Assembly: GCA_002951815.1 (NCBI GenBank)
Contig: CP019454.1
Coordinates: forward strand, 1,798,001-1,862,000
Origin: Sulfobacillus thermotolerans
GTDB taxonomy: Bacteria; Bacillota; Sulfobacillia; Sulfobacillales; Sulfobacillaceae
DNA: 64,000 nt
Direction of reading: 5' to 3'
The position numbers and the translations under genes are program-made. Below the pieces are notes generated by a model, which was given only the letters and a program-made list of their open reading frames with translations, ran no database searches and was not told where the DNA came from. Shown piece after piece: positions 1 through 64,000 of the stretch (position 1 is its first letter; the number at the start of each line of letters is the position of its first letter).

Positions 1-1498
1 TTGCGATACCCTAACCAGGCACTCAAATACTGATGGTGCGAGGCCAACGTCTTCGTCATGATCCGTTTAATCCGAGCCCAGGCACTCCAATCATTTTTCC
101 GATAAGTGGGGTCGTTCCATTGATCGCGGTCTTGCATCCAGAGCCGCAAGGCTTTAGGGACGTTTTCCCGGCGGACTTTCAGTCCGCCTCGTCGCCCGAT
201 CACGAGGGCCGCGGCGTGATGCACGCTCATCCCGTATTGCGGCTGATACTGGAACCGCCCGATAATCGAGGTATAAGCCGGTTTGACTTTCCGCAAGGCG
301 ACGCCTTCCCGCGCGGCCGGTCGTTCGACCGCTGTCAGCAAGGCCCGGTCATTAAACTGGTGCGTCACGCGGTTAAACTTGGCGCTCACATCCCGATCAT
401 GAGGAACTGCACGTCTTCCACGACCAGTCCCGCTCCACGCGCCTTAGCCCACTGAACGGTCTCGACCGCGAGACCTCCCACCAACGCGGCGCGTTGGGGC
501 GATCGGACATCGAAGAGACGGGGGGCCCCGATCGTCGCGAAGGCGTGGGGATTGCCGTTCGGCAACACGTGACAGAGCGCCAAAAAGGTGCTGGTATCCA
601 CTCCCACCCAGCCATGACGCGGATCGGTCTGGATGGGCGCGGGGACTTCTTCGACGGTCACGCGGACCTGATACCGTCCTTGACGTCGGAGCATGTCGAC
701 TTGATAGGGGTCGCCGGAGGCGAGCACCCGACGCAGCAGCCCCTCATAATCACGGCCATTGACTGGGCCCGTTGTCTTGGACACCGTCCGCGCAATATAG
801 AGCGGGATCTCCAGTTTCTCATACCGAGGGACTTGGGCGTCGGGGTTGCCCGGTTTGAGGCAATCGAGAGAGATTTCTAAGATCCAATGGTCGGTTCCTG
901 CGCGGACGCGCAGGAGGGGATTGCCCCTTTGGGTTCGATCCCCACGCGCTGACAGCCGACCATTCCGGCTCTCGTCCCATTCTTTCCGCCACGCCTGCTG
1001 GCGTTCCTGTTCGGCGAGGGGGTCATCGAGAGCCTTGAACTGATCCAACCACCGTTTTTTTGTGCCAAACACCACAGGAGGAAAGGTGCCTGCCTCGACA
1101 TGCTGTGGATAAAACGCTTGCTGGGCTTCTTGATGCGTGAGCTTACGTTCTTGTCCCGCAATGCGGCGGGCATTCGGATGCGGGGAGGCCCGGAGTGCGG
1201 TCAACCGTTCGCGGGTTGTTTTCACGCGTTGCGTCCATAAAGTCGCCCCGTCTTTCATGGCTTGATGGCGGGCCCGCATGAGGTCTTGCGCTTCTTGCAC
1301 CGCATCTTTGGCGTAACGCAGCGGCAACTCCGTTTCACTTGCACAGTGACGTTCCAACCCGCCTATGTTTTGTAGTCCTCCAACCACGCGTTGAAAGGCA
1401 AACCGTAGCATGAACCCCTATTTGCGCCGCAAACGACGGAACACCGTGTCCTGATCGGGCGTGACATCGAGCAAGACACCCAAAATGGTTGTCGTCAT
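1..1498 (-). pseudogene. tnpB: TnpB-like RNA-guided nuclease gene, broken and cut by the window edge
   Basis: The natural start is the ATG at 1498, overlapping the stop of the recombinase. This frame meets a TAG at 1418-1420 after 26 codons, then stays open for 341 codons to a TGA near 386. A RuvC-like GVDTS segment (near 575-605) and a VVEDVQF segment (near 400-420) supply the first Asp and the Glu expected of TnpB. After VVEDVQF the protein continues in another frame from about 385 to the left edge, with a KPAYTSIIG motif and SVHHAAALVIGRRG. There is therefore one nonsense codon and one frameshift. At the position where most TnpB proteins have the third catalytic Asp I see a SVHHAAA segment, and no four-cysteine zinc finger is visible. 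This fits the TnpB-related accessory group rather than canonical TnpB. Confidence 0.72.
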
Positions 1499-2145
1499 TC
1501 GGGGACTCCGTCCTGAGCTAAGGTCGCCATCGCTTGACGCACGGTCGACCCCATCTTTTCCCCTCCGCGTTTGCCATAAATGCGGGCCGCGAACGACGTG
1601 GTAATGGCAATCACGTCCTCCACGAGTTCCTGCGGATCGTCTTTCCCCGTGTGTTCCATGACAACAACACGCACGCCAAAGGCGTGCAGGTACCTTTCCC
1701 GATAAGTAAACCCGAAGCGTGCCAATCGATCCTGGGACTCCACAGCCACGATGCCCGCTTGGTGTTGCTGAGCAAGATCCAGCAACCGATGGAGACCCCG
1801 CCGTTTGTCATTCAAGCCGCTCGCGACATCGGTAAGAGCCGCCACCACAGTCCATCGCTGCTCCGCAGCGAACGCGGTTAACCGCCCGAGTTGACGATCC
1901 AAGTTCCCCGCGTCTTGTTGTTTTTTGGTCGAGACGCGGGCATAGAGGAGACAACGAGTATCCCTAGCAACATCAGGCGCATCCGCATGCATCAGGGCGC
2001 GTAAGTCCGCGACCCGATAGCGCCGATGATTCGTCACGGTACGCACCGGAATCAGGCGCCCTTCGCGTTCCCACTTCCGGAGTCCGTCGATGCTCATGCC
2101 GAGCATCTTGGCCGCCTTGCCGATGCTGACAAACTGCTCATCCAT
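1495..2145 (-). CDS. tnpA: IS607-family serine recombinase (transposase TnpA)
   Basis: This 216-residue protein has the two-part build of IS607 transposases. An N-terminal MerR-like helix-turn-helix (residues about 5-55, SIGKAAKMLGMS...LRKWEREGRL) is followed by a small serine-resolvase domain starting at LLYARVSTKKQ, where the Ser is the expected nucleophile. The arginine-bearing SQDRLARFG segment fits the resolvase active site. The reading frame is intact, with an ATG start preceded closely by an AT-rich promoter-like region. It should catalyse excision and integration of the element with little target specificity. Its stop overlaps the tnpB start, so the two were translated together. Confidence 0.9.
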   Translation of the reverse strand: MDEQFVSIGKAAKMLGMSIDGLRKWEREGRLIPVRTVTNHRRYRVADLRALMHADAPDVARDTRCLLYARVSTKKQQDAGNLDRQLGRLTAFAAEQRWTVVAALTDVASGLNDKRRGLHRLLDLAQQHQAGIVAVESQDRLARFGFTYRERYLHAFGVRVVVMEHTGKDDPQELVEDVIAITTSFAARIYGKRGGEKMGSTVRQAMATLAQDGVPE

Positions 2146-2481
2146 AATACAATCACGGAATTATATTATAACATATTATCAGAGATCATCATAGATTGAC
2201 AGCAAGCAGCTTAAACCTCCTACTTCTCATTATAGCAATGCAATGGAATGCTGGAGATTCCCGAGTCTGTCTGATAATTCGCCTTTTTGCCAATCCAAAT
2301 ATACGGGTGGTATACGTGAGCCGTTGTCTCCGGGTCGTGGGATGACAGCGTTTACCTAAGGGGTCTACGTTATTAATGCCTAGAACCGGGACCGAATTGG
2401 GTAGGAATCCTCCCATGGAAACTTGCTATGCTGAGAGCACCACACCCAGCAGGGGTGGCAATCGGATGAGGAGGGTGTCAT
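2146..2481. other. intergenic region between IS607 element and pilin-like genes
   Basis: No convincing coding sequence on either strand. The left part holds the presumed IS607 right end and tnpA promoter. The right part carries the 5' region of the pilin-like operon, ending in a strong Shine-Dalgarno (GAGGAGGG, 2468-2475) six bases before a GTG start. I could not match it to a known riboswitch. Confidence 0.5.
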
Positions 2482-2676
2482 GTGAAACAATGGTGGCAGA
2501 CGATCAAGGTCGCGGTCCGCAAGCGGATAGGGGCCAAAGAGGGCAATGTGTTTATCGAAAATGGGATTTGGATCATAATTGTCGTATTGGCTATGATTTT
2601 GCCAATAGAAGCATTGCGCAATGCGCTAATCGGCGCATTCAATCAAATCACCAGCAATCTCAATACGATCCCGTAA
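2482..2676 (+). CDS. small Flp-like (type IVb) prepilin
   Basis: A 64-residue protein with a GTG start and an excellent Shine-Dalgarno. A short basic leader (MKQWWQTIKVAVRKRIGAKEG) is followed by NVFIEN and a 20-residue hydrophobic helix. A glycine followed by a Glu at mature position +5 is the class III prepilin peptidase signature seen in Flp/Tad pilins. The mature protein would be about 43 residues, the usual size of Flp. It should be processed at the membrane and assembled into a thin pilus or pseudopilus. Two further genes with the same GN-x-FI motif follow with overlaps. No Tad ATPase or prepilin peptidase gene lies in the window, so the assembly machinery must be elsewhere. Confidence 0.65.
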   Translation: MKQWWQTIKVAVRKRIGAKEGNVFIENGIWIIIVVLAMILPIEALRNALIGAFNQITSNLNTIP

Positions 2677-3065
2677 GGCGTGTTCAGGACCGCCAGGGCA
2701 ATAGTTTTATCGAAATCCTATTAGTGCTGCCTTTAGTTCTCACCGTTATCTTTGGAACAATCGGCATTTTCCAGTGGGCGCAAGTGAGCGATATCGCTGG
2801 CAATGCGGCACAAGCCGCGGCGCAAGAATGGGCGGCGACGGGAAATCCTACGCTCGCTCAAGAATATGTGCGTCTTACCCTTACTAATGAGGGATATTAT
2901 CCGTCAGGGGCCACGGCAGAATATGTTCAGCAAGGAAGTCTCGATGAGGTGACCGTGTCGTTGCCCGTCCAAGCGACGATGTGGCCGTATTACACCATAT
3001 CGTCGACGCGTTCAGCCGTCGAGCAAACGGGAGTGAATAACAATGCTCCAGCACCGTGGTGGTAA
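2637..3065 (+). CDS. TadE-like pseudopilin, start codon unresolved
   Basis: From about 2690 the frame encodes RQGNSFIEILLVLPLVL followed by a roughly 110-residue domain, the build of TadE-family minor pilins (positively charged leader, G then E at +5, one membrane helix, exported domain). The frame is open far upstream but only as a shadow of the preceding gene. Between the in-frame ATG at 2490 and a GTG at 2724 there is no ATG, GTG or TTG. Either a rare start is used (the ATT at 2637 is given here as a placeholder) or translation enters by frameshifting from the preceding gene. The 3' end overlaps the next start by 23 bases. The family call is good, the start is not. Confidence 0.6.
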   Translation: MQSNHQQSQYDPVRRVQDRQGNSFIEILLVLPLVLTVIFGTIGIFQWAQVSDIAGNAAQAAAQEWAATGNPTLAQEYVRLTLTNEGYYPSGATAEYVQQGSLDEVTVSLPVQATMWPYYTISSTRSAVEQTGVNNNAPAPWW

Positions 3066-3402
3066 CGTATTTATTTGGACTCTCTTATGGTTGATGCTAG
3101 TCATGGGAGTGCTTCCCATGTTTATTGATACCGCCGTATTGATGGAGCGACATCAAGCGTTGGTAGATGCTATGGATAGTGCGCTTTTAGCGGTTCAGAG
3201 TCAACATGGTCCCGCGAATGAGGCTGAGAGTCTTTTTACGACCGATTTGGAAAGTGAACTTCCCCAAATGCCGCTGCGTACCATGTCATTTTTAGATGAG
3301 AAAGGCACGCTGACCGCCACAGTTCAAATGACTGTAGCGCTTCCCATCATTGCGGGGCCGTGGAACCTGGTGACGACGCAAGGGTCGGTATCCATCACGT
3401 AA
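3043..3402 (+). CDS. third pilin/TadE-like exported protein
   Basis: A 119-residue protein whose ATG lies inside the end of the previous gene, so the two are probably translationally coupled. It begins MLQHRGGNVFIWTLLWLMLV, repeating the GN-x-FI motif of its two neighbours directly before a hydrophobic helix. Position +5 is Trp rather than the Glu needed for pilin-like assembly. The exported part (about residues 30-119) has no motif I recognise. It is best read as a minor component, or an anchor, of the same pilus-like assembly. A rho-independent terminator follows directly. Confidence 0.6.
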   Translation: MLQHRGGNVFIWTLLWLMLVMGVLPMFIDTAVLMERHQALVDAMDSALLAVQSQHGPANEAESLFTTDLESELPQMPLRTMSFLDEKGTLTATVQMTVALPIIAGPWNLVTTQGSVSIT

Positions 3403-3435
3403 CGGGGGGCAGGCATTGGCCTGTCCCTTTTTAAT
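3403..3435 (+). terminator. terminator of the pilin-like operon
   Basis: A GC-rich hairpin (GGGGCAGGC, loop ATTG, GCCTGTCCC with one G.T pair) is followed by TTTTT. It starts right after the stop codon and also marks the end of the convergent pentose phosphate operon. Confidence 0.85.
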
Positions 3436-4126
3436 GCGAGAGGGCTATGTTTAGTAAAAGATGGACGAGGGACGAATCCTCGAGTGATGGGACCACATAG
3501 GGCGTCACGGTCTGCAGGTCTTGGATGCTTTGTTTGCCTGTCGCTACGGCAAGGAGAGGATAGCCACACTGTTTGGCGGCTAGACCATCTTGTACGGTAT
3601 CTGCAATCACCACACAGGACGTGTAGTGTTTTTGGTAATAGCGCTCGGTGTTATTCCTGGCTGCCGTCATAATGGCATCACGAGTATATCCATCTTCAGC
3701 AAATCCGCCAATGGGAAAGTAGTGGTCAAGACCAAAGTGCGCCAATTTGATGTAGGCAGCGTCGCGGTAATTTCCTGTGGCTAGACTCAGGTCGAAACGG
3801 GGGTCCTTATGTAAGGTCTGTAATAACTGAGAGACCCCGGGCAAAATGTGTCCGGGGTATTCCTTAAGCGTCCGAGAAAGCTGGCGACAATATGCGGTCT
3901 TAAAGAGCATGCTATACTGCTGATGATCGAGATGATGCTGCTGGAACGCCGAGTCGACAATATAGGAATCGGTTCCCCCGGCAAATTCTACATGAGCAAA
4001 AGCATTAGGAATTGCAAACAAACGCTGAAACGTTTGAGTCATAGCCGAAGCTCCTGCCCCTGGCACTAACAACAGGGTACCGTCGATATCCCATAGCAAT
4101 AGGATAGGGGATGTTGGCATGGTCAC
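3431..4126 (-). CDS. HAD-superfamily phosphatase (phosphoglycolate phosphatase-like)
   Basis: A 231-residue HAD hydrolase. Motif I is LLWDIDGTLL near the N-terminus (the first Asp is the nucleophile). A helical cap follows, and motif IV is VVIADTVQDGLAAKQCGY. It is the last gene of the pentose phosphate operon. Its GTG start overlaps the stop of the 6-phosphogluconolactonase gene by four bases, so it is translated in step with it. The substrate is probably a small sugar phosphate or phosphoglycolate, and operon position suggests clearing a by-product of pentose metabolism. That is inference, since HAD substrates cannot be read from sequence. Confidence 0.75.
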   Translation of the reverse strand: MTMPTSPILLLWDIDGTLLLVPGAGASAMTQTFQRLFAIPNAFAHVEFAGGTDSYIVDSAFQQHHLDHQQYSMLFKTAYCRQLSRTLKEYPGHILPGVSQLLQTLHKDPRFDLSLATGNYRDAAYIKLAHFGLDHYFPIGGFAEDGYTRDAIMTAARNNTERYYQKHYTSCVVIADTVQDGLAAKQCGYPLLAVATGKQSIQDLQTVTPYVVPSLEDSSLVHLLLNIALSH

Positions 4127-4863
4127 GACGGCAGAATATTGGGATTTAGGCGTTGTGCACTAGCGCTGTCTAAAAACCAATGCACGTCACCCGGGACTGG
4201 GTGAATCATGCTGGCGGGAACCGGTGCTTGGTGCGTGAAAATCTGGTCAATAATCTCTTGTTTTTCCGAACCCGTGACAAGAAAGGCAATATGGCGACTG
4301 GCGTTCAACAGCGGAAGTGTAAACGTATAGCGCCATGAATTGTGCGTGGGCACATAGGTGTGACTCACAATGTCTTCGGAATCTAGGACAGGGCGATCAG
4401 GAAATAGTGAAGCCGTGTGTCCTTCTGGCCCGACGCCTAACAGAACCACATCTAAGGTAGGGGGCACGGGTAAGGTATTGTCCAACGTTAAATGGTGTCG
4501 ATAGTCTGCTAAGGCCATCGCGGGAGAATATTCGGTATGCCAACGGTAAATGGCTTGAGGTACGGGATTTAAATGGGATAACAGGGCATCTGAGGCCATT
4601 TTAAAATTGCTATCGGGATGGGTTGGCGGCACATCGCGTTCATCGCTGAAAAACACGAGAGTGTGCGCCCAATCCAAACGCTGTTGCCATGACGGTTCGG
4701 CTAACAGGGTATAGAGTTGGCGCGGCGTCGAGCCACCAGACAACGCCAAAAGAAACCGTCCGCGGTCGCGAATGGCTAACTCGGCCTCCTGACATAACCA
4801 CTGAGCCAAATCATGGATCGTGTCTGGCGTAGTGGGGCCGACATGAAGAATCGGGTCCGACAT
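4123..4863 (-). CDS. pgl: 6-phosphogluconolactonase
   Basis: 246 residues, the usual size of the DevB/SOL family. Motifs visible in order are LSGGSTPRQLYTLL (phosphate-binding loop), FFSDERDVPPTHPDSNF (the family's DER...D..SN signature) and LGVGPEGHTASLFP. The enzyme hydrolyses 6-phosphogluconolactone, the product of Zwf, to 6-phosphogluconate, the substrate of Gnd. Both partner genes are upstream in the same operon. It starts 26 bases after opcA and ends in a four-base overlap with the HAD gene. Confidence 0.93.
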   Translation of the reverse strand: MSDPILHVGPTTPDTIHDLAQWLCQEAELAIRDRGRFLLALSGGSTPRQLYTLLAEPSWQQRLDWAHTLVFFSDERDVPPTHPDSNFKMASDALLSHLNPVPQAIYRWHTEYSPAMALADYRHHLTLDNTLPVPPTLDVVLLGVGPEGHTASLFPDRPVLDSEDIVSHTYVPTHNSWRYTFTLPLLNASRHIAFLVTGSEKQEIIDQIFTHQAPVPASMIHPVPGDVHWFLDSASAQRLNPNILPS

Positions 4864-4889
4864 GGTGCTCTCTCCCTTTTTAGGTATCG

Positions 4890-5942
4890 TTATTGCTCGG
4901 GGCGTTCGCTTAGAAGCAAAGCCGACATCGCTTCGTCGTAAAGTTGGTCATGACCGCGGTTCAACAGTTTTACCACATCAGACACGGGATCAGCTAGATT
5001 GCACGGATCGCTGATCTCATACAACACGTCAGATCCTATCTCAAATTGAGTGGTCAATTGATTGTGTGCTTCTTGCGATGATAGACGCCGGTTGCCTTGA
5101 TAAAACGTAATCCCGGGATCCGCCCCCGTTGTGATATGGACAGGGATGGTATTCCCAGATTCAGTGGCCATGAGGAGCCGATTGGGCGCAATATCGACGA
5201 TTTGCCACGACAGTCGACTCACAAGCCATCCGAGAAGCATCTGCCATCCCGTGGATTTCTCCACCGGCCATACGACGCTAATACTTTCAGGCGTGCTGAC
5301 TACCGCTAGGGCCTCGGGTCGGTCCGTTACATTGGCCCAATGGACGCGCCATAGCCCTAGGCGTTGCCAATAGAGATCATCAATCATCAACCCTAAACGA
5401 GGACTTTGCAACATCACATGATGCCACGGCTCAATCCCCGTTTGTTCGGTGTCGATGACGAGATGGCTAAACCCTGTACTTAATAAGTCCCAACGAAATC
5501 CTGGCAGAGGCGGCATACCTAACCACAGCAAATAGGCGGGAAGGTCGGATTTGATAAGGGATTGAACTAAATCGATCCAGTGGTTGGCCAAGCCGCCTTG
5601 GAGATTCATTTGGACGCATTCGGAAAACAAGATAGGCGGCTCATGCGGTCGCCGATATGTAATGGTGGCTGAAAGTTCCGCATCAACGTGGGTTGGAGCG
5701 TTGGCGGAATTAACGATGGGGTTGATGATGAGAACCCGAGAGGGATGAACCCGCGAAATCTTTCCGGCCAGCTCTGCCCAATCGGTGGGTAAAATGCCTT
5801 TCACATACAATCCTAAAGTCAGTACTGTCGCCGTGACCGGAAGAGTACCGCCGAGGGATTGCGGCACGGAGGTGCGCAGGAGTTCAAGCAGCTCCGGTCC
5901 CATGATATTCGGATGATTCCAATGTAATGTTTGGCTTTCCAC
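4890..5942 (-). CDS. opcA: OpcA-like glucose-6-phosphate dehydrogenase assembly protein
   Basis: 350 residues, placed directly downstream of zwf with a 29-base gap. The body matches the OpcA pattern as I remember it: an RVLIINP segment with conserved Asn (about residue 90), a charged middle and a C-terminal region around ITFYQGNRRLS. OpcA proteins are known from cyanobacteria and actinobacteria, where they activate or assemble glucose-6-phosphate dehydrogenase. They are less usual in Firmicutes. Context strongly supports the assignment. I cannot point to catalytic residues, because the protein is not an enzyme. Confidence 0.8.
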   Translation of the reverse strand: MESQTLHWNHPNIMGPELLELLRTSVPQSLGGTLPVTATVLTLGLYVKGILPTDWAELAGKISRVHPSRVLIINPIVNSANAPTHVDAELSATITYRRPHEPPILFSECVQMNLQGGLANHWIDLVQSLIKSDLPAYLLWLGMPPLPGFRWDLLSTGFSHLVIDTEQTGIEPWHHVMLQSPRLGLMIDDLYWQRLGLWRVHWANVTDRPEALAVVSTPESISVVWPVEKSTGWQMLLGWLVSRLSWQIVDIAPNRLLMATESGNTIPVHITTGADPGITFYQGNRRLSSQEAHNQLTTQFEIGSDVLYEISDPCNLADPVSDVVKLLNRGHDQLYDEAMSALLLSERPEQ

Positions 5943-5971
5943 TCGTGTCTTCCCTCCGCTTTATGACGTTG

Positions 5972-7513
5972 TTAGGGCCGCCGCCACCGAAATCCGTCAC
6001 GGGCAATCAATTCATCGGCTTCTGGAGGGCCCCAGGTACCCGCTTCATAAGTTGGAATGGGACCTTTGGCGCGTTCCCAACCGTTCAAAATCGTCGTGAC
6101 GAGGGACCAAGCGGCTTCCACTTCATCCTTGCGGGTAAAGAGCGTGGAATCTCCAATCATCGCATCCAACAATAGGCGCTCATAGGCTTCTGGGGCTTGG
6201 TCAGCAAAGGAGGTGCCGTAGAGAAAGTCCATGTTTACGGTGCGGATGCGTACCACAGGTCCCGGGACCTTGGCGCCAAAGCGCAGCGCGATGCCTTCGT
6301 CCGGCTGAATCTTCAGCGTGAGCAGATTCGGTTCCAAGTCGGGGGTGGCAGTTTGGTTGAAAAACCGGTGCGGGGCTTTTTTGAACTGAATGGCAATCTC
6401 GGTCGCCCGTTTAGCGAGCCGTTTGCCGGTGCGCAAGTAAAAGGGGACTCCGGCCCATCGCCAATTGTCAATTAAAAGGCGCATGGCCATATAGGATTCG
6501 GTGCGGCTATCTGAAGGGATATCCGGCTCATCAAGGTACCCAGGCACCATGGAACCTTCCACGTAGCCTTCGTCATATTGGGCACGAACGGTGAATTGCG
6601 TGACGTCACGCGTAGATAGTGGCCGAATGGCTTTTAGCACTTTGACCTTTTCGTCGCGTACAGCATCAGCTTCAAAGACAACAGGCGGTTCCATGGCAAT
6701 AAGGGAGACCAGCTGCATCATATGGTTTTGCACGATGTCCCGTAATGCTCCTGCCGTATCATAATAGGTGCCGCGTCCCTCGACTCCCAACGATTCGGCA
6801 ACGGTAATCTGCACATGGTCAATGTATTGCCGGTTCCACAACGGCTCAAAAATCCCATTCGCAAAACGGAATACCAAGATGTTTTGCACCGTTTCTTTTC
6901 CAAGATAATGGTCGATGCGAAAGATTTGCGTTTCATCAAAGACCTTGTGTAATTGGGCATTGAGTTCGATGGCCGATGCTAAATCACGGCCAAAGGGTTT
7001 CTCCACGATAATCCGGACCCATCCCTGCTCACTAGGCGAAACGTTTAGCCCTACCGCACCAAGATGTTCAGCAATAATGGGATAAAAAGATGGAGGGGTT
7101 GCGAGATAGAACAAGTAATTGCCCGGCAAATGTTGTTCCTCATTGAGACGGGTTAAGAGATTGCGCAATTCGATATACGCTTGCGGATCGTTGAAGTTGG
7201 CCGAGATATAATGCATGCCACTTGCGAATTGGTCAAACACGTCGGCATTTAAGGGTTGACGAGAAAATTGTTCGATGGAGTGTTTGATCTCCTTGCGAAA
7301 ATTGTCATCATCAAAGGGCTGCCGAGAAAATCCTACAACATTGACCTGATGGGGAAGCCAATGGTCCACCATCAGGTTATAGAGGGCAGGAAATAGCTTG
7401 CGGTGCGCGAGGTCTCCGGCGGCACCAAAGATGATCATGGTAAAAGGCTGTGGACGGCGGCTCTCAACGAGCCCCTCCCGCAGAGGATTCGCTGTGCTGT
7501 GGATATCGATCAT
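5972..7513 (-). CDS. zwf: glucose-6-phosphate 1-dehydrogenase
   Basis: About 513 residues. The N-terminal Rossmann motif is IIFGAAGDLAHRKLFPALY and the active-site signature is RIDHYLGKETVQN. It oxidises glucose-6-phosphate to 6-phosphogluconolactone and makes NADPH, the entry step of the oxidative pentose phosphate pathway. I chose the ATG at 7513 (MIDIHST...) because a GGAG lies about eight bases before it. A TTG at 7537 would add eight basic residues and looks less likely. It sits between gnd (32 bases away) and opcA in the operon. Confidence 0.95.
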   Translation of the reverse strand: MIDIHSTANPLREGLVESRRPQPFTMIIFGAAGDLAHRKLFPALYNLMVDHWLPHQVNVVGFSRQPFDDDNFRKEIKHSIEQFSRQPLNADVFDQFASGMHYISANFNDPQAYIELRNLLTRLNEEQHLPGNYLFYLATPPSFYPIIAEHLGAVGLNVSPSEQGWVRIIVEKPFGRDLASAIELNAQLHKVFDETQIFRIDHYLGKETVQNILVFRFANGIFEPLWNRQYIDHVQITVAESLGVEGRGTYYDTAGALRDIVQNHMMQLVSLIAMEPPVVFEADAVRDEKVKVLKAIRPLSTRDVTQFTVRAQYDEGYVEGSMVPGYLDEPDIPSDSRTESYMAMRLLIDNWRWAGVPFYLRTGKRLAKRATEIAIQFKKAPHRFFNQTATPDLEPNLLTLKIQPDEGIALRFGAKVPGPVVRIRTVNMDFLYGTSFADQAPEAYERLLLDAMIGDSTLFTRKDEVEAAWSLVTTILNGWERAKGPIPTYEAGTWGPPEADELIARDGFRWRRP

Positions 7514-7545
7514 GTCTTCTCTCCGTCCCTTTCGCAAGTCACTTT

Positions 7546-8448
7546 TTACTCAGTTTTGACGGCGTGCCCGCCAAACTCATTGCGCAATGCGGCAATGACT
7601 TTGGCACCATAAGATTCTTCCTGGCGGGAGGCAAAACGGGCAAATAACGAGGCGGTAATGACGGGCGCGGGGACGTTTTCGTTGATAGCTTCTTGCACAG
7701 TCCACCGACCTTCTCCGGAATCTTCGACATAACCCCGGATATCCTTGAGACCTGGGTTTTTGGCATAGGCATCTTCAAGCAGTTCTAATAACCATGAACG
7801 GACAACACTACCGTGGTTCCACAATTTGGTGATGGCCGGCAAATCTAGCGGAAATTGACTTTCTTTGAGTATTTCAAATCCTTCTGCGTAGGCTTGGAGC
7901 AAGCCATATTCGATACCGTTATGTACCATTTTGACAAAGTGGCCGGAGCCGACGGCACCGGTATGCAAATAACCGTCTTCAGGAGCTAAGGTGGTGAAGA
8001 TGGGTTCGCAGTAGTGAACAGCATCATCAGAGCCTCCCACCATGAGGCAGTAGCCATTCGCTAACCCCCAAACGCCCCCACTGGTGCCCGAATCAATAAA
8101 TTCAATTTGTTGGGCATGCGCTAATTTTGCGCGGCGCATGGAATCACGGAAATTCGAATTGCCTCCGTCAATAATAATATCGCCTGGAGACAGCAGGCTT
8201 AGCAATGTCTCCAGGGTTTGTTCCGTCGGGTCGCCAGAGGGGACCATCATCCACACGACACGGCGACCTTCAAGTTTATTGACGAGATCGGGAATTGATG
8301 CCGCTCCTACGGCTCCCGTACTCTTTGCAATCTCTGTGACCGCATCCGGGCTGCGGTCATAGGCTACCACTTCGTGCCCATTTTGCGTTAAACGCTTGAC
8401 CATATTTCCGCCCATGCGACCTAATCCAATCATGCCAATCTTCATCAT
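7546..8448 (-). CDS. gnd: 6-phosphogluconate dehydrogenase, decarboxylating (short form)
   Basis: About 300 residues, the short bacterial form rather than the 470-residue E. coli type. The N-terminal cofactor motif is GMIGLGRMGGNMVKRL, followed by IIDGGNSNFRDSMRRA and the substrate/catalytic stretch GSGHFVKMVHNGIEYGLLQA with the expected Lys. It converts 6-phosphogluconate to ribulose-5-phosphate and CO2. The ATG at 8448 has a GAGG seven bases upstream. A GTG at 8460 overlapping the previous stop is also possible. It lies between tal-pgi and zwf. Confidence 0.93.
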   Translation of the reverse strand: MMKIGMIGLGRMGGNMVKRLTQNGHEVVAYDRSPDAVTEIAKSTGAVGAASIPDLVNKLEGRRVVWMMVPSGDPTEQTLETLLSLLSPGDIIIDGGNSNFRDSMRRAKLAHAQQIEFIDSGTSGGVWGLANGYCLMVGGSDDAVHYCEPIFTTLAPEDGYLHTGAVGSGHFVKMVHNGIEYGLLQAYAEGFEILKESQFPLDLPAITKLWNHGSVVRSWLLELLEDAYAKNPGLKDIRGYVEDSGEGRWTVQEAINENVPAPVITASLFARFASRQEESYGAKVIAALRNEFGGHAVKTE

Positions 8449-8456
8449 GCGTCGCC

Positions 8457-11261
8457 TCACTTTGTACGGAGGGCCCGTACAGTATTTTCGAGAACCTTCA
8501 ATCCTTCTACCGTGGATTCTGTCATGACAATGCGAATGACGCGTCGATTATGGCTGCGCAAGGCTTGATAGTCACCAATGGCTTGCGCCTTAATGAGAGT
8601 CAGGAAATCAAATGGCTCGCCCGGGATGGGAACGTGGGCGCCCGCATCTGCAACAATTTGGATAAAGAGGCCGTGATCATTTCCCCCTTTATGCAACTGG
8701 CCTGTGCTGTGTAAGAAGCGTGGACCGAATCCAAGCGTTGTCGGAACATTCCATTGCCGACCAATTTCTGCACGAATGGCTTGTAGCATTTCCCATGATT
8801 TGGGATTGGGATCGACATAGGCCATCATGGCGACGTAGTCATTGGTCTTGAATGTGCGCATAAGAGCCGTCAAACTCTCAGCGAGAGAGGATCCAGGCGC
8901 AATAGCAAAATGCGCTGCCGACCAATAGAACCCGGCTTGGGAGCCAACGCGTTCTTCCTCGGGCAAAGCCTTCTTTTCTTTGAATTCTTGAAGGACACGT
9001 TTGGTATTGTCCTTGCTTTCTTGGACATTAGGCTGATCAAAAGCGTCGATACGCAGTACCGATCCGGCAATCGCTGTTGCAAATTCCCAGCGGAATAGTT
9101 CCCCACCTAATGCGGTGCGGTCGGCCATGGGTAATACAACCACCGGATGGCCAGCCTGACGTAGCTCTTGAATTCGGGCGTCCAGGTCCGAATCGGGTTC
9201 ACTCTCCATTTGGCAGGCAATAAATAGCCGGTCATGGGAGTATTCGTGGGCGGGCAGCGCTGGTTCGTGGGCGATGGGCAAAAGTCCTGTGCCTTCTTTG
9301 CCGGTGGATTCGGCCAATAATTGTTCAATCCAGTCCGAGAACTGGCTGAGGGCTTCGGGCATAAGCAGGGTCATCTTATCACGACCGCTTACGGCAAAGG
9401 CGCCCATCAAGGCTCCGAGTAAGGCGCCAGGGTTATCCTTCACCGATGCGACGTGGCATAGTTGCTGCATGTCTTGCGCATTGGTGAGCAACGCCTCTAA
9501 ATCCACGCCGCTGAGTGCAGCAGGAACCATACCAAACCATGACAAGGCCGAGTAGCGCCCCCCAATATCGGCGGGATTCAAAAAAGTTTTGCGGAATCCA
9601 TGAGATGCCGCTTCCTCAACGAGCAATGTCCCGGGGTCGGTAATGGCAACAAAGTGCTCTCCAGGTTTGCTGCTAATCGCGCTGACTTCTTCCCAGAAGT
9701 ACCGGAAGTATTCCTGAGGTTCGGTTGTGGTGCCAGACTTGCTAGCGACAATGAAGAGGCTAGTCGCCAAGGGCAGGCGGTTTCTCACGGCTTGCACAGC
9801 GTCGGGACTGGTTGAATCCAGCACGTGCAAGCGCAGATAGGGTGCTGGGGCCGGAAACGTGTGTAGCAAGACGTCGGAGATAAGGCTACTTCCTCCCATA
9901 CCTAGCACCACAACGTCGGTGTACCCGTCGTCAATAACACTTTGGGTAAAGGCCTTGAGGTTGGGCAGATCTTGGGCCACCTTTTCCGGCACGCTTAGCC
10001 ATCCCAACGCGTTGCGGATGATCGCCTGATGGTCTGGATCGGTCTTCCATAGCGACGCATCGTGACTCCATACCCGGGCCACGGCGTCTTGTTTGGTGAG
10101 CTCTTCTACCACCGCATCGGCCGTTGCATGAAGAATATCTTGCGACCAGTCGACGGGCTCAAGCTCACTGACAATCGCAGCGCGCTTACGCTTCAGACCC
10201 CGGAATAAGGTGACAAAGGACTGGGAGAAGCTCTCGACGCCTTCTTGCAACAATTGGTCCGTCACCGCATGCATCGAAATGCCTGCCGCTTCCAAAGTAT
10301 CTATCACTTGGTGAGCGCCCGCGAGATCTTCGTCGACGGTCCGCTTAACGGTGACATGGTCTAAAACGGCGGCTACCGTTTGCGGAGGGAGCGTGTTGAC
10401 GGTGTCTGGACCAATCAGGGTATCGACGTATAAGAGGTCAGGATATGATGGGTTTTTGGTGCTCGTGGAGGCCCACAGGGGACGCTGCACCATGGCGCCT
10501 TCGGCTTTTAGGGCTTCAAAACGGGGTGAGTTGAAGAGCTGGGTAAAGAGCTCATAGGCCAACTTGGCATTGGCCACGGCGGCTTTGCCCGCCAAATCTT
10601 GGGGCAAGCCTTTTTCTTTGATTAATTGATCCACCAAGGTATCGAGGCGGCTGACGAAAAAGCTGGCGACGGATGCAACGTGGTTAATAGGTTGCCCGCG
10701 GCTGACGCGGTCTTCTAGTCCTGAGAGGTAGGCGTCGATTACCGTGCGGTAAGCGTCGAGACTAAAAATTAAGGTGACGTTGACGTTGATCCCATCGGCA
10801 ATCAGTTGGCGAATGGCTGGGATGCCCTCGGGGGTTGCCGGCACCTTAATCATCACATTGGGACGTCCTAAGGCTTTGAACAGACGTCGGCCTTCTTCAA
10901 TCGTTTTATCCGTTTGGGCCGCCAAAGTTGGCGGCACCTCCACACTAATGTATCCATCGAGACCATGAGTTCGGTCATACACGGGACGAAGCAGATCAGC
11001 GCCATTCGCGATGTCTTCTAAAACAAGCGTGTCATAAATCGTTTCCAAAGATGCGCGCTGGGCGACAAGCTGACGCAGCGCGGCATCATAATCATGCGAA
11101 CCATTGATAGCTTTTTCAAAAATCGTGGGATTGGACGTGACGCCTGAAACACCTTGGGCAATCAGGTCGGACAATTCACCCGACTCGATAAGTCCGCGGC
11201 GGACGTTATCATACCAAATGCTTTGGCCCAGTTCGTTTAAACGGTGGATCGCTGTACTCAT
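8457..11261 (-). CDS. tal-pgi: bifunctional transaldolase / glucose-6-phosphate isomerase
   Basis: A single 934-residue frame joins two enzymes. Residues about 1-365 are transaldolase: TSNPTIFEKAI, the Schiff-base lysine in NVMIKVPATPEG, and a VASVASFFVSRLDTLVD segment. Residues about 390-930 are phosphoglucose isomerase: VVLGMGGSSLISDVLL and SKSGTTTEPQEYFRYF. The fusion links carbon leaving the non-oxidative branch with return of fructose-6-phosphate to glucose-6-phosphate, so pentose carbon could be cycled back to Zwf. Such Tal-Pgi fusions are known in other bacteria. The start at 11261 has a GGGGA about eight bases before it, with earlier in-frame starts up to 11282. The spacing to tkt is 36 bases. 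Confidence 0.93.
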   Translation of the reverse strand: MSTAIHRLNELGQSIWYDNVRRGLIESGELSDLIAQGVSGVTSNPTIFEKAINGSHDYDAALRQLVAQRASLETIYDTLVLEDIANGADLLRPVYDRTHGLDGYISVEVPPTLAAQTDKTIEEGRRLFKALGRPNVMIKVPATPEGIPAIRQLIADGINVNVTLIFSLDAYRTVIDAYLSGLEDRVSRGQPINHVASVASFFVSRLDTLVDQLIKEKGLPQDLAGKAAVANAKLAYELFTQLFNSPRFEALKAEGAMVQRPLWASTSTKNPSYPDLLYVDTLIGPDTVNTLPPQTVAAVLDHVTVKRTVDEDLAGAHQVIDTLEAAGISMHAVTDQLLQEGVESFSQSFVTLFRGLKRKRAAIVSELEPVDWSQDILHATADAVVEELTKQDAVARVWSHDASLWKTDPDHQAIIRNALGWLSVPEKVAQDLPNLKAFTQSVIDDGYTDVVVLGMGGSSLISDVLLHTFPAPAPYLRLHVLDSTSPDAVQAVRNRLPLATSLFIVASKSGTTTEPQEYFRYFWEEVSAISSKPGEHFVAITDPGTLLVEEAASHGFRKTFLNPADIGGRYSALSWFGMVPAALSGVDLEALLTNAQDMQQLCHVASVKDNPGALLGALMGAFAVSGRDKMTLLMPEALSQFSDWIEQLLAESTGKEGTGLLPIAHEPALPAHEYSHDRLFIACQMESEPDSDLDARIQELRQAGHPVVVLPMADRTALGGELFRWEFATAIAGSVLRIDAFDQPNVQESKDNTKRVLQEFKEKKALPEEERVGSQAGFYWSAAHFAIAPGSSLAESLTALMRTFKTNDYVAMMAYVDPNPKSWEMLQAIRAEIGRQWNVPTTLGFGPRFLHSTGQLHKGGNDHGLFIQIVADAGAHVPIPGEPFDFLTLIKAQAIGDYQALRSHNRRVIRIVMTESTVEGLKVLENTVRALRTK

Positions 11262-11297
11262 CGTCATTTCCCCTTTGCTCACATCAAGAGAGATTGT

Positions 11298-13292
11298 TCA
11301 GGAACGCGCTAGGAGAGCATGTGCCTCTTCCACCACGTGTTCGGGTGTAAATCCGAAATGCGCCATTAAGTCCTCAATTTTTCCGGAGGCGCCGAAGGTT
11401 GTCATGCCAATAATCTTGCCATCATCGCCGACAAAGCGTTCCCAACCCATGGTTGAAGCAGCTTCAATGGCAATGCGGCGCGTGACCGATGGGGGCAATA
11501 CCGCGTCTTTGTAAGACTGGGGCTGCGCTTCAAAGAGTTCCCACGACGGAAGCGATACCACGCGCACGCGGTGGCCTTCAGCTGCTAAGATCTTATAGGC
11601 ATTTTGGGCCAATCCGACTTCAGAACCTGTGGCTATTAAAATCAAATCCGGTTCGGCTGCATTTTCTTCCAGAATGTATCCACCACGCGTCAATCCTTCG
11701 GCTTTCACTGCAGGGACCGTGGGGACTTTTTGACGCGTTAAAGCCAATACAATGGGCTTATCGTGCGTGGTTAACGCCACTTTCCATGCTTCGGCCGTTT
11801 CGTTGGCATCGGCTGGGCGAATCACCAAAATGTTCGGCATGGCCCGAAGTGCAGCTAATTGTTCAATCGGTTGGTGAGTGGGACCGTCTTCGCCCAGTCC
11901 AATGGAGTCGTGCGTAAAGATGTAAATCACGGGTTGATGCATCAGACTGGAGAGGCGAATGGCGGGTTTCGCGTAATCCGAAAAAATGAGGAACGTCCCG
12001 CCGTAGACACGCAAACCGCCGTGCAGAGACATGCCATTTAACGCCGCCGCCATGGTGAATTCGCGAACGCCAAAATGCAAGTTGCGCCCAGCGGGGTCAA
12101 AGGCCGAGAAATCACCGCCCTCTTGAATATGGGTGTTGTTCGAGGGCGCTAAGTCCGCGGAACCCCCAATAAGATTGGGTAGGTGAGGGGCTAGTGCATT
12201 AATGACTTTACCAGAAGCGGACCGGGTTTCGACCATGTCGCCTTCTTTAAACGTGGGTAAATGCTCAAATAGCCCCTGAGGGAGTTCTTGCTTTAACGAT
12301 TGTTCGAATTCCCGGGCAAGGTCAGGATATTTGGCTTGATATTGGCTGAAAAGATGGTTCCACTCGGCTTCCCATTCCTGACCTTGCGGGACCGCTTCGC
12401 GGAAATGGGCGAGGGCTTCTTCCGGGATATAGAAGGTTTTATCCACAGGCCACCCATAAGCTTCTTTCGTTAAACGCACTTCCTCTTCGCCTAAGGGGGA
12501 GCCATGCGCGGACGGCTTATCTTGTTTGTTCGGACTACCATAACCAATATGAGTCCGTACGGCAATTAACGAGGGCCGGTCCTGAGCTTGTGCCCTTAAA
12601 ATCGCCTGTTCAATGGCTTCGGTATCATTACCATCGGCTACGCGATCCGTATACCAGCCATATGCTTGAAAGCGTTCGAGAACATTCTCTGAGAAAGCGA
12701 TGTCCGTCGTGCCCTCAATGGAGATGTGGTTATCATCGTATAGGTAAATCAATTTGCCGAGTTTCAGATGGCCAGCCAAAGAAGCCGATTCGCCGCTGAT
12801 ACCTTCCATTAAATCGCCATCGGAGACAATGGCATACGTATAATGATCGACGATAGGGAGGCCAGGCTTGTTGTAGCGTGCGGCGAGGTAGCGCTCGGCA
12901 ATGGCCATACCAATGGCGGTGGCAAATCCCTGCCCTAAAGGTCCTGTCGTTGTTTCTACACCGGGTGTATGTCCGTACTCGGGATGACCCGGAGTCTTGG
13001 AGCCAAGTTGACGAAAATTCTTCAGGTCATCTAATGAGAGGTCGTATCCCGTCAAGTGAAGTAGGGCGTACAGTAACATGGAGCCGTGTCCCGCTGACAG
13101 AACAAATCGGTCCCTGTTGAACCATGTCGGATTATGAGGATTGTGCTTAAGGAATTTCGTCCATAAAACATAAGCCATCGGGGCGGTACCCATGGGCAAC
13201 CCTGGATGGCCAGAATTAGCCTTTTGTACGCCGTCGATGGCTAGTGTGCGGATCGTGTTGACAGAAAGAAGATCTAAATTTTGAGAATTCAT
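11298..13292 (-). CDS. tkt: transketolase
   Basis: 664 residues, normal length. The thiamine-diphosphate motif is [19 protein letters not shown]...DDNHISIEG. The pyrimidine-domain stretch [20 protein letters not shown] and a C-terminal transketolase domain are also present. It moves two-carbon units between pentose and hexose phosphates. It is the first gene of the seven-gene minus-strand operon (tkt, tal-pgi, gnd, zwf, opcA, pgl, HAD), so the promoter must lie in the 13293-13778 gap. Confidence 0.96.
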
Positions 13293-13778
13293 TGCAACGC
13301 TCCTTCGTGGTTAATGGGTGAGATGCGCGCCCAAGTGTGCTCTGTGGTGTCAACTACCTCTTTCGTCTGTTCGTCTTGAGTAGGCTGTTCATCTGTTGCT
13401 AATTTTAGTAGTCCTTGCTGGGATTAGCAACGTGCGCCATTATCAAAAGCGTCTGGCGAATATGGTCGAATCGATATTTTCAGTACAGTCATGCAGCGAG
13501 CGCATCAGGGCATGGTGAAGCCTGGTGTTTTGGTATAATCATTCCTAAAAGAAAGGGTCACGGCTATGCACCCACAGAAGAGCTGAGGAACCAGAATTTT
13601 CAGGTGCGTCTGCGGTGGGAACAACCATACATCAAAGAATCATTTTCTCAGCAATAAAAGCCTTGGATAATGACCCTTCCTCTTCAGAGCAATTTTACGA
13701 TTTTTATTGAGAAATCAGCAAGGGTCGATATCGGCAGGCAATGCGTACGGGTTGATTGCGACATAGGAGGAAACTATA
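13293..13778. promoter_or_regulatory. divergent regulatory region between pentose phosphate operon and glucokinase
   Basis: No convincing gene is seen. The region feeds both the minus-strand pentose phosphate operon and the plus-strand ROK kinase. It contains a perfect 9-bp inverted repeat, GTTGCTAAT (13395-13403) and ATTAGCAAC (13423-13431), separated by 19 bases, about 100 bases upstream of tkt, which could be an operator. A plus-strand extended -10 box (TGGTATAAT, TATAAT at 13534-13539) lies 240 bases upstream of the kinase. The kinase has an AGGAGG site about eight bases before its TTG start. Confidence 0.5.
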
Positions 13779-14723
13779 TTGGATTACTTTGCAGGGGTCG
13801 ATATTGGGGGGACCAAAATAGCGGTCGGCATAGGGGATGCCAGCGGTCGCATTCTTTTAGAGAGTCAGTTAGTGACGGCTGATTTACCCGGGGGAGGCGA
13901 GGCGCTTGATGCCATCACTGCGGAAATTGATGCCTTGTGCCAGCGGCTAGGCATTGAACGGGCACAATTGCGTGCCATTGGTGTCGGATCCCCCGGACCG
14001 TTAAATGGAGGGAAGTTATTTAAGACCGCCAATTTGCCGGCCGAATGGGAGGGGTTGGATATTGAAGGGGGTCTCCGTCTGCGCTCGGGCATATTGACAG
14101 TGGTTGAAAACGACGCCACGGCTGCGGCCATGGGAGAGTGGCTATACGGAGCAGGCAAGGGTTTGAAGCATATGGTCTATGTCACCATATCTACGGGCAT
14201 TGGAGCCGGAATGGTGGTGAATGGCATGCGCGATGCGGGAGTTCAAGGCAACGCGGGAGAGTTCGGCCATATCGTCATGAAGCCGGATGGTCCCTTGTGC
14301 CGCTGTGGCAAACACGGCTGTTTAGAAACATTGGCATCAGGAACAGCTATTGCTCGGATGGCGGCGGAACGTTTAGCAGACAGCCCCTTTCTGCAGCAAT
14401 CCCAGACGATCGATGCGGCTTTGGTCTTCTCAGGTGCGAACGCACAGGATGCGACATGTCAGTCGATTTTAGATACAGCGTCGTTCTATTTGGGATTGGG
14501 CCTATCGTATTTGGTGAATCTCTATAACCCCGAAATGATTGTCTTAGGCGGGGGAGTCATGGCCAATCACCACGAATGGATACAATCGATTCATGATAAT
14601 ACTCAGCGCTTTAGTATGGACGCGATGTTTCCTGCGGTGCGGATCGTTCCCGCACAACTAGGGACAGCGTCCGGTATGCAAGGAGCATTAGCCGCGGCCG
14701 TTATGGGCCAAACACGCATTTAG
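13779..14723 (+). CDS. glcK: ROK-family glucokinase
   Basis: 314 residues with a TTG start behind a strong AGGAGG. The N-terminal ATP-binding motif GVDIGGTKIAVGIGDASG and the ROK zinc motif CRCGKHGCLETLASG (about residues 170-185) are clear. ENDATAAAMGEW contains the catalytic-region Asp. There is no DNA-binding domain, so it is a kinase rather than a ROK repressor. It phosphorylates glucose to glucose-6-phosphate, the substrate of the divergent pentose phosphate operon next door. Exact sugar specificity is inferred. Confidence 0.88.
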   Translation: MDYFAGVDIGGTKIAVGIGDASGRILLESQLVTADLPGGGEALDAITAEIDALCQRLGIERAQLRAIGVGSPGPLNGGKLFKTANLPAEWEGLDIEGGLRLRSGILTVVENDATAAAMGEWLYGAGKGLKHMVYVTISTGIGAGMVVNGMRDAGVQGNAGEFGHIVMKPDGPLCRCGKHGCLETLASGTAIARMAAERLADSPFLQQSQTIDAALVFSGANAQDATCQSILDTASFYLGLGLSYLVNLYNPEMIVLGGGVMANHHEWIQSIHDNTQRFSMDAMFPAVRIVPAQLGTASGMQGALAAAVMGQTRI

Positions 14724-14744
14724 GAGGCGGCGATATCCGCCTCC
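14723..14744. terminator. hairpin between convergent glcK and proC
   Basis: A perfect 8-bp stem (GGAGGCGG, loop CGATAT, CCGCCTCC) begins at the last base of the glcK stop and ends six bases before the proC stop. There is no strong T-run on either side. It probably serves both convergent genes. Confidence 0.6.
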
Positions 14745-14749
14745 TTGGA

Positions 14750-15568
14750 TTACGAGGGGGCCTTTACGGGGTCCACGTTTTGGCCCAGCTGAATCGCTCG
14801 TTCCCCAGCGGCTTGGAGTGCTTGACTGAGAATGTCTTGCCATCCGGCATTGCGGAGAACTTTGAGCATCGCTTCGGTTGTGCCGCCTGGAGAGACAACT
14901 TCGTCGACCAATTGTCCAAGGGTTTTGTCATGGTCGGTGAGGGCCATCTCACAAGCTCCTTGAACCATATAGGCTGCGAACGATCGAGAGTGTTCTGCAG
15001 GAATTCCTAATTCGTGTGCCGCTTGCATGATCGCGTCAATGAAAATATAGACATAAGCAGGGCCACTGCCATAGAGGGCTGTCATGGGATTAAGTAAGTG
15101 TTCTGGCATTTCTTGGGTGTATCCGAGAAGTGTGAGCAAATCGTTGACCCAGGCTTTGTCGTGATCGGTAATGTGATAATAGGCTACGCCGGTGACAGAA
15201 CGGCCAATTTCCGCGCAAATATTTGGCATGGTTCGGACGATAGCGTGGTCGGGCCAAATCTTTCGAATTTGGTCAATACTGATGCCAGCGGCTACGGAGA
15301 GAACTACGGCATGAGGCGCTATTTCATCTTTTAATTGATTTAACGTACCAGGCATGTCTTTAGGTTTGACGGCGAGCAAGACCAAGTCAGCGTCACGCAG
15401 TACAGATGTGTCAAATGTCACGAGCGCCTGCTCGTCAAGGCTCCAACCTTTGGATAAATATTTGTTTGAACGCGCTAACACATGAATATCTAACGCACGG
15501 GCTTGTTGCCAACGGCTTACCACAGCGCGCGCGAGATGGCCAGAACCTACGATGACGATCTTTCGCAT
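14750..15568 (-). CDS. proC: pyrroline-5-carboxylate reductase
   Basis: 272 residues, the normal size. The N-terminal dinucleotide motif reads IVGSGHLARAVVSRW, the middle carries the LAVKPKDM stretch, and the C-terminal family signature includes GSGPAYVYIFIDAI and SPGGTTEAMLKVL. It performs the last step of proline synthesis using NAD(P)H. It is monocistronic and is preceded by a T-box leader, so expression should rise when a cognate tRNA, expected to be tRNA-Pro, is uncharged. Confidence 0.94.
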   Translation of the reverse strand: MRKIVIVGSGHLARAVVSRWQQARALDIHVLARSNKYLSKGWSLDEQALVTFDTSVLRDADLVLLAVKPKDMPGTLNQLKDEIAPHAVVLSVAAGISIDQIRKIWPDHAIVRTMPNICAEIGRSVTGVAYYHITDHDKAWVNDLLTLLGYTQEMPEHLLNPMTALYGSGPAYVYIFIDAIMQAAHELGIPAEHSRSFAAYMVQGACEMALTDHDKTLGQLVDEVVSPGGTTEAMLKVLRNAGWQDILSQALQAAGERAIQLGQNVDPVKAPS

Positions 15569-15589
15569 GATATTGCCCCCTTAAGGAAA

Positions 15590-15805
15590 TAAAAAAAGAA
15601 AAACCCATTCAACCCTAAGGACGAATGGGATTCGCGGTACCACCTTAGTTACATCAAAGCTGTGCCTTGATGTATCTCCAATGCCTCTATAACGTGAGGA
15701 ACTCGCCTATACGGTCACTCGTTGAGATGGGACGGGACGATTGTGACGACCTTTCACCATGCGTCGCTCGCTAAAACACAATCCATTCCCTCAGCCTCAG
15801 TCATC
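15590..15805 (-). promoter_or_regulatory. T-box leader controlling proC
   Basis: On the minus strand the hallmark GGTGGTACCGCG lies at 15644-15633. It is followed by a terminator hairpin (CCCATTC at 15604-15610 pairing with GAATGGG at 15623-15629) and a T-rich run at 15603-15590. Upstream is a stem I with GATTGTG/CACAATC pairing and a GCGAGCGACGCATGGTGAAAGG-type distal part. The internal loop on the 3' side reads GTCCCG, giving CCC (Pro) as the candidate specifier codon. The TGGT acceptor-binding box needs an A discriminator base, as in tRNA-Pro. The T-box call is firm. The specifier is my reading without folding. Confidence 0.88.
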
Positions 15806-16093
15806 GTGAATAGCGATGAAATTTTATGCAAATTCTAATGGGTTTCTTTTAGATTGTCAAGGTAAGGTACGGAAAAGCGCGCGGATTTTTAAGGAAAGAA
15901 AGAAGGCGGAGCGGGCCCGGGCATGTGGGTCAGAATCTGTCTAACCAACGTGTCGACTCGTGGGTCGCTGTCGATGACAGAGTTTGATATTATCATGATG
16001 TTCAGGCGTGAAGGGAGAACTCATCACGCGACATCACGGGGAATGGTGCATGACTCCCGCACCGTGACGAGGGGAGCAGGAGGGCTTCACATT
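15806..16093. other. upstream region of metX
   Basis: No gene beyond an unlikely N-terminal extension of metX. Just before the chosen metX start is the ribosome site AGGAGGG. I looked for a SAM-responsive leader and saw no clear one. Confidence 0.4.
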
Positions 16094-17227
16094 ATGGGGA
16101 GATATCCTTATCCAATTTGGCCATGGCAGGTTAGTCAGGGGTTTCCTTGGCCGCGGCTGCAATTTTACCGCGCCAAAGGCCCCTTTGTTTTGGATAGCGG
16201 GGAATCCCTGCCAGAATTGCTTCTGGCCTATGAGGAATGGGGAAAAATTGGCTCGGGAATTCCCGTCGTAATATTCCATGCTCTCACAGGGGATAGCCAT
16301 GTGACCCGGCATACCTACCAAGATGCGGCAGGGTGGTGGGATGCTATGGTCGGTTTTGGGAAGGCCATTGATTTACATCAGTATCATGTGATTTCGGTAA
16401 ACGTCTTAGGGGGGGCGATGGGGACAACCGGCCCGCATTCGCCGGGCCCAGATGGGCATCCCTATGGCAGCAGGTTTCCCCGCATTACCCTGTATGATAT
16501 GGCACGGGCTAGTCGGATTTTGTTAGAAGAGGCGGTGCAATTGGCCGATCGTCCGATTCTCATTGGAGGTTCCATGGGGGGGATGGTAGCCTACGCCTAT
16601 GGCGCGCTCTATGCCAAAGATATCCGCGGCATTTTGGCGATTGGCTCACCGATTAGACATTCTCCGTGGGCTATTGCCTTTCACACAGTTGGACGCATGG
16701 CAATCACAAGCGACCCCGCGTTCAACAATGGCGATTATTATCTCAGTGGTTCTTATCCGACGCATGGCTTAGCATTAGCCCGGATGGCGGATATGATTTC
16801 TTATCAAAGTCCCGTTTCAATGGACAAGAAATTTGGTCGCCATTATCAAACCGCCGAACGTGAGGAGTTTCAGATTTCTTCATATTTGCGTTATCAGGGT
16901 CTCAAACTGGTCCGCCGATTTGATGCCAACACCTATCTAAAAATTACCGAAGCCATGGACCGCTTTGATTTGGTGGAAGATGAGGCGGTGGACGCCATGC
17001 GCAGTGTACCCGTATGGATGGTAGGCATTACCAGTGACCAATTATATTTATATGATGAAATTCGTCAGCACGCAGAAATTTTGCGCGAGGCTGGTGTGCG
17101 TACACGCTTTGAGACCTTAAACTCGCCGTGGGGGCACGACAGTTTTTTGGTCGACGCAGTGGCTATGGCCAAAATTGTTCGCCGATTTTTGCAGGCCATG
17201 TCAAGAGTTTTGGTCTCATCCGAATAG
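16094..17227 (+). CDS. metX: homoserine O-acetyltransferase
   Basis: An alpha/beta-hydrolase fold acyltransferase of about 377 residues. Visible are VIFHALTGDSHV (oxyanion region), the nucleophile elbow GGSMGGMVAY, a late ITSDQLY with the catalytic Asp and GHDSFL with the catalytic His. It acetylates (or succinylates) homoserine, the committed step of methionine synthesis by the trans-sulfuration or direct sulfhydrylation routes. The frame is open to 15923, but the ATG at 16094 has AGGAGGG at the right distance and begins where family similarity starts. It stands alone. cysK lies 8 kb away. Confidence 0.9.
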   Translation: MGRYPYPIWPWQVSQGFPWPRLQFYRAKGPFVLDSGESLPELLLAYEEWGKIGSGIPVVIFHALTGDSHVTRHTYQDAAGWWDAMVGFGKAIDLHQYHVISVNVLGGAMGTTGPHSPGPDGHPYGSRFPRITLYDMARASRILLEEAVQLADRPILIGGSMGGMVAYAYGALYAKDIRGILAIGSPIRHSPWAIAFHTVGRMAITSDPAFNNGDYYLSGSYPTHGLALARMADMISYQSPVSMDKKFGRHYQTAEREEFQISSYLRYQGLKLVRRFDANTYLKITEAMDRFDLVEDEAVDAMRSVPVWMVGITSDQLYLYDEIRQHAEILREAGVRTRFETLNSPWGHDSFLVDAVAMAKIVRRFLQAMSRVLVSSE

Positions 17228-17239
17228 AAAAGCCCATTA

Positions 17240-17607
17240 TGGTCCATGCTGTGTGCATGCGTACTCTATATGAAGTCACCCTCAAGGGTCAGCACACATT
17301 CTATGCCACTCATATTCAGTGGTTTTCTCACTCTTTTCGTGCGTGGGGAAAGTTTCATCCTCATGAACGTCCACGGTGCTTTGAATTTCCCACGACGTGG
17401 TTAATTTCTGTAGAGCTGGTTGGCACCTCTCCTAGACGGTCGCGACCGCGTCGGTCGGTAGCAGGAGATTTGTATGGGCATGGAGAATTATTGTCTAGAA
17501 AAAGACAGGCCATTATCAGGAGGACACATCAGTCCCATGCCCATCAAGTCACTGTACATGGACAAAAGCGGAATGCCTTACGTGGTAAGGTCCGCGTATC
17601 CCGATGA
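17240..17607 (+). CDS. possible small protein of unknown function overlapping the acetyltransferase start
   Basis: An open frame beginning soon after metX encodes LYEVTLKGQHTFYATHIQWF and further residues rich in aromatic and basic side chains (HERPRCFEFPTTWLISVEL). Up to about 17480 it reads like true protein. After that it is the shadow of the acetyltransferase gene and probably a run-on. The ribosome site is weak. I do not recognise a family. The real gene may be shorter, or the end may be frameshifted. Confidence 0.35.
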
Positions 17608-18067
17608 CGCGGACGATATTGTTTCGCTGATTCGCACCGTGGGTCGAGAAGAGGTGTATATTGCCAACGAAGAGGACTATTATTCTGCCGAACAACAACG
17701 GCGCATTCTAACGCAGCTTAATGATTCCGTGCAATTGGTATTGGTGGCGGAAAGCCAAGGACAGGTGTTTGGCACCTTAGAAGCGGTGCGCGGAACGTTT
17801 CGTAAAAATCGTCACGTCGTGACCTTTGGAATGGCTTTAAGTGAAGCGTTTCGCGGTCAAGGCCGGGGTGCGGGATTAATCGCTACGATGGAAGAATGGG
17901 CGGCACGCGGGGCCGTGCAAAAGATCGCATTATCGGTATTTGAAAGTAACGAGCGAGCCATCCGGTTTTATGAGCATCATGGATATCACAAGGAAGCGGC
18001 GCGGCCTGGGCAATTTGTGATCCAAGGCCGCATGGTGGCGGAAGTGTTTATGGCCAAATATTTATAG
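17474..18067 (+). CDS. GNAT-family N-acetyltransferase
   Basis: About 197 residues with the GNAT core. VVRSAYPDDADDIVSLI is the start of the fold, and FRGQGRGAGLIATMEEWA contains the acetyl-CoA pyrophosphate loop (R/Q-x-x-G-x-G/A). LSVFESNERAIRFYEHHGY is the classic C-terminal motif. The acceptor substrate is unknown. A GGAG lies seven bases before the ATG at 17474. The ATG at 17537 (after GGAGG with a long spacer) would start closer to the domain and avoid most of the overlap with the preceding frame. Confidence 0.8.
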   Translation: MGMENYCLEKDRPLSGGHISPMPIKSLYMDKSGMPYVVRSAYPDDADDIVSLIRTVGREEVYIANEEDYYSAEQQRRILTQLNDSVQLVLVAESQGQVFGTLEAVRGTFRKNRHVVTFGMALSEAFRGQGRGAGLIATMEEWAARGAVQKIALSVFESNERAIRFYEHHGYHKEAARPGQFVIQGRMVAEVFMAKYL

Positions 18068-18073
18068 ATAGGC

Positions 18074-18634
18074 CTAGCTATTAAGCGCTTCGACAAATCC
18101 CCAAAAAGCATCATCATCTCCCGGAGGCTCTGTCGCTAAATGCAGAGCCTGTTCGGCGGTATCACGCATTTTGGCTGTGTAAAAATAAAATGTTTGGCGG
18201 CTTTCAACGAGCCGGTCGTTTTGGTCGGGATGGCCAGACCAAGCGGCAGCAAATGTCCACGAATTTAAGAGAATACGCATCTCCTCTTCCCTTTCGTCCC
18301 AAGCCGACGCGATTAATTCTTCTAAGATAGCTTGTCGATTCCCCGCCCATGGCGCTCCTTGTGGCAACCGGTGGCTAATTGCATGTAACACATGATCGCG
18401 ATGTTCCGCGCTTAATTGATCCCAATTAATGGTGGACTGAGGGGCTTCCATAATGGGATTATCGCGGTAGTCGCGCGGGGTCCATCCAACTTTTTTCAGC
18501 GCGCGCATCTCTTCTGGGCTTAATTGCTTTTGCGGTAAATGGCCATATAATGCGCCTTCATGAATATATTCTTGCTCGATGCGGTTTTTCAGATCATCGC
18601 TCAGCCCATAGGCTAAGGTGGTTTCGTCAGGCAT
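18074..18634 (-). CDS. protein of unknown function
   Basis: A 186-residue soluble, acidic protein, probably mostly helical (LSPEEMRALKKVGW, LSAEHRDHVLHAIS, EREEEMRILLNSW). There is no signal peptide, membrane segment or catalytic motif I recognise. It is convergent with the acetyltransferase gene, with six bases between the stop codons, and divergent from the cytochrome c gene. Codon use looks like that of its neighbours, so it is probably a real native gene. No function is proposed. Confidence 0.65.
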   Translation of the reverse strand: MPDETTLAYGLSDDLKNRIEQEYIHEGALYGHLPQKQLSPEEMRALKKVGWTPRDYRDNPIMEAPQSTINWDQLSAEHRDHVLHAISHRLPQGAPWAGNRQAILEELIASAWDEREEEMRILLNSWTFAAAWSGHPDQNDRLVESRQTFYFYTAKMRDTAEQALHLATEPPGDDDAFWGFVEALNS

Positions 18635-18797
18635 TAGGGCATGTTCCTTCCGTTAATATCTTCGTTCCTTTGTGGACGTCCTCACCTTTATTATACCGTT
18701 TTGACCGGCCTAACTTACAAGGTACGGGATATGTCGTGTTCTGTATAACTGCTTCTCCCCGCGGCCACGCTAGGAGGTAGAAGGGAGGGATGAACAG

Positions 18798-19226
18798 ATG
18801 CAACGGCGCGTTTTTTCGATTATGCTGTTTGCCGCGGCTTTGACAACCACTATTAGTGCCTGCGGTCATAATTCCAGCGCTCCATCTAACGTTAAGCAAA
18901 GCGCCCGGCATTCTGGCAACGTTCCTAAAAATGTTAAAACCAGTCCCTATAATGCCGCCGACAATACCAAAGTCTCTCCGCCTAACATCACAACAGGCGC
19001 AAAACTTTATGCCTCCACATGTCAGTCTTGCCACGGGAAAAATGGTGCCGGAACCAGTCAAGGACCCAAATTGGCGGCTTCCCCCACCGTGGTCTCGCGA
19101 TTTGGCAGCGAGACGGCATTGGAGGCATTTGTAGCGCACAATATGCCGGCTACAGATCCGGGATCGCTAACGCCTCAACAAGCGACAAATGTGTCCGGTT
19201 ATGTATGGGGTCTTGCAAAGAAATAA
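18798..19226 (+). CDS. lipoprotein c-type cytochrome
   Basis: A 142-residue protein with a lipoprotein signal (MQRRVFSIMLFAAALTTTISAC, lipobox ending in Cys near residue 22), a polar linker of about 45 residues, then one class I cytochrome c domain. The haem motif is CQSCH (about residues 74-78) and the axial Met is likely the one in VAHNMPATDPGSL. It would be tethered outside the membrane and pass electrons between respiratory complexes. A long terminator hairpin follows. Confidence 0.88.
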   Translation: MQRRVFSIMLFAAALTTTISACGHNSSAPSNVKQSARHSGNVPKNVKTSPYNAADNTKVSPPNITTGAKLYASTCQSCHGKNGAGTSQGPKLAASPTVVSRFGSETALEAFVAHNMPATDPGSLTPQQATNVSGYVWGLAKK

Positions 19227-19243
19227 AAGACTTTACCGCGATG

Positions 19244-19285
19244 TTTACCGAAAAAGCCGCCCCTTGGGACGGCTTTTTCGGTAAA
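19244..19285. terminator. long bidirectional-looking terminator after the cytochrome c gene
   Basis: A perfect 16-bp stem, TTTACCGAAAAAGCCG (19244-19259) with CGGCTTTTTCGGTAAA (19270-19285), loop of 10 bases. The A-run on one arm and T-run on the other make it terminator-like on both strands. Confidence 0.88.
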
Positions 19286-19307
19286 ATCTCATGCCGCATT
19301 ATCTGAA

Positions 19308-19329
19308 TCCCGAAAAGCCTTGCTATAAT
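19308..19329 (+). promoter_or_regulatory. candidate promoter of the cobalamin operon
   Basis: An extended -10 box TTGCTATAAT (TATAAT at 19324-19329) lies about 35 bases before cobU, whose start has GGGGAG at a good distance. No good -35 box is visible. No cobalamin riboswitch was recognised in this short gap. Confidence 0.45.
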
Positions 19330-19363
19330 GAAGACAAATTACGTAAAGAATTGGGGAGATTAG

Positions 19364-19900
19364 ATGTCCCTTTGGCTGGTGCTTGGCGGCAGCGCGTCAG
19401 GGAAAAGCGCATTTGCCGAACGGCTGATCGGGTCGACCATGGGGCATATGGGGGTACAATACATCGCGACAATCGATGAAACATTAATGGACCCGACCGA
19501 TGTGGAGTTTCAGGGAAGACTTGCGGCACACCGCCTGCGGCGCCCGCAAGATTGGACCCTATGGCAAGAACCAAGTGATCCGGTGGCACGTATCTTGTCT
19601 TTAGCGACGGACGCTCCGGTATTGTGGGATGGTATTGGTCCTGTGTTAAGCCGTATGCTGCTCGAGAATTCTGAGCATTTCACGGAGTGGCTCAATCGGC
19701 TTTCTCTTTTGGCCCAAAGGCAAGGGGACACAGTCGTTGTGAGCGAAGAAGTCGGCTGGGGGCTATTGGCTTCGTCCCCACAAACACGGTCCTTTGTCGA
19801 TGCCTTAGGCCAAGTCAATCAACGATTGGCCGAGTTAGCTACCAGCGTCGTGCTCGTCGTCGCGGGGTTACCGTTGTGGATAAAGGGTCGACCCGTATGA
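19364..19900 (+). CDS. cobU: adenosylcobinamide kinase / adenosylcobinamide-phosphate guanylyltransferase
   Basis: 178 residues, the size of CobU/CobP. The P-loop is LGGSASGKS at the N-terminus. The family's second signature appears as SEEVGWGLLASSPQTRSFVDALGQVNQRLAELA. It phosphorylates adenosylcobinamide and transfers GMP to it, the first two steps of nucleotide-loop assembly. It is the first gene of the cobalamin cluster, and its stop overlaps the cobQ start by four bases (ATGA). Confidence 0.9.
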   Translation: MSLWLVLGGSASGKSAFAERLIGSTMGHMGVQYIATIDETLMDPTDVEFQGRLAAHRLRRPQDWTLWQEPSDPVARILSLATDAPVLWDGIGPVLSRMLLENSEHFTEWLNRLSLLAQRQGDTVVVSEEVGWGLLASSPQTRSFVDALGQVNQRLAELATSVVLVVAGLPLWIKGRPV

Positions 19901-21363
19901 CCGCCAAAGCGCTGAGTGTCCTTGGGACAAGTTCTCATGTAGGGAAAACATGGATGGTGGCCGGACTATGCCGGGTTTTTCGTGACCGGGGAATTCGGGT
20001 GGCTCCATTCAAAGCTCAAAACATGTCTCTTAATGCCTATATCACCCGTGAAGGCGCGGAGATTTCTTATGCTCAGGCATTGCAAGCCTGGAGCGCCGGG
20101 ATTGCTCCGCATCGCGATATGAATCCGATCCTGCTCAAACCGCAAAGTGCCCAGCAATCGCAATTGATTGTGCATGGACAGGTCCAAGGCGCATACGGCA
20201 CTCATCATTTTCGTTACAATCGTGATGAGTTGTTTCGTGCGGTCACAGAGTCATATGATCGATTGGCCGCCCAATACGATGTCGTGATTATTGAAGGGGC
20301 GGGTAGCCCTGTGGAATTGAATCTGATGCACACCGATTTATCCAACGTGCGCATGGCAGAATATGCGGATGCCGACATGATTTTGGTGGGGGATATCGAC
20401 CGCGGCGGGATTTTTGCGTCGTTATACGGAACGGTCGCGTTGTTACCCGAAACTGTGCAAACGCGTCTTAAAGGATTGATTATCAACAAGTTTAGGGGGG
20501 ATGCATCCTTATTTACAGAAGGTGTGCAGATCTTGCAATCCTTGACGCATCAGCCGGTATTGGGTGTCGTGCCCTATGTTCCTTTGCAATTTCCTGAAGA
20601 AGATAGCCTAGGCGTACCGCAAGGGGGAAAGGGTTCGGCGCGGGTGACGGTGGTGGTGCCCACATTGCCTTATATGAGTAATTTTACCGACTTTGATCCC
20701 TTGCGGATGGAACCCGATGTTGACGTGATTTTTACTTCTGAGTTGCCATCGGAGCCGCCCGATTTGGTGGTTGTGCCGGGCAGTAAGAATACCCTAGCCG
20801 ATTTGGCATGGTTGAAGCGGTCAGGATGGTCGGATGCTATCAAGAAATGGGCCTATGAGGGCATCATGGTCGCCGGAATCTGTGGAGGCTATCAAATGCT
20901 GGGAGAATCCGTGCGCGATCCTTTGGGGGTCGAGAGCCATGCCTTGTCACAAGAAGACGGTTTGGGGTTGCTGCCGATTGAGACCGTATTGACGGAGACC
21001 AAGATTACGCGTCAAGTGAGTGGTTTTGTTTGTGCTGGCCCATGGCAAGGTGAGCACGTGCACGGTTATGAATTGCATATGGGCGACACGACACGGGTGG
21101 AATCTCAAAACCAAACCAGGTATGCGCCTTTGTTTTCGTTAGATGACCGTTCAGACGGCTTGACTAGTGAAGACGGCCACATCTGGGGGACGTACTTGCA
21201 TGGCGTTTTTCATAATCCAGAATTTCGTCACCGCATCATTCGTCAACTCGGTGCGCGGTCGCTCTTGGCTGGCGACGTGTTTGAATCTGTAATCCGACAA
21301 TGGAAAGAGGTGATAGAACAATATGTCGATATCGCTGCTCTTATCCGTTTGGTGGGGGGCTAG
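19897..21363 (+). CDS. cobQ: cobyric acid synthase
   Basis: About 488 residues. An N-terminal dethiobiotin-synthetase-like ATPase domain (VLGTSSHVGKTWMVAGLC, AQNMSLNAYIT) is joined to a C-terminal glutamine amidotransferase domain with the nucleophile in GICGGYQMLGE and the catalytic His in GTYLHGVF. It amidates four side chains of adenosylcobyrinic acid a,c-diamide. The start at 19897 overlaps the cobU stop. A longer open frame upstream is a shadow of cobU. Its 3' end overlaps cobD by about 40 bases. Confidence 0.94.
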   Translation: MTAKALSVLGTSSHVGKTWMVAGLCRVFRDRGIRVAPFKAQNMSLNAYITREGAEISYAQALQAWSAGIAPHRDMNPILLKPQSAQQSQLIVHGQVQGAYGTHHFRYNRDELFRAVTESYDRLAAQYDVVIIEGAGSPVELNLMHTDLSNVRMAEYADADMILVGDIDRGGIFASLYGTVALLPETVQTRLKGLIINKFRGDASLFTEGVQILQSLTHQPVLGVVPYVPLQFPEEDSLGVPQGGKGSARVTVVVPTLPYMSNFTDFDPLRMEPDVDVIFTSELPSEPPDLVVVPGSKNTLADLAWLKRSGWSDAIKKWAYEGIMVAGICGGYQMLGESVRDPLGVESHALSQEDGLGLLPIETVLTETKITRQVSGFVCAGPWQGEHVHGYELHMGDTTRVESQNQTRYAPLFSLDDRSDGLTSEDGHIWGTYLHGVFHNPEFRHRIIRQLGARSLLAGDVFESVIRQWKEVIEQYVDIAALIRLVGG

Positions 21364-22324
21364 TCAAGCTGCCTGGATTTTGTTGGGACTCGTGCTGGAT
21401 ATTCTGTTCGGCGATCCACCGTGGCGTTTTCATCCTGTACGCTTAATTGGCATGTTAGTTACACGGCTCGAAAAAGTGGCCCGCTATATCGCTCATAGCC
21501 CTCGGCAACTGCGTTGGGCCGGCATGGCGCTTACGATGCTCGTTATGGTCATTGTTCTGGGCTTGGTGACGGCTTTATTGATCGTGGCCCATGTGGTATC
21601 CATCTGGCTATTTCGTTTGCTCATTGTGTTGCTCACCTACTGGGGGGTGGCGGTACGGGGTTTAGCGGAGGCGGCATTGGCGGTTTACCGGCCATTGGCT
21701 CAAGGAAAATGGAATGAAGCCCGCTATTATCTTTCCATGATTGTTGGTCGTGATACGGAAAAATTGTCACAAAGTGAAATGATTCGCGCGACGATTGAGA
21801 CCGTGGCGGAAAACACCTGTGACAGTATCGTAGCTCCTCTCTTGTTTACCTTTATCGGGGGCCCTGCATGGCTTTGGCTCTATAAAGCAGTGAATACGAT
21901 GGATTCGATGATTGGACACCGTTCCGCAGAATACCAAGATTTAGGGTGGTTTGCAGCGCGCACGGACGATTGGTTTAACTGGATTCCGGCCCGCATTTCA
22001 GGCCCGGCGATTGCTTTAGCGGCAGGTGTTGATGGGCGTTTACACCAGGCCTTCGCGGTGATGCGTGCGGATGGCAGGCGTCATCCGAGTCCCAATAGTG
22101 GGATATCCGAGGCGGCCATGGCGGGGGCTTTGGGGGTAAGCTTAGGCGGCGTCAATACCTATCAAGGGGTCGTTTCGCTTAGGCCCAAAATTGGCCGCAG
22201 CGACCGGGCCCTTTCGGTCCCGATGATTATTCAAGCCGTGTCGATTACGATGCGGGTCACGCTGGTCGTCTCGTTGGTGTTAGGCTTTGTGGCATTCATG
22301 GCAACAGGGCGGTGGCTGTCATAG
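21323..22324 (+). CDS. cobD: adenosylcobinamide-phosphate synthase (CbiB/CobD)
   Basis: 333 residues, with several membrane helices and the family stretches LVLDILFGDPPWRFHPVRLIG near the N-terminus and ETVAENTCDSIVAPLLF in the middle. The C-terminal part has PNSGISEAAMAGALGV. It attaches the aminopropanol (or its phosphate) arm to adenosylcobyric acid at the membrane. It overlaps cobQ upstream and cobS downstream, so the operon is tightly coupled. Confidence 0.92.
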   Translation: MSISLLLSVWWGASQAAWILLGLVLDILFGDPPWRFHPVRLIGMLVTRLEKVARYIAHSPRQLRWAGMALTMLVMVIVLGLVTALLIVAHVVSIWLFRLLIVLLTYWGVAVRGLAEAALAVYRPLAQGKWNEARYYLSMIVGRDTEKLSQSEMIRATIETVAENTCDSIVAPLLFTFIGGPAWLWLYKAVNTMDSMIGHRSAEYQDLGWFAARTDDWFNWIPARISGPAIALAAGVDGRLHQAFAVMRADGRRHPSPNSGISEAAMAGALGVSLGGVNTYQGVVSLRPKIGRSDRALSVPMIIQAVSITMRVTLVVSLVLGFVAFMATGRWLS

Positions 22325-23052
22325 ACGGGTTGCGCCAAGCCGTGAGCTTGTTAACCCGCATTCCCATGGGACCTTTTAGCGAGCACGGCGCCAAACGTTC
22401 ATGGGCGTTGGCTTGGTTTCCTGTAGTGGGGGCGGGTGTCGGTGTCTTGTGGCTGGCCTGGTGGAAACTATTTTCAGGGATGCCGGTACCATTGCGAGCG
22501 ACCGGCGCTATCGTCAGCGAAATTTTATTGACAGGCGGCATGCACTGGGATGGATGGGCTGATGTCTTTGATGGGTGGGGAGCTGGGCCTGGCCGCCGGG
22601 AACAAGCCCGTAAGGATTCACGCATCGGAGCTATAGGCGTGCTATGGCTCGTGGCCGGGTTTGTGGCTATGGTGCAGCTGTGGCGGCAGGGGGCTGACAC
22701 CCTCCGTTGGCCTCTTTTATTTTTGAGTCCCGTCTTTGCGCGCGGAGTCATTAGTGTGGCCACGGCTTTGCCCAAAGCCTCTGCCCAAAGCCAATTGGCA
22801 CAATGGGTCCAACAGATGACCGACCCTAGGGGCAGCATCATCAGCAGTTTATTAACGGTGGGGCTCAGTTATTGGTTAATAGGTCCCCGTGCTTTGGTGT
22901 TAGACGCGGGGGTTGTGCTGCTGGCGGCGATGTTCGTGAGCTATTGGCAGCGGATCTTTTCAGGATTAAATGGCGATATTTTAGGAGCGACCGTCATCTT
23001 TACGGAGCTTGCGGTGCTCGCTGTAGGCTCATGGAGCTGGATTTGGAGATGA
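22312..23052 (+). CDS. cobS: adenosylcobinamide-GDP ribazoletransferase
   Basis: 246 residues, polytopic membrane protein. Family motifs are LLTRIPMGP at the N-terminus, GGMHWDGWADVFDGWGAG (acidic DG-x-x-D segment) and RKDSRIGAIGV. It joins adenosylcobinamide-GDP to the lower-ligand riboside to finish cobalamin. The GTG start overlaps the end of cobD by 13 bases. It carries the usual stretch of membrane helices toward the C-terminus. Confidence 0.92.
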   Translation: MAVIDGLRQAVSLLTRIPMGPFSEHGAKRSWALAWFPVVGAGVGVLWLAWWKLFSGMPVPLRATGAIVSEILLTGGMHWDGWADVFDGWGAGPGRREQARKDSRIGAIGVLWLVAGFVAMVQLWRQGADTLRWPLLFLSPVFARGVISVATALPKASAQSQLAQWVQQMTDPRGSIISSLLTVGLSYWLIGPRALVLDAGVVLLAAMFVSYWQRIFSGLNGDILGATVIFTELAVLAVGSWSWIWR

Positions 23053-23056
23053 GAGA

Positions 23057-24091
23057 ATGCATGGAGGAGACTGGGCTTCACTAGAACCTGGGCCTTATCC
23101 TATGCTCGATTTATCAAGCAGTATCTCGCCGTATGGCCCAGGGCCGAAAGCTCGGGCGCTATGGCCAACGTTGGTGAATAGGATTGACCGTTATCCGGAC
23201 TGGAAAGCACGAGAGGCCACCCAGATAACCGCGCAGCACCTGCATATCGCGAAAAGCCACCTCATGTTGACCGCAGGGGGGGTCGAAGCCATTGACTTGG
23301 TGTTGCAAGTGTTTCGGCCAACGCAGGTATTTGTTAAAATTCCTGCTTTTAGTGAATACCAAGAACGTGCAGAAATACACGGAATGACGGTAGAGTCCAT
23401 TTCTCGCATTGAAGACATAACAAACCGTTCGGGTCTGTTGTTTTTAGCCAATCCGGCTAACCCTACGGGAGAGGTTCTTCGCGCAGAGCAACTCCTTCCG
23501 TATGTAAAATGGGCACAGCGTCAGGGTTCACTGTTGGTCGTCGATGAAGCTTTTTTAGAATTTCTCCCGGACTGGAGAAACATTACCTTAAGTCAGCACG
23601 CTGAACGGGATTCCCATTTGATTGTGATCGGATCACTCACCAAGTTTTATGGGTTAGCAGGCTTGCGCGTGGGATATTTGGTCGGGGCATCTGACTATAT
23701 ACAGGCTGTGCGCCGATACGCACTTCCATGGCACGTATCTTTGGTGGCGCAAGCCATGGCTCAGGCAGCGCTTCAGGATCAAGAGTATTTTTCACAAACC
23801 CGCGAAGATCTTCAGCAAGAGCGTGAGCGACTGTCACACCTGCTTCGCCAATGGGGGACAGTTCGTGAAGGGGCGGAGGCAAATTTTGTCTTATTTTCTC
23901 CACGGATGCCCTTGGACCCGGTGATTGCGGCATTGAGGGCTCGCGCGATTTTGGTGCGCGATGCGCGTGACTTTGAAGGGTTGGATAAGGAGTACGTCCG
24001 CATTGCGGTTAAAACCCCTCAAGATTCCAATCGTCTTATGGAGGCGCTTGACGAGATATTTCAGAAAGAAGGGACAGCACCATGGACCTGA
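23057..24091 (+). CDS. cobC: threonine-phosphate decarboxylase (class I/II aminotransferase fold)
   Basis: 344 residues, PLP-dependent and HisC-like. The PLP lysine lies in GSLTKFYGLAGLRVGY, with FLANPANPTGEV and VVDEAFLEF ahead of it. It begins close to the LDLSSSISPYGPGP stretch typical of the cobalamin branch (Salmonella CobD, others CobC). In a cob operon it most likely makes aminopropanol phosphate from L-threonine phosphate for the CbiB reaction. A histidinol-phosphate aminotransferase role is the alternative. Four bases separate it from cobS. Confidence 0.82.
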   Translation: MHGGDWASLEPGPYPMLDLSSSISPYGPGPKARALWPTLVNRIDRYPDWKAREATQITAQHLHIAKSHLMLTAGGVEAIDLVLQVFRPTQVFVKIPAFSEYQERAEIHGMTVESISRIEDITNRSGLLFLANPANPTGEVLRAEQLLPYVKWAQRQGSLLVVDEAFLEFLPDWRNITLSQHAERDSHLIVIGSLTKFYGLAGLRVGYLVGASDYIQAVRRYALPWHVSLVAQAMAQAALQDQEYFSQTREDLQQERERLSHLLRQWGTVREGAEANFVLFSPRMPLDPVIAALRARAILVRDARDFEGLDKEYVRIAVKTPQDSNRLMEALDEIFQKEGTAPWT

Positions 24092-24822
24092 CCATTGCCC
24101 ATTTGTATCCACGTCATATGAACTTATATGGGGACCGCGGCAATGTCCTGGCTTTGCGGTATCGCGCCTTGGGTCGGGGTATCGCGGTTCGTGTTATCGA
24201 TGTGGATTTAGACGATCCGGTGGATTGGGATGCGGTCGATTTAGTGTTTATGGGGGGCGGGGAAGATTCCCATCAAGCCCGGATTTATGAAGATTTTTTG
24301 CGCCGCGCGGAACCTCTTATGGAAATTCTTGACAAAGGGGTGCCAATGCTCGCGATTTGTGGCGCCTATCAGTTATTGGGCCATCACTATCAGACGGCGG
24401 ATGGCCAAAGGCTTCAGGGCCTGGGCTACTTGGACGTTACCACAGAAGCTGGGTCCACCCGAGCCATTGGTGATGTCGTGTGTGAGACGCCGCTCTTTGA
24501 TTATCCGAAAACGCTTGTAGGTTTTGAAAACCATGGCGGCCGCACATTTTTGGGTCCAAGCAGTCAAGCCTTAGGCACCGTTCGGCTGGGCAAGGGAAAT
24601 AACGGAGAAGACGGGACGGAAGGAGCATGGAAGAATCACACCATTGGCACTTATTTGCACGGCTCGTTATTGCCCAAAAATCCGCATTTAACGGACCTAT
24701 TGCTTGAGTGGGCTCTTGATTGCAAATATGATGGTGGGGTGGTCTTAGAGCCCATGGAGAGCACGCGGGAAATGGCAGCGCATGAGGTAATTGTTGCGCG
24801 CAGCAAAATAAAGCATGTTTAA
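24082..24822 (+). CDS. gatD: GatD-like glutamine amidotransferase (CobB/CobQ type)
   Basis: 246 residues. YPRHMNLYGDRGNVLALRYR and FMGGGEDSHQ match the GatD subunit of lipid II isoglutaminyl synthase. The class I amidotransferase nucleophile is in AICGAYQLLGHHY and the His in GTYLHGSLLPKNP. GatD normally works with MurT to amidate peptidoglycan glutamate, and the two genes are usually adjacent. Here it is the last gene of the cobalamin operon, overlapping the previous gene by 10 bases, with no murT in view. A stand-alone role in cobalamin or envelope amidation cannot be excluded. Confidence 0.78.
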   Translation: MDLTIAHLYPRHMNLYGDRGNVLALRYRALGRGIAVRVIDVDLDDPVDWDAVDLVFMGGGEDSHQARIYEDFLRRAEPLMEILDKGVPMLAICGAYQLLGHHYQTADGQRLQGLGYLDVTTEAGSTRAIGDVVCETPLFDYPKTLVGFENHGGRTFLGPSSQALGTVRLGKGNNGEDGTEGAWKNHTIGTYLHGSLLPKNPHLTDLLLEWALDCKYDGGVVLEPMESTREMAAHEVIVARSKIKHV

Positions 24823-24833
24823 TGCGTAGTCGT

Positions 24834-24841
24834 GCTATAAT
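24834..24841 (+). promoter_or_regulatory. extended -10 promoter element before tatA
   Basis: GCTATAAT with a TG one base upstream (TGCTATAAT, TATAAT at 24836-24841), the same extended -10 as before cobU. It sits about 50 bases before tatA, in the short gap after the cobalamin operon. Confidence 0.45.
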
Positions 24842-24890
24842 AGCCTATATGGCAGACAAGGTTTCGGGTGACTAGAAAGGGGATTGTCCT

Positions 24891-25118
24891 ATGGATTTGC
24901 TATCACCTATGCATATTATTGTATTACTCGTCGTGGCGCTCTTAATCTTTGGACCTAAAAGACTTCCGGAAATCGGTTCGGGACTGGGCAAAAGTATTCG
25001 AGAATTCAAGCAGTCCATGAATCAAATGACGGAAGAAACCAAAAATCCGGCAGCACCAGCACCAACCGAATATCCGGCACAAGCTGTTATAAAGGAACAA
25101 CAACCGCCAACAGAATGA
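24891..25118 (+). CDS. tatA: Sec-independent protein translocase subunit TatA
   Basis: A 75-residue protein with an N-terminal membrane helix (HIIVLLVVALLIFGPKRLPEI), the FGPKRLPE hinge and an amphipathic helix GSGLGKSIREFKQSM, followed by a short polar tail. This is the TatA/E layout. It forms the pore of the twin-arginine pathway, which exports folded proteins such as cofactor-bearing enzymes. No tatC is adjacent. The gene stands alone between the cobalamin operon and cysK. Confidence 0.93.
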   Translation: MDLLSPMHIIVLLVVALLIFGPKRLPEIGSGLGKSIREFKQSMNQMTEETKNPAAPAPTEYPAQAVIKEQQPPTE

Positions 25119-25130
25119 TGGCGTGAGACT

Positions 25131-25183
25131 ATTGAAAAGGCCTTCTTTGCGGCAATTGCCTGCAACTGGAGGCTTTTTTGCTT
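25131..25183 (+). terminator. terminator after tatA
   Basis: AAAAGGCCT and AGGCTTTTTT flank a second inner hairpin (TTGCGGCAA...TTGCCTGCAA region), ending in a T-run just before the cysK ribosome site. It is imperfect but terminator-like. Confidence 0.55.
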
Positions 25184-25196
25184 AAGGAGAGATATT

Positions 25197-26141
25197 ATGG
25201 CGGATTTGTCATCCCTTATTGGCCACACACCAATGGTTCTTTTAGATTCTTTAGCTCCGCGCGCCCAGGTCTTTGCGAAGCTGGAGTCTTTCAATCCTGG
25301 CGGATCGATTAAGGACCGAACGGCATGGTCGTTGCTTAAAGATGCCATGGACCGAGGCAAAGTCGGTCCCAAGACCGTCATCATTGAAGCGACGTCCGGG
25401 AATACTGGGATCGCGTTAGCGATGGTCTGTGCTTTGAACCATCTGCGCTTGGTGGTCTTTATGCCGGAGGGACAAAGCTCGGAGCGCAAGCAGCTGTTTT
25501 GGGCTTATGGCGCTACAATCATTGAGACGCCGCGGGAGGAAAAGACCGCGGGAGCGATTCGTCGGGCAAAGGCCTTGGAGGCATCGCTGCCTGATGCGCT
25601 AATGTTGCGCCAACATGAAAATCCAGCAAACCCTTCGATTCATGAGATGACAACCGGGCCGGAAATTTGGGAGCAAATGGGACAGCGTGTCGATGTGCTT
25701 GTTGCTGGAGTGGGAACTGGCGGTACGATAACGGGCACGGGTAAATTCCTCAAACGCGTCAATCCGGATATCGAAATTGTCGCTGTGGAACCAGAAAATT
25801 CGGCGGTCATGAACGGCAAGCCAGCTGGCAACCACCGTATTCAAGGCATTGGCGCTGGCTTTATTCCCCAAGTCCTCGATATGTCAGTGGTCACGAAGGT
25901 GGTGGATGTCCCGGATGAAGGCGCCATTCAAGCCACCCAATTGTTAGCACGTGAAGAAGGCTTGGTGGTCGGTTTGTCCTCGGGGGCTGCGTATTGGGCT
26001 GTCCAGCATCTATTAGACACGGGGGACTATGATGGCAAACACATAGCTGTCATTTTTCCAGATTCCGGCGAGCGTTATTTGTCGACAGGCCTGTATCCGC
26101 CCACTTCATCAGAGTGGCTAAAGATGGCCGAGAAAGAATAG
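25197..26141 (+). CDS. cysK: cysteine synthase (O-acetylserine sulfhydrylase)
   Basis: 314 residues, normal size. The PLP lysine is in SFNPGGSIKDRTAW, followed by ATSGNTGIALA (substrate loop), GVGTGGTITGTGKFLK (phosphate loop) and HRIQGIGAGFIP. It makes L-cysteine from O-acetylserine and sulfide. The GAGAG site is well placed before the ATG. It is directly upstream of the selenocysteine tRNA, but the tRNA has its own promoter, so the link is probably positional. Confidence 0.93.
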   Translation: MADLSSLIGHTPMVLLDSLAPRAQVFAKLESFNPGGSIKDRTAWSLLKDAMDRGKVGPKTVIIEATSGNTGIALAMVCALNHLRLVVFMPEGQSSERKQLFWAYGATIIETPREEKTAGAIRRAKALEASLPDALMLRQHENPANPSIHEMTTGPEIWEQMGQRVDVLVAGVGTGGTITGTGKFLKRVNPDIEIVAVEPENSAVMNGKPAGNHRIQGIGAGFIPQVLDMSVVTKVVDVPDEGAIQATQLLAREEGLVVGLSSGAAYWAVQHLLDTGDYDGKHIAVIFPDSGERYLSTGLYPPTSSEWLKMAEKE

Positions 26142-26153
26142 TGCTGCGTGATT

Positions 26154-26182
26154 TTGACAAATTACGTTTTTTTCCGTACAAT
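26154..26182 (+). promoter_or_regulatory. sigma-A promoter of the selenocysteine tRNA
   Basis: A consensus -35 box TTGACA (26154-26159), a 17-base spacer and a near-consensus -10 box TACAAT (26177-26182). The tRNA begins 12 bases later. This is the best promoter match in the window. Confidence 0.88.
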
Positions 26183-26193
26183 AAAGCAGCTTT

Positions 26194-26289
26194 GGGGGTA
26201 GTTGAGGGCATGGTGCCTTCCTTGGACTTCAAATCCAGTGGTCGGCGTTAGACGTCGATGGTGGGTTCGATTCCCACATGCTCCCGCCA
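26194..26289 (+). tRNA. selC: tRNA-Sec (anticodon UCA)
   Basis: A 96-base tRNA with an encoded CCA end. The anticodon loop CUUCAAA gives UCA, which reads UGA, and GGACTTCAAATCC is the same as in E. coli tRNA-Sec. A six-pair D stem (GAGGGC/GCCUUC), a long variable arm (TCGGCG/CGTCGA around UUAGA) and a five-pair T stem (GTGGG/CCCAC) are the hallmarks of tRNA-Sec. Seven of the eight expected acceptor pairs form, two of them G.U, and the eighth is G/A, so the acceptor is slightly weak. Its presence implies selA, selB and selenoproteins elsewhere in the genome. The 3' half is duplicated 3.1 kb downstream. Confidence 0.92.
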
Positions 26290-26500
26290 AAGTCAATTTC
26301 CGCAAGGCTTCCGAGGACCGGAGGCCATTTTATTTTACCTTCAAAATACCCAAAAATCCCCAGTTCTATTCCGCCCGTCACCACGAGCCGTCACCAAGAG
26401 AGTGCGGAGCCGAAAGACCGCAGTAAATTCCAGTGACAGTAGAGACGCTCGCCATGGTAACGGCCAGCGCCAGATTTGCTACTGAGAATTCTGAGGCGTC
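26227..26500. repeat. left copy of a 250-270 bp direct repeat (putative attL)
   Basis: Begins in the anticodon loop of tRNA-Sec (CTTCAAATCCAGTG) and runs through the CCA end, the terminator and about 170 more bases. The same series of segments recurs at 29365-29616. The tRNA parts differ by one inserted base and one substitution. The outer parts are more diverged, and this copy has an extra stretch of about 25 bases carrying GTCACCACGAGCCGTCACCA. Confidence 0.85.
26306..26336 (+). terminator. terminator of the tRNA-Sec transcript
   Basis: Stem GGCTTCCG / CGGAGGCC (26306-26313 with 26319-26326, one G.U pair), loop AGGAC, then ATTTTATTTT. It is repeated in the downstream copy. Confidence 0.85.
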
Positions 26501-26545
26501 AATGAGTCATGGCAAACTTCGCGGGTGTATTTCACGCGTTCGAAG
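26337..26545. other. non-coding stretch after tRNA-Sec
   Basis: No gene. Holds the outer part of the direct repeat and then a 9-bp inverted repeat (CAAACTTCG / CGAAGTTTG, about 26513-26551) just upstream of the toxin-antitoxin promoter. Confidence 0.5.
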
Positions 26546-26573
26546 TTTGCGGACATACATCACGATGTATAAT
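26546..26573 (+). promoter_or_regulatory. promoter with overlapping palindromic operator for the toxin-antitoxin pair
   Basis: A -10 box TATAAT (26568-26573) overlaps an inverted repeat ATACATC / GATGTAT (26555-26561 and 26564-26570, two-base gap). A weak -35 (TTTGCG, 26546-26551) is 16 bases upstream. RHH antitoxins normally bind such palindromes over their own promoter, so autoregulation is a reasonable inference. Confidence 0.55.
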
Positions 26574-26642
26574 GAATACATAGACTGATGGGAGAGCTAT
26601 GAGTCGTTGGGACTATGGCCCACATAGCAAGGAGGAGATGGC

Positions 26643-26912
26643 ATGCAGCGGACCAACATTTATCTGGACGAGGACCAGTTACGACTCCTCAAACATCTGG
26701 CTGCCGAAGAGAATAAGCCGGTGGCCGATTTTGTTCGGCAAGCGGTGGACCAGTTCTTGCGCAGTCGATTAGAAAACGATGTGACGTGGCAAAGCGATAT
26801 GACGGCCCTCATCGAGCGGGTGCGTAGCCGCGTGTCTCCTGCCATCGATCCCGACCAAATTGAGCGCGATATCCGCGAGGCGAGGCACGACGTGAGAACT
26901 CGACGACGATGA
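26643..26912 (+). CDS. ribbon-helix-helix antitoxin
   Basis: An 89-residue protein. The N-terminal part RTNIYLDEDQLRLLKHLAAEENKPVADFVRQAVDQFL is a ribbon-helix-helix (CopG/MetJ-like) DNA-binding unit. The charged C-terminal helix (ALIERVRSRVSP...IERDIREARHDVRTRRR) would bind the toxin. A strong GGAGGAG site precedes the ATG. The stop overlaps the PIN gene start by four bases, the usual antitoxin-toxin arrangement. It should neutralise the PIN nuclease and repress the operon. Confidence 0.85.
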   Translation: MQRTNIYLDEDQLRLLKHLAAEENKPVADFVRQAVDQFLRSRLENDVTWQSDMTALIERVRSRVSPAIDPDQIERDIREARHDVRTRRR

Positions 26913-27334
26913 ACGCGGTCATTGATACCAACGTCTGGGTTTCAGGATTGATTTATCGGAACGGAATGCCGGCGCGAGTGCTGGACGCCTATCGAGATCT
27001 GCGGTTTACCGTTGTCACCAGTGAGCCCCTGTTGGAAGAGCTAGTGGAGGTTCTGCGACGGCCCAAGATCGTGCGGAAATACGGCGTGACGGATGAAGAC
27101 GTTCAGGCCCTACAGGCACTCCTGAGGAGACATGCCGTCGTTGTCCCTATCCATCACACGGTCCGTGTATGTCGGGACCCGGATGACAATGTGGTGATCG
27201 AGACGGCGGAAAGGGGAAAGGCCCAGTTTTTGGTCAGTGGGGATGCGGAGGAGGTGAAGGCCTACCTCCGCGACCAGCGAATTCACGTGCTCAATGCCAA
27301 GGAGTTTTTGGACAAGATTGGCATTCTCGGTTGA
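26909..27334 (+). CDS. PIN-domain toxin (COG1569-like RNase)
   Basis: A 141-residue PIN nuclease. Acidic residues expected for metal binding are seen in VIDTNVWVSGL (first Asp), SEPLLEELVEVLRRP (Glu), VCRDPDDNVVIETA (Asp pair) and the later LVSGDAEEV. The family cleaves RNA, often tRNA or mRNA, when the antitoxin is lost. It is intact and coupled to the antitoxin gene. It lies inside the island next to tRNA-Sec, where such a pair can stabilise the element. Confidence 0.87.
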   Translation: MNAVIDTNVWVSGLIYRNGMPARVLDAYRDLRFTVVTSEPLLEELVEVLRRPKIVRKYGVTDEDVQALQALLRRHAVVVPIHHTVRVCRDPDDNVVIETAERGKAQFLVSGDAEEVKAYLRDQRIHVLNAKEFLDKIGILG

Positions 27335-28193
27335 TAAGACCGTGACTTCTCGGTAGCTCTCGAACTACGGCAGTTGAAATTTTGCAAGTGAGCGTTGCCC
27401 TCCGTGGGGCTGTGGTCGTGTGTAGGCAAATCCGAATTTTATGATTGATCGGCAACAGGACAGGTAGTCCCTAGCGCACTAACGGGCCGGTTAATTGGTT
27501 ATTCGCATTGCTAAGCAACCGAAGCGCCCCGTGCGAGATACTTCATACGTTGACTTCTTCCCACCTGTTCCCTTGTTAGCGTGCGGAATTCCATCCTTGG
27601 ACGTGTTTTCCGCCCTTCCAAATCTCAGCACGTCACCTGCAAACCTAGCTTTCGAGAAGGAACATTGGTACTTTCGGGCTCACCCAAGTCGGTGCAACGG
27701 GCAAGTTGTAGAGGTGTTTTGGCTTCCGCCCCAGTATTGGACAGGTTGCCAATTGCACGATGGTTACTATCGGATCAAGGTGCCGGCGGCAATAGGTCCG
27801 AAGGGCATCCCGGTAGTATGGCGCGAGCTTTGGGCGCTACCAAGCATGGCTGCTGGACTGGTAGGTGTGGTTGTTAGCCATAGCCCGACCCCAGCAGAGT
27901 CTCGCAGTCCTAAAATTATAATCGGTGGAGACATGAAAATAACCTCAAGCAGTTGGAACCCAGGAGAATGATGGCAGCGACGGGAAAGGGATCAAAACGG
28001 GACACCGACGATGTAACGGACGGTCCTACGGGGTCAGAACAATTTCGGAGACTTGATGACTTCTCCCACCGCGACTGAATGTTTGGCATCATCGTCAACG
28101 TGAAGTTCATGATGTCTGCAAGGGCGAAGTGTGTCAAAATGGCGCGACACAGTGGCAAAATTCAGACATTACAATTGGTGGGAGGTCTAATGT
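27335..28193. other. island interior with one doubtful open frame
   Basis: Between the toxin gene and the AAA remnant only one long frame (27495-27971) stands out, and it is listed separately. The rest shows no motif, tRNA or repeat I can name. The sequence looks like decayed mobile DNA. Confidence 0.4.
27495..27971 (+). CDS. doubtful open frame of unknown function
   Basis: A 158-codon frame from a TTG with no clear ribosome site. The middle (WYFRAHPSRCNGQVVEVFWLPP) reads somewhat like protein, but the ends are proline- and serine-rich and the codon use is mixed. No family is recognised. It may be a fragment of a decayed gene or a chance frame. Confidence 0.25.
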   Translation: MVIRIAKQPKRPVRDTSYVDFFPPVPLLACGIPSLDVFSALPNLSTSPANLAFEKEHWYFRAHPSRCNGQVVEVFWLPPQYWTGCQLHDGYYRIKVPAAIGPKGIPVVWRELWALPSMAAGLVGVVVSHSPTPAESRSPKIIIGGDMKITSSSWNPGE

Positions 28194-28838
28194 ATGCGAC
28201 TCATTCAAGCAAGAATTCAATATTTCAAAAACTACGTCGAACCCCAAACGGTCTCAGTCGAATCGGACATCACGTGCCTAGTGGGGAAAAATGAATCGGG
28301 TAAAACGACTCTGCTTCAAGCCATTCACCGTGTAAACCCAGCTAACAAGGCTGAGTCATTCAATTTAATCCAAGAGTATCCTCGTTGGCGTCTTGCCAGA
28401 GATCGACGGCAGAACCCCAACTTGGAAAGCGAGGTCGAACCAATCACCTTAACATACGTGCTTGACGATCCAGACCGCCGGGTTTTGTCCGAGAACTTGG
28501 AGGGCGAACCGCCAGCCGGAACGCACTTGGTCGTTAGCAGGAACTATGCCAACGAGATGCGAGTTCGTCTAGCAATTACCTACGCGGACTTGATTGCTGC
28601 TGGAGTGGCTCAATATAATCTGACACACACTGGATGTGGGTTGAATGGACCTTCACCATGCATGGTCCTGTCCGGCACATGGTATGGTAAGCGCAAGACG
28701 CGTTCCTCGCCGCCGAACCGACAATCGTATCCTCGAAACCCCTGGAGAGCGATGTCTCGGACACACGTTCCGGCGCGACGGCAGGCGAGACCCCTGCCCG
28801 TCGGTTTCCCCTTTTGTGAGACCCTTCGAGGAGGTTAG
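28194..28838 (+). pseudogene. truncated AAA-family ATPase (N-terminal part only)
   Basis: The frame has a good GGGAGG site and begins MRLIQARIQYFKNYVEP, then reaches a Walker A in CLVGKNESGKTTLLQAIHRV. This is the start of an ABC/SMC-like or OLD-type ATPase, as used in defence and plasmid systems. Similarity appears to stop near residue 150. After about 28620 the translation is arginine- and proline-rich and unrelated, and no Walker B, signature motif or nuclease domain follows. The protein would normally be 500-700 residues, so this is a remnant. Confidence 0.7.
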
Positions 28839-29364
28839 AGAAGCAGACCACCCCACGCGGATGGCGTACGAACTATTCTCAGCCTTCCCTAATCGCGGCG
28901 TTTAGTAGCTCGAAGAGACTCGCAAACCGGGGTAATCACTTATGATGGTTACCCGATGGACGATTCGGATAAAAGGCGTTGTTACTGAATCCCGGCGGAT
29001 AACGCGCTATCAATGGGCTGTGAATGTGCCGTGGCGGTTCATGAAATGTCCAAAGCAGTTTTCAATTCTCTTCGTCACCACGAGCCGTCACCATGAGTGG
29101 GGCGGAACCCAGATGTGCCATAGATGGGAGACTACTCGGAAGACGTTTTGAAATGATCCTAACATCAAACGCCCCTTCTAAAGAATCGACGTCCGATACA
29201 TGGTATTGCCGGAGCCATGGTTACCCCCGTCACCACGGCGTCACCAATAGCGGATGGAAACGCGGATTTCATGGAGACGCGATAGACAGCCTCGATCACC
29301 TAAACCCTTGTTAATCAAGCACTCTAGCCTATTCCGTAGACGGTATTGACCGGTGTTACTGTGT
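28839..29364. other. non-coding right part of the island
   Basis: No gene is supported. It contains a second copy of GTCACCACGAGCCGTCACCA (29074-29093), which also occurs in the left direct repeat (26377-26396), and a degenerate third copy near 29228. Confidence 0.45.
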
Positions 29365-29428
29365 CTTCAAATCCAGTGAGTCGGCGTTAGACGTCGATGG
29401 TGGGTTCGATTCCCACATGCTTCCGCCA
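29365..29428 (+). pseudogene. 3' fragment of tRNA-Sec
   Basis: Starts at CTTCAAATCC of the anticodon loop and runs through the variable arm and T arm to CCA. The acceptor 5' strand, D arm and 5' half of the anticodon stem are missing, so it cannot be a functional tRNA. It differs from the intact copy by one inserted base before the variable arm and one C-to-T change in the acceptor. Confidence 0.88.
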
Positions 29429-29616
29429 AAGTCAATTTCCGCAAGGCTTCCGAGGACCGGAGGCCATTTTTATTTACCTCAAAATGTGCAAACACCGCAA
29501 GTTTTATCCGGCCCGAGCGTGGAGCTGAAAGACCGTAGGAAATTCCAGTGACAGTAGAGACGCTCGCGATGGTAATGGCCAGCACCAGATTTGCTTCTGA
29601 GAACTCTGAAGTGTGA
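29365..29616. repeat. right copy of the direct repeat (putative attR)
   Basis: Matches 26227-26500 in the same order: tRNA 3' half, terminator hairpin, then the GAAAGACCG...GTGACAGTAGAGACGCTCGC stretch. It lacks the roughly 25-base insertion of the left copy. Together the copies bracket about 3.1 kb. Confidence 0.85.
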
Positions 29617-29642
29617 CTCGGCGATTTAGCTATTTAAAGAGC

Positions 29643-30305
29643 CTACGAATTACGGGGAAGGCGATGGCCCCAGGCCTTAATCAGTCCCCCCAATGCTCGC
29701 AGCTCCCCACTGATTTGGAATAGCATAAGATACTGGGCAGGATGCGTCACTCCAAACAAAGAGCCCCATATGGTAGGATGCTGTGCAAGGGTTTTGCCAT
29801 ATTGCACCGCTAATAACAGGTCTTGAGCAAGTTTCGTTTCGTCCCTTGCGGCGGCGCGCAGCGATTCTGGAAGCGCACCGACTTGGATAGTACGGTCAGC
29901 CTCCCCCGCTCTGTGAAAATCATCTAGCGCGGAGGGGAGGGTACGCGTGAGGGTCGATCAATGGTGAAGAAAGCTTGCGACCAGGGATGAAGAATCCAAG
30001 GTGCGATTCGCGGGAGAAAGGGGAAAGCCTTCAATACCCGCTGCTGTCCAATACACACCGTTAACTGTGGCGGCAGCGTTGTGGAATTTCTCTCCTACCC
30101 CAGGAATCCATCCTACGTATATCAGGCGGCCGAGGGCCTCGTGCGCTTCGGTGAGGGCGGGTGGTTTCCGGTTATTATCGCGGTATTGAGTTGCTTCCTT
30201 CTCTGCCCATTGCTTCGCGTCACGTTTGATGTCTGCCCATCTTGTCATAGCGCACGACGCGGTCTTTCCAACGGCCAGAAGGGATTTTTCGCGGTTCCAC
30301 TGCAT
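29643..30305 (-). pseudogene. 220-codon frame of unknown function interrupted by one in-frame UGA
   Basis: On the minus strand a 115-codon frame from the ATG at 30305 ends at TGA (29960-29958). The same frame then stays open for exactly 104 more codons to a TAG at 29645-29643. Both halves read like protein: EAHEALGRLIYVGWIPGVG in the first, DETKLAQDLLLAVQYGKTLA and YLMLFQISGELRALGGLIKA in the second. I do not recognise the family. The simplest reading is a CGA-to-TGA nonsense mutation in a decaying gene. Because a tRNA-Sec gene is nearby, selenocysteine insertion was considered. A hairpin (CCUCCGCGCU with AGCGGGGGAGG) begins 22 bases after the UGA, but the context (FLHH-UGA-STLT) is not a redox motif. 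Confidence 0.5.
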
Positions 30306-30328
30306 ACGGGCCTTTCGGCCTCACTTAG

Positions 30329-30439
30329 GGACAAACGGGGGCAAATGCGCATCACGGCACTCTGCGTAAGATCGTCATTACGGTCTATCAGCCGGATCCG
30401 ATGCGATGGGAGGAAGGTTTTTCAAGGAGGCAACCATGA
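30329..30439 (+). pseudogene. C-terminal remnant of a DUF4258-like toxin
   Basis: A short frame encodes HHGTLRKIVITVYQPDPMRW followed by EEGF, closely like the C-terminal end of small DUF4258 toxins as I recall them. The N-terminal two thirds is missing, with an in-frame stop just upstream. It is directly followed, with overlap, by a YgiT-like zinc-finger start, the normal partner order. Confidence 0.5.
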
Positions 30440-30573
30440 CCTGTGTGATTTGCAAGACCGGAACACTGGAATCTGGCAAGGCTACGGTCGCCGAAGTCTA
30501 CCTTGCCGCTGATCAGGCTGATAAAGCGGGCGTGGAAGTCGACGCGTGCGAATTTCATCATGTCTCAGCGTAG
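30436..30573 (+). CDS. truncated YgiT/MqsA-type zinc-finger antitoxin
   Basis: A 45-residue frame with a strong AAGGAGG site. MTCVICKTGTLESGKATV is the first half of a YgiT-type zinc finger (first C-x-x-C). The second half, expected to bring another C-x-x-C, reads VEVDACEFHHVSA with a single Cys and ends early, so the gene is probably frameshifted. It forms a remnant toxin-antitoxin pair with the preceding DUF4258-like piece. It may still be translated but is unlikely to fold normally. Confidence 0.5.
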   Translation: MTCVICKTGTLESGKATVAEVYLAADQADKAGVEVDACEFHHVSA

Positions 30574-30802
30574 CTGCTCATATCAAGTTCTAGTGCGTTT
30601 TTGGGGGCCGATGGGCCGCAAACATGGATTAGCGAAGCCGTTTTTTCTCAAGTCCTACGCGAACGGATTCTGATTTGTTAGGCGTTTTTTGATCAAGGAC
30701 GGCCGTGGCAATAACTGAACGTGGATGTTGTTGAACTGGCCCCGAAACTCCGGTGGTCACTGTGGTACGGTATACTTAAGAGACAATGGGAGGTGTACGG
30801 TC
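30574..30802. other. short spacer before the MNT/HEPN remnant
   Basis: No gene seen. Near its end is a TATACT-like -10 and a GGGAGG ribosome site in front of the broken nucleotidyltransferase frame. Confidence 0.4.
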
Positions 30803-31457
30803 ATGGATCGTGCAGCGATTCTCCAGGACTACATTCCATAAGATGGTGGTGGCTGGGCATCCGAAGCCATTGTGCTTGTTGGGTCGGAAGTAAGCCATGT
30901 GGCAAACGACGAAAGCGACTTCGATTTCTTGATCATCGAACAAAGTTCAAGCATCCTTTGCCAACGGAGCAAATATCAAATGGCCCTGCGACCCCGTGCG
31001 AACCCCGAAAGAAGTGTGGAAATCCTGCAAAAGGGGCGATGGGGGTATGCTAGTCGCGTACCTTCGGGACTACTTGTTTTAGCGGCAGCAGATGTGACCA
31101 CGGTTCACCATCTCGTGGTGCCCGGGTTGTACCATAGCACCTGCTATCATGCTCAACAAGCTGCCGAAAAGGCGTTGAAAGAGTCTTGTTACACGAAATG
31201 GCGGTCTTTCCCATCGCTTAAGTCGATTGGTCGATGCTATCGGCCGCTCAAGCCGCCTGTCCGGAATTCTCAATGGAATAGGCAAAATTTAATGGGTATG
31301 CAGTGGATATGCGTTGCGATTCCCAAGTTCTATCGATATCGCTGGGAATGAGGCTGAAACGGACATCGCCGCAGCCCAAGACAGTCTGGATCATGCGCGA
31401 CGGTTTCTTGGCGAATCCAGCCCGCCTCCGGTTACCAGCCCTAACCTATTGGCATGA
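30803..31457 (+). pseudogene. decayed MNT nucleotidyltransferase / HEPN toxin-antitoxin module
   Basis: The frame starts MDRAAILQDYIP at an ATG with GGGAGG upstream and meets TAA at 30839-30841. It then continues in frame with AIVLVGSEVSHVANDESDFDFLIIE, a minimal nucleotidyltransferase motif (G-S ... D-x-D). Further on LYHSTCYHAQQAAEKALKE is the start of a HEPN domain. After at least one frameshift the frame SIDIAGNEAETDIAAAQDSLDHARRFL gives the HEPN C-terminal helix, ending at TGA 31455-31457. In working modules the HEPN RNase is silenced by the MNT partner. With one nonsense codon and frameshifts this one is dead. Confidence 0.75.
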
Positions 31458-31577
31458 GTCAGGTATCGTTGTCAGCGCGTTACGCCTCAAGCCCTACGGC
31501 ATAGCGGCCAGCATAGGTTTTGTTAACCACGTTTGTCATCAATACCTAGCGTACAAATGGATTCATGAGGGGGCCAG

Positions 31578-32054
31578 ATGATGGCATTTTCGTTCCGCAC
31601 TATCGATGTGACAAGGGACCTCAGTACATGCATCGACTTTCGGAAGGATTCGTTTCGGGTGAGTTTTGGCTCCGAAAAGGGCTTTAATCTCGGTGAATAC
31701 GTTAAACTTCTGACGGAACGGACCGTTCAATTTCCGTGGGGATATGTGATGGTGGAAGAAAACGGAGATACAGTTGGGCAAATGGAGATTTTCACGAGAG
31801 ACCATGAGGAGAGGTTGATAGGGTTTGTCAGTCTATATTACCTCGTTCCGTCGATTCGCGGACAAGGAAAGGGAGCACAGTTGTCTGATTATGCGGAACA
31901 TTGCTTCCGTAACCAGGGGGTCACTGAATATCATTTACGAGTATCCCCGGCCAATCTTCGTGCTGTTCGATTCTATCAAAAGTGCGGTCTAATCAAGCTC
32001 CAAGAAGAAGGTTCTGATCATACGGTATGGAGAATGGGTAAGAAGTTGATTTAA
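31578..32054 (+). CDS. GNAT-family N-acetyltransferase
   Basis: 158 residues, full GNAT length. FVSLYYLVPSIRGQGKGAQLSDYAEHCF is the beta-strand plus acetyl-CoA loop (R-G-Q-G-K-G), and LRVSPANLRAVRFYQKCGLIKL is the C-terminal motif. The N-terminal part with DSFRVSFGSEKGFNLGEY is not diagnostic, so the substrate is unknown. It has a GGGGG ribosome site and appears intact amid decayed neighbours. It may be a cargo gene of the accessory region or a resident gene at its edge. Confidence 0.82.
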   Translation: MMAFSFRTIDVTRDLSTCIDFRKDSFRVSFGSEKGFNLGEYVKLLTERTVQFPWGYVMVEENGDTVGQMEIFTRDHEERLIGFVSLYYLVPSIRGQGKGAQLSDYAEHCFRNQGVTEYHLRVSPANLRAVRFYQKCGLIKLQEEGSDHTVWRMGKKLI

Positions 32055-32367
32055 TGAGTAATGGACGTGAAAAAGGTCGTGGATGGCGATCGTATCAGGA
32101 TGATTGTTCGGTCCGTGTATTGGCTCGAGATGGGCGGAGGCATGTCGAGTTTGATAGGATTGGTTCATGGGGGAACAGAACTCAAGAGCATCAAGAACTT
32201 GGAATCGACTTTCTGCGTGATCTTTCTATCCAGGTGTGTGAGCCATCTCGAAATCCTTGGGGTCACCGCTTTAAGGACGATGCCACCTGCCGCACGGGCA
32301 CGCGAAAAGTAGGCTATACTAACATAAAATGTTCGGATTGATTGATGTGGTGAGGAGATGACGTCGC
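32055..32367. other. gap with one unconvincing small frame
   Basis: A frame of 83 codons (32061-32312, plus strand) starts soon after the acetyltransferase stop, but its sequence shows no motif and I do not support it as a gene. A TATACT-like box lies near 32317. Confidence 0.35.
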
Positions 32368-32649
32368 TTGACAAAGCGGTGGGCGCTCGTTACGGCTAGC
32401 GGCATTGGGGCGATTAGTGCGGCGGCACTTTATATAATTACTCTGCGGTATGAGTCGTGGGCCATGACGTGGCATCAAGGGTCTGTCTTTCTCGGATTTG
32501 GGCCCTTTCAGATCTTTTATGCGCAAGTCTTCCCGAGGTTTCATGGACTATCGGATGTGACAATGGGTATAGGGTGGGGTGTGGTCTTTGACCCGCTGTT
32601 AATCAGCTACGGTGTATATCGCTTGCTAAGTCGCTACCGGAGCGACTAA
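32368..32649 (+). CDS. small membrane protein of unknown function
   Basis: A 93-residue protein from a TTG with GAGGAG upstream. Two hydrophobic segments are seen: residues about 6-26 (ALVTASGIGAISAAALYIITL) and about 64-85 (VTMGIGWGVVFDPLLISYGVY). The short loop between them holds HQGSVFLGFGPFQIFYAQV. It resembles small uncharacterised membrane proteins of Gram-positives. It lies just before the sigma factor gene, but the 107-base gap does not prove a shared transcript. Confidence 0.55.
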   Translation: MTKRWALVTASGIGAISAAALYIITLRYESWAMTWHQGSVFLGFGPFQIFYAQVFPRFHGLSDVTMGIGWGVVFDPLLISYGVYRLLSRYRSD

Positions 32650-32756
32650 GAGTAGGTCTCCCACAGATTCGGAAGCAAAAGTTTCTTCATGAAATTCGTA
32701 GGCGAGAGATCGTTTTACGCCGGGTTTTCGGATTCATGGTTAGAGAGGCGGATGTC

Positions 32757-33317
32757 ATGGCAAGTCACGAAGGCGAGTTGCTGAGCCAAATTGCCCAGGG
32801 AAATCAGCAAGCCATGATGGAATTTTATGATCAATATTTTGGCATTGTGGCAGGGTATTGTCGCAAGATGATTGCTGATCGGAACATTGCAGACGAGGTT
32901 ATTCAAGACACCTTTATGCAGGTGTGGCGAACGGCGGCTGTCTATGATGCCGGAAGGGCGCCGGTGACCGGGTGGCTGTTAACGTTGGCGCGGAGTCGAG
33001 CGATAGATCGGCTTCGCAAGGTGGCACGCGAACCGACCCAAGCAGGTCTCGACGAAGCGGTCGGTATGGAGGGCGGCCCGAGCGACCAGGTCGAGACGGC
33101 CGTGGTCAAGCGAGAAGCGGAGACCACGCTTCATCAAGCGATGGAAACCTTGCCGGCTGCCCAGAAAAATATGATTGAAGCGGTGTATATTCGGGGACAA
33201 ACTGCGGAAGAAGCGGCCAGGCGCCAAAACATCCCGGTAGGGACGGCGAAAACGCGATTGAGATTAGGCTTGGAAAAATTGCGAAGGGCCTTGGAGGTGT
33301 ATACGAGTGGACCATGA
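32757..33317 (+). CDS. ECF-subfamily RNA polymerase sigma factor (SigK/RpoE-like)
   Basis: About 187 residues, the size of group 4 sigma factors. Region 2 is seen as AMMEFYDQYFGIVAGYCRKM and NIADEVIQDTFMQVWRTA. Region 4 is seen as LPAAQKNMIEAVYIRGQTAEEAARRQNIPVGTAKTRLRLGLEKLRR, the DNA-binding helix-turn-helix. The start at 32757 has GAGAGG eight bases upstream. The stop overlaps the anti-sigma gene by 11 bases, so the two are co-translated. It should direct a regulon of envelope or stress genes under control of its partner. Confidence 0.92.
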   Translation: MASHEGELLSQIAQGNQQAMMEFYDQYFGIVAGYCRKMIADRNIADEVIQDTFMQVWRTAAVYDAGRAPVTGWLLTLARSRAIDRLRKVAREPTQAGLDEAVGMEGGPSDQVETAVVKREAETTLHQAMETLPAAQKNMIEAVYIRGQTAEEAARRQNIPVGTAKTRLRLGLEKLRRALEVYTSGP

Positions 33318-34002
33318 CAGACTAGAGCTCAACTTACCGCTTTTGGCAGCAGGCTCGTTGCCTTCAGATGAAGCGGCAGAACTCGAAGTCCATCTCCAGA
33401 CTTGTGTCAGTTGCCAAAAAGCCTATCATGACTACCAGGCCTTGTTGCAGCAGTTGGACCCGCATGAGGACGATGTGACGGAAGACTGGGACCAACACGA
33501 CCGTTTACGCCAAGAATTTCTTGAAAAGCTGAACGCCGAACATATTACACCCCAGACGGCTACCAATTGTCGCCACACAGGATTCCTCCCATCGGCAGTA
33601 GGGTGGGCAGCCGTTGTGGTGATCGGGTTAGGAGGCTGGGCTAGTGCATATCACTTGCATCATGTGGCCGCTCAGCAAGAACAGGTCATTAGACTCATGG
33701 CCAGTGGTCAACGACTGGATTTGACATCACCGCATGGGCCTTACCGTGCCGCCTTGTATCTGTCCAAGAACCGCGCCGTTGTTTTGGCAAATCATCTGCC
33801 CGTTCCGGGCCACGGGCAAACCTATGAAGGTTGGTGGATTCAAGGCGGACATCCCGTTGCGGCGGGAACTTTTGGTTCCACACCTTCGGCGTTGAAAGTG
33901 CCCGTACCGCACCCAGAAGCATTCGCCATTACGGTAGAGCCTGTTGGTGGCACGAAAACCCCAACTACCCCGATTTTGGTCATGGCTACCTTGCCGGGTT
34001 AG
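33307..34002 (+). CDS. zinc-binding anti-sigma factor, RskA-like
   Basis: 231 residues. The N-terminal anti-sigma zinc motif is H-x3-C-x2-C in LEVHLQTCVSCQKAYHDY. A single membrane helix follows at about residues 97-117 (VGWAAVVVIGLGGWASAYHL), then an external domain with YEGWWIQGGHPVAAGTF and a beta-rich RskA-type C-terminus. It would hold the upstream sigma factor at the membrane and release it upon an external signal. The GTG start overlaps the sigma gene. A terminator follows. Confidence 0.88.
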   Translation: MDHDRLELNLPLLAAGSLPSDEAAELEVHLQTCVSCQKAYHDYQALLQQLDPHEDDVTEDWDQHDRLRQEFLEKLNAEHITPQTATNCRHTGFLPSAVGWAAVVVIGLGGWASAYHLHHVAAQQEQVIRLMASGQRLDLTSPHGPYRAALYLSKNRAVVLANHLPVPGHGQTYEGWWIQGGHPVAAGTFGSTPSALKVPVPHPEAFAITVEPVGGTKTPTTPILVMATLPG

Positions 34003-34018
34003 AAGAACCTCTAGCACG

Positions 34019-34050
34019 TTAAGGCCCCCGTGTTTGAAGTGGGGGTCTTT
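34019..34050. terminator. shared terminator between anti-sigma gene and membrane-protein gene
   Basis: CCCCC and GGGGG (34025-34029 and 34041-34045) form a stem flanked by TTAAGG and TCTTT, between convergent genes. The A/T-rich flanks suit both directions. Confidence 0.65.
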
Positions 34051-34061
34051 GAATCTTGGTC

Positions 34062-34877
34062 TTATGCGGACTGGGACGAGTGTTCACCCGAACCGGTTAT
34101 GTGAAGAGCCTTTTTGGTGGAGGAACAGCCGTATAAAGCAAGCGCTAATAATGCCCACAACGCTCCACTGTTGAAGTCCGTCGCATAGGGCAGCCAAAAT
34201 TGTCCTGCTTGTTGCATGGTAATCCAAGCCCAAATGGACAAAACGATAAGGCCTGCAGCACCTAAGCGGCGGAGGCGCGGCCAAATAAGTGCAGCCAAAG
34301 CCCCTAGAACGCCAAGCGCAAAGAGATGGCTGGGAACTGTGGAAAATCCGGTTGTGGCAAAGGGATAATACCAGGATTGCCACGCGGTTTCGAGCCATCC
34401 CGCTAGACTTAGGGTGAGCAACAGAGGTTTAGCGAAACGGTTCCACTGGATGGGGGCATCGGCACTGGGCCAAAGAGCAACGCCAAGGAGGGCATAAAGT
34501 AGTGCGGCCCCGGGTGCTCCGTCTTTGAGACTCCACTGGCCGAACGCAAGATTGCCTAGTGCTTCGCCAAACAGCCATACCAAAAGGGCCCAAACAATGG
34601 ATAGGGTTAGAGCTGTTTTGAGATAGCGATTGCTTAGCAGCATCACCCCAATGGATATTTGGGTGAGAGTAATGATTAAATTAAAGGGCCATTCAGCATG
34701 CGATCCCCAGAAGATTTCCCACTCCAGGAGATGTTGAAGCCAAAGCGGTTGACCCGGGAGATTTGACGAGATGTTTGCGGTAATAAATCCGTTTGTAAAC
34801 ATTTGTGGCTTTAATTGCAGTAAACCATCGCATAACCAAATGGCGCCCAAAATCCGTTGAATAAGAATGCGCGTCAT
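34062..34877 (-). CDS. multi-pass membrane protein, DoxX/DoxD-like
   Basis: 271 residues with about seven hydrophobic segments. The N-terminal ILGAIWLCDGLLQLKPQMF and NLIITLTQISIGVMLL stretches resemble DoxX/DoxD-type quinone-linked membrane proteins, but no catalytic residues can be named. The start overlaps the sortase stop by four bases, so it is the second gene of a sortase operon. It may have an envelope or respiratory role. The exact function is unknown. Confidence 0.6.
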   Translation of the reverse strand: MTRILIQRILGAIWLCDGLLQLKPQMFTNGFITANISSNLPGQPLWLQHLLEWEIFWGSHAEWPFNLIITLTQISIGVMLLSNRYLKTALTLSIVWALLVWLFGEALGNLAFGQWSLKDGAPGAALLYALLGVALWPSADAPIQWNRFAKPLLLTLSLAGWLETAWQSWYYPFATTGFSTVPSHLFALGVLGALAALIWPRLRRLGAAGLIVLSIWAWITMQQAGQFWLPYATDFNSGALWALLALALYGCSSTKKALHITGSGEHSSQSA

Positions 34878-35986
34878 GAAGCACCTCCTGATGACATTAA
34901 TCGTTCGAAATGCACTTGGCGAATGAAGAGCGTGTGGCCGGTAAACTTGGTGTCCATAGTAACGGAAAACAGTTGATTATTGATCCGGACAAACGGGTCA
35001 CGAAGGGTAATGGCTAGCGGTTGGCCTGAGGCATTGAGGCGAAAGAGCAAGGATAAGGTTCCGGGAAATGCAATCGCCTTGGCGTTGACATAAGGGTTGC
35101 CTACCGCATGAGTCCAAAGAGCTTGCATGGCAGACGAGTTATCCACTTGGCTTGCGTCTTTAAACGCCAACCAAAGATTCACAGCCTCCGTTGCGGCTTG
35201 CAGTGGTAAAACAGATTGCTGGTAGGTAAAATCGGCTGCTGTGCCGGCGTCTTGATAGCGCAAGGTACCCATCGGTAGAGAATTGTCTTGCAGAGACAAA
35301 GAATAGTGGTCCGTCACAAAAGACGGGATCATGGCGTGATAGGGTGAGGCGGGGGGCATGAGAACCCTTGGGGTCGCATGGTCCGTCAGGACCGACCGGA
35401 CCAGTCGACTCTCAACGATATATCGATTCGGGGTCAAGTACAGGGCATTTAACGGATCACAGGCTTCAAGATCTAATGTTGATGCGGGACTGACGGGTAA
35501 TCCTGCCGTATCTGAAACAATTTCATGGCCTGTGACATCAAACCAAAATGTGCCTTGAGATGTTGTCACAATCAAGCGATTGCCTGGTCGTAATTGGTTG
35601 AGATGTCGGAAATAGGTCGCGTTATGCGCGGCAATAACGCTAGTGCCTAATTGGCCTGGCATGACTGAACCAGGATAATGACCGGCAGCTAGCAGCAGCT
35701 CGCCATAGGCGGTGCCTTGGACGATGGGCACTTTCAAATGGAGCGAGGGGATCCAAAGGGTTGCACAGCGTTGACCGAGTTTAGGGTTGTCTTGTAGAGG
35801 GGCTGCTTGCAGTGATTGGGGCTCTGGGGATAAGGATTGAGATGGCTGTATGGTGCGAGACGGCTTAACCGTAGGTAAAGGAGCAGCAAATTGGCTGGTC
35901 CATTGCACCGCGGGGCCAATCCATAACGGAATGGCCAGCATGCCTAGACCCAAGGCGGCCAGACTTATTGCGAATGTTCGACGCAT
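34874..35986 (-). CDS. sortase (transpeptidase) with an extra C-terminal domain
   Basis: 370 residues. An N-terminal membrane anchor (ISLAALGLGMLAIPLWIG) is followed by a sortase domain at about residues 70-200: LWIPSLHLKVPIVQGT, the catalytic His in SVIAAHNATYFRHLNQL, the catalytic Cys in LEACDPLNALYLTPNRYIV and the conserved Arg in ESRLVRS. A further 160-residue C-terminal region of unknown role is not usual for sortases. It attaches proteins carrying an LPxTG-like signal to the cell wall. The divergent neighbour at 36174 ends in such a signal (SPVTG), so it is the likely substrate. Confidence 0.86.
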   Translation of the reverse strand: MRRTFAISLAALGLGMLAIPLWIGPAVQWTSQFAAPLPTVKPSRTIQPSQSLSPEPQSLQAAPLQDNPKLGQRCATLWIPSLHLKVPIVQGTAYGELLLAAGHYPGSVMPGQLGTSVIAAHNATYFRHLNQLRPGNRLIVTTSQGTFWFDVTGHEIVSDTAGLPVSPASTLDLEACDPLNALYLTPNRYIVESRLVRSVLTDHATPRVLMPPASPYHAMIPSFVTDHYSLSLQDNSLPMGTLRYQDAGTAADFTYQQSVLPLQAATEAVNLWLAFKDASQVDNSSAMQALWTHAVGNPYVNAKAIAFPGTLSLLFRLNASGQPLAITLRDPFVRINNQLFSVTMDTKFTGHTLFIRQVHFERLMSSGGAS

Positions 35987-36173
35987 GGTATTCCCTCCTC
36001 GTTATCGTGCTTTACTTGGGCCTACGTAAAAATCCTCGGATGCGATCTCTTCCACAAAAAATCCAGGAAATCTTCTCGAAAAAAAACCTTAAATTTTTTC
36101 TCCAAAAAGAGATCGGGTTCGTTCTGCGTTCCGTATATGAAGTGAAATCAGTCATCACGAGGAGGAAAAATTC
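35987..36173. promoter_or_regulatory. divergent promoter region of sortase and its probable substrate
   Basis: A 187-base gap with both genes reading outward. It holds a perfect 9-bp inverted repeat CGATCTCTT (36043-36051) and AAGAGATCG (36107-36115) separated by an A/T-rich 55-base stretch. A GAGGAGG ribosome site lies just before the plus-strand gene. Confidence 0.4.
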
Positions 36174-38591
36174 ATGCGTTATCTGACAAAAATCTTGAGT
36201 GCGACAGCCCTGAGTGTGGCGACGATTGGGGCATCTGTATCCATGGCCTTTGCTGCTTCACCGAGCTCGTCGATGACCGCGACTCCTGGGGTCTCATTGC
36301 GCCTTACATTGGATCAGTTGCTGGGAGAGCATGCCTTAGTACTCGAAGAACGCATGCAAGCATTATATAGTGGGAATACCGCGCAATATAATGCCCTAAC
36401 ATCCATTATGAACCAAGATACGCAACAACTGACTCAGGCAGTGTCGTCCATTTATGGCAGTGCCGCGGGGACAAAGTTTGCGTCTTTGTGGAACCAGCAC
36501 ATGCACTTCTTTAACTACGTGAATGCGGTAAAGGGGGAAAATGCGGCGCAAGAGGCGTTAACGCAGTATAAGAACCAATTTAGCCAATTTTTAGCGGGGG
36601 CCAATCCGAACTTGAGTGAGAGCACCTTGTCCACGGTGCTGCAAGAGCACATCAATCAAATTACCACAGCCTTCAATGACTATGCCCAGGGTCAAGATAG
36701 CGCTGCGACGCAAGAACTCGTGCAAGATTATAACTTGATGTACACGGCAGGCGGATATCTTGCGGGCGGTATTGCAAAACAATTTCCTGCCAAGTTTGAC
36801 AACCAGTCCCCATCGACTCCGGCTGTCAATCTACAAGTGGCACTCGATCAACTACTGGGAGAACATGCCATGATTTTAGAGTTGGCGATGCAAGCTCTCT
36901 ATAGTGGCAACCAAGGTTTGTATCATGCTTATATGATGCAAATGAATGCGAATACGCAAGCATTGACTCAGGCCATAGCCAGTATTTACGGGACGGCTGC
37001 GGGTCAGCAGTTCGAGCATTTGTGGGAGCAGCACCAGTACTTCTTTACCTATGTGAACGACGTTAAAGATGGCAATACGGCCGGTGCTAGGGCCGCGCAA
37101 GAGGCGTTAACGCAGTATAAGAACCAATTTAGCCAATTTTTAGCGGGGGCCAATCCGAACTTGAGTGAGAGCACCTTGTCCACCGTGTTGCAAGAGCACA
37201 TCAATCAAATTACCGCCGCATTTCAAGATTATGTGGCGGGCAATGATGCGGCCGCAACTCAAGAGTTGATGCAGGACTATAATCTGATGTATACGGCGGG
37301 GGGATATTTAGCTCAGGGCATTGTCGCGCAATTTCCAAGCAAATTTGATCACACGGAGACGAATACTGCGGCCGGAAACTTGCGGGTGGATTTGGATCAA
37401 CTGCTTGGTGAGCACGCGTTGATTCTCGAATTACGCATGCAAGCCTTATATAGCGGCAATACCAATCTCTATAATGCCTATACCGCCGTCATGAATCAAA
37501 ATACGCAGTCGTTGACAGCGGCCATAACCAGTATTTACGGGCAAAGTGCTGGACAAAAGTTTGAATCGTTATGGAACGAGCATATGTACTTTTTTTCCTA
37601 CGTTACGGATTTGGTCGACGCGAATAGCGCTCAAGCCACACTCACGCATTATAAGGACGCTTTCGCGGCATTTTTAGCAAGTGCTGATCCACATCTCAGT
37701 GACAGCGTCTTATCCTCAGTGCTCCAAGAGCATATTGATCAAATTACGGCAGCGTTTAATGATTTTACACAGGGCAATCAGGCAGGAGCGGTGCAGGAAC
37801 TCACCGCGGATTATGGGTTGATGTACCAAGCCGCCGATTATTTGGCATCGGGCATTGAAGCGCAGTTTCCCGAGAAATTTGCCAGTACCTCTCCGAATAC
37901 TGCGGCGGGATCATTGGTAAGTTCTTTGGACCAATTGTTAGGGATGCATGCTTTCTTGTTGGAAATGCGAATGCAGGCCCTTTACGCCAATAATACCGCC
38001 GCGGAACAAGCCTTCACGGCAGCTATGAATCAAAATACCACCAGTCTCACTCAAGCCATTGGCAGTATTTATGGCCCGAAGGCGGCGAGCGAGTTCGAGA
38101 CCTTGTGGAACCACCATATGCTCTTCTTCACCTATGCAGAGGATATTAAAGATGGCAACGCGTCTGGAGCTCAAGCCGCACAAATGGCACTGACGCAATA
38201 CAAGAACCAGTTCAGCCAATTTTTGGCCGCGGCCGATCCGCATCTGAGTGAAAGTACGCTATCGACGGTTTTACAAGAACACATCAACCAAATCACCACT
38301 GCCTTTCTCGATGACACTAAGGGAGAAGCTGCGGCGTCTGATGCCAGTTTGTGGCAAGACTACAATTTAATGTACACGGCGGGCCAATATCTGGCGTCAG
38401 GCATTGTCGCTCAATTTCCGAATAAGTTTGGTTCAACGCCTGCGGTAACGCGGCCTGCAACGACGCCTACAGCCATGATGAAAGGAGCGACATCGCCCGT
38501 TACGGGCCTGCCCTTATTGCCGATTATGGGAATCGGAGCTGGGTTGATGGGAGCAGCGGGACTGTTATTAAAGACGCGACGGCAATCCTAG
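36174..38591 (+). CDS. cell-wall-anchored protein with four helical repeats and an SPVTG sorting signal
   Basis: 805 residues. A signal peptide (MRYLTKILSATALSVATIGA..., cleavage near AFAA) precedes four repeats of about 185 residues starting near residues 40, 220, 403 and 580. Each repeat has LDQLLG-x-HA, a QALY segment, SIYG, LW-x-x-H-x-x-FF-Y, QFLA-x-A-P-LS, VLQEHI-QIT and a closing QFP-KF. The repeats look all-helical, with His residues at fixed places, so metal or haem binding is possible but unproven. The C-terminus is SPVTG, a hydrophobic helix and KTRRQS, a sortase signal. The sortase is encoded divergently next door. The repeat family is one I remember only as uncharacterised in Gram-positives. 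Confidence 0.82.
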   Translation: MRYLTKILSATALSVATIGASVSMAFAASPSSSMTATPGVSLRLTLDQLLGEHALVLEERMQALYSGNTAQYNALTSIMNQDTQQLTQAVSSIYGSAAGTKFASLWNQHMHFFNYVNAVKGENAAQEALTQYKNQFSQFLAGANPNLSESTLSTVLQEHINQITTAFNDYAQGQDSAATQELVQDYNLMYTAGGYLAGGIAKQFPAKFDNQSPSTPAVNLQVALDQLLGEHAMILELAMQALYSGNQGLYHAYMMQMNANTQALTQAIASIYGTAAGQQFEHLWEQHQYFFTYVNDVKDGNTAGARAAQEALTQYKNQFSQFLAGANPNLSESTLSTVLQEHINQITAAFQDYVAGNDAAATQELMQDYNLMYTAGGYLAQGIVAQFPSKFDHTETNTAAGNLRVDLDQLLGEHALILELRMQALYSGNTNLYNAYTAVMNQNTQSLTAAITSIYGQSAGQKFESLWNEHMYFFSYVTDLVDANSAQATLTHYKDAFAAFLASADPHLSDSVLSSVLQEHIDQITAAFNDFTQGNQAGAVQELTADYGLMYQAADYLASGIEAQFPEKFASTSPNTAAGSLVSSLDQLLGMHAFLLEMRMQALYANNTAAEQAFTAAMNQNTTSLTQAIGSIYGPKAASEFETLWNHHMLFFTYAEDIKDGNASGAQAAQMALTQYKNQFSQFLAAADPHLSESTLSTVLQEHINQITTAFLDDTKGEAAASDASLWQDYNLMYTAGQYLASGIVAQFPNKFGSTPAVTRPATTPTAMMKGATSPVTGLPLLPIMGIGAGLMGAAGLLLKTRRQS
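36546..36634 (+). repeat. DNA-identical 89-bp segment in repeat 1 of the surface protein
   Basis: Identical to 37095-37183 in repeat 2, including silent positions, while sequence on either side diverges. This suggests recent gene conversion or recombination between repeats. Confidence 0.85.
37095..37183 (+). repeat. DNA-identical 89-bp segment in repeat 2 of the surface protein
   Basis: Partner of 36546-36634. Repeats 3 and 4 encode similar residues here but with different codons. Confidence 0.85.
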
Positions 38592-38610
38592 TAGCGAAAA
38601 CGGGTTATCA

Positions 38611-38641
38611 CCGTTCGGGCTTTCAGCCCGGACGGTTTTTT
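38611..38641 (+). terminator. terminator of the surface-protein gene
   Basis: CCGTTCGGGCT / AGCCCGGACGG stem with loop TTC, followed by TTTTTTT. Confidence 0.88.
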
Positions 38642-38736
38642 TATGTTAATAAACAAAAAAACCTTGCAGGAATTTTATGGCAAAAACCGAATATTTTGAT
38701 CAGATTCATGGACTTAACATAAAGGGGGACGGTTTC

Positions 38737-40629
38737 ATGAAACGGACATGGGCGGTACTAAGTACCGCGACGGTTTTAGCCCTACCGGCCTTGGCTCTAC
38801 CGGGATCGGCCGCTGCCAGTCAATATGGACGAGTCTCGGGGAATATTGCCCATGCGTTGCTGGCTCAATCCACAATGACTGGGGCAGCAAACACGTCGGC
38901 GAAAGTTACCCTATATGTGGGGTTTAATTTTGTCAAACCGGCCAACATGCCAAGTCTTGCGCAGTACATTCAGGATACTGAAACGCCGGGCAATGCGTTG
39001 TTTCACCATTTTCTTACGGAGACCCAGTTTGCTGCGGACTACGCGCCATCCCCGGATCAAGTCGATGCATTGCTTAATTATTTGGCGCAATACCATATTG
39101 TTCCGGTCACTGTCCATGGTCACGCCGTCCAATACCCTTTAGGCATTAATGTGACCGGGACAGTAGGCGACGTGGAGCAGGCGTTTTCGGTTTCCATCAA
39201 CAATTATCTTTCGGCGGGAAAATCCTATATTGCCAACGATGAAAACCCCTCGCTGCCAATGTCCTATACGTATCAAGGTACGTCATATAATTTAGCGCGT
39301 TTAGTTTCCGGGGTCGCAGGGATGACCACCTATAACGGGATTGGACCCCATACCGTGCAACAGTCCAATGTGACGCATCTCAATGACCAATCCGGGCCCG
39401 TCGGCTATTCACCGCAGCAAATTGCTGCGGCTTATAACGCCACGCCATTGCTGGCGCATCACATTACAGGAAAGGGGGTTACGATTGGGGTGGCCACTTT
39501 GGCGCCCTTTGTGCCAAGTGATGCGACGTATTTTTGGCAGTATTATGGCATTAACCGAACCGGGAGCCTCAGTGAAGTTGGAGTCGACGGGCAAAGCACG
39601 ACCGCTTCTGGGAAAGGAATAGGGGGGAGTGAAACCTCATTAGATGTTGAACGTTCTGGCGCCATGGCGCCAGGGGCCAACATCATTGTGTATGAAGCAC
39701 CGAATACCACTACGGGCTTTATTGATCTCTATGACACGGTCGCTACAGCTGACCAAGTCCAAGTCATGACGACGAGTTGGGGAGAAGCGGAGTTTTTCGA
39801 ACCGTTCTCTTATGCCTACATGCTCAACCAAGCGTTTATGCAAGGGGCCGCTGAAGGGATGACCATGATTGCAGCGTCTGGCGATGATGGGGCATATGAC
39901 GGCTATCCTACCGACAAACAGCTCGCGGTCGACTCGCCCGCGTCAAGCCCCGATATTTTGGCGGCTGGTGGGACGACGTTGCCTATGGTGTCGACCCAGC
40001 CGAACGCGAATCCGATATCACCCGGGACCTCAGAAACGGGATATATTCCCATTCCTAACGGATCGATTGCCATGGTGGGAGAGCAAGGCTGGGGATGGCA
40101 ATATTTATTGCCTTATTACGCTAATTTTGGTGTCAAATCTGAAGCCATATGGGAAAGAGATATTTATCCCTTCGGATCAACGGGAGGATATAGCGCGTTT
40201 TGGACGTCATCGACTCCTGACAATGGCGCGAGTCTTTATTGGTGGCAATCGGGTACGGGGAATGCCAATGCTCGGGGTGTGCCCGATGTGGCGTTTGATG
40301 CCGATCCGTTTACAGGCTATGCGATTTACGACACGAATTCGCTCTATACGACCGAATCTGACGGTTGGACCAATGGATGGGGCGGTACGTCTTTTGCCGC
40401 ACCGCAATGGGCAGGGATTATGGCCTTGATCGACCAAGATCTCCGGGGCCCGCAAGGATTGGTGAACGCGGCATTTTATGCGAATGCCAATGGCGGGGGA
40501 TTTCATCCCATCACGCAAGGCAACAATTGGTATTATAATGCGGGACCTGGATGGAACGCCGTCACGGGCCTTGGCTCTCCTGACGTGGCCCAGTTGGCGA
40601 AAAGTCTTGCGGCGTGGAATCAAGAGTAG
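38737..40629 (+). CDS. secreted sedolisin-type serine-carboxyl peptidase (S53, kumamolisin-like)
   Basis: About 630 residues. A signal peptide (MKRTWAVLSTATVLALPALA) leads into a pro-kumamolisin domain (FHHFLTETQFAADYAPS...VDALLNYL), then the peptidase. The catalytic Glu and Asp lie in GIGGSETSLDVERS, and the Ser in WGGTSFAAPQWAGIMAL. A late D-x-x-x-G-x-N-like stretch would bind calcium. Sedolisins act at low pH and resist pepstatin, which suits an acidophile that scavenges external protein. The ATG at 38737 has an AAAGGGGG upstream. An earlier in-frame ATG would spoil the signal peptide. Confidence 0.92.
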   Translation: MKRTWAVLSTATVLALPALALPGSAAASQYGRVSGNIAHALLAQSTMTGAANTSAKVTLYVGFNFVKPANMPSLAQYIQDTETPGNALFHHFLTETQFAADYAPSPDQVDALLNYLAQYHIVPVTVHGHAVQYPLGINVTGTVGDVEQAFSVSINNYLSAGKSYIANDENPSLPMSYTYQGTSYNLARLVSGVAGMTTYNGIGPHTVQQSNVTHLNDQSGPVGYSPQQIAAAYNATPLLAHHITGKGVTIGVATLAPFVPSDATYFWQYYGINRTGSLSEVGVDGQSTTASGKGIGGSETSLDVERSGAMAPGANIIVYEAPNTTTGFIDLYDTVATADQVQVMTTSWGEAEFFEPFSYAYMLNQAFMQGAAEGMTMIAASGDDGAYDGYPTDKQLAVDSPASSPDILAAGGTTLPMVSTQPNANPISPGTSETGYIPIPNGSIAMVGEQGWGWQYLLPYYANFGVKSEAIWERDIYPFGSTGGYSAFWTSSTPDNGASLYWWQSGTGNANARGVPDVAFDADPFTGYAIYDTNSLYTTESDGWTNGWGGTSFAAPQWAGIMALIDQDLRGPQGLVNAAFYANANGGGFHPITQGNNWYYNAGPGWNAVTGLGSPDVAQLAKSLAAWNQE

Positions 40630-40638
40630 AGGTTGGCA

Positions 40639-40674
40639 AAGGCGAAGGAGCGAAAAGCTTGCTTCGCCTTTTTG
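40639..40674 (+). terminator. terminator of the sedolisin gene
   Basis: AAGGCGAAG (40639-40647) pairs with CTTCGCCTT (40662-40670), followed by TTT. Confidence 0.82.
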
Positions 40675-40738
40675 TCACGGGGCTACATGGAAAAAACGGG
40701 CATGATAAGGAGGAGATGTGTTTAAGGAGGACCATTGC

Positions 40739-40888
40739 GTGGGGACGAAGATGTTGTTATTTGCGATTGTTTTAGAAGGGTTTGCAGTACTCATGAATGC
40801 TGATTCAAGCGGATTAGGCTTAGTATGGGTGGGCGTTGCGGTGATTGGTCTGGGTATGGGGGGCTTAGGTCTCTTTTTGAAAAATTGA
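40739..40888 (+). CDS. small hydrophobic protein
   Basis: A 49-codon frame with a GTG start eight bases after a perfect AAGGAGG. It encodes MLLFAIVLEGFAVLMNADSS and GLGLVWVGVAVIGLGMGGLGLFLKN, so two short membrane helices. The strong ribosome site and the purely hydrophobic content make it a plausible small membrane protein. No family is known to me. It sits between the two secreted protease genes. Confidence 0.5.
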   Translation: MGTKMLLFAIVLEGFAVLMNADSSGLGLVWVGVAVIGLGMGGLGLFLKN

Positions 40889-41761
40889 GCATGTCAGGGT
40901 GGCGATGGGTCAGTAGTCTCGCTCAGTCAGAAAGATGTGGAGTCGCTAGACGTACAAAGAAGCCCGCTTCTCATGACGGTTGACCCTGGTTGAGGATTTG
41001 TGAATTGCATTATGTGCGCAAAAAAAGTATGGCTCGGGGCCATTGTTGCCGTCTCGAAACGGCTCCAATCAGCCCTTTTGTCTTCTTTCCTATGTTTGGG
41101 TCTATTCTTACATGGTAGACTGAATGCCTAACTGCTGATTTGTCGACACCACGGAATTTTTCACTAATTTAGCAGCTTTTTAGACTGGACTTTGCTTCCG
41201 GATAAGCGTCTTCGCCAAGGACGCCAGAGGGCTTTATATCGTGGCAGGGGACCGAAGGCTCCGAATACTAGGCATGTCATACGCATCCCAAAAGATTGAG
41301 AACACATCCAACGGCCAAGGCTACCATGCCGCTGCTATGGCAGCGACAGCGTTATTAATTATGATTTGCACTAGAAGATTGGGATCGACTTGGAGCCTTG
41401 GAGAAAACTGACCGCCACCGCCAATGCGTGAAGGATGTGGCGGTCATGGCCACGATTAAGCACGGTAAATGGGTGCCGATAACGAAGCGTGATGGTCCAC
41501 AAGGTGGGCTGTTGGCGGAGTGTACTGACGGCACCATATTGTTGTTACAAGGAATAGTTGTGATATCGCCATTTGGTTCCTCACTTGTTCCCTAATGGTG
41601 CATCCGGATGACGCCGAAACGAGGAAAAAAATACAACCCCAAAAAATTCTATGGAAAAAGAAGGAAAATCAACAGAAAGAACAGAACACACAATATGTAC
41701 CATAGATATGCTGTTAAAGGGATTGACCATCCATTTGCTCTTACCGAGGAGGAATTTATTC
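40889..41761. other. long gap before the G1 peptidase gene
   Basis: About 870 bases with only weak frames. The one at 41398-41595 (65 codons, with KHGKWVPITKRDGPQGGLLA) could be a tiny gene but lacks a ribosome site and a known family. The last 150 bases are A-rich and contain the AGGAGG site of the peptidase gene, so a long 5' leader is possible. Confidence 0.4.
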
Positions 41762-42541
41762 ATGCGTGTTCGTTCATGGATTATGACAGCTGCGATGGCA
41801 TCTTTTGTCGCGGGTGCGCCGACTATGGCTATGGGATCGTCGGCTCTTCCTTTAATTACCCATGCTCCAAGACTTAAACTGTCCCGCCCATCTCATGCAA
41901 TTGGCAACTATGGATGGTCTTCGAGCAATTGGTCCGGCTACGCCGTAACCAATGGGCCCTACACCCAAATTACGGGAAGTTGGATTGTCCCAACGGTTAC
42001 AGCAGGGCATGGGTCGACCTATTCGTCGGCGTGGATTGGGATTGACGGCTTTAATAATAGCGATCTAATTCAGACAGGCACAGAACAAGACTATACTGGG
42101 GGATCGGCACAGTATTCGGCATGGTGGGAAATTCTTCCGGCAGCAGAAACGGTCATTAACGAACCGGTTGCGCCGGGCGACCAGATGGATGCGTCTATTG
42201 TGAACGACGGCAACGGGGTATGGACTATCACGCTAAAGGATGTCACGGAAGGCTGGACCTTTACAACCAATCAGGACTACTCAGGACCCGGTGCGTCTGC
42301 TGAATGGATCTTGGAGGCTCCGACCATCGGAGGGCATGTCGCTACATTGGCCAACTACGGGGAGACAACGTTTAATCCCGGCACAGTCAATGGGGGAGCC
42401 AATCCTGATTTCACGACCGAGGATGGGGGCGTCATGATTCAAAAGAACAAGCAAGTTTCGACACCCTCGGTTCCGGACAGCGATACGGATGGGTTTAACG
42501 TGGCCTATGGCCCCACAGCGCCTAGCGCTCCCGCCTCGTAA
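41762..42541 (+). CDS. secreted G1-family (eqolisin-like) glutamic peptidase
   Basis: About 259 residues. The signal peptide is MRVRSWIMTAAMASFVAGAP. The mature part begins near NYGWSSSNWSGYAVTNGPYT and follows the eqolisin pattern: ITGSWIVPTV, SAWIGIDG, the catalytic Gln in LIQTGTEQ and the catalytic Glu in GASAEWILEAPTIGG. G1 peptidases are acid-active and pepstatin-resistant, first known from fungi and later seen in bacteria. The ATG at 41762 has AGGAGG at the right distance. It forms a functional pair with the sedolisin upstream. Confidence 0.88.
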   Translation: MRVRSWIMTAAMASFVAGAPTMAMGSSALPLITHAPRLKLSRPSHAIGNYGWSSSNWSGYAVTNGPYTQITGSWIVPTVTAGHGSTYSSAWIGIDGFNNSDLIQTGTEQDYTGGSAQYSAWWEILPAAETVINEPVAPGDQMDASIVNDGNGVWTITLKDVTEGWTFTTNQDYSGPGASAEWILEAPTIGGHVATLANYGETTFNPGTVNGGANPDFTTEDGGVMIQKNKQVSTPSVPDSDTDGFNVAYGPTAPSAPAS

Positions 42542-42578
42542 ACAAGGGCCCCTGCGGGGGCCTTGTTTACGAGGTTTC
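42534..42578. terminator. very long hairpin overlapping the G1 peptidase stop codon
   Basis: CCTCGTAAACAAGGGCCCC (42534-42552) pairs with GGGGGCCTTGTTTACGAGG (42556-42574) with one mismatch and a three-base loop TGC, then TTTCTT. The TAA stop of the peptidase lies inside the 5' arm. Confidence 0.82.
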
Positions 42579-42673
42579 TTCGGCTTGTGACGGATGGCGG
42601 TGAGCTTTTAGCAACGATTTATAGAACACGGCACCATTTGAAACGCTGTTGTCTAGTCGCTTGCAAAATCTGG

Positions 42674-43534
42674 TTAATCATACCAATGCGAGTCGTCATA
42701 GCGTGAATACGAAGCCACAAATGCCACAACGAATCCGAGTCCCATAAAAGCTTCCAGAATAACCACACCGAGTTGTTGATCCGCAAGCGGTGTCAGGGAC
42801 AACAGGCGCGGGGCGTGCACATAGAACGAGTAGAAAGCGACGTGGGTATCAATAATGTAAAACCACACGAGCATCATCAGAGCGAAGTTGAAAAAAATAT
42901 ACATGAGTTGATAGATCCGGGACACCATGCCTAATTCGATGTGGTCTTGATCCCAGGAATCAGATGGCGTGAACCCTTTGAGCGGCAGCGGGGCTAAGAT
43001 AGGCCACCACATGGTAATAGCCAAGATCAATACGACGTATGATTCGAGAATATAAAGCCATCCCGATAATAGGCTGACATCGAGCAGGGGTGGATAGTTG
43101 AATCCAGCAAAAACGATGTTAAATAGTAAAATAGCAACAACAGGATTCGTGACGCCCGCTAAAAGGCGTGACCACGTCCCGTGATGCCAAACGCGTGCCA
43201 GCAGCGCTTCGGGAAGGCCTAACAAAAATAGCGGAGGGATTACCATCGTGAGTAGTGCATATTGCAACATATGAGCAGAAAAAAGATAGTGTTCGGCCGC
43301 CAGCCGGATGGGAGAGCCCATGGCGAGATAGAACATCAAAAGAGCCAGCGTGAAATAGGCTTGCTGTAAAAAGCTGGCAGAGTATCCCGTGGCGTGGTGA
43401 TGCCTTCGTCCTGTCAAGCGAAGATAGAAAGAGAAAAGTAATATCAGAATCAATGCCATGACCGGGTGCCATAAGAAAAATACATTGTGTCGCCAAAAGT
43501 TGGCCATAGTCCACCTCGCATGCGTCTGTGTCAT
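42674..43534 (-). CDS. CtaG-like cytochrome c oxidase assembly membrane protein
   Basis: 286 residues, about seven membrane helices. The pattern FFLWHPVMALILILLF, RLAAEHYLFSAHMLQYALLTMVIPPLFLLGLP and WPILAPLPLKG with several conserved His residues matches the Bacillus CtaG (caa3_CtaG) family. Such proteins are needed for copper-site formation in the terminal oxidase. No oxidase genes lie alongside. It ends minus-strand transcription just before the G1 peptidase hairpin. Confidence 0.82.
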   Translation of the reverse strand: MTQTHARWTMANFWRHNVFFLWHPVMALILILLFSFYLRLTGRRHHHATGYSASFLQQAYFTLALLMFYLAMGSPIRLAAEHYLFSAHMLQYALLTMVIPPLFLLGLPEALLARVWHHGTWSRLLAGVTNPVVAILLFNIVFAGFNYPPLLDVSLLSGWLYILESYVVLILAITMWWPILAPLPLKGFTPSDSWDQDHIELGMVSRIYQLMYIFFNFALMMLVWFYIIDTHVAFYSFYVHAPRLLSLTPLADQQLGVVILEAFMGLGFVVAFVASYSRYDDSHWYD

Positions 43535-43637
43535 TGTCGGTCGTTCTCCTTAACATTGTACTCGGAGTCGCCACACTTAGCAGGCGTCTTAGACGATGGA
43601 TGCTTGCCAACATCAGACAGGCCTCGCTCGGATGACG

Positions 43638-45983
43638 TTATGACATCTCTGAGGGGCCAACACCCGGGACGGGGCTAGGGGAAGCGGTCCGGCTGTGAAA
43701 GAAACGTAGAACAATGCCTTTCATTCCATCGAGGATCAGCATATACAGCAGCGTGAACACAAAGAGGTAGACGATAGCGCGTAAGGTGACGGCATGCATG
43801 AGCCAGCCATGAACGGCCAATAGCGACACGACGATGACGTCGCCTAGGGCAGCCAGTGTCAGAAAGCGTCCGGGCCGTGATAGCCAGAACCACGAGCGTT
43901 CCCGAACGACAAAGACATTGCCAAGGCCAGAAAACACGAGACCCAAAAAGTCCATGGTTTGCAAGGTGGGGAGCGGCCAATGGAAATCATACCGGCCGAC
44001 CAGGAAGACGGCAAAAATGTAAATGAGCCAGGCCATGGCAATGATGAGCGATGTGCCTATGAGTGATGGAAGATCCCAGTGGTCAGGGTCTTGAGAGTAC
44101 CGCACGTTATCATCGGCCAATGACATGGTCACGAAATCATTGGCAAAGAGCAGCAAGAGGACAAGAAGCGGAGTGACGACAAATTGTCCAAATAACAGTA
44201 AGCCGAGACTTAAGAACATAGCGACCTGAAAAGTTTTCACGATTTTATTGAGGGTATAGGTCAGCATGCGTTGATACACAAGTCGCCCTGTTTTGACGGC
44301 GGTGACCACATCGGTTAGCCCAGGTCGCGTGAGCACTAAGCTTGCCGCGGCTTTCGCGACATCCATGGCATTGGACACGGCAATACCGACTTCCGCCTGT
44401 TTGAGCGCTGGTGCGTCATTGACGCCATCCCCGGTCATGCCGGTGATGCGGTGTTGTTTTTGCAGGCGTTGCACAATATGAAATTTGTCTTCGGGAAATA
44501 CACCCGCAAATACGCCGCAATCTTGGTTTGACGTTTGAATGGCGTCGTGCTCGCAGACGGGACCTGCAATATGCAATTGGCTCGCAACGGCTTGAGCCGT
44601 GGGGACACTGTCTCCTGTGACCATGCGCACGTGAATGCCCAAAGCCGTCAAATCGGCCACAGCTTGGGCGGCATCAGGTCTTGGAGGATCGGAGAGCGCT
44701 AAAAATCCTTGAAAAGTCAAAGAATGTTCCGGGCCTGCTGCTACCCCCAAAATCCGCGCACCGGTTTGTGACAGTTTTTCGGCAGCGTCTTGCCAGTCGG
44801 TCAGTGCGGTTAAAGCTGCAATGGTCTGAGGGGCTCCTTTAATGGCTTTCCACGGCACACCGTTATGAATAAACGTGGCCTCCGACCGCTTTGTGGCAGG
44901 ATCGAAGGGAATAAAGTCTTGACGGGGCGGTAAGGTAAGATGCTGCTCTTGAACCGCTTGCAAAATTGCAAGATCTAAAGGATCCTGGGTAGCGGTATCA
45001 CAAGCGATGGCTGCCATGGTAACAAAGTCCGATTCTAAGACACCTGGGGCAGGTTGCATAGCCGTCAGGGTCAGTTGATTGAGGGTCAAGGTTCCTGTTT
45101 TGTCTGTACACAACTCGTCCATCGACGATGCTTCTTCTATCGCGGCAAGACGCGTGACTAAGACCCCATGATGTGCCAGATCTAAGGAGGCTAAGGCCGT
45201 AGCTAGGGTAAACGTGGCGGGGAGCGCGACCGGAACGGATGCGACGAGCAAAATGAGGGCAAATGGTAAAATATCGCCAAGAGCAATGCTGTGCACGGTG
45301 GCGTAAATTAAAATACCCACCACGAGAATGCCATCAAGCAAGACCAGGTAGCGCACAATGCCCATGACGAGGTCTTCAAGGTGACTCCTAGACCCTGCGC
45401 CCCGCACCAGCTCAGCGGTTTTCCCGAAATAACTCCGGGCCCCTGTCGCTTGAACGGTTCCGCTCGCTTCACCACGGCGTAAGATGGAACCCGAATAGAT
45501 GATGCTGCCCGCGCTGCGTTCTACCGGTGCTGCTTCCCCGGTCAGAGACGATTGGTCAACCAGCACGGATCCGGTATCCAGAAGCGTGTCGGCCGGGGCA
45601 AAGTCACCCATGCGCAAATGAATATAGTCTCCAGGAACCAGATCGGCGGCGGGAATTTCGGTCCACGAGCCATCTCTTAACACGCGGGCATTAATTTTTA
45701 ACTGAGTCCGTAAGAGATCCAAAGCACTTTGGGCCCGGCGTTCTTGAGTAAACCCTAAAATGGCATTGAACACCAAGAGGAATGCGATAATCAGCGCTTC
45801 AGGAGTTTTGTGGAGAATGCCCTCGAGAATCAGCGTGACTTCCAGCATCCACGGAACTGGTCCCCAAAATTTCATCAGAAACAACCGGATGGGGTGCGGA
45901 GCTTCCTCTTTGACTTGATTCGGTCCGAATTGGCGAAGAAGCGCTTGCGCTTCGCTCGTAGTTAGTCCCTTTGTAGTGTCCAT
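43638..45983 (-). CDS. plasma-membrane P-type ATPase, P3A proton-pump type
   Basis: 781 residues. The N-terminal GLTTSEAQALLRQFGPNQVKEEA is the cation-ATPase N domain. DQSSLTGEAAPVERS is the actuator loop, CTDKTGTLTLNQL carries the phosphorylated Asp and TGDGVNDAPALKQAEVGIAV is the hinge motif. Membrane helices fit the P3A H+-ATPase plan seen in plants, fungi and some archaea and bacteria, without the metal-binding N-terminus of P1B pumps. Proton export would support pH balance in acid surroundings. A different cation cannot be excluded. Confidence 0.86.
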   Translation of the reverse strand: MDTTKGLTTSEAQALLRQFGPNQVKEEAPHPIRLFLMKFWGPVPWMLEVTLILEGILHKTPEALIIAFLLVFNAILGFTQERRAQSALDLLRTQLKINARVLRDGSWTEIPAADLVPGDYIHLRMGDFAPADTLLDTGSVLVDQSSLTGEAAPVERSAGSIIYSGSILRRGEASGTVQATGARSYFGKTAELVRGAGSRSHLEDLVMGIVRYLVLLDGILVVGILIYATVHSIALGDILPFALILLVASVPVALPATFTLATALASLDLAHHGVLVTRLAAIEEASSMDELCTDKTGTLTLNQLTLTAMQPAPGVLESDFVTMAAIACDTATQDPLDLAILQAVQEQHLTLPPRQDFIPFDPATKRSEATFIHNGVPWKAIKGAPQTIAALTALTDWQDAAEKLSQTGARILGVAAGPEHSLTFQGFLALSDPPRPDAAQAVADLTALGIHVRMVTGDSVPTAQAVASQLHIAGPVCEHDAIQTSNQDCGVFAGVFPEDKFHIVQRLQKQHRITGMTGDGVNDAPALKQAEVGIAVSNAMDVAKAAASLVLTRPGLTDVVTAVKTGRLVYQRMLTYTLNKIVKTFQVAMFLSLGLLLFGQFVVTPLLVLLLLFANDFVTMSLADDNVRYSQDPDHWDLPSLIGTSLIIAMAWLIYIFAVFLVGRYDFHWPLPTLQTMDFLGLVFSGLGNVFVVRERSWFWLSRPGRFLTLAALGDVIVVSLLAVHGWLMHAVTLRAIVYLFVFTLLYMLILDGMKGIVLRFFHSRTASPSPVPGVGPSEMS

Positions 45984-46061
45984 AGAACGCCCCTTTGTTG
46001 AGACCTGTGCTGTCTTAGGTGTATGAGCTTGTTCATATCATGGCGATTTGTCCAAGGGGGT

Positions 46062-46106
46062 GTCTACGACCAAATGGCTCTCTTTAGAGGTCATTTGGTC
46101 GTAGAC
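46062..46106. repeat. perfect 15-bp inverted repeat between divergent genes
   Basis: GTCTACGACCAAATG (46062-46076) and CATTTGGTCGTAGAC (46092-46106), with a 15-base loop that itself contains CTCT/AGAG. It lies between the P-type ATPase start (45983, minus) and the TenA-like start (46200, plus). No T-run follows, so it is not a standard terminator. Confidence 0.88.
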
Positions 46107-46199
46107 CTTATGACCGCCTAATCGCTTTACGGCGCTCTTAATTTTTTGTACCCTAGGCAAAGATGTGCTAAAAGAACGGCTGAGAATGGAGTGGGAATC

Positions 46200-46937
46200 A
46201 TGACGGCGTCTGTGAAGCAAATGACTACGCTCGATGACTTGGAAGTAGTTATGCGGGAATGGGTGGAACAAACCTTTTTTAACAGCCCTTTTTTTGAAGC
46301 GCTCGCAGCGGGACAGTACACCCCAATACAATTGCGTCACTTTGCCATTCAATATGGCTATTATAGTCGGCATTTTCCGCGGGTGTTAGGCGCGGCGATC
46401 TCGGCAATGGCGCCGTACCCGCAGTGGTGGATGCCTCTGGCCGATAACTTATGGGATGAGGCGGGACGAGGTGTGCCCGGTAAATCCCATGAAGAACTGT
46501 ACCGGACCTTTTTGTTATCCGTTGACCCTACCGTGACACTTGACGCCCAAGGGCTACCGCCGGAACCTATGTCGTCTGTTGTGGCTCAGGCTACGGACTT
46601 TTTTATTGATTTCTTTAGACGTTCGACTCCGTTGGAAGCCATGGCGGCGGTGGGCTTGGGTTCGGAATTTTTTGCTGGGGAAGTCATGGGCCGCATTGGA
46701 CATTCCTTAGAGCATATGCGGTATCAACAACATCACGAGTTTGATCTCACCTTTTGGAGGGTCCATGCGGAAACGGATGAACCCCGCCATTACCAGCTCT
46801 GTCGTAGCATTTTGCAGCAGTTTCGGGATCCTGCCGATCTCGGCATGATGTTGGAAACAGGGCAAATGATTGCTGCGTCGGAATTGGCGATGTATACGGG
46901 ATTGCATCAGGAAATGCAGGCATTAGTAGCGCGCTGA
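46200..46937 (+). CDS. TenA/PqqC-like haem-oxygenase-fold protein
   Basis: 245 residues. LEVVMREWVEQTFFNSPFFEAL, QLRHFAIQYGYYSRHFPRVLGA, DNLWDEAGRGVPGKSHEELY and a late HHEFDLTFWRVHAETDEPRHYQ give the all-helical fold and scattered His/Glu ligands of the iron-containing redox/PqqC-like group. The enzyme is probably an oxidase or oxygenase rather than a thiaminase, since the typical TenA Cys is not evident. The ATG at 46200 has GGAGTGG upstream. It is divergent from the ATPase and convergent with the oligopeptide-binding gene. Confidence 0.75.
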   Translation: MTASVKQMTTLDDLEVVMREWVEQTFFNSPFFEALAAGQYTPIQLRHFAIQYGYYSRHFPRVLGAAISAMAPYPQWWMPLADNLWDEAGRGVPGKSHEELYRTFLLSVDPTVTLDAQGLPPEPMSSVVAQATDFFIDFFRRSTPLEAMAAVGLGSEFFAGEVMGRIGHSLEHMRYQQHHEFDLTFWRVHAETDEPRHYQLCRSILQQFRDPADLGMMLETGQMIAASELAMYTGLHQEMQALVAR

Positions 46938-46982
46938 CGGATTGTTCGTCACATAAGTGATTAAGACACTTTCGATGAAAAG

Positions 46983-47018
46983 GAGGCAACCATGCCTAGG
47001 GCTGCACATGGTTGCCCC
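46983..47018. terminator. hairpin between convergent TenA-like and substrate-binding genes
   Basis: GGCAACCATG (46985-46994) and CATGGTTGCC (47007-47016) form a 10-bp perfect stem with flanking AGGAG and CCCCT. It probably ends both transcripts. Confidence 0.65.
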
Positions 47019-47033
47019 CTGTACTGCACAATG

Positions 47034-48776
47034 TCAAGGGGTCGCGGAAAACCACCAGTGATTCGGCAAAAATAGGGCCCCCGCCGGGTCAAAGTACGTC
47101 GAGACCCCGTGTAATGTTTTCGAATGCACTAAGATTTCGGCCGGATCGGGAATGAATAAGACCGGCAGTTGCCGAGCGGCATAGGACTCGTAGGCGTAAA
47201 GATTGTGCAAGGTCTGGGCTGTCGTACCCGGAGCGTAAGTGGCTTGGATGAGTTGGTTCATGCGCTGATTGTCGTAGCTTCCCATATTTTCTGATCCTGT
47301 CGACGCAAATAATCCGCCGCCACTTGGATAACCGGTACCGTAGGTCCAACCACCCACCGATTGATCCCAATCGATCATGGCCCAGCTTGAGGCATTTGCG
47401 GCGCCGTGGGTGACGACTTCGTCGAATGGCTCTGCATAGAGACTCACACTAATCCCTTCTTGGGCCCAATCACTCTTAAGAAGTTCGGCCAAGTCGGTTC
47501 CGGCAGTGCTTCCAGAGGCGTAAATTAAAGTGAATTTGAGTGGGATGCCGTGTTTCGTCATGACTCCCCCGACTTCATGCCATCCGTTTTTCTCCAATAG
47601 GGCTTTACCAGCGGCTGGATTAAAAGCATAGGGCGATTTGGCTAGAGCTGGATTAAAAAATGGTGTACGCGGCAATGGCGCCAAAGTTGTGTCGTCTGCT
47701 ACCGCATAGCCGTGGTAAAAATCTTGAATGATCGCTTTTTGATCGATCCCCATTTGCAACGCCTGTCTGACGGGAAGCTGTTGAAAGGCTTTGCCAATGC
47801 CGTTGGGCGCGGCTGTATTTTGGTTAGGCACAATGTAGTTAAAGCCAATGGCGTATTCGGGGACTTCGGTGTCGCTGGTCAATTGAGCTTTTGACGTCAT
47901 CAGGGAGGGCGGCAACGACCCTGCATTGATCGCTCCCGTTTTGAGCGCTGCAAACTCGCTAGAGGGTGACGATTCGTATTGGTACATCACCTTGCTCAGC
48001 CATGATTTATGCCCACTATAGGCTTTGTTGGGGACAAAGGTCCAGAAATTGTTGGGCGACATTGCACTCAGTTTGTAGGGACCATCGACAACACGATAGA
48101 CGGAGTTAAGCGGTGAATTGGCCAATGACGCGATATAGTGCAGTTCTTCGGTCATGTTGGTGGGGTATTTGTCCCAGACGGACGCAGGAGCAGGAATGAT
48201 TTGGCCTAGTCCATTGCGCACAAACCATGCGGGGTTGCGCGGTGCAGCAATCTTTACCACGACAGTATATGGGCCTTTGGCGGTGACACTTTGCCATAAG
48301 CTGGGGAAGCCTCCAAAGCCTTCACCCCAAAAGGTCCAAGGAGCACTGGCATTGCTTGCCGCTTTCATGACGTTCCAGGAAAATACGACGTCGGCTGCGG
48401 TAACCGGTGTGCCATTGGACCAATGCCATTTCGGATTCAGCTTGATGGTGTAAACATCCCCGGCCGCATTCCAAGTAATAGACTGCGCGAGGGAACGCTG
48501 ATAGTCGAGTTGATCATGGCCATTCACGGCAATTAAGGGCTTATACATCATGAGTTCTACTTGCTCGTTGGTTACCGTATCCGTGACCGCTGACCGCAAT
48601 GGGAAAAACCAATTGGGGGATTGCTGGCTGGTAAGCGCAATCACCGCGGTCCCTCCATGAATGGGGTGGCCCGCACCAGTGGAGGAGTTAGAAGATTGGG
48701 CTGCATTCGTCCCGCAACCGGCCAAAAGTGCTCCGAGTAAAAGGGATGACGATGTCAGGGCTAAGACTTTTCGCAT
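47034..48776 (-). CDS. oligopeptide/solute-binding lipoprotein of an ABC importer (family 5)
   Basis: About 580 residues. A lipoprotein signal (MRKVLALTSSSLLLGALLAGC) is followed by a periplasmic-binding family 5 body: YTIKLNPKWHWSNGTPVTAADVVFSW is the family signature, with a later RQALQMGIDQKAIIQDFYHG. It captures peptides or related solutes outside the cell. No permease or ATPase gene is adjacent, so it may share a transporter encoded elsewhere. The start at 48776 gives a proper signal peptide. A longer frame to 48884 does not. Confidence 0.9.
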   Translation of the reverse strand: MRKVLALTSSSLLLGALLAGCGTNAAQSSNSSTGAGHPIHGGTAVIALTSQQSPNWFFPLRSAVTDTVTNEQVELMMYKPLIAVNGHDQLDYQRSLAQSITWNAAGDVYTIKLNPKWHWSNGTPVTAADVVFSWNVMKAASNASAPWTFWGEGFGGFPSLWQSVTAKGPYTVVVKIAAPRNPAWFVRNGLGQIIPAPASVWDKYPTNMTEELHYIASLANSPLNSVYRVVDGPYKLSAMSPNNFWTFVPNKAYSGHKSWLSKVMYQYESSPSSEFAALKTGAINAGSLPPSLMTSKAQLTSDTEVPEYAIGFNYIVPNQNTAAPNGIGKAFQQLPVRQALQMGIDQKAIIQDFYHGYAVADDTTLAPLPRTPFFNPALAKSPYAFNPAAGKALLEKNGWHEVGGVMTKHGIPLKFTLIYASGSTAGTDLAELLKSDWAQEGISVSLYAEPFDEVVTHGAANASSWAMIDWDQSVGGWTYGTGYPSGGGLFASTGSENMGSYDNQRMNQLIQATYAPGTTAQTLHNLYAYESYAARQLPVLFIPDPAEILVHSKTLHGVSTYFDPAGALFLPNHWWFSATP

Positions 48777-48910
48777 CTGTTGCACTCCTTCACTATTAAC
48801 GTGTGTGGTTTCATGTCTGTGTGATAGCGAGGACACATTATTTGGAAATGTTGCCATTATATCATCGATGATGGGAGTAACCAATTGGAAAATAGCCTCG
48901 GGGACACATT

Positions 48911-50076
48911 TTAAGGCTCGGATCCTAGTTTTTGGCGTAGCAACCGTTCCGCCTCAATGGAGAACTCTAGAGGCAACTGGTCCACAAACGGCTGGGTCAA
49001 GGGTTTGGCAGCGGTCCAAGATAGGGAGGGTGTAGAAGTTGTCCATAAGGGACCTGTAATCACGTCAGGCAAAGTGAGCCAGACATTCTCCTCAGTGGCC
49101 GTGGCCTGTGGGCCCGTCGACAACACATCGCGCTCAAGGCGGGCATGGGTAGCCGTTGGTGCAAGAAAGATACCGCCCTGTATGCTCATAGGCCCATCTT
49201 TGCTGAATCCATGGACCGATAAGGACGATGCGGTATGTGATCCCAAATGATAAATTGTGGGTCGGTAGATGATGTGTTGGTCGCTTTCGGCTACTGCACA
49301 GGTGATGACCCGAGTACTGGCCTGTGTGCCCTGAAGAATAATTTGCGTGGATTCATAAGTCTTCGCCCCGCCAAAATGCCCTTCGACCCATGTGAGCTGA
49401 CTTTCCGCTTCACATACCACCCGCTTTGTTACCCAAGTGGATACGGTATGGGCCCAATTTTTCACCGCAATGTATTGGAAGGTGGCCTTCGCTCCTAAGA
49501 GCACTTCGGTGTGCACGAGATGGGACGGCGCAAAGTCCAATGAGGGGCGTCCTTCAATGAATTGCGCGTGGGCACCACGGTCTAGCCAAATGAGATGGCG
49601 CTCGATTTGACCCGGGTGTCCCTGGGGTCGAAAATAGCTGACCGGCACTGGGCAAGTCACTCCCGGTGGGACATATAACACCATACCGCCGGTGAAGAGC
49701 ACGGCATTAAGCGCACTGCTCGCGCTTTCTTGGAGGGGAAGAATGTGGCCCAAAAGTTTGTGCAGTAACTGCGGGTGCGTGCGCATGACGTCATAAAAGT
49801 TCCCATAAATGATTTGATCCTGCGCTAAGCGTTTTGTTAATTGCTGGTAAACGACTTCCGCTTCATCAGCGTGTGTTTGACCAGACTCTGCCATATTGGT
49901 GTTTGGTTTTTGAAACCTTGGATAGGCCAATAAGGGGTGACGAGATCTGCATTGAGCGTGGCGAGAGCTGAAAGGCGAAACTCTGTAAGCCACGAGGGTT
50001 CACCCCGCTTTTGGCTGTGGGCTACGATGGACTGCGGGGTGATGTCAGTAAATGTTTTCCAAATCTCTTGGGCCAC
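48911..50076 (-). pseudogene. SufB-like Fe-S assembly protein split by a frameshift
   Basis: The first frame (from 50076) encodes SQKRGEPSWLTEFRLSAL, a hallmark of the SufB/SufD N-terminus, but stops at 49837. A second frame takes over near 49890 with EAEVVYQQLTKRLAQDQIIYG, then VLFTGGMVLYVPPGVTCPVPVS, the SufBD beta-helix, and ends at 48911 with a normal C-terminus. Joined, they give about 390 residues, short for SufB (about 470). There is no ribosome site before the internal ATG at 49894. A real frameshift, a programmed one or a sequencing error are all possible. No sufC, sufS or sufU is next to it. Confidence 0.72.
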
Positions 50077-50175
50077 GGGTTTTCCTCCTGCCGGATGATA
50101 TAGCTTTTGGGGCTAATTGTTAAGGTTATTGTAGCGTATTCGCATGAGGATATCAGAAATGGTCTTAGGGGGAAA

Positions 50176-52002
50176 TTACAACGAGGGTCGTTGCAAGGGA
50201 AATGGCATCGTTGTGACCATGATATTGTGACCGAATACCAGTTGTTGATGGAGAGATCTCTCGAATTGGTTATAGAGAAAGCCTTCCCATGGATTTTTGC
50301 TGGTCAATATTGGGAGAATAACCCATAAGACTTGGCCGGGATTTTGTTGTTGCCAGTCCTCAATATAGGCCATCAAAGATTCCATCACCGAGGCGTTTTG
50401 AACGGACGTTGTCTGCAAATGCAGTGGACCGTGGGTATCGGACTGGGCCCAGACCGCCGCAAATTCCTGTTCGGCGGCTTCGTTAGGTGCGATGTGTAAC
50501 GCGATGACTTGAGGTGCGAGGTACTGGGCGGTGTGCAATGCTTGTACGGTGAGTTGATTTAATGTGTCGACGGGTACGAGAACCGCTGAGGGTCGGCTTG
50601 GAGGAATGTGTACAGGCTGGGCGAGGGAGAGGATTTGATCCACGGTTCGATATCGTCGCCGAATGGAGACCATGCCCCACATCATCAGAGGGATAGCAAT
50701 GACAATTATCCAGGCACCTCCTTGAAACTTGGAGATAATCGACGAAATCACCACGGCCATCGTCAGTAGTGATCCGATCGCAACGAAGGGCAACACGCGC
50801 AGTTGGACTGTGGGCTTTCCTGCTCTTCGGTCGGTGAGGGCTTTCTTGATTAAACTCACTTGAGCGATGGTGAAGCTGAGATAGACACCAATGGCGTACA
50901 TGGGAATGAGACGATTAATATTGCCATTAAACAGGAGGACAAGAAATGCCGCGACTCCTCCCAAGACAAAAATGCCATTGCGATACACGTCTTGATCATT
51001 GCGAAAGAGAAACATGCGCGGCATCCATTGATCCCATGACATTAAACTGGCTAACTGAGGTAAGCCGGTAAAACTTGTATTAGCGCCAATAGCCAAAATA
51101 GCCATGGTGACGAAAGATAGCAGATAAAAGAATATGCCATGGCCAAAAGTTTCTTGGGCGATTTGTTGAAGTAGTGTCATATGTGCGGTTGGCATCGCAT
51201 GTTCTCTTAAGGCTGCTAGAATAACACCGACATACATGCTGCCAAGGAAAATTCCTAATAATGTTTCGGTCCTTTTGGCAAATTTGGCCGAAGGCGCTTT
51301 AAATATCGGGACGGCATTCGACACGGATTCGATGCCCGTCAACGCCGACGAGCCTGACGTGTAGGATCGCAACAGCATTAGCACGCCAACCGAAGGCAAA
51401 GCCGACGGCAAGGGAAAAATTTTGGGGTGGGGGGCTATCGGCTGAAATGGATGTACCAGTCCGACTGTCGCCATCATCAAGATCATGGCGATGAACAGGT
51501 ACGTGACGGGACTTAAGACCTGTGCCGTTTTTCGCACGCCTTGAAGGTTCAACACCATAATCGCTACGATAATCAAGACATCGGCGGTCACCATGTCGTG
51601 CTGAAGGGATGGGAAGGCGGACACTAGAGCGTCTACGCCTGCCGTAACACTGACGGCCACTGTCATGATATAGTCGATAATTAATGAGGATCCTGCCAAT
51701 ATGCCAATAGTACTGCCAAATGTGGCTTGTCCAATCACATAGCTGCCACCACCATTGGGATAGGACTGGATAATTTGTCGGTAACTGAAGACAAGAAATC
51801 CGAGCAAGAAAATGAGTACGAAGCCCAGGGGCAAAATGTACCATTCGGCTCGAAGGCCTGCGGGTTCCAATTGGATAATCATCTCTTGCGGTCCGTAGGC
51901 GATCGAAGACAAAGCGTCAGGCGCTAACGCTGCGAGTCCTGCCCAGACGCCAACGAGGAGACGCTGAGTTTGCCTGGTGTTCGAGGAACCTTGGGTGGTC
52001 AT
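50176..52002 (-). CDS. APC-superfamily permease with a C-terminal Usp-like domain
   Basis: About 608 residues. The first about 440 residues have about 12 membrane helices. The N-terminal part DALSSIAYGPQEMIIQLEPAG and SYPNGGGSYVIGQATFGSTIG is typical of amino acid or K+/APC transporters. The last about 120 residues (AVLVPVDTLNQLTVQALHTAQYL ... IMVTTMPFP) look like a cytosolic universal-stress-type domain. The start at 52002 (MTTQGSSN) has AGGAGA at good spacing. The substrate is unknown. It lies upstream, in the sense of transcription, of the SufB-like gene with a 100-base gap. Confidence 0.82.
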   Translation of the reverse strand: MTTQGSSNTRQTQRLLVGVWAGLAALAPDALSSIAYGPQEMIIQLEPAGLRAEWYILPLGFVLIFLLGFLVFSYRQIIQSYPNGGGSYVIGQATFGSTIGILAGSSLIIDYIMTVAVSVTAGVDALVSAFPSLQHDMVTADVLIIVAIMVLNLQGVRKTAQVLSPVTYLFIAMILMMATVGLVHPFQPIAPHPKIFPLPSALPSVGVLMLLRSYTSGSSALTGIESVSNAVPIFKAPSAKFAKRTETLLGIFLGSMYVGVILAALREHAMPTAHMTLLQQIAQETFGHGIFFYLLSFVTMAILAIGANTSFTGLPQLASLMSWDQWMPRMFLFRNDQDVYRNGIFVLGGVAAFLVLLFNGNINRLIPMYAIGVYLSFTIAQVSLIKKALTDRRAGKPTVQLRVLPFVAIGSLLTMAVVISSIISKFQGGAWIIVIAIPLMMWGMVSIRRRYRTVDQILSLAQPVHIPPSRPSAVLVPVDTLNQLTVQALHTAQYLAPQVIALHIAPNEAAEQEFAAVWAQSDTHGPLHLQTTSVQNASVMESLMAYIEDWQQQNPGQVLWVILPILTSKNPWEGFLYNQFERSLHQQLVFGHNIMVTTMPFPLQRPSL

Positions 52003-52171
52003 CAAATGGTCTCCTGCCCTTTTAATGGTGCGATATACTACTTGCAAAACAGTATAAGGGATTTGTCTTATAGTGCCTATACAGAGGCGCTTGGGACGCT
52101 TGATGGCCTGATATTTTGCTGAAATGGTTGATGATAGATGAAATCATGCTGTAATTGAGGGAGTTGAGATT

Positions 52172-53545
52172 GTGACTTGGATTGACGAATTGATAGAGAT
52201 TGTCGGACCCGATGGCTTGTCCACGGGCGAGTCAGTGAAAGCGCAACATGCGCGTGACTTTTCCTATCACCATGGCCATCAACCCGATGTCGTGGTATTT
52301 CCTACGAACGCGCGGCAAGTCAGTCGCATCATGCAGGTGGCATATCGGTACCAAATTCCCGTGATTGCCTACGGTCAGGGGACGGGAGTGGAAGGACATA
52401 CGATCCCTTTACAAAGCGGTATTACTATTGATTTTGCCAACATGAATCGCGTGGTGGCTGTTCGGCCCGAAGACTTTGTGGTGCAGGTGGAACCAGGTAT
52501 TACTCGACAAGCGTTAAATAAAATCTTGGGACCTTACGGATTGTTTTTCCCCGTGGATCCCGGAGCTGACGCGTCACTCGGGGGAATGGCTTCCACGAAT
52601 GCAGCGGGCACTGAGGCTTTACGATATGGGGCGATGCGGCAGCATGTGTTGGGGCTTGAAGTAGTGTTAGCCGATGGACGCGTTATGCGTCTAGGAGGTC
52701 CGACGATGAAATCGTCGGCGGGTTATCAACTGACGAGCCTGTTTGTCGGTGCAGAAGGAACATTAGGGATCCTTACGGAGTTGACCTTAAAGGTCTATGC
52801 GATTCCTCAGCTGACGGTTGCGGCACGCGCTGTATTTAACACGATTGAAGACGCAGGGGAAGCCGCGACCGAGATGATTATGCACGGGGTGGCCGCTAAT
52901 CGCCTGGAATTGATGGATGAACAAACGATTCATTCTGTGAATGTGGTCGAAGGCACCGAATTTCCTGAACAGCCTACGTTATTCTTGGAACTAGCAGGCA
53001 ATCACCACAATGCGCTCTTAGAAGACTTGGAGACGTGCCGAAGTGTGGCTTCTGATCATGGCACGAGCGACTGGACTGTGGAATGGGATGCCGATCGTCG
53101 CCAAGCCTTATGGCATGCCCGGCACAAAGCCGCTTTGGATATTTTGGCAGCATCTGGAGGAAGCCATCCTTTTACAACCGATACTGCTGTTCCCCTATCG
53201 GCTTTGCCACGAGCCTTGCGACATGCTCGGGAGACATTAAATCGTATGGGGATTCAAGGGGCGGTCTTAGGGCATGTCGGCGATGGCAATTATCATATTG
53301 TGATGGGGATTAACCCAGAGGATCCACACCAGCTGGATCAAGCGCGAGCGGTCAATGAGGCGGTCATTCGGTATGCATGGGAGCAAGGGGGAACGTGTAC
53401 AGGGGAACACGGCATTGGAATGGGGAAAACACGCTTTTTACGCGAAGAACGGGGGGAATCCAGTGCACTGTATTGGCTTATTAAAGATGCGCTGGACCCG
53501 CACAATCTCTTGAATCCAGGGAAAACCATACCGCTGCGTGATTAG
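52172..53545 (+). CDS. glcD: FAD-linked glycolate/lactate oxidase subunit (GlcD-like)
   Basis: 457 residues. The FAD-binding PCMH domain has QGTGVEGHTIPL, PGADASLGGMASTNAAGTEALRYG and SAGYQLTSLFVGAEGTLGI. The C-terminal oxidase domain has GHVGDGNYH and the CTGEHGIGMGK motif near the active site. It oxidises glycolate or D-lactate, passing electrons to FAD and then to the respiratory chain. No glcE or glcF neighbours are present, so it may act as a single-subunit D-lactate or glycolate dehydrogenase. A HAD phosphatase elsewhere in the window could supply glycolate. GTG start. Confidence 0.88.
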   Translation: MTWIDELIEIVGPDGLSTGESVKAQHARDFSYHHGHQPDVVVFPTNARQVSRIMQVAYRYQIPVIAYGQGTGVEGHTIPLQSGITIDFANMNRVVAVRPEDFVVQVEPGITRQALNKILGPYGLFFPVDPGADASLGGMASTNAAGTEALRYGAMRQHVLGLEVVLADGRVMRLGGPTMKSSAGYQLTSLFVGAEGTLGILTELTLKVYAIPQLTVAARAVFNTIEDAGEAATEMIMHGVAANRLELMDEQTIHSVNVVEGTEFPEQPTLFLELAGNHHNALLEDLETCRSVASDHGTSDWTVEWDADRRQALWHARHKAALDILAASGGSHPFTTDTAVPLSALPRALRHARETLNRMGIQGAVLGHVGDGNYHIVMGINPEDPHQLDQARAVNEAVIRYAWEQGGTCTGEHGIGMGKTRFLREERGESSALYWLIKDALDPHNLLNPGKTIPLRD

Positions 53546-54117
53546 GGACAGCGGGCGTAAAATTGAAGACCAGGACGTTCCCTCGAACTGACAGTATCAT
53601 GTTTGAGGGAACGTCTGACAGTCCAGCGCTAAGCAGTTGGTGACTAGGAGCAAGGCTTGCATTTCCCTCTTTGAGTTCCAGAAGGCGGCGTGGCCCATCG
53701 CATGGAGCTTGGTTCTTTGTTTTCAAATGCCAAAAGCCACAAAGAGGTTCGACCGGTGGGTCGGCTTTGAGACGTCGAGCTCGCCATACAAGGTTTTCTA
53801 GGATTCATCAGTGCCCGATCTACTTATTTGTTACCTCAAACCGCATTGAATTGTTGGCGCTTATGCTGGATCATGTGCTGATGGGCTGTATTTCAATGCG
53901 AGATATCACAATTTAGAATAACATCGATTTGAGGCTTTATTAATTTCACAATCAATTAATTGCTAATGTTGAAAAAACAGGCAACCCAAAATCTTTGGCC
54001 TGTTTCTTTGCACAGGGCAGCGACGTTGACGGCTAACACATTCATGACGAGCCGGCGGCAGGCGCTTGATCGACACGTACCGCTGGCTCGTCACGCAAGC
54101 AGTTTTTGATGTCATTG
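53546..54117. other. gap between glcD and the E2 gene with several inverted repeats
   Basis: No convincing gene. It holds a hairpin right after glcD (listed separately), an AACAGGC...GCCTGTT repeat followed by TTCTTTG near 53975-54005 (plus-strand terminator-like), and a perfect 9-bp repeat TGACGAGCC (54045-54053) / GGCTCGTCA (54085-54093) just beyond the E2 stop. Confidence 0.5.
53574..53615. terminator. hairpin downstream of glcD
   Basis: GACGTTCCCTC (53574-53584) pairs perfectly with GAGGGAACGTC (53605-53615), extended inward by a G.T and AAC/GTT pairs. There is no T-run, so termination is inferred from position only. Confidence 0.55.
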
Positions 54118-55140
54118 TCAGATCGCTGTTAAGGCTTTATCAAGCGCCATTAAAAACTCAGCGGCTTCGGCTCCGTCCACGGCTCGGTGGTCGAAGGTTA
54201 AGGAGACGGGAACGGAGCTGTCGACCGCGCCTATTCCAAGAATGGCGATGGTGGGGCTCATAAGTCGGGGCGTAAAGTATTCGATCTGGCGTGCCCCTAA
54301 ATTGCTGATAACAAAAGACGGCGGGGAGAAGTCAAGGCTGTTAAGCGTTTGATTGCGTATAGCTGTGCGTAAGGTGCTAAACGCCTTGTTCCATGCATCG
54401 AGGCTGTTTTGTTGACGGAGTACAGGCACCAACAGCCCTTGGCTTGTTTGGGAAGCAATGCCCAGCAAGAGTTCTTGAGCGCTGGTGTATCCCTGGGCAT
54501 CAGCCCACCCGTGAAGGCGTGGGAATTGGGGGAGGGTTTGCGTGAGCGCCCATGCTATCTGAGGGAGAACTTCAGCGGCTGGCATGCCCCGAGCCATGCG
54601 TCGATGCAGCGTTGTTGGCAAAGCGCCGGGGTCTGTCAAGTGTTCAATTAAGGCTTGGCGAAAGGGGGAATAGGGTAGGGTTGGTGGGCGTTGGTGTTCG
54701 AGAAGCCATTGGTCGACATCGGCCAAGCTTAGACGCTTGCCAGGTGTACGGGGGCGAACCTCGGCTAAGGGAACGCCCTTTTCCTCGGCGTAGCGGCGAA
54801 CCGCGGGAGGCGCTGGGATGAAGGGGTCACGGGCTAATTCTTCTTGTTTCTCTCCAGGACTGCTATCTCGCATAGCAGAGGAAACGTCGCTTTTAGAAGC
54901 GGTGAGGTGTCCGATCGTTTGGCCCGATCGAAATACCTCATTCGCGGCGAGAAGAGGAACCAAGAAGCCATCGGTAGGTGCCTCAATTTCCAAGGTAACT
55001 TTGTCTACCATAGCTTCCGCCACCATATCGCCCGCGTGCACAAAGGCTCCCTCATCATACACCCAGTGAACCAGAACCGCTTCCGCGTCGTGTTGATCGC
55101 TAAAGTTGACTGTGATATCCATGCTGTCCACACTCATCAT
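54118..55140 (-). CDS. 2-oxoacid dehydrogenase E2 (dihydrolipoamide acyltransferase)
   Basis: 340 residues. A lipoyl domain (residues about 5-80; the lipoylated Lys lies in VDKVTLEIEAPTDGF) and a short linker lead to a peripheral subunit-binding domain (PAVRRYAEEKGVPLAEV). A compact catalytic domain ends in SLTFDHRAVDGAEAAEFL, with the His/Asp of the active site. At about 190 residues the catalytic domain is shorter than usual. It is the third gene of the E1alpha-E1beta-E2 operon. The substrate could be pyruvate, acetoin or branched-chain oxoacids. Confidence 0.87.
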   Translation of the reverse strand: MMSVDSMDITVNFSDQHDAEAVLVHWVYDEGAFVHAGDMVAEAMVDKVTLEIEAPTDGFLVPLLAANEVFRSGQTIGHLTASKSDVSSAMRDSSPGEKQEELARDPFIPAPPAVRRYAEEKGVPLAEVRPRTPGKRLSLADVDQWLLEHQRPPTLPYSPFRQALIEHLTDPGALPTTLHRRMARGMPAAEVLPQIAWALTQTLPQFPRLHGWADAQGYTSAQELLLGIASQTSQGLLVPVLRQQNSLDAWNKAFSTLRTAIRNQTLNSLDFSPPSFVISNLGARQIEYFTPRLMSPTIAILGIGAVDSSVPVSLTFDHRAVDGAEAAEFLMALDKALTAI

Positions 55141-55172
55141 CTACCTTTCGGGCCAAGCCTGAATTGAGATAT

Positions 55173-56192
55173 TTAGTCCATCATGGCACGCACCGTGTCT
55201 GCAATGCGTGTTGTGGAGGGAATAGTAAATTGCTCGAGGGGACGGCTATACGGGATGGGAACGTCTGGGATGGCGAGCCGCCGGACAGGGCATTCCAAGT
55301 AGTCAAGCGCGTCTTCGGCCAAAATCGCGGCTACTTCTCCGCTCATGCCAAATGACCGGTAATCCTCATCTACAATAAGAACGCGGTGAGTTTTCTTCGC
55401 CGTTTGGATAATGGCTTGTTTGTCTAAGGGGACGAGTGTTCGTAGGTCGAGAACTTCAACGGAAATCCCTTCTTGCCTGAGCTGTTCTCGTACTTTAGAG
55501 GCTTTGGGGACCATAGCTCCGATAGTAATGATACTAATGTCCGTACCCTCCCCGATATTAGCGGCTTGTCCAAAGGGGATGGTATAAGCCTCTTCAGGCA
55601 CGTGGACTTCCGCCCAATCATCAGAGGGCATCCAACCCAATCCGAGTAGACCTTTGTGAAAAAAATACATAACAGGGTTATTGTCTCGAATGGCTGTGGT
55701 CATGAGCCCCTTCGCATCGTAGGCATTGGAGGGGACTACGATTTTCAAGCCGGGGACATGGGCAAAAAGGCTATAGAGTGTCTGGCTGTGTTGGGCGGCG
55801 TCGCTGTAGCCGCCCCCAATAGCGGTCATGAGCACAACCGGCAGAGTCACGCTGCCTCCTGACATATAGTGATTTTTCGCCAAATGATTATAGATTTGGT
55901 CCATCGCCACGCCGAAGAAATCAACGAACATTAGCTCCACAATGGGCCGTAATCCTTCAGCGCTTGCCCCGATGGCGGCGCCAATAAACGCGCTTTCGGA
56001 GATAGGGGTGTCAATCACTCGGTCTTGTCCAAATTTCTGATACAATCCCTGCGTTGCGCCAAAGATGCCTCCGTATACGCCTACGTCTTCGCCCCAAACG
56101 AGGACATTGGGGTCTCGTGCCATCTCTTGGGCGATGGCCTCACTAATAGCGCGTGCCATGGTTAATTTTCGTATGGTTGTCGTCATTGTCAC
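55173..56192 (-). CDS. 2-oxoacid dehydrogenase E1 beta subunit
   Basis: 339 residues, typical beta subunit. LTMARAISEAIAQEMARDPNVLVWGEDVGVYGG is the characteristic N-terminus, and GISVEVLDLRTLVPLDKQAI is the C-terminal domain signature. With E1 alpha it decarboxylates the oxoacid on thiamine diphosphate and passes the acyl group to E2. It lies 16 bases after E1 alpha and 32 bases before E2. Confidence 0.93.
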   Translation of the reverse strand: MTMTTTIRKLTMARAISEAIAQEMARDPNVLVWGEDVGVYGGIFGATQGLYQKFGQDRVIDTPISESAFIGAAIGASAEGLRPIVELMFVDFFGVAMDQIYNHLAKNHYMSGGSVTLPVVLMTAIGGGYSDAAQHSQTLYSLFAHVPGLKIVVPSNAYDAKGLMTTAIRDNNPVMYFFHKGLLGLGWMPSDDWAEVHVPEEAYTIPFGQAANIGEGTDISIITIGAMVPKASKVREQLRQEGISVEVLDLRTLVPLDKQAIIQTAKKTHRVLIVDEDYRSFGMSGEVAAILAEDALDYLECPVRRLAIPDVPIPYSRPLEQFTIPSTTRIADTVRAMMD

Positions 56193-56208
56193 ATTTCCCC
56201 CTTGTCAC

Positions 56209-57213
56209 TTAAGCGAAAACATCCGTTAAAGCGTCGGCTGGCTGGGGCTCGGGTGACTCACGGGCGAAGGCTATAGCGTCCTCGACAAGCTCTGCTACCT
56301 CTTGTTGAATGGCCACATCTTGATCGGCTGTTAACAAGCGTTGGGCGAATAGGCTGTCGCGAAATCGCGGAATAGGATCGAGCGCACGCCATGTATCTTT
56401 TTCGCCAGGATGCAAATAGGCTTCGGCGTCACCTTGAAAATGCCCAAAAAATCGTGTGGTTTCAATCTCTAAGAGGCTAGGGCCTTTACCGGCGCGGGCC
56501 CGGGCGATGGCTTCACTGGCTGCTTCGGAAATCGCCAACACATCATTGCCACGGATAAAAACGCCGGGAATGCCGTACGCCCCAGCCCGGTCACTGTTTT
56601 TGGCGATGGCGGTAGAGGTGTCTTTAGCAACGGAAATCGCGTAGTGGTTGTCCTCAATAACGAAAATCACAGGAGCTTTCCACGTCGCGGCAAGGTTTAA
56701 ACTTTCGTGAAAGGTTCCTTGATTTGCAGCACCTTCACCAGCAAAAGCGACCGCAACGTGGTCTTGCCCCCGGTGGCGAAAAGCAAGGGCAGCGCCTACG
56801 GCTGGCGGAAAACTAGCACCGACAATGCCGGAACAACTAAAGTGTACCCGCGGGTCAAACAGATGCATGTGCCCGCCTTTTCCATGGGATAATCCGTCTG
56901 TGCGGCCAAAAATTTCCGCGGTCATGCGCCTGAGATCGACATGTTTGGCGATCGCGAAATGATGTGGCCTGTGTGGGGCTGTGACGACATCCTCTTCACG
57001 GAGATGGTGGATCACGCCTACGGCTACTGGTTCTTGTCCGGCGGCCAGATGCATTTCACCGGGAACAGGGCCCGCGGCGATACTAAATAGCGGGCTTTTG
57101 CCCTCGGCATACACTTCCGCCATTCGGTTTTCATATTGACGAATCAGGCACATCATGCGGTACATCTCAACCGGTGCGTCCAATATTAATCCCCCCTTGG
57201 TATTTGCAATCAC
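56209..57213 (-). CDS. 2-oxoacid dehydrogenase E1 alpha subunit
   Basis: 334 residues. The ThDP/Mg site reads FAGEGAANQGTFHESLNLAATWKAPVIFVIEDNHYAISV. GKGGHMHLFDP is the HMF-type loop. The size and the acetoin-like HLAAGQEPVAVGV segment fit the acetoin/branched-chain group. It is the first gene of the complex and follows the IclR gene by 23 bases on the same strand, so the regulator may be co-transcribed. Confidence 0.92.
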   Translation of the reverse strand: MIANTKGGLILDAPVEMYRMMCLIRQYENRMAEVYAEGKSPLFSIAAGPVPGEMHLAAGQEPVAVGVIHHLREEDVVTAPHRPHHFAIAKHVDLRRMTAEIFGRTDGLSHGKGGHMHLFDPRVHFSCSGIVGASFPPAVGAALAFRHRGQDHVAVAFAGEGAANQGTFHESLNLAATWKAPVIFVIEDNHYAISVAKDTSTAIAKNSDRAGAYGIPGVFIRGNDVLAISEAASEAIARARAGKGPSLLEIETTRFFGHFQGDAEAYLHPGEKDTWRALDPIPRFRDSLFAQRLLTADQDVAIQQEVAELVEDAIAFARESPEPQPADALTDVFA

Positions 57214-57236
57214 GGATCTCTTGGGTTTCTATGCAA

Positions 57237-58040
57237 CTATGGACCAGATAAGAACGGCACTGACGAACGGCTCGATTGTGGTTGGCCTAAATATTTAGAC
57301 ATGGCTTGCGCGTATTTTTTGAGGTAGTGTACGGTATCTTCCGACCGGGGATCGTAGCGGCTTTCTGGCATCGAGATGGCGACTGCGCCCCAAATCGTGC
57401 CGTCGTACTGGAAAATGGGAGCGCCAATGCAACAACACACGCCGTCTTCCCACTCTCCAACGTCGAGGCTATACCCTCTTTCGGCGGTAATTTGCAATTC
57501 GCGCACAATCTGTTCGTCGGTGGCATGGGAGCGAGCGGTGCGGGCCACTGGGAAGTGAGTCTGTCGATAGCGAGCCAAAACGCGTGGCGGTAACGCTGAT
57601 AGAATGGCTTTGCCCAGTGCGTGGACAAAGGCGTGGTCGCGGTATCCGACATATAAGGCGCGCACTTTTACCGCCTGATTGCCTTCGGCAATATGTTCTA
57701 TAATGACCTCTTCATGTTCCCACTTCGCAACGTACGTGGTCTCTTGCAAGTCCGCAACGATTTCGTGGGAGAGAGACCGTATAGCGTCGGGGACCGTTAA
57801 CGCAGGACGCATTTGATTATACAAATAGGCTATTTTGTAGGACAGTTTGTAGAGTAGGGTTATCTTGTCTTTTTCGACGTAGCCTTCCTCAACCATGGTT
57901 TTGATGAGGTGATAGCACGTTCCCAAAGGAATACCCGTTGCCGCGCTGAGCCACTTTACGGTCACGCCTTCCGGATATTGGGCGATGTAATCCAGTAAGC
58001 GCAACCCACGGGATAGGCTGTGAATCGTCGAGTTACTCAC
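57237..58040 (-). CDS. IclR-family transcriptional regulator
   Basis: 267 residues. The N-terminal winged helix is SLSRGLRLLDYIAQYPEGVTVKWLSAATGIPLGTCYHLIKTM. The C-terminal IclR effector domain has HALGKAILSALPPRVLARY and a C-terminal CCCIGAPIFQYDGTIWGAVAISMP. It most likely senses a small organic acid and controls the 2-oxoacid dehydrogenase genes that follow at once. The operator is probably upstream, in the 58041-58306 gap. Confidence 0.9.
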   Translation of the reverse strand: MSNSTIHSLSRGLRLLDYIAQYPEGVTVKWLSAATGIPLGTCYHLIKTMVEEGYVEKDKITLLYKLSYKIAYLYNQMRPALTVPDAIRSLSHEIVADLQETTYVAKWEHEEVIIEHIAEGNQAVKVRALYVGYRDHAFVHALGKAILSALPPRVLARYRQTHFPVARTARSHATDEQIVRELQITAERGYSLDVGEWEDGVCCCIGAPIFQYDGTIWGAVAISMPESRYDPRSEDTVHYLKKYAQAMSKYLGQPQSSRSSVPFLSGP

Positions 58041-58166
58041 GACAAGCCCCTCTTTCCCAATGATTAAAACTGAATGAAAAAACCAATGGTTCTGACTTCA
58101 TTATACGAAGAATGTTTGCTGGTTCAACCGACAAAATTTCAGATGATGAGAATTAGGGGACAAGGG

Positions 58167-58214
58167 TTTCGCTAGGTGAAGCCCCCGTAAGAAAAGGCGC
58201 TTCGCCTAGCGAAA
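58167..58214. repeat. 16-bp inverted repeat upstream of the IclR gene
   Basis: TTTCGCTAGGTGAAGC (58167-58182) pairs with GCTTCGCCTAGCGAAA (58199-58214) with one wobble and a 16-base loop. It lies between the IclR start (58040) and the end of the BNR-like gene (58307), both minus strand. It could terminate the latter or regulate the former. Confidence 0.75.
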
Positions 58215-58306
58215 TACCGGTTGATGGTTTAGGTGCGCGGTTTTCCCAATGGCCCACCCACCGCTTAACTCAGGCGAAGTGGGAGGGTACATCGCGGCAC
58301 GTGCGG

Positions 58307-60259
58307 TTACAGATCTTTGTCCAACACGTGATGAATGATTGGAAGAGCTTGTGGGCTTTCAGCACTGCTGCTATTCCACCAAATTCCTTTATTGCCGACG
58401 GTGATGGGGGTATTTTGCGGCAGAGCCACTGGTACCGGCTGCCACTGTTGAGCATGAGGAGGGAGCACAAACCAGGCGTTGGGTCCTTGACTTTCAATCA
58501 CATCGGCGAGCAAAGAACCGCTGGGCAACAGTTGCAAAGTCTGGTATGGACTTTGTTGGGTTGTGGCGCCAGGAGGTGTTGGCAATTGAATGTTCTGCCA
58601 TGTTTTTCCGCCATTGCGGCTAAATTGCACGGGATAGGAAGTGCTACTAGAGACCAGCAGAGCTTGATGGTGAGGCAAACGGACAAGATCTGAGGGCCCT
58701 TCTAATAAGCCAACATGGGCAGTAGGTGTCCAGTCGCCTTGGTTATTTTTATAAAGGACCAACTGGGGTGAAAAGCCTCCCATTTGCCCGTTGTTTTGGT
58801 TGGGCACCGCTCCCCAAATGAGTGTGGCATGATTCACTGCAGCGCTCAACGATTGTTGAGACCAGCTTTGACCGCCATTAGACGTTTCTTCGGTCTCTGT
58901 TAAGGAGCCGTTGGAAAAAAGCGCATAGACCGCTTGCGATGTGTGATAGAATCCGCCAAAGTCGCCTAAAACCATGCCAGAGGGAACGGGGACGAGTTGC
59001 CAACTACCTCCTGCGTTGGTCGAGAAAGCGGGAAGATTGTAGACGGGCGGCGCCTGATCATACTTTTTTAAGACCCCGCTAAAGGCGACAAACAGACTGT
59101 GAGGATAGGCCGGATCCAAGGTAATGGAGGTGGCTTGAACGCTCGTGGAGTTACCCGGCCAAACCGCGGGGAAACCGGCTGCATTACTTAAGGGAATCAG
59201 AGGTTGGAGTGACAATGGTTGCCAACTTTGTCCGCCATTGTATGATTGCCACAAAGGGCCATGATAAGCGCTTTGGATCACGAGATGTTGACCGTTGACG
59301 GCTAAGGGCGTTGGCGCAGCAAAAGAGAGACCGTTTTGGTTCGAAGCGATGTGGCGAGGAATTATGGTAAGATTCGACCACTCAGGAGACGATGTGTCCA
59401 CAAACTGGGTTGGTGCTATTGTGATAAATCCCGCCCCTCTTGAAGAATGCAATGGGCCTAGGGACGACTGAGGATTGCTCGTAAAGACATAGGCGAGATC
59501 AAGAGTTGCGGGACCTGCGGACAGCTCGCCCATGGACGGCAAAAACGCTGGTACCTGAAAGGTCCCCGTGAGATCGCCATTCCACTGCTGTTTGACTTGA
59601 CCGAGTTGGCCAACAACGGCACGCTTGCCAGGTTCTTGCCAGTCCAGTTCATAGCCAAAGGGTTCGCCAATAACGGTGGTCAGAGGTGCCCACCCAGATA
59701 CGTGGATCACGGTACCAGCGGCGCCGTGATCGGGATGAAGGTGCAACACGGCATGAGAAGGCGCCTTGGGGATAGGTCCTGTGAAGTCAAACGTGGCCTG
59801 CATGGTGGGAGCCTTGAGACCGCAGCCTTGCACGGGTTCACCAAGACACTGAATACCGATGCTTACGGGACCATCTTTTAGGGGATGAGCCCCATGCGGG
59901 GTGATCCAAGGGACGGCGGGCATGCGGAAGCGGACGAAGAAATAACCCGGATGGGCTTTCGACCACGTGACGGGTAACCCTTGCTCTTGGAGTCCTTCAG
60001 TCCAAGAACCGATAACAACATTTGCCGTTTCGTTCGGTAAGCGCGTATCGTGTGCCAAATGAGGCAGGTTGCCGTATGCGGTAATCATCGCGCCGGGGGC
60101 TCCATGGCTCGGAGAGAGGACGAGGTGATCGGGTGAGATAGGAAACGTCTTCGCAGGTATGGAGGTTGAAACAGGAGGAGACGCGGCGGGTTGATTGCCA
60201 CACCCTGTTAAAAGGGCTGCGAGACCTGCTGCGGTCATCCAAAGGACGTGGGTTTTCAT
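58307..60259 (-). CDS. BNR/sialidase-like beta-propeller lipoprotein
   Basis: 650 residues. A lipoprotein signal ends at LAALLTGC. Residues about 40-300 contain two beta-rich segments with HGAPGAMITAYGNLP and HGAAGTVIHVSGWAP, IPT-like. The rest is a propeller with repeated NGGQSW, NAGGSW, NGGKTW motifs typical of Asp-box/BNR repeats. It is anchored outside and may bind or monitor extracellular material. There is no evidence for sialidase activity, since catalytic residues cannot be placed. Confidence 0.78.
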   Translation of the reverse strand: MKTHVLWMTAAGLAALLTGCGNQPAASPPVSTSIPAKTFPISPDHLVLSPSHGAPGAMITAYGNLPHLAHDTRLPNETANVVIGSWTEGLQEQGLPVTWSKAHPGYFFVRFRMPAVPWITPHGAHPLKDGPVSIGIQCLGEPVQGCGLKAPTMQATFDFTGPIPKAPSHAVLHLHPDHGAAGTVIHVSGWAPLTTVIGEPFGYELDWQEPGKRAVVGQLGQVKQQWNGDLTGTFQVPAFLPSMGELSAGPATLDLAYVFTSNPQSSLGPLHSSRGAGFITIAPTQFVDTSSPEWSNLTIIPRHIASNQNGLSFAAPTPLAVNGQHLVIQSAYHGPLWQSYNGGQSWQPLSLQPLIPLSNAAGFPAVWPGNSTSVQATSITLDPAYPHSLFVAFSGVLKKYDQAPPVYNLPAFSTNAGGSWQLVPVPSGMVLGDFGGFYHTSQAVYALFSNGSLTETEETSNGGQSWSQQSLSAAVNHATLIWGAVPNQNNGQMGGFSPQLVLYKNNQGDWTPTAHVGLLEGPSDLVRLPHHQALLVSSSTSYPVQFSRNGGKTWQNIQLPTPPGATTQQSPYQTLQLLPSGSLLADVIESQGPNAWFVLPPHAQQWQPVPVALPQNTPITVGNKGIWWNSSSAESPQALPIIHHVLDKDL

Positions 60260-60462
60260 GGAGTTTACTCCTTTCAGGCGAATCGTTCTGCTGATTATAA
60301 AACGCCGTGCGTGGTGGGGGGTTACGTTTTGTCGTAACCGGGGATGAGGTCATGTATTTTCGGTCCATGAGGGCCCGTATGTATAGGTCATCAGGCCGTG
60401 CAGATGAGAGAGAGGCCTGTGTACAATGAATATCATTGCAAGGCGATTACGCGCTGGGGGAT

Positions 60463-61590
60463 ATGCAAATGGGAGAGACGCCAGAGCTTTTTAATGAAAT
60501 TGCCAGCCATTATGACCGGTGGAGCAATCTGTTATCGGGAGAAGGAATTCGCGCGTGGCATCATTTTGCCGTGGATCAGATGCGTCTGGGTCCTGGTCTT
60601 AACATATTAGACGTGGGCTGTGGAACAGGCACCGCGACGCGTCTGATGGCGAAAGCTGCGGGGCCGACTTCGCGTGTCGTGGGTTTGGATCCGGCTGAGG
60701 CAATGCTGGGCGTGGCTCGTAAGATAGTCCCCGATCCTGAGAGCGCCCCAGTCGAGTGGGTGCTAGGCGCGGCAGAACACCTGCCCTTTGCCGACCAAAC
60801 GTTCGATCGGGTGACGGCACAATTTTCTTTACGTAATATGAGTGATTGGCTTGAGGGTCTGAAAGAAATGGTGCGTGTTCTAAAAGTGGGAGGCAGATTG
60901 ACCATTTTAGAAATGGTGCAGCCGGTGACGTCGTTGGGGGCGTTGGCACGCAGGGGTCTTGATGCCATCACGGCCAATTTGTCGAACGATGCGCTCGTGC
61001 CTTATCAATGGCTTGGTGTCTCGTTACAACACGCGCCTACGGCCGATGAGCTGAGCTGGGAGGCTGCACACTTAGGCATTGGAACAATAACTCGCCATTA
61101 TTGGTTAGGGGATTTAGTCGCGGTGGTGTCGGGCGTTCGGGCGTCTGACGAGGTGTCTTCGCATCAGGCGACACAGAGGGGACCTGTGGTGTGGGCTATT
61201 GATGGCTCGGTAACGGCGCTCAAAGGTGCTGCATGGATTAACCGCTTTGTGGCTTCAGGCACAGGCATTCATCTCATTACCATTATTCCCCCAAAGGTTA
61301 GGGCCGAAGAGGTGGCGGAAACAGACCGTCTCTTTTGGTCACGGCAACACCGCCGTGCGCAGGCATTATTGGATGAGCACCGATTTCGGTGCGAGTCCTC
61401 GGTCTTAGAAGGGGAGCCAGGGCCAACGATGGTACGCTTCTTGGAAGATGTTCACGCTAGCATGGTAGTGATGGGAAAGAAAACGCGTACCCCTTCAGCC
61501 GATTTGTGGATGGGAAGCGTCGCGCGTTATGTCTTCATGCATGCGCCAGTGCCAACCCTATTTGTTCCGACGGCGGAATCCATGGACTAA
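60463..61590 (+). CDS. MenG/UbiE-type methyltransferase fused to a universal stress protein domain
   Basis: About 375 residues. Residues about 1-225 form a SAM methyltransferase: LNILDVGCGTGTATRLMAKA (motif I), FDRVTAQFSLRNMSDW and GGRLTILEMVQPV. This matches the MenG/UbiE family, which methylates demethylmenaquinone. After a short linker, residues about 225-375 are a Usp domain (VVWAIDGSVTALKGAAWINR ... VVMGKKTRT...GSVARYVFMHAPVPTLFV) with a nucleotide-loop-like G-x-x-G-x8-G/S. The fusion is unusual. The ATG at 60463 has GGGGG upstream, with alternatives at 60436 (TTG) and 60469. Confidence 0.85.
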   Translation: MQMGETPELFNEIASHYDRWSNLLSGEGIRAWHHFAVDQMRLGPGLNILDVGCGTGTATRLMAKAAGPTSRVVGLDPAEAMLGVARKIVPDPESAPVEWVLGAAEHLPFADQTFDRVTAQFSLRNMSDWLEGLKEMVRVLKVGGRLTILEMVQPVTSLGALARRGLDAITANLSNDALVPYQWLGVSLQHAPTADELSWEAAHLGIGTITRHYWLGDLVAVVSGVRASDEVSSHQATQRGPVVWAIDGSVTALKGAAWINRFVASGTGIHLITIIPPKVRAEEVAETDRLFWSRQHRRAQALLDEHRFRCESSVLEGEPGPTMVRFLEDVHASMVVMGKKTRTPSADLWMGSVARYVFMHAPVPTLFVPTAESMD

Positions 61591-61659
61591 TCGTCAGCCG
61601 ATAGGGGTGAAAATGTATAAAGAATTCACCGTTACATAGAACGCAAAAATTATATAACA

Positions 61660-61686
61660 AGCGCCAAGGGTGTTGCCCTTGGCGCT
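61660..61686. terminator. shared terminator after the methyltransferase and sugar-binding genes
   Basis: AGCGCCAAGGG (61660-61670) pairs perfectly with CCCTTGGCGCT (61676-61686), loop TGTTG, between convergent genes. Confidence 0.75.
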
Positions 61687-61712
61687 CGTTCATTGCGGTC
61701 CAAGAAGGGGGT

Positions 61713-63023
61713 CTACTGGCCAGACACTACGGCATTGGTTTGTTGCGCGGCCGTCTTCATGGCATGGGCCACGGAGGTATTGGTAAAGTATGCCGACTGC
61801 ATGGCATCTTGGACATATTGGAGCAAGGCCAAGTAGTGAGGGGACTGCGGGGGCTGCTTTTGATACGCTAATTCGGCTAATGCCACCTTATTCTGAGGAT
61901 GGGTGGCCAAAAACTGCTGATATTTGGCGTTGGATAAGACGGCTTGCTGTACTGGGAGGTATCCTGTGGCCTCCGACCAGGCCATGGTTTGGGCAGGTGC
62001 TGTCCACCACTGAATGAAGGTCCATGCTGCGCTAGCGACTTGTTTGGAAGAGTTTTTGAAAATCACCGCATCGGCTCCCCCTGGGGGCACGGCTTCGACG
62101 GGATCTTTCGGCATCATGGTAGCACCCCATGCAAACTTATTGCCAATTTGTTGGGCGTCATACCCGAGGTCTCCCGACGAATCTTCCATCATCGCCACTT
62201 TGCCTTGATAGAATGCGGTCATGGTATTGTCCCATCCTTCCGATCCGGGAAAGGCTTCAGCATCGCCTGCATGGATTAGCGCTGCCAGTGCCTTGGTGAC
62301 CTTTTCGCCAGAAGGGCTGTCGAAAGTGGCCTGGGTTAGGGATTTATTCATAATGTGACCGCCCGCGGACCAAACTTGGGATTCCCATGGCCACCAATTT
62401 GCCAGTGGGGCAAATCCGTAAACGCTTTGGCTGCCGTCATGTTGGGTCAACAGTTGGGCATCATGGATGAGCTCAGGCCACGTGGCTGGGGGTTGGGTAA
62501 TGCCAGCTTTTTTGAACAACGTCTCGTTATAAATGATCAGGGGAACGCTACGGTTGAATGGCACGCCATAAATCGTACCATGAATCGTTGTGGTGACCGC
62601 CATCCCGGGCAAGTAGTGAGAGGGCCCGTCAATGGATGAGCGGCTAATGTCCTGATTTAAGGGGGCTAGTGCCCCGGTAGCGGCAAATACCGGCATGGAA
62701 TGGACTTCAATCTGCGCCACGTCGGGTGGTCGATGGGCGACGATGGCGGCGAGCAATTTCTGTTGTAACGGACCACTGTCGCTATAACTCCCTTCATAGT
62801 CGGCTTCGACGTGAATCAAAGGATGGCTGCGATTAAACTCGGCAACCATGGTTTGCACCTGTTGACCCAGTGAGCCCCCAAGACCATACCAGAAGACAAC
62901 GGTCGTCGGATGCGCGGCGGTGGCTTGTATTGGTTGGGGCGCACTAGCCGTACTAGTGCCACATCCGGCAAGTAGAGCGCTGGAGAGAATAGCAAGGGAA
63001 GTGGCTTTTACAAAGGTTGTCAT
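61713..63023 (-). CDS. sugar-binding lipoprotein of an ABC importer (family 1)
   Basis: 436 residues. A lipoprotein signal ends in SSALLAGC. The fold-type 1 binding-protein features TTVVFWYGLGGSLGQQVQTMVAEFNRSHP and DVAQIEVHSMPVFAATGALAPLN resemble UgpB/MalE-type proteins. It captures a sugar or glycerol-phosphate ester outside the cell and passes it to the permeases encoded just upstream on the same strand. It is the last gene of this operon within the window. Confidence 0.88.
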   Translation of the reverse strand: MTTFVKATSLAILSSALLAGCGTSTASAPQPIQATAAHPTTVVFWYGLGGSLGQQVQTMVAEFNRSHPLIHVEADYEGSYSDSGPLQQKLLAAIVAHRPPDVAQIEVHSMPVFAATGALAPLNQDISRSSIDGPSHYLPGMAVTTTIHGTIYGVPFNRSVPLIIYNETLFKKAGITQPPATWPELIHDAQLLTQHDGSQSVYGFAPLANWWPWESQVWSAGGHIMNKSLTQATFDSPSGEKVTKALAALIHAGDAEAFPGSEGWDNTMTAFYQGKVAMMEDSSGDLGYDAQQIGNKFAWGATMMPKDPVEAVPPGGADAVIFKNSSKQVASAAWTFIQWWTAPAQTMAWSEATGYLPVQQAVLSNAKYQQFLATHPQNKVALAELAYQKQPPQSPHYLALLQYVQDAMQSAYFTNTSVAHAMKTAAQQTNAVVSGQ

Positions 63024-63054
63024 CAGTGTTCTCCTTTTTAAGTAAGGTTGGCGA

Positions 63055-63882
63055 CTATCCGCGGATTCCGTAGTGCATCACGCCGGCTCGCAAATAGCGC
63101 TGGGCTAAAGCAAATAAAACCATCATGGGTAAGACCGTCATTAAGACCGCTGCCATCATCAGATTCCATTGCATGAATCCGCTTTGCTGCGCAACAAAAT
63201 AGGATAGACCTAAAGGCAACACGCGGTAAGCGGCCGTGTTGGTGACAAGTAGCGGCCAGAATAGATATCCGTAATGAAAGACGGTGTTAAGAACCGCTAG
63301 GGTGATAACGGCAGGGCGCGTATTAGGCAAAATCAATTGCCACAGAATCGTAAGAGGCGAAGCACCATCCATCATCATGGCTTCTACGAGGGCCCGTGGT
63401 ACATTTCGAAATGCTTGGTGTAGCCAAAAGATACCAAAGGCGGATGCCGCAAAGGGGAGAATTAAGGCTTGGTAGGTATTGATCCAATTCAATTGACTCA
63501 AGATCAGGTAGTCTGGAATGAAGATGGCCTGCACGGGAATCATCATGGCCAGCAAAGTCATTCCCCAGATGATGCGTTTTCCGCGGAATGTCAGAAAAGC
63601 CAAGGCATACGCCGCTAATGACGAGGTAAGAATTTGCAAAGTCACAATGCCAATGGTCGTGGCGATGGAATTTACGTAATACCTCCCAAAGGGCTGGCTG
63701 CGCCACGCGGCGACAAAGTTTTTCAAATTCCATGTAACGGGCCATAGCGTGAGATGCCCCCCAATTAAGGCGTGCATCGGATCAAAAGCCGCAACAACCA
63801 TCCACCACAAAGGCAGCAACATGATGGCGCTTAATAGAATAAGGGGGACATGCCACAGCCACAGTTTGCGAGGTGCGTTCAT
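63055..63882 (-). CDS. ABC sugar transporter permease (MalG/UgpE type)
   Basis: About 275 residues with six membrane helices. The EAA loop is seen as EAMMMDGASPLTILWQLILPNTRPA, which docks to the ATPase. The start ATG at 63882 overlaps the stop of the preceding permease gene. An earlier in-frame start would add 12 basic residues. It makes the pore together with the partner permease, and the binding protein follows 31 bases downstream. The ATPase gene is not in view. Confidence 0.9.
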   Translation of the reverse strand: MNAPRKLWLWHVPLILLSAIMLLPLWWMVVAAFDPMHALIGGHLTLWPVTWNLKNFVAAWRSQPFGRYYVNSIATTIGIVTLQILTSSLAAYALAFLTFRGKRIIWGMTLLAMMIPVQAIFIPDYLILSQLNWINTYQALILPFAASAFGIFWLHQAFRNVPRALVEAMMMDGASPLTILWQLILPNTRPAVITLAVLNTVFHYGYLFWPLLVTNTAAYRVLPLGLSYFVAQQSGFMQWNLMMAAVLMTVLPMMVLFALAQRYLRAGVMHYGIRG

Positions 63883-64000
63883 GAGCCGTCGCCTCCCCAC
63901 CGATGCATTCCGCGCCACTGTATTACCGTAATAGCGCCGACCAGCATGACGAACAAGACAGAGGCTGTAGAGGCTTGGCCGACATTAAAAAACTGAAAGC
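63879..64000 (-). CDS. ABC sugar transporter permease (MalF/UgpA type), 3' end only
   Basis: The final about 40 codons of a permease run off the right edge. The sequence FQFFNVGQASTASVLFVMLV forms a last membrane helix and ends GDGS-stop, overlapping the next start by four bases (ATGA). By position this is the MalF-type partner of the permease at 63055. Confidence 0.75.
   Translation of the reverse strand, partial: FQFFNVGQASTASVLFVMLVGAITVIQWRGMHRWGGDGS

Follow-up and report, generated by a model that had tools for sequence, protein, structure and literature searches.

The window, that is the whole 64,000-nucleotide stretch of Sulfobacillus thermotolerans DNA that was analysed, contains a sortase gene and, in divergent orientation, the gene of a large secreted surface protein, with 187 bp between the two start codons (Table 1). 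As judged from profile matches and alignments, the identities of the genes and the conservation of the module are strongly supported. What is new here is that the sortase/surface-protein pair adjoins an ECF sigma factor/RskA-type anti-sigma factor pair, and that the divergent intergenic region bears ECF-type promoter motifs. Downstream of the surface protein, the window encodes a kumamolisin-type protease (38677-40629, +) and a peptidase A4, an acid protease (41651-42541, +). On the other side, positions 29958-32341 hold only short overlapping ORFs, by appearance decayed genes.

Table 1. Features of the module, with positions counted from the first nucleotide of the window.
Feature	Position	Strand	Basis or remark
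Degenerate motif GAGATC-N17-CGGA, sigma gene	32706..32732	+	Read directly; one mismatch
ECF sigma factor, SigK-like	32736..33317	+	Pfam Sigma70_r2/r4, NCBIfam
RskA-type anti-sigma factor, zf-HC2 + RskA_C	33307..34002	+	Pfam and NCBIfam above cut-off
271-aa polytopic membrane protein	34062..34877	-	Start overlaps sortase stop by ATGA
Sortase (peptidase C60), 370 aa	34874..35986	-	Pfam PF04203; N-terminal membrane anchor, catalytic H121/C176/R188, predicted NTF2-like C-terminal domain
Predicted NTF2-like C-terminal domain of sortase (residues ~258-365)	34892..35215	-	Structural match to 3blz
ECF-type promoter motif GAGATC-N17-CGTA, sortase gene	36023..36049	-	36 bp before ATG
ECF-type promoter motif GAGATC-N17-CGTA, surface-protein gene	36109..36135	+	38 bp before ATG
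805-aa secreted surface protein: signal peptide, four tris-His six-helix domains (predicted fold), SPVTG sorting signal	36174..38591	+	ORF and repeat alignment; homologues in G008, G018, G019, G020, G024, G006
Repeat 1 (residues 40-217), His 53, 109, 159	36291..36824	+	Repeat alignment
Repeat 2 (residues 218-400), His 231, 287, 342	36825..37373	+	Repeat alignment; AlphaFold2-modelled domain, pLDDT 94.5
Repeat 3 (residues 401-578), His 414, 470, 520	37374..37907	+	Repeat alignment
Repeat 4 (residues 579-760), His 592, 648, 703	37908..38453	+	Repeat alignment
Cell-wall sorting signal, hydrophobic helix and basic tail	38478..38588	+	Alignment of 14 family signals

By its Pfam match (PF04203 on residues 78-196, 71.4 bits for a cut-off of 26.6) and by its catalytic residues H121, C176 and R188, invariant across 7 aligned sequences, the window sortase is a genuine one. 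None of the NCBIfam sortase classes is above its cut-off (SrtD 84/140, D 79/165, E 68.5/160, C 38.2/160, F 23.4/166 bits). The window sortase has the fold and the catalytic triad in common with class D and class E sortases, the class D-type models scoring best and class E next, but it stays under the curated cut-offs of 140, 165 and 160. The protein continues beyond the catalytic domain with an extension of about residues 200-370, which the homologues of the family retain. Because the structural model is weak overall (pLDDT 50), interpretation was confined to residues 258-365, a moderate-confidence part of the model (pLDDT ~62-87). Over most of this domain the model matches 3blz (Z 8.4, rmsd 2.7 A, 102 residues aligned), and the extension is therefore predicted to be NTF2-like. 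C. difficile SrtB cuts SPKTG, PPKTG, SPSTG and SPQTG peptides (PMC4155245), and the window sortase would likewise act on an SPxTG-type signal. It differs from SrtB, with its (S/P)PXTG substrates, by the predicted NTF2-like domain and by its link to ECF promoters, and among the NCBIfam matches listed for it there is none to class B. Relatives of the membrane protein coupled to the sortase also belong to the module in G024, at two loci of G020 and in the MAG loci L145-L149. An apparent fusion of sortase and repeats in L146 and L147 was rejected as an artefact of ORF calling.

The surface protein starts with a signal-peptide-like N-terminus, and continues with four repeats of about 180 residues each; towards the C-terminus, SPVTG (residue 774) is followed by a hydrophobic stretch and then by KTRRQS. 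All elements of a sortase-anchored layout (signal peptide, five-residue motif, hydrophobic stretch, basic tail) can be recognized, the canonical LPXTG being absent from the protein and SPVTG standing instead. Alignment of 14 signals of the family gives the consensus AT[SAT]P[VTA]TG[LIVF]PxxP. The repeat layout is not a matter of chance, since the other repeats share 61-65% identity with repeat 3 and homologues built in the same way occur in other genomes. The main observations of the first-pass annotation, namely a sortase with a C-terminal extension, a divergent large secreted protein ending in SPVTG, a hydrophobic stretch and a basic tail, and four repeats with histidines in fixed positions, are thus borne out, three histidines being in register in each repeat. 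The literature library that was searched yielded no paper describing SPVTG sorting, the repeat domain, or a sortase bearing an NTF2-like domain.

The same annotation had regarded the sortase and the surface protein as dedicated to each other and had proposed to search the genome for other SPVTG proteins. The search gave 31 pattern matches, with a real sorting signal only in the window protein and in one further protein of 246 residues; a profile search with the sorting signal agreed, its third match being FtsW-like. The genome (G000) has three sortases for two convincing ATSPVTG-type substrates. This small number, the divergent arrangement of the genes and the promoter motif that they share support a dedicated sortase-substrate pair. 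The 246-residue protein (C1:1994293-1995030, -; L111; C-terminus SPVTGKPFRADAVTGLALVALGGSVLWWTRRRNAS) is encoded ~7 kb away from another sortase belonging to this family (C1:1986693-1987694, +), and GAGATC-N17-CGTA is absent from that locus. In other Sulfobacillaceae, unrelated ATSPVTG/APVTG proteins adjoin the same sortase family (L099:4969-6042, L104:3718-4818, L105:6456-7991, L106:5110-6189, L107:4165-5301). These proteins have two or three repeats of the type ..DFTQHGFPTV..TPGQATSVSANGITV.., and scans of those from L099 and L105 gave no match in Pfam or NCBIfam.

As for regulation, the best model for the sigma factor is that of the SigK subfamily (PRK09646), yet with 139 of 226 bits the match is below cut-off. 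The anti-sigma factor passes all its thresholds (RskA_C 63.8/29.4, zf-HC2 25.7/22.2, NCBIfam anti-sigma 118.5/100 bits). The pair resembles ECF systems with a SigK-RskA-type anti-sigma factor in its RskA_C and zf-HC2 domains, in its best model and in its linked surface-protein target, but the sigma factor falls under the SigK cut-off and the target family has no name. GAGATC-N16..18-CGTA occurs exactly twice in the window, both times in the divergent intergenic region, once per gene and in the correct orientation, for an expectation of 0.16; none of 100 shuffled sequences reached two matches. As the motif was read from upstream regions of the relatives together with the window, this count is only partly independent as a test. 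The first clue had been an enrichment of dyads upstream of the repeat genes in distant Bacilli, where the top dyad was present in 23 sequences as compared to at most 7 in shuffles. In 215 kb from Sulfobacillaceae relatives there are six motif matches, five in front of a repeat gene and one in front of the G008 sortase gene, which is unlinked. In 482 kb from Bacilli there are 25 matches to TGATCC-N14..17-CGTTA, of which 22 directly precede a repeat gene and the other 3 the sigma gene. As the regions had been chosen around repeat or sortase genes, the counts test position within the regions and not whole genomes. Across the G000 genome the motif is hardly enriched (10 matches, 6 for a reversed control) and is therefore meaningful only by its position at these genes. 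The degenerate copy in front of the sigma gene implies that the real sigma start lies downstream of 32736, probably at an ATG near 32757.

It might be argued that the window simply holds an ordinary housekeeping sortase pair free of ECF control, next to which the motifs and the sigma factor are incidental. The pairing of the same sortase family with unrelated ATSPVTG proteins at L099 and L104-L107, where the motif is absent, would agree with such an idea. However, within the fetched regions the motif matches only at these genes, distant lineages included, and also at the sigma gene, which makes the idea hardly credible. Genes for sigma and anti-sigma factors were detected in six Sulfobacillaceae loci, the window included, and in about half of 51 Bacilli regions; in the other half they were not found beside the gene. 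Promoter linkage appears strongly supported, and we infer that the sortase and the surface protein belong to an ECF sigma regulon, since a shared promoter motif is found at the sigma gene and at the targets and is conserved in relatives. In Shewanella, the RpoE2-ChrR type has TGATCC-N-CGTATT (PMC4336711), which the Bacilli motif with its -35 element resembles, and from this likeness a redox-type inducing signal may be guessed. Single-copy homologues in Nocardioides (L301:945-1598) and Methylocystis (L302:3264-3977) also have a gene for an RNA polymerase sigma factor in their vicinity.

The repeat domain is found well beyond Sulfobacillus. Among Sulfobacillaceae, proteins carry four copies in G008, G018, G019 and G020 and two in G024 and G006; a MAG named Sulfobacillus is one of the relatives. 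A second four-repeat gene of G020 (C1:2140416-2142567, L095) is split over two frames in repeat 2, which may reflect the decay of a duplicate or a fault in the assembly. When the phylum and three other families were searched with a profile, the domain was found in 55/148, 17/101 and 29/80 genomes of Bacilli, usually as two copies per protein. Single-copy relatives of ~190-230 residues include plasmid records of Nocardioides, Methylocystis and Bradyrhizobium. All three histidines are kept in 218 of 219 distinct near-full domains, the lone exception having no normal first helix in the called frame, and three non-Bacillota relatives outside the profile retain them as well. Their invariance is thus strongly supported at the level of the alignments. 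Almost as constant are the Tyr-Gly that follows helix 2 and a Gln close to the C-terminus. No Pfam or NCBIfam model matches the domain in the proteins scanned. Pfam matches on the repeat (FANCI_S3, VitD-bind_III, CUE, others) were rejected as matches to helix composition, no stretch passing alone, and the only PDB sequence match, the naphthalenediimide binding protein 9dm3, is marginal (E 0.002 and 0.021). Record names are misleading: domain proteins are called 'glycosyltransferase' or, as in Planococcus versutus (L304), 'copper amine oxidase'. The proteins with the latter name have two copies of the same tris-His domain, and no amine-oxidase catalytic domain was found in them. The label may stem from the Cu_amine_oxidN1 tail that some relatives bear and that the window protein does not.

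Anchoring varies across these relatives. The first-pass annotation had expected dependence on a sorting signal. Such dependence is not general, the repeat proteins of G018, G019 and G006 having no such signal. In the 51 Bacilli regions, the repeat protein has an MPxTG-type signal in 30 and no signal in 21. Most of the 21 have another kind of C-terminal tail, identified in L150 as the Cu_amine_oxidN1 domain. A sortase is adjacent at 21 of the 30 loci with a sorting signal and at none of the 21 without (Fisher p 1.7e-7; counted by hand). These patterns indicate that the domain is attached to the surface in different ways. Class F gave the best model for the three Bacilli sortases scanned, with scores just under cut-off. 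Two class F-like sortases adjoin two-domain homologues (L281:2269-3267, -; L287:2757-3776, -), and their C-terminal extension reads as a fibronectin-type domain.

The structure prediction that had been suggested for one repeat was carried out on repeat 2. AlphaFold2, with 21 sequences, gives six helices, and an up-down bundle is thus predicted with high confidence. Foldseek found no match in the PDB at E<=0.001, hence no clear relative there. The designed protein sc-apCC-6 (8qad; Z 9.6, rmsd 4.7, 142 residues) and rhodopsins (Z ~7) share the six-helix up-down arrangement but have no sequence relation to the repeat; with VIA-align, Z values below 13 are no evidence of relatedness for helical bundles, and 7-10 is within the unrelated range. 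Hairpins 1-2 and 3-4 are related to each other, His on His (HHalign score 27.6 vs at most 10.3 in column-shuffled controls); hairpin 5-6 shows a weaker relation in the same register.

From helical phase and height, the histidines of helices 1, 3 and 5 would lie within 1.5 A of the middle of their helices and point 3, 4 and 42 degrees off the direction of the hydrophobic core. When the helices are arranged as an idealised open hexagonal barrel, the triad ranks within the closest 0.03% of residue triples. The models therefore support a convergence of the three histidines at one level of the bundle, facing the core. Histidines far apart and exposed at the surface had been named beforehand as counting against a metal site. 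Followed up in part, this question is answered by a placement of the residues at mid-height and core-facing, not scattered over the surface. Their C-beta atoms are ~11-12 A apart in the idealised barrel, which is wide for a single tris-His metal site. Of all His, Asp, Glu and Cys positions in the 219 domains, none but those of the three histidines reaches 88% conservation.

Taken together, the conservation of the histidines and their inferred geometry make a metal or cofactor role the most likely function, and a buried site formed by the three histidines is plausible. A hemerythrin was rejected (PF01814, 14.6 bits vs a cut-off of 25.3), and so was a ferritin-like di-iron protein, because no Glu or Asp reaches 88% and there is thus no invariant Glu with EXXH pairs. 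A c-type cytochrome was likewise rejected, the 805-residue protein being free of cysteine and hence of CXXCH. The latter result also bears on the idea envisaged at first, in which the acidophile would use a haem or metal redox centre to transfer electrons outside the cell or to oxidise metals. Conserved histidines within a surface-located bundle of helices would suit such a centre, and in Planococcus versutus a plastocyanin/azurin-family gene (L304:3089-3601) is divergent from the repeat protein of a plasmid homologue, a possible copper hint that does not recur. Against it, there is no cysteine for haem attachment, three histidines at one level round a core fit an ion better than a haem, and redox partner genes do not recur. 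Moreover, the domain with its three histidines is common in several Bacilli families far outside the acidophile lineage and is present in Nocardioides, Methylocystis and Bradyrhizobium, and it is often found in proteins that have no sorting signal. An acidophile-specific role is thereby not supported, and a redox centre of this kind appears very improbable.

It may also be imagined that the histidines form a buried polar or hydrogen-bond layer without metal, the bundle serving as a pH- or stress-responsive switch or as a scaffold (spacer, adhesin, S-layer-like cover). Metal-handling or redox partner genes were sought next to the domain in Bacilli and no recurring ones were found. At an extracellular pH near 2 histidine is normally protonated, which counts against a metal site. 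The belt positions on neighbouring helices, Asn43 and Tyr98, are polar too, and tandem duplication to two or four copies would fit a spacer or a surface coat. Yet conservation at Asn43 and Tyr98 is below that of the histidines, and the near-absolute conservation of the latter over a divergent set, in several phyla and in single-copy forms, exceeds the usual structural need. A purely structural layer is thus rather unlikely, though far less so than the redox centre.

Returning to a metal or cofactor binder, the following scheme may be envisaged. The RskA-type anti-sigma factor would release the SigK-like sigma factor, and RNA polymerase would start at the two back-to-back GAGATC-N17-CGTA promoters, one leading to the four-domain surface protein, the other to the sortase and the coupled membrane protein. 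After export of the surface protein, its SPVTG would be cut by the sortase (C176/H121/R188), the NTF2-like domain assisting somehow, and the protein would be joined to the cell wall, displaying its four tris-His six-helix domains. Each domain would most likely bind a transition metal ion or a similar small cofactor in a buried site made of the three histidines and nearby Asn, Tyr and Met, and the bound metal or cofactor would be sequestered or buffered during envelope stress. The metal function and the inducing signal are the least certain elements. For the scheme as a whole, a small ECF regulon whose output is a wall-anchored tris-His surface protein and probable metal or cofactor binder, we see about an even chance. 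Put more generally, and a little more tentatively, the unnamed domain would be a cross-phylum extracytoplasmic bundle of six helices, made up of three related hairpins and holding a buried cofactor site of three invariant histidines. It would serve as the dedicated output of a SigK/RskA-like ECF stress response, and different sortases would have come to anchor it at the cell surface separately.

For many ECF sigma factors, neither signals nor targets are known. Here, sequence is enough to name the target, the promoter and the anchoring enzyme in dozens of genomes, so that the signal and the function of the ECF module become testable in culturable Bacilli. The domain itself has no Pfam or NCBIfam model and no solved relative was found; if it binds metal, it would represent a new extracellular metal-binding fold.
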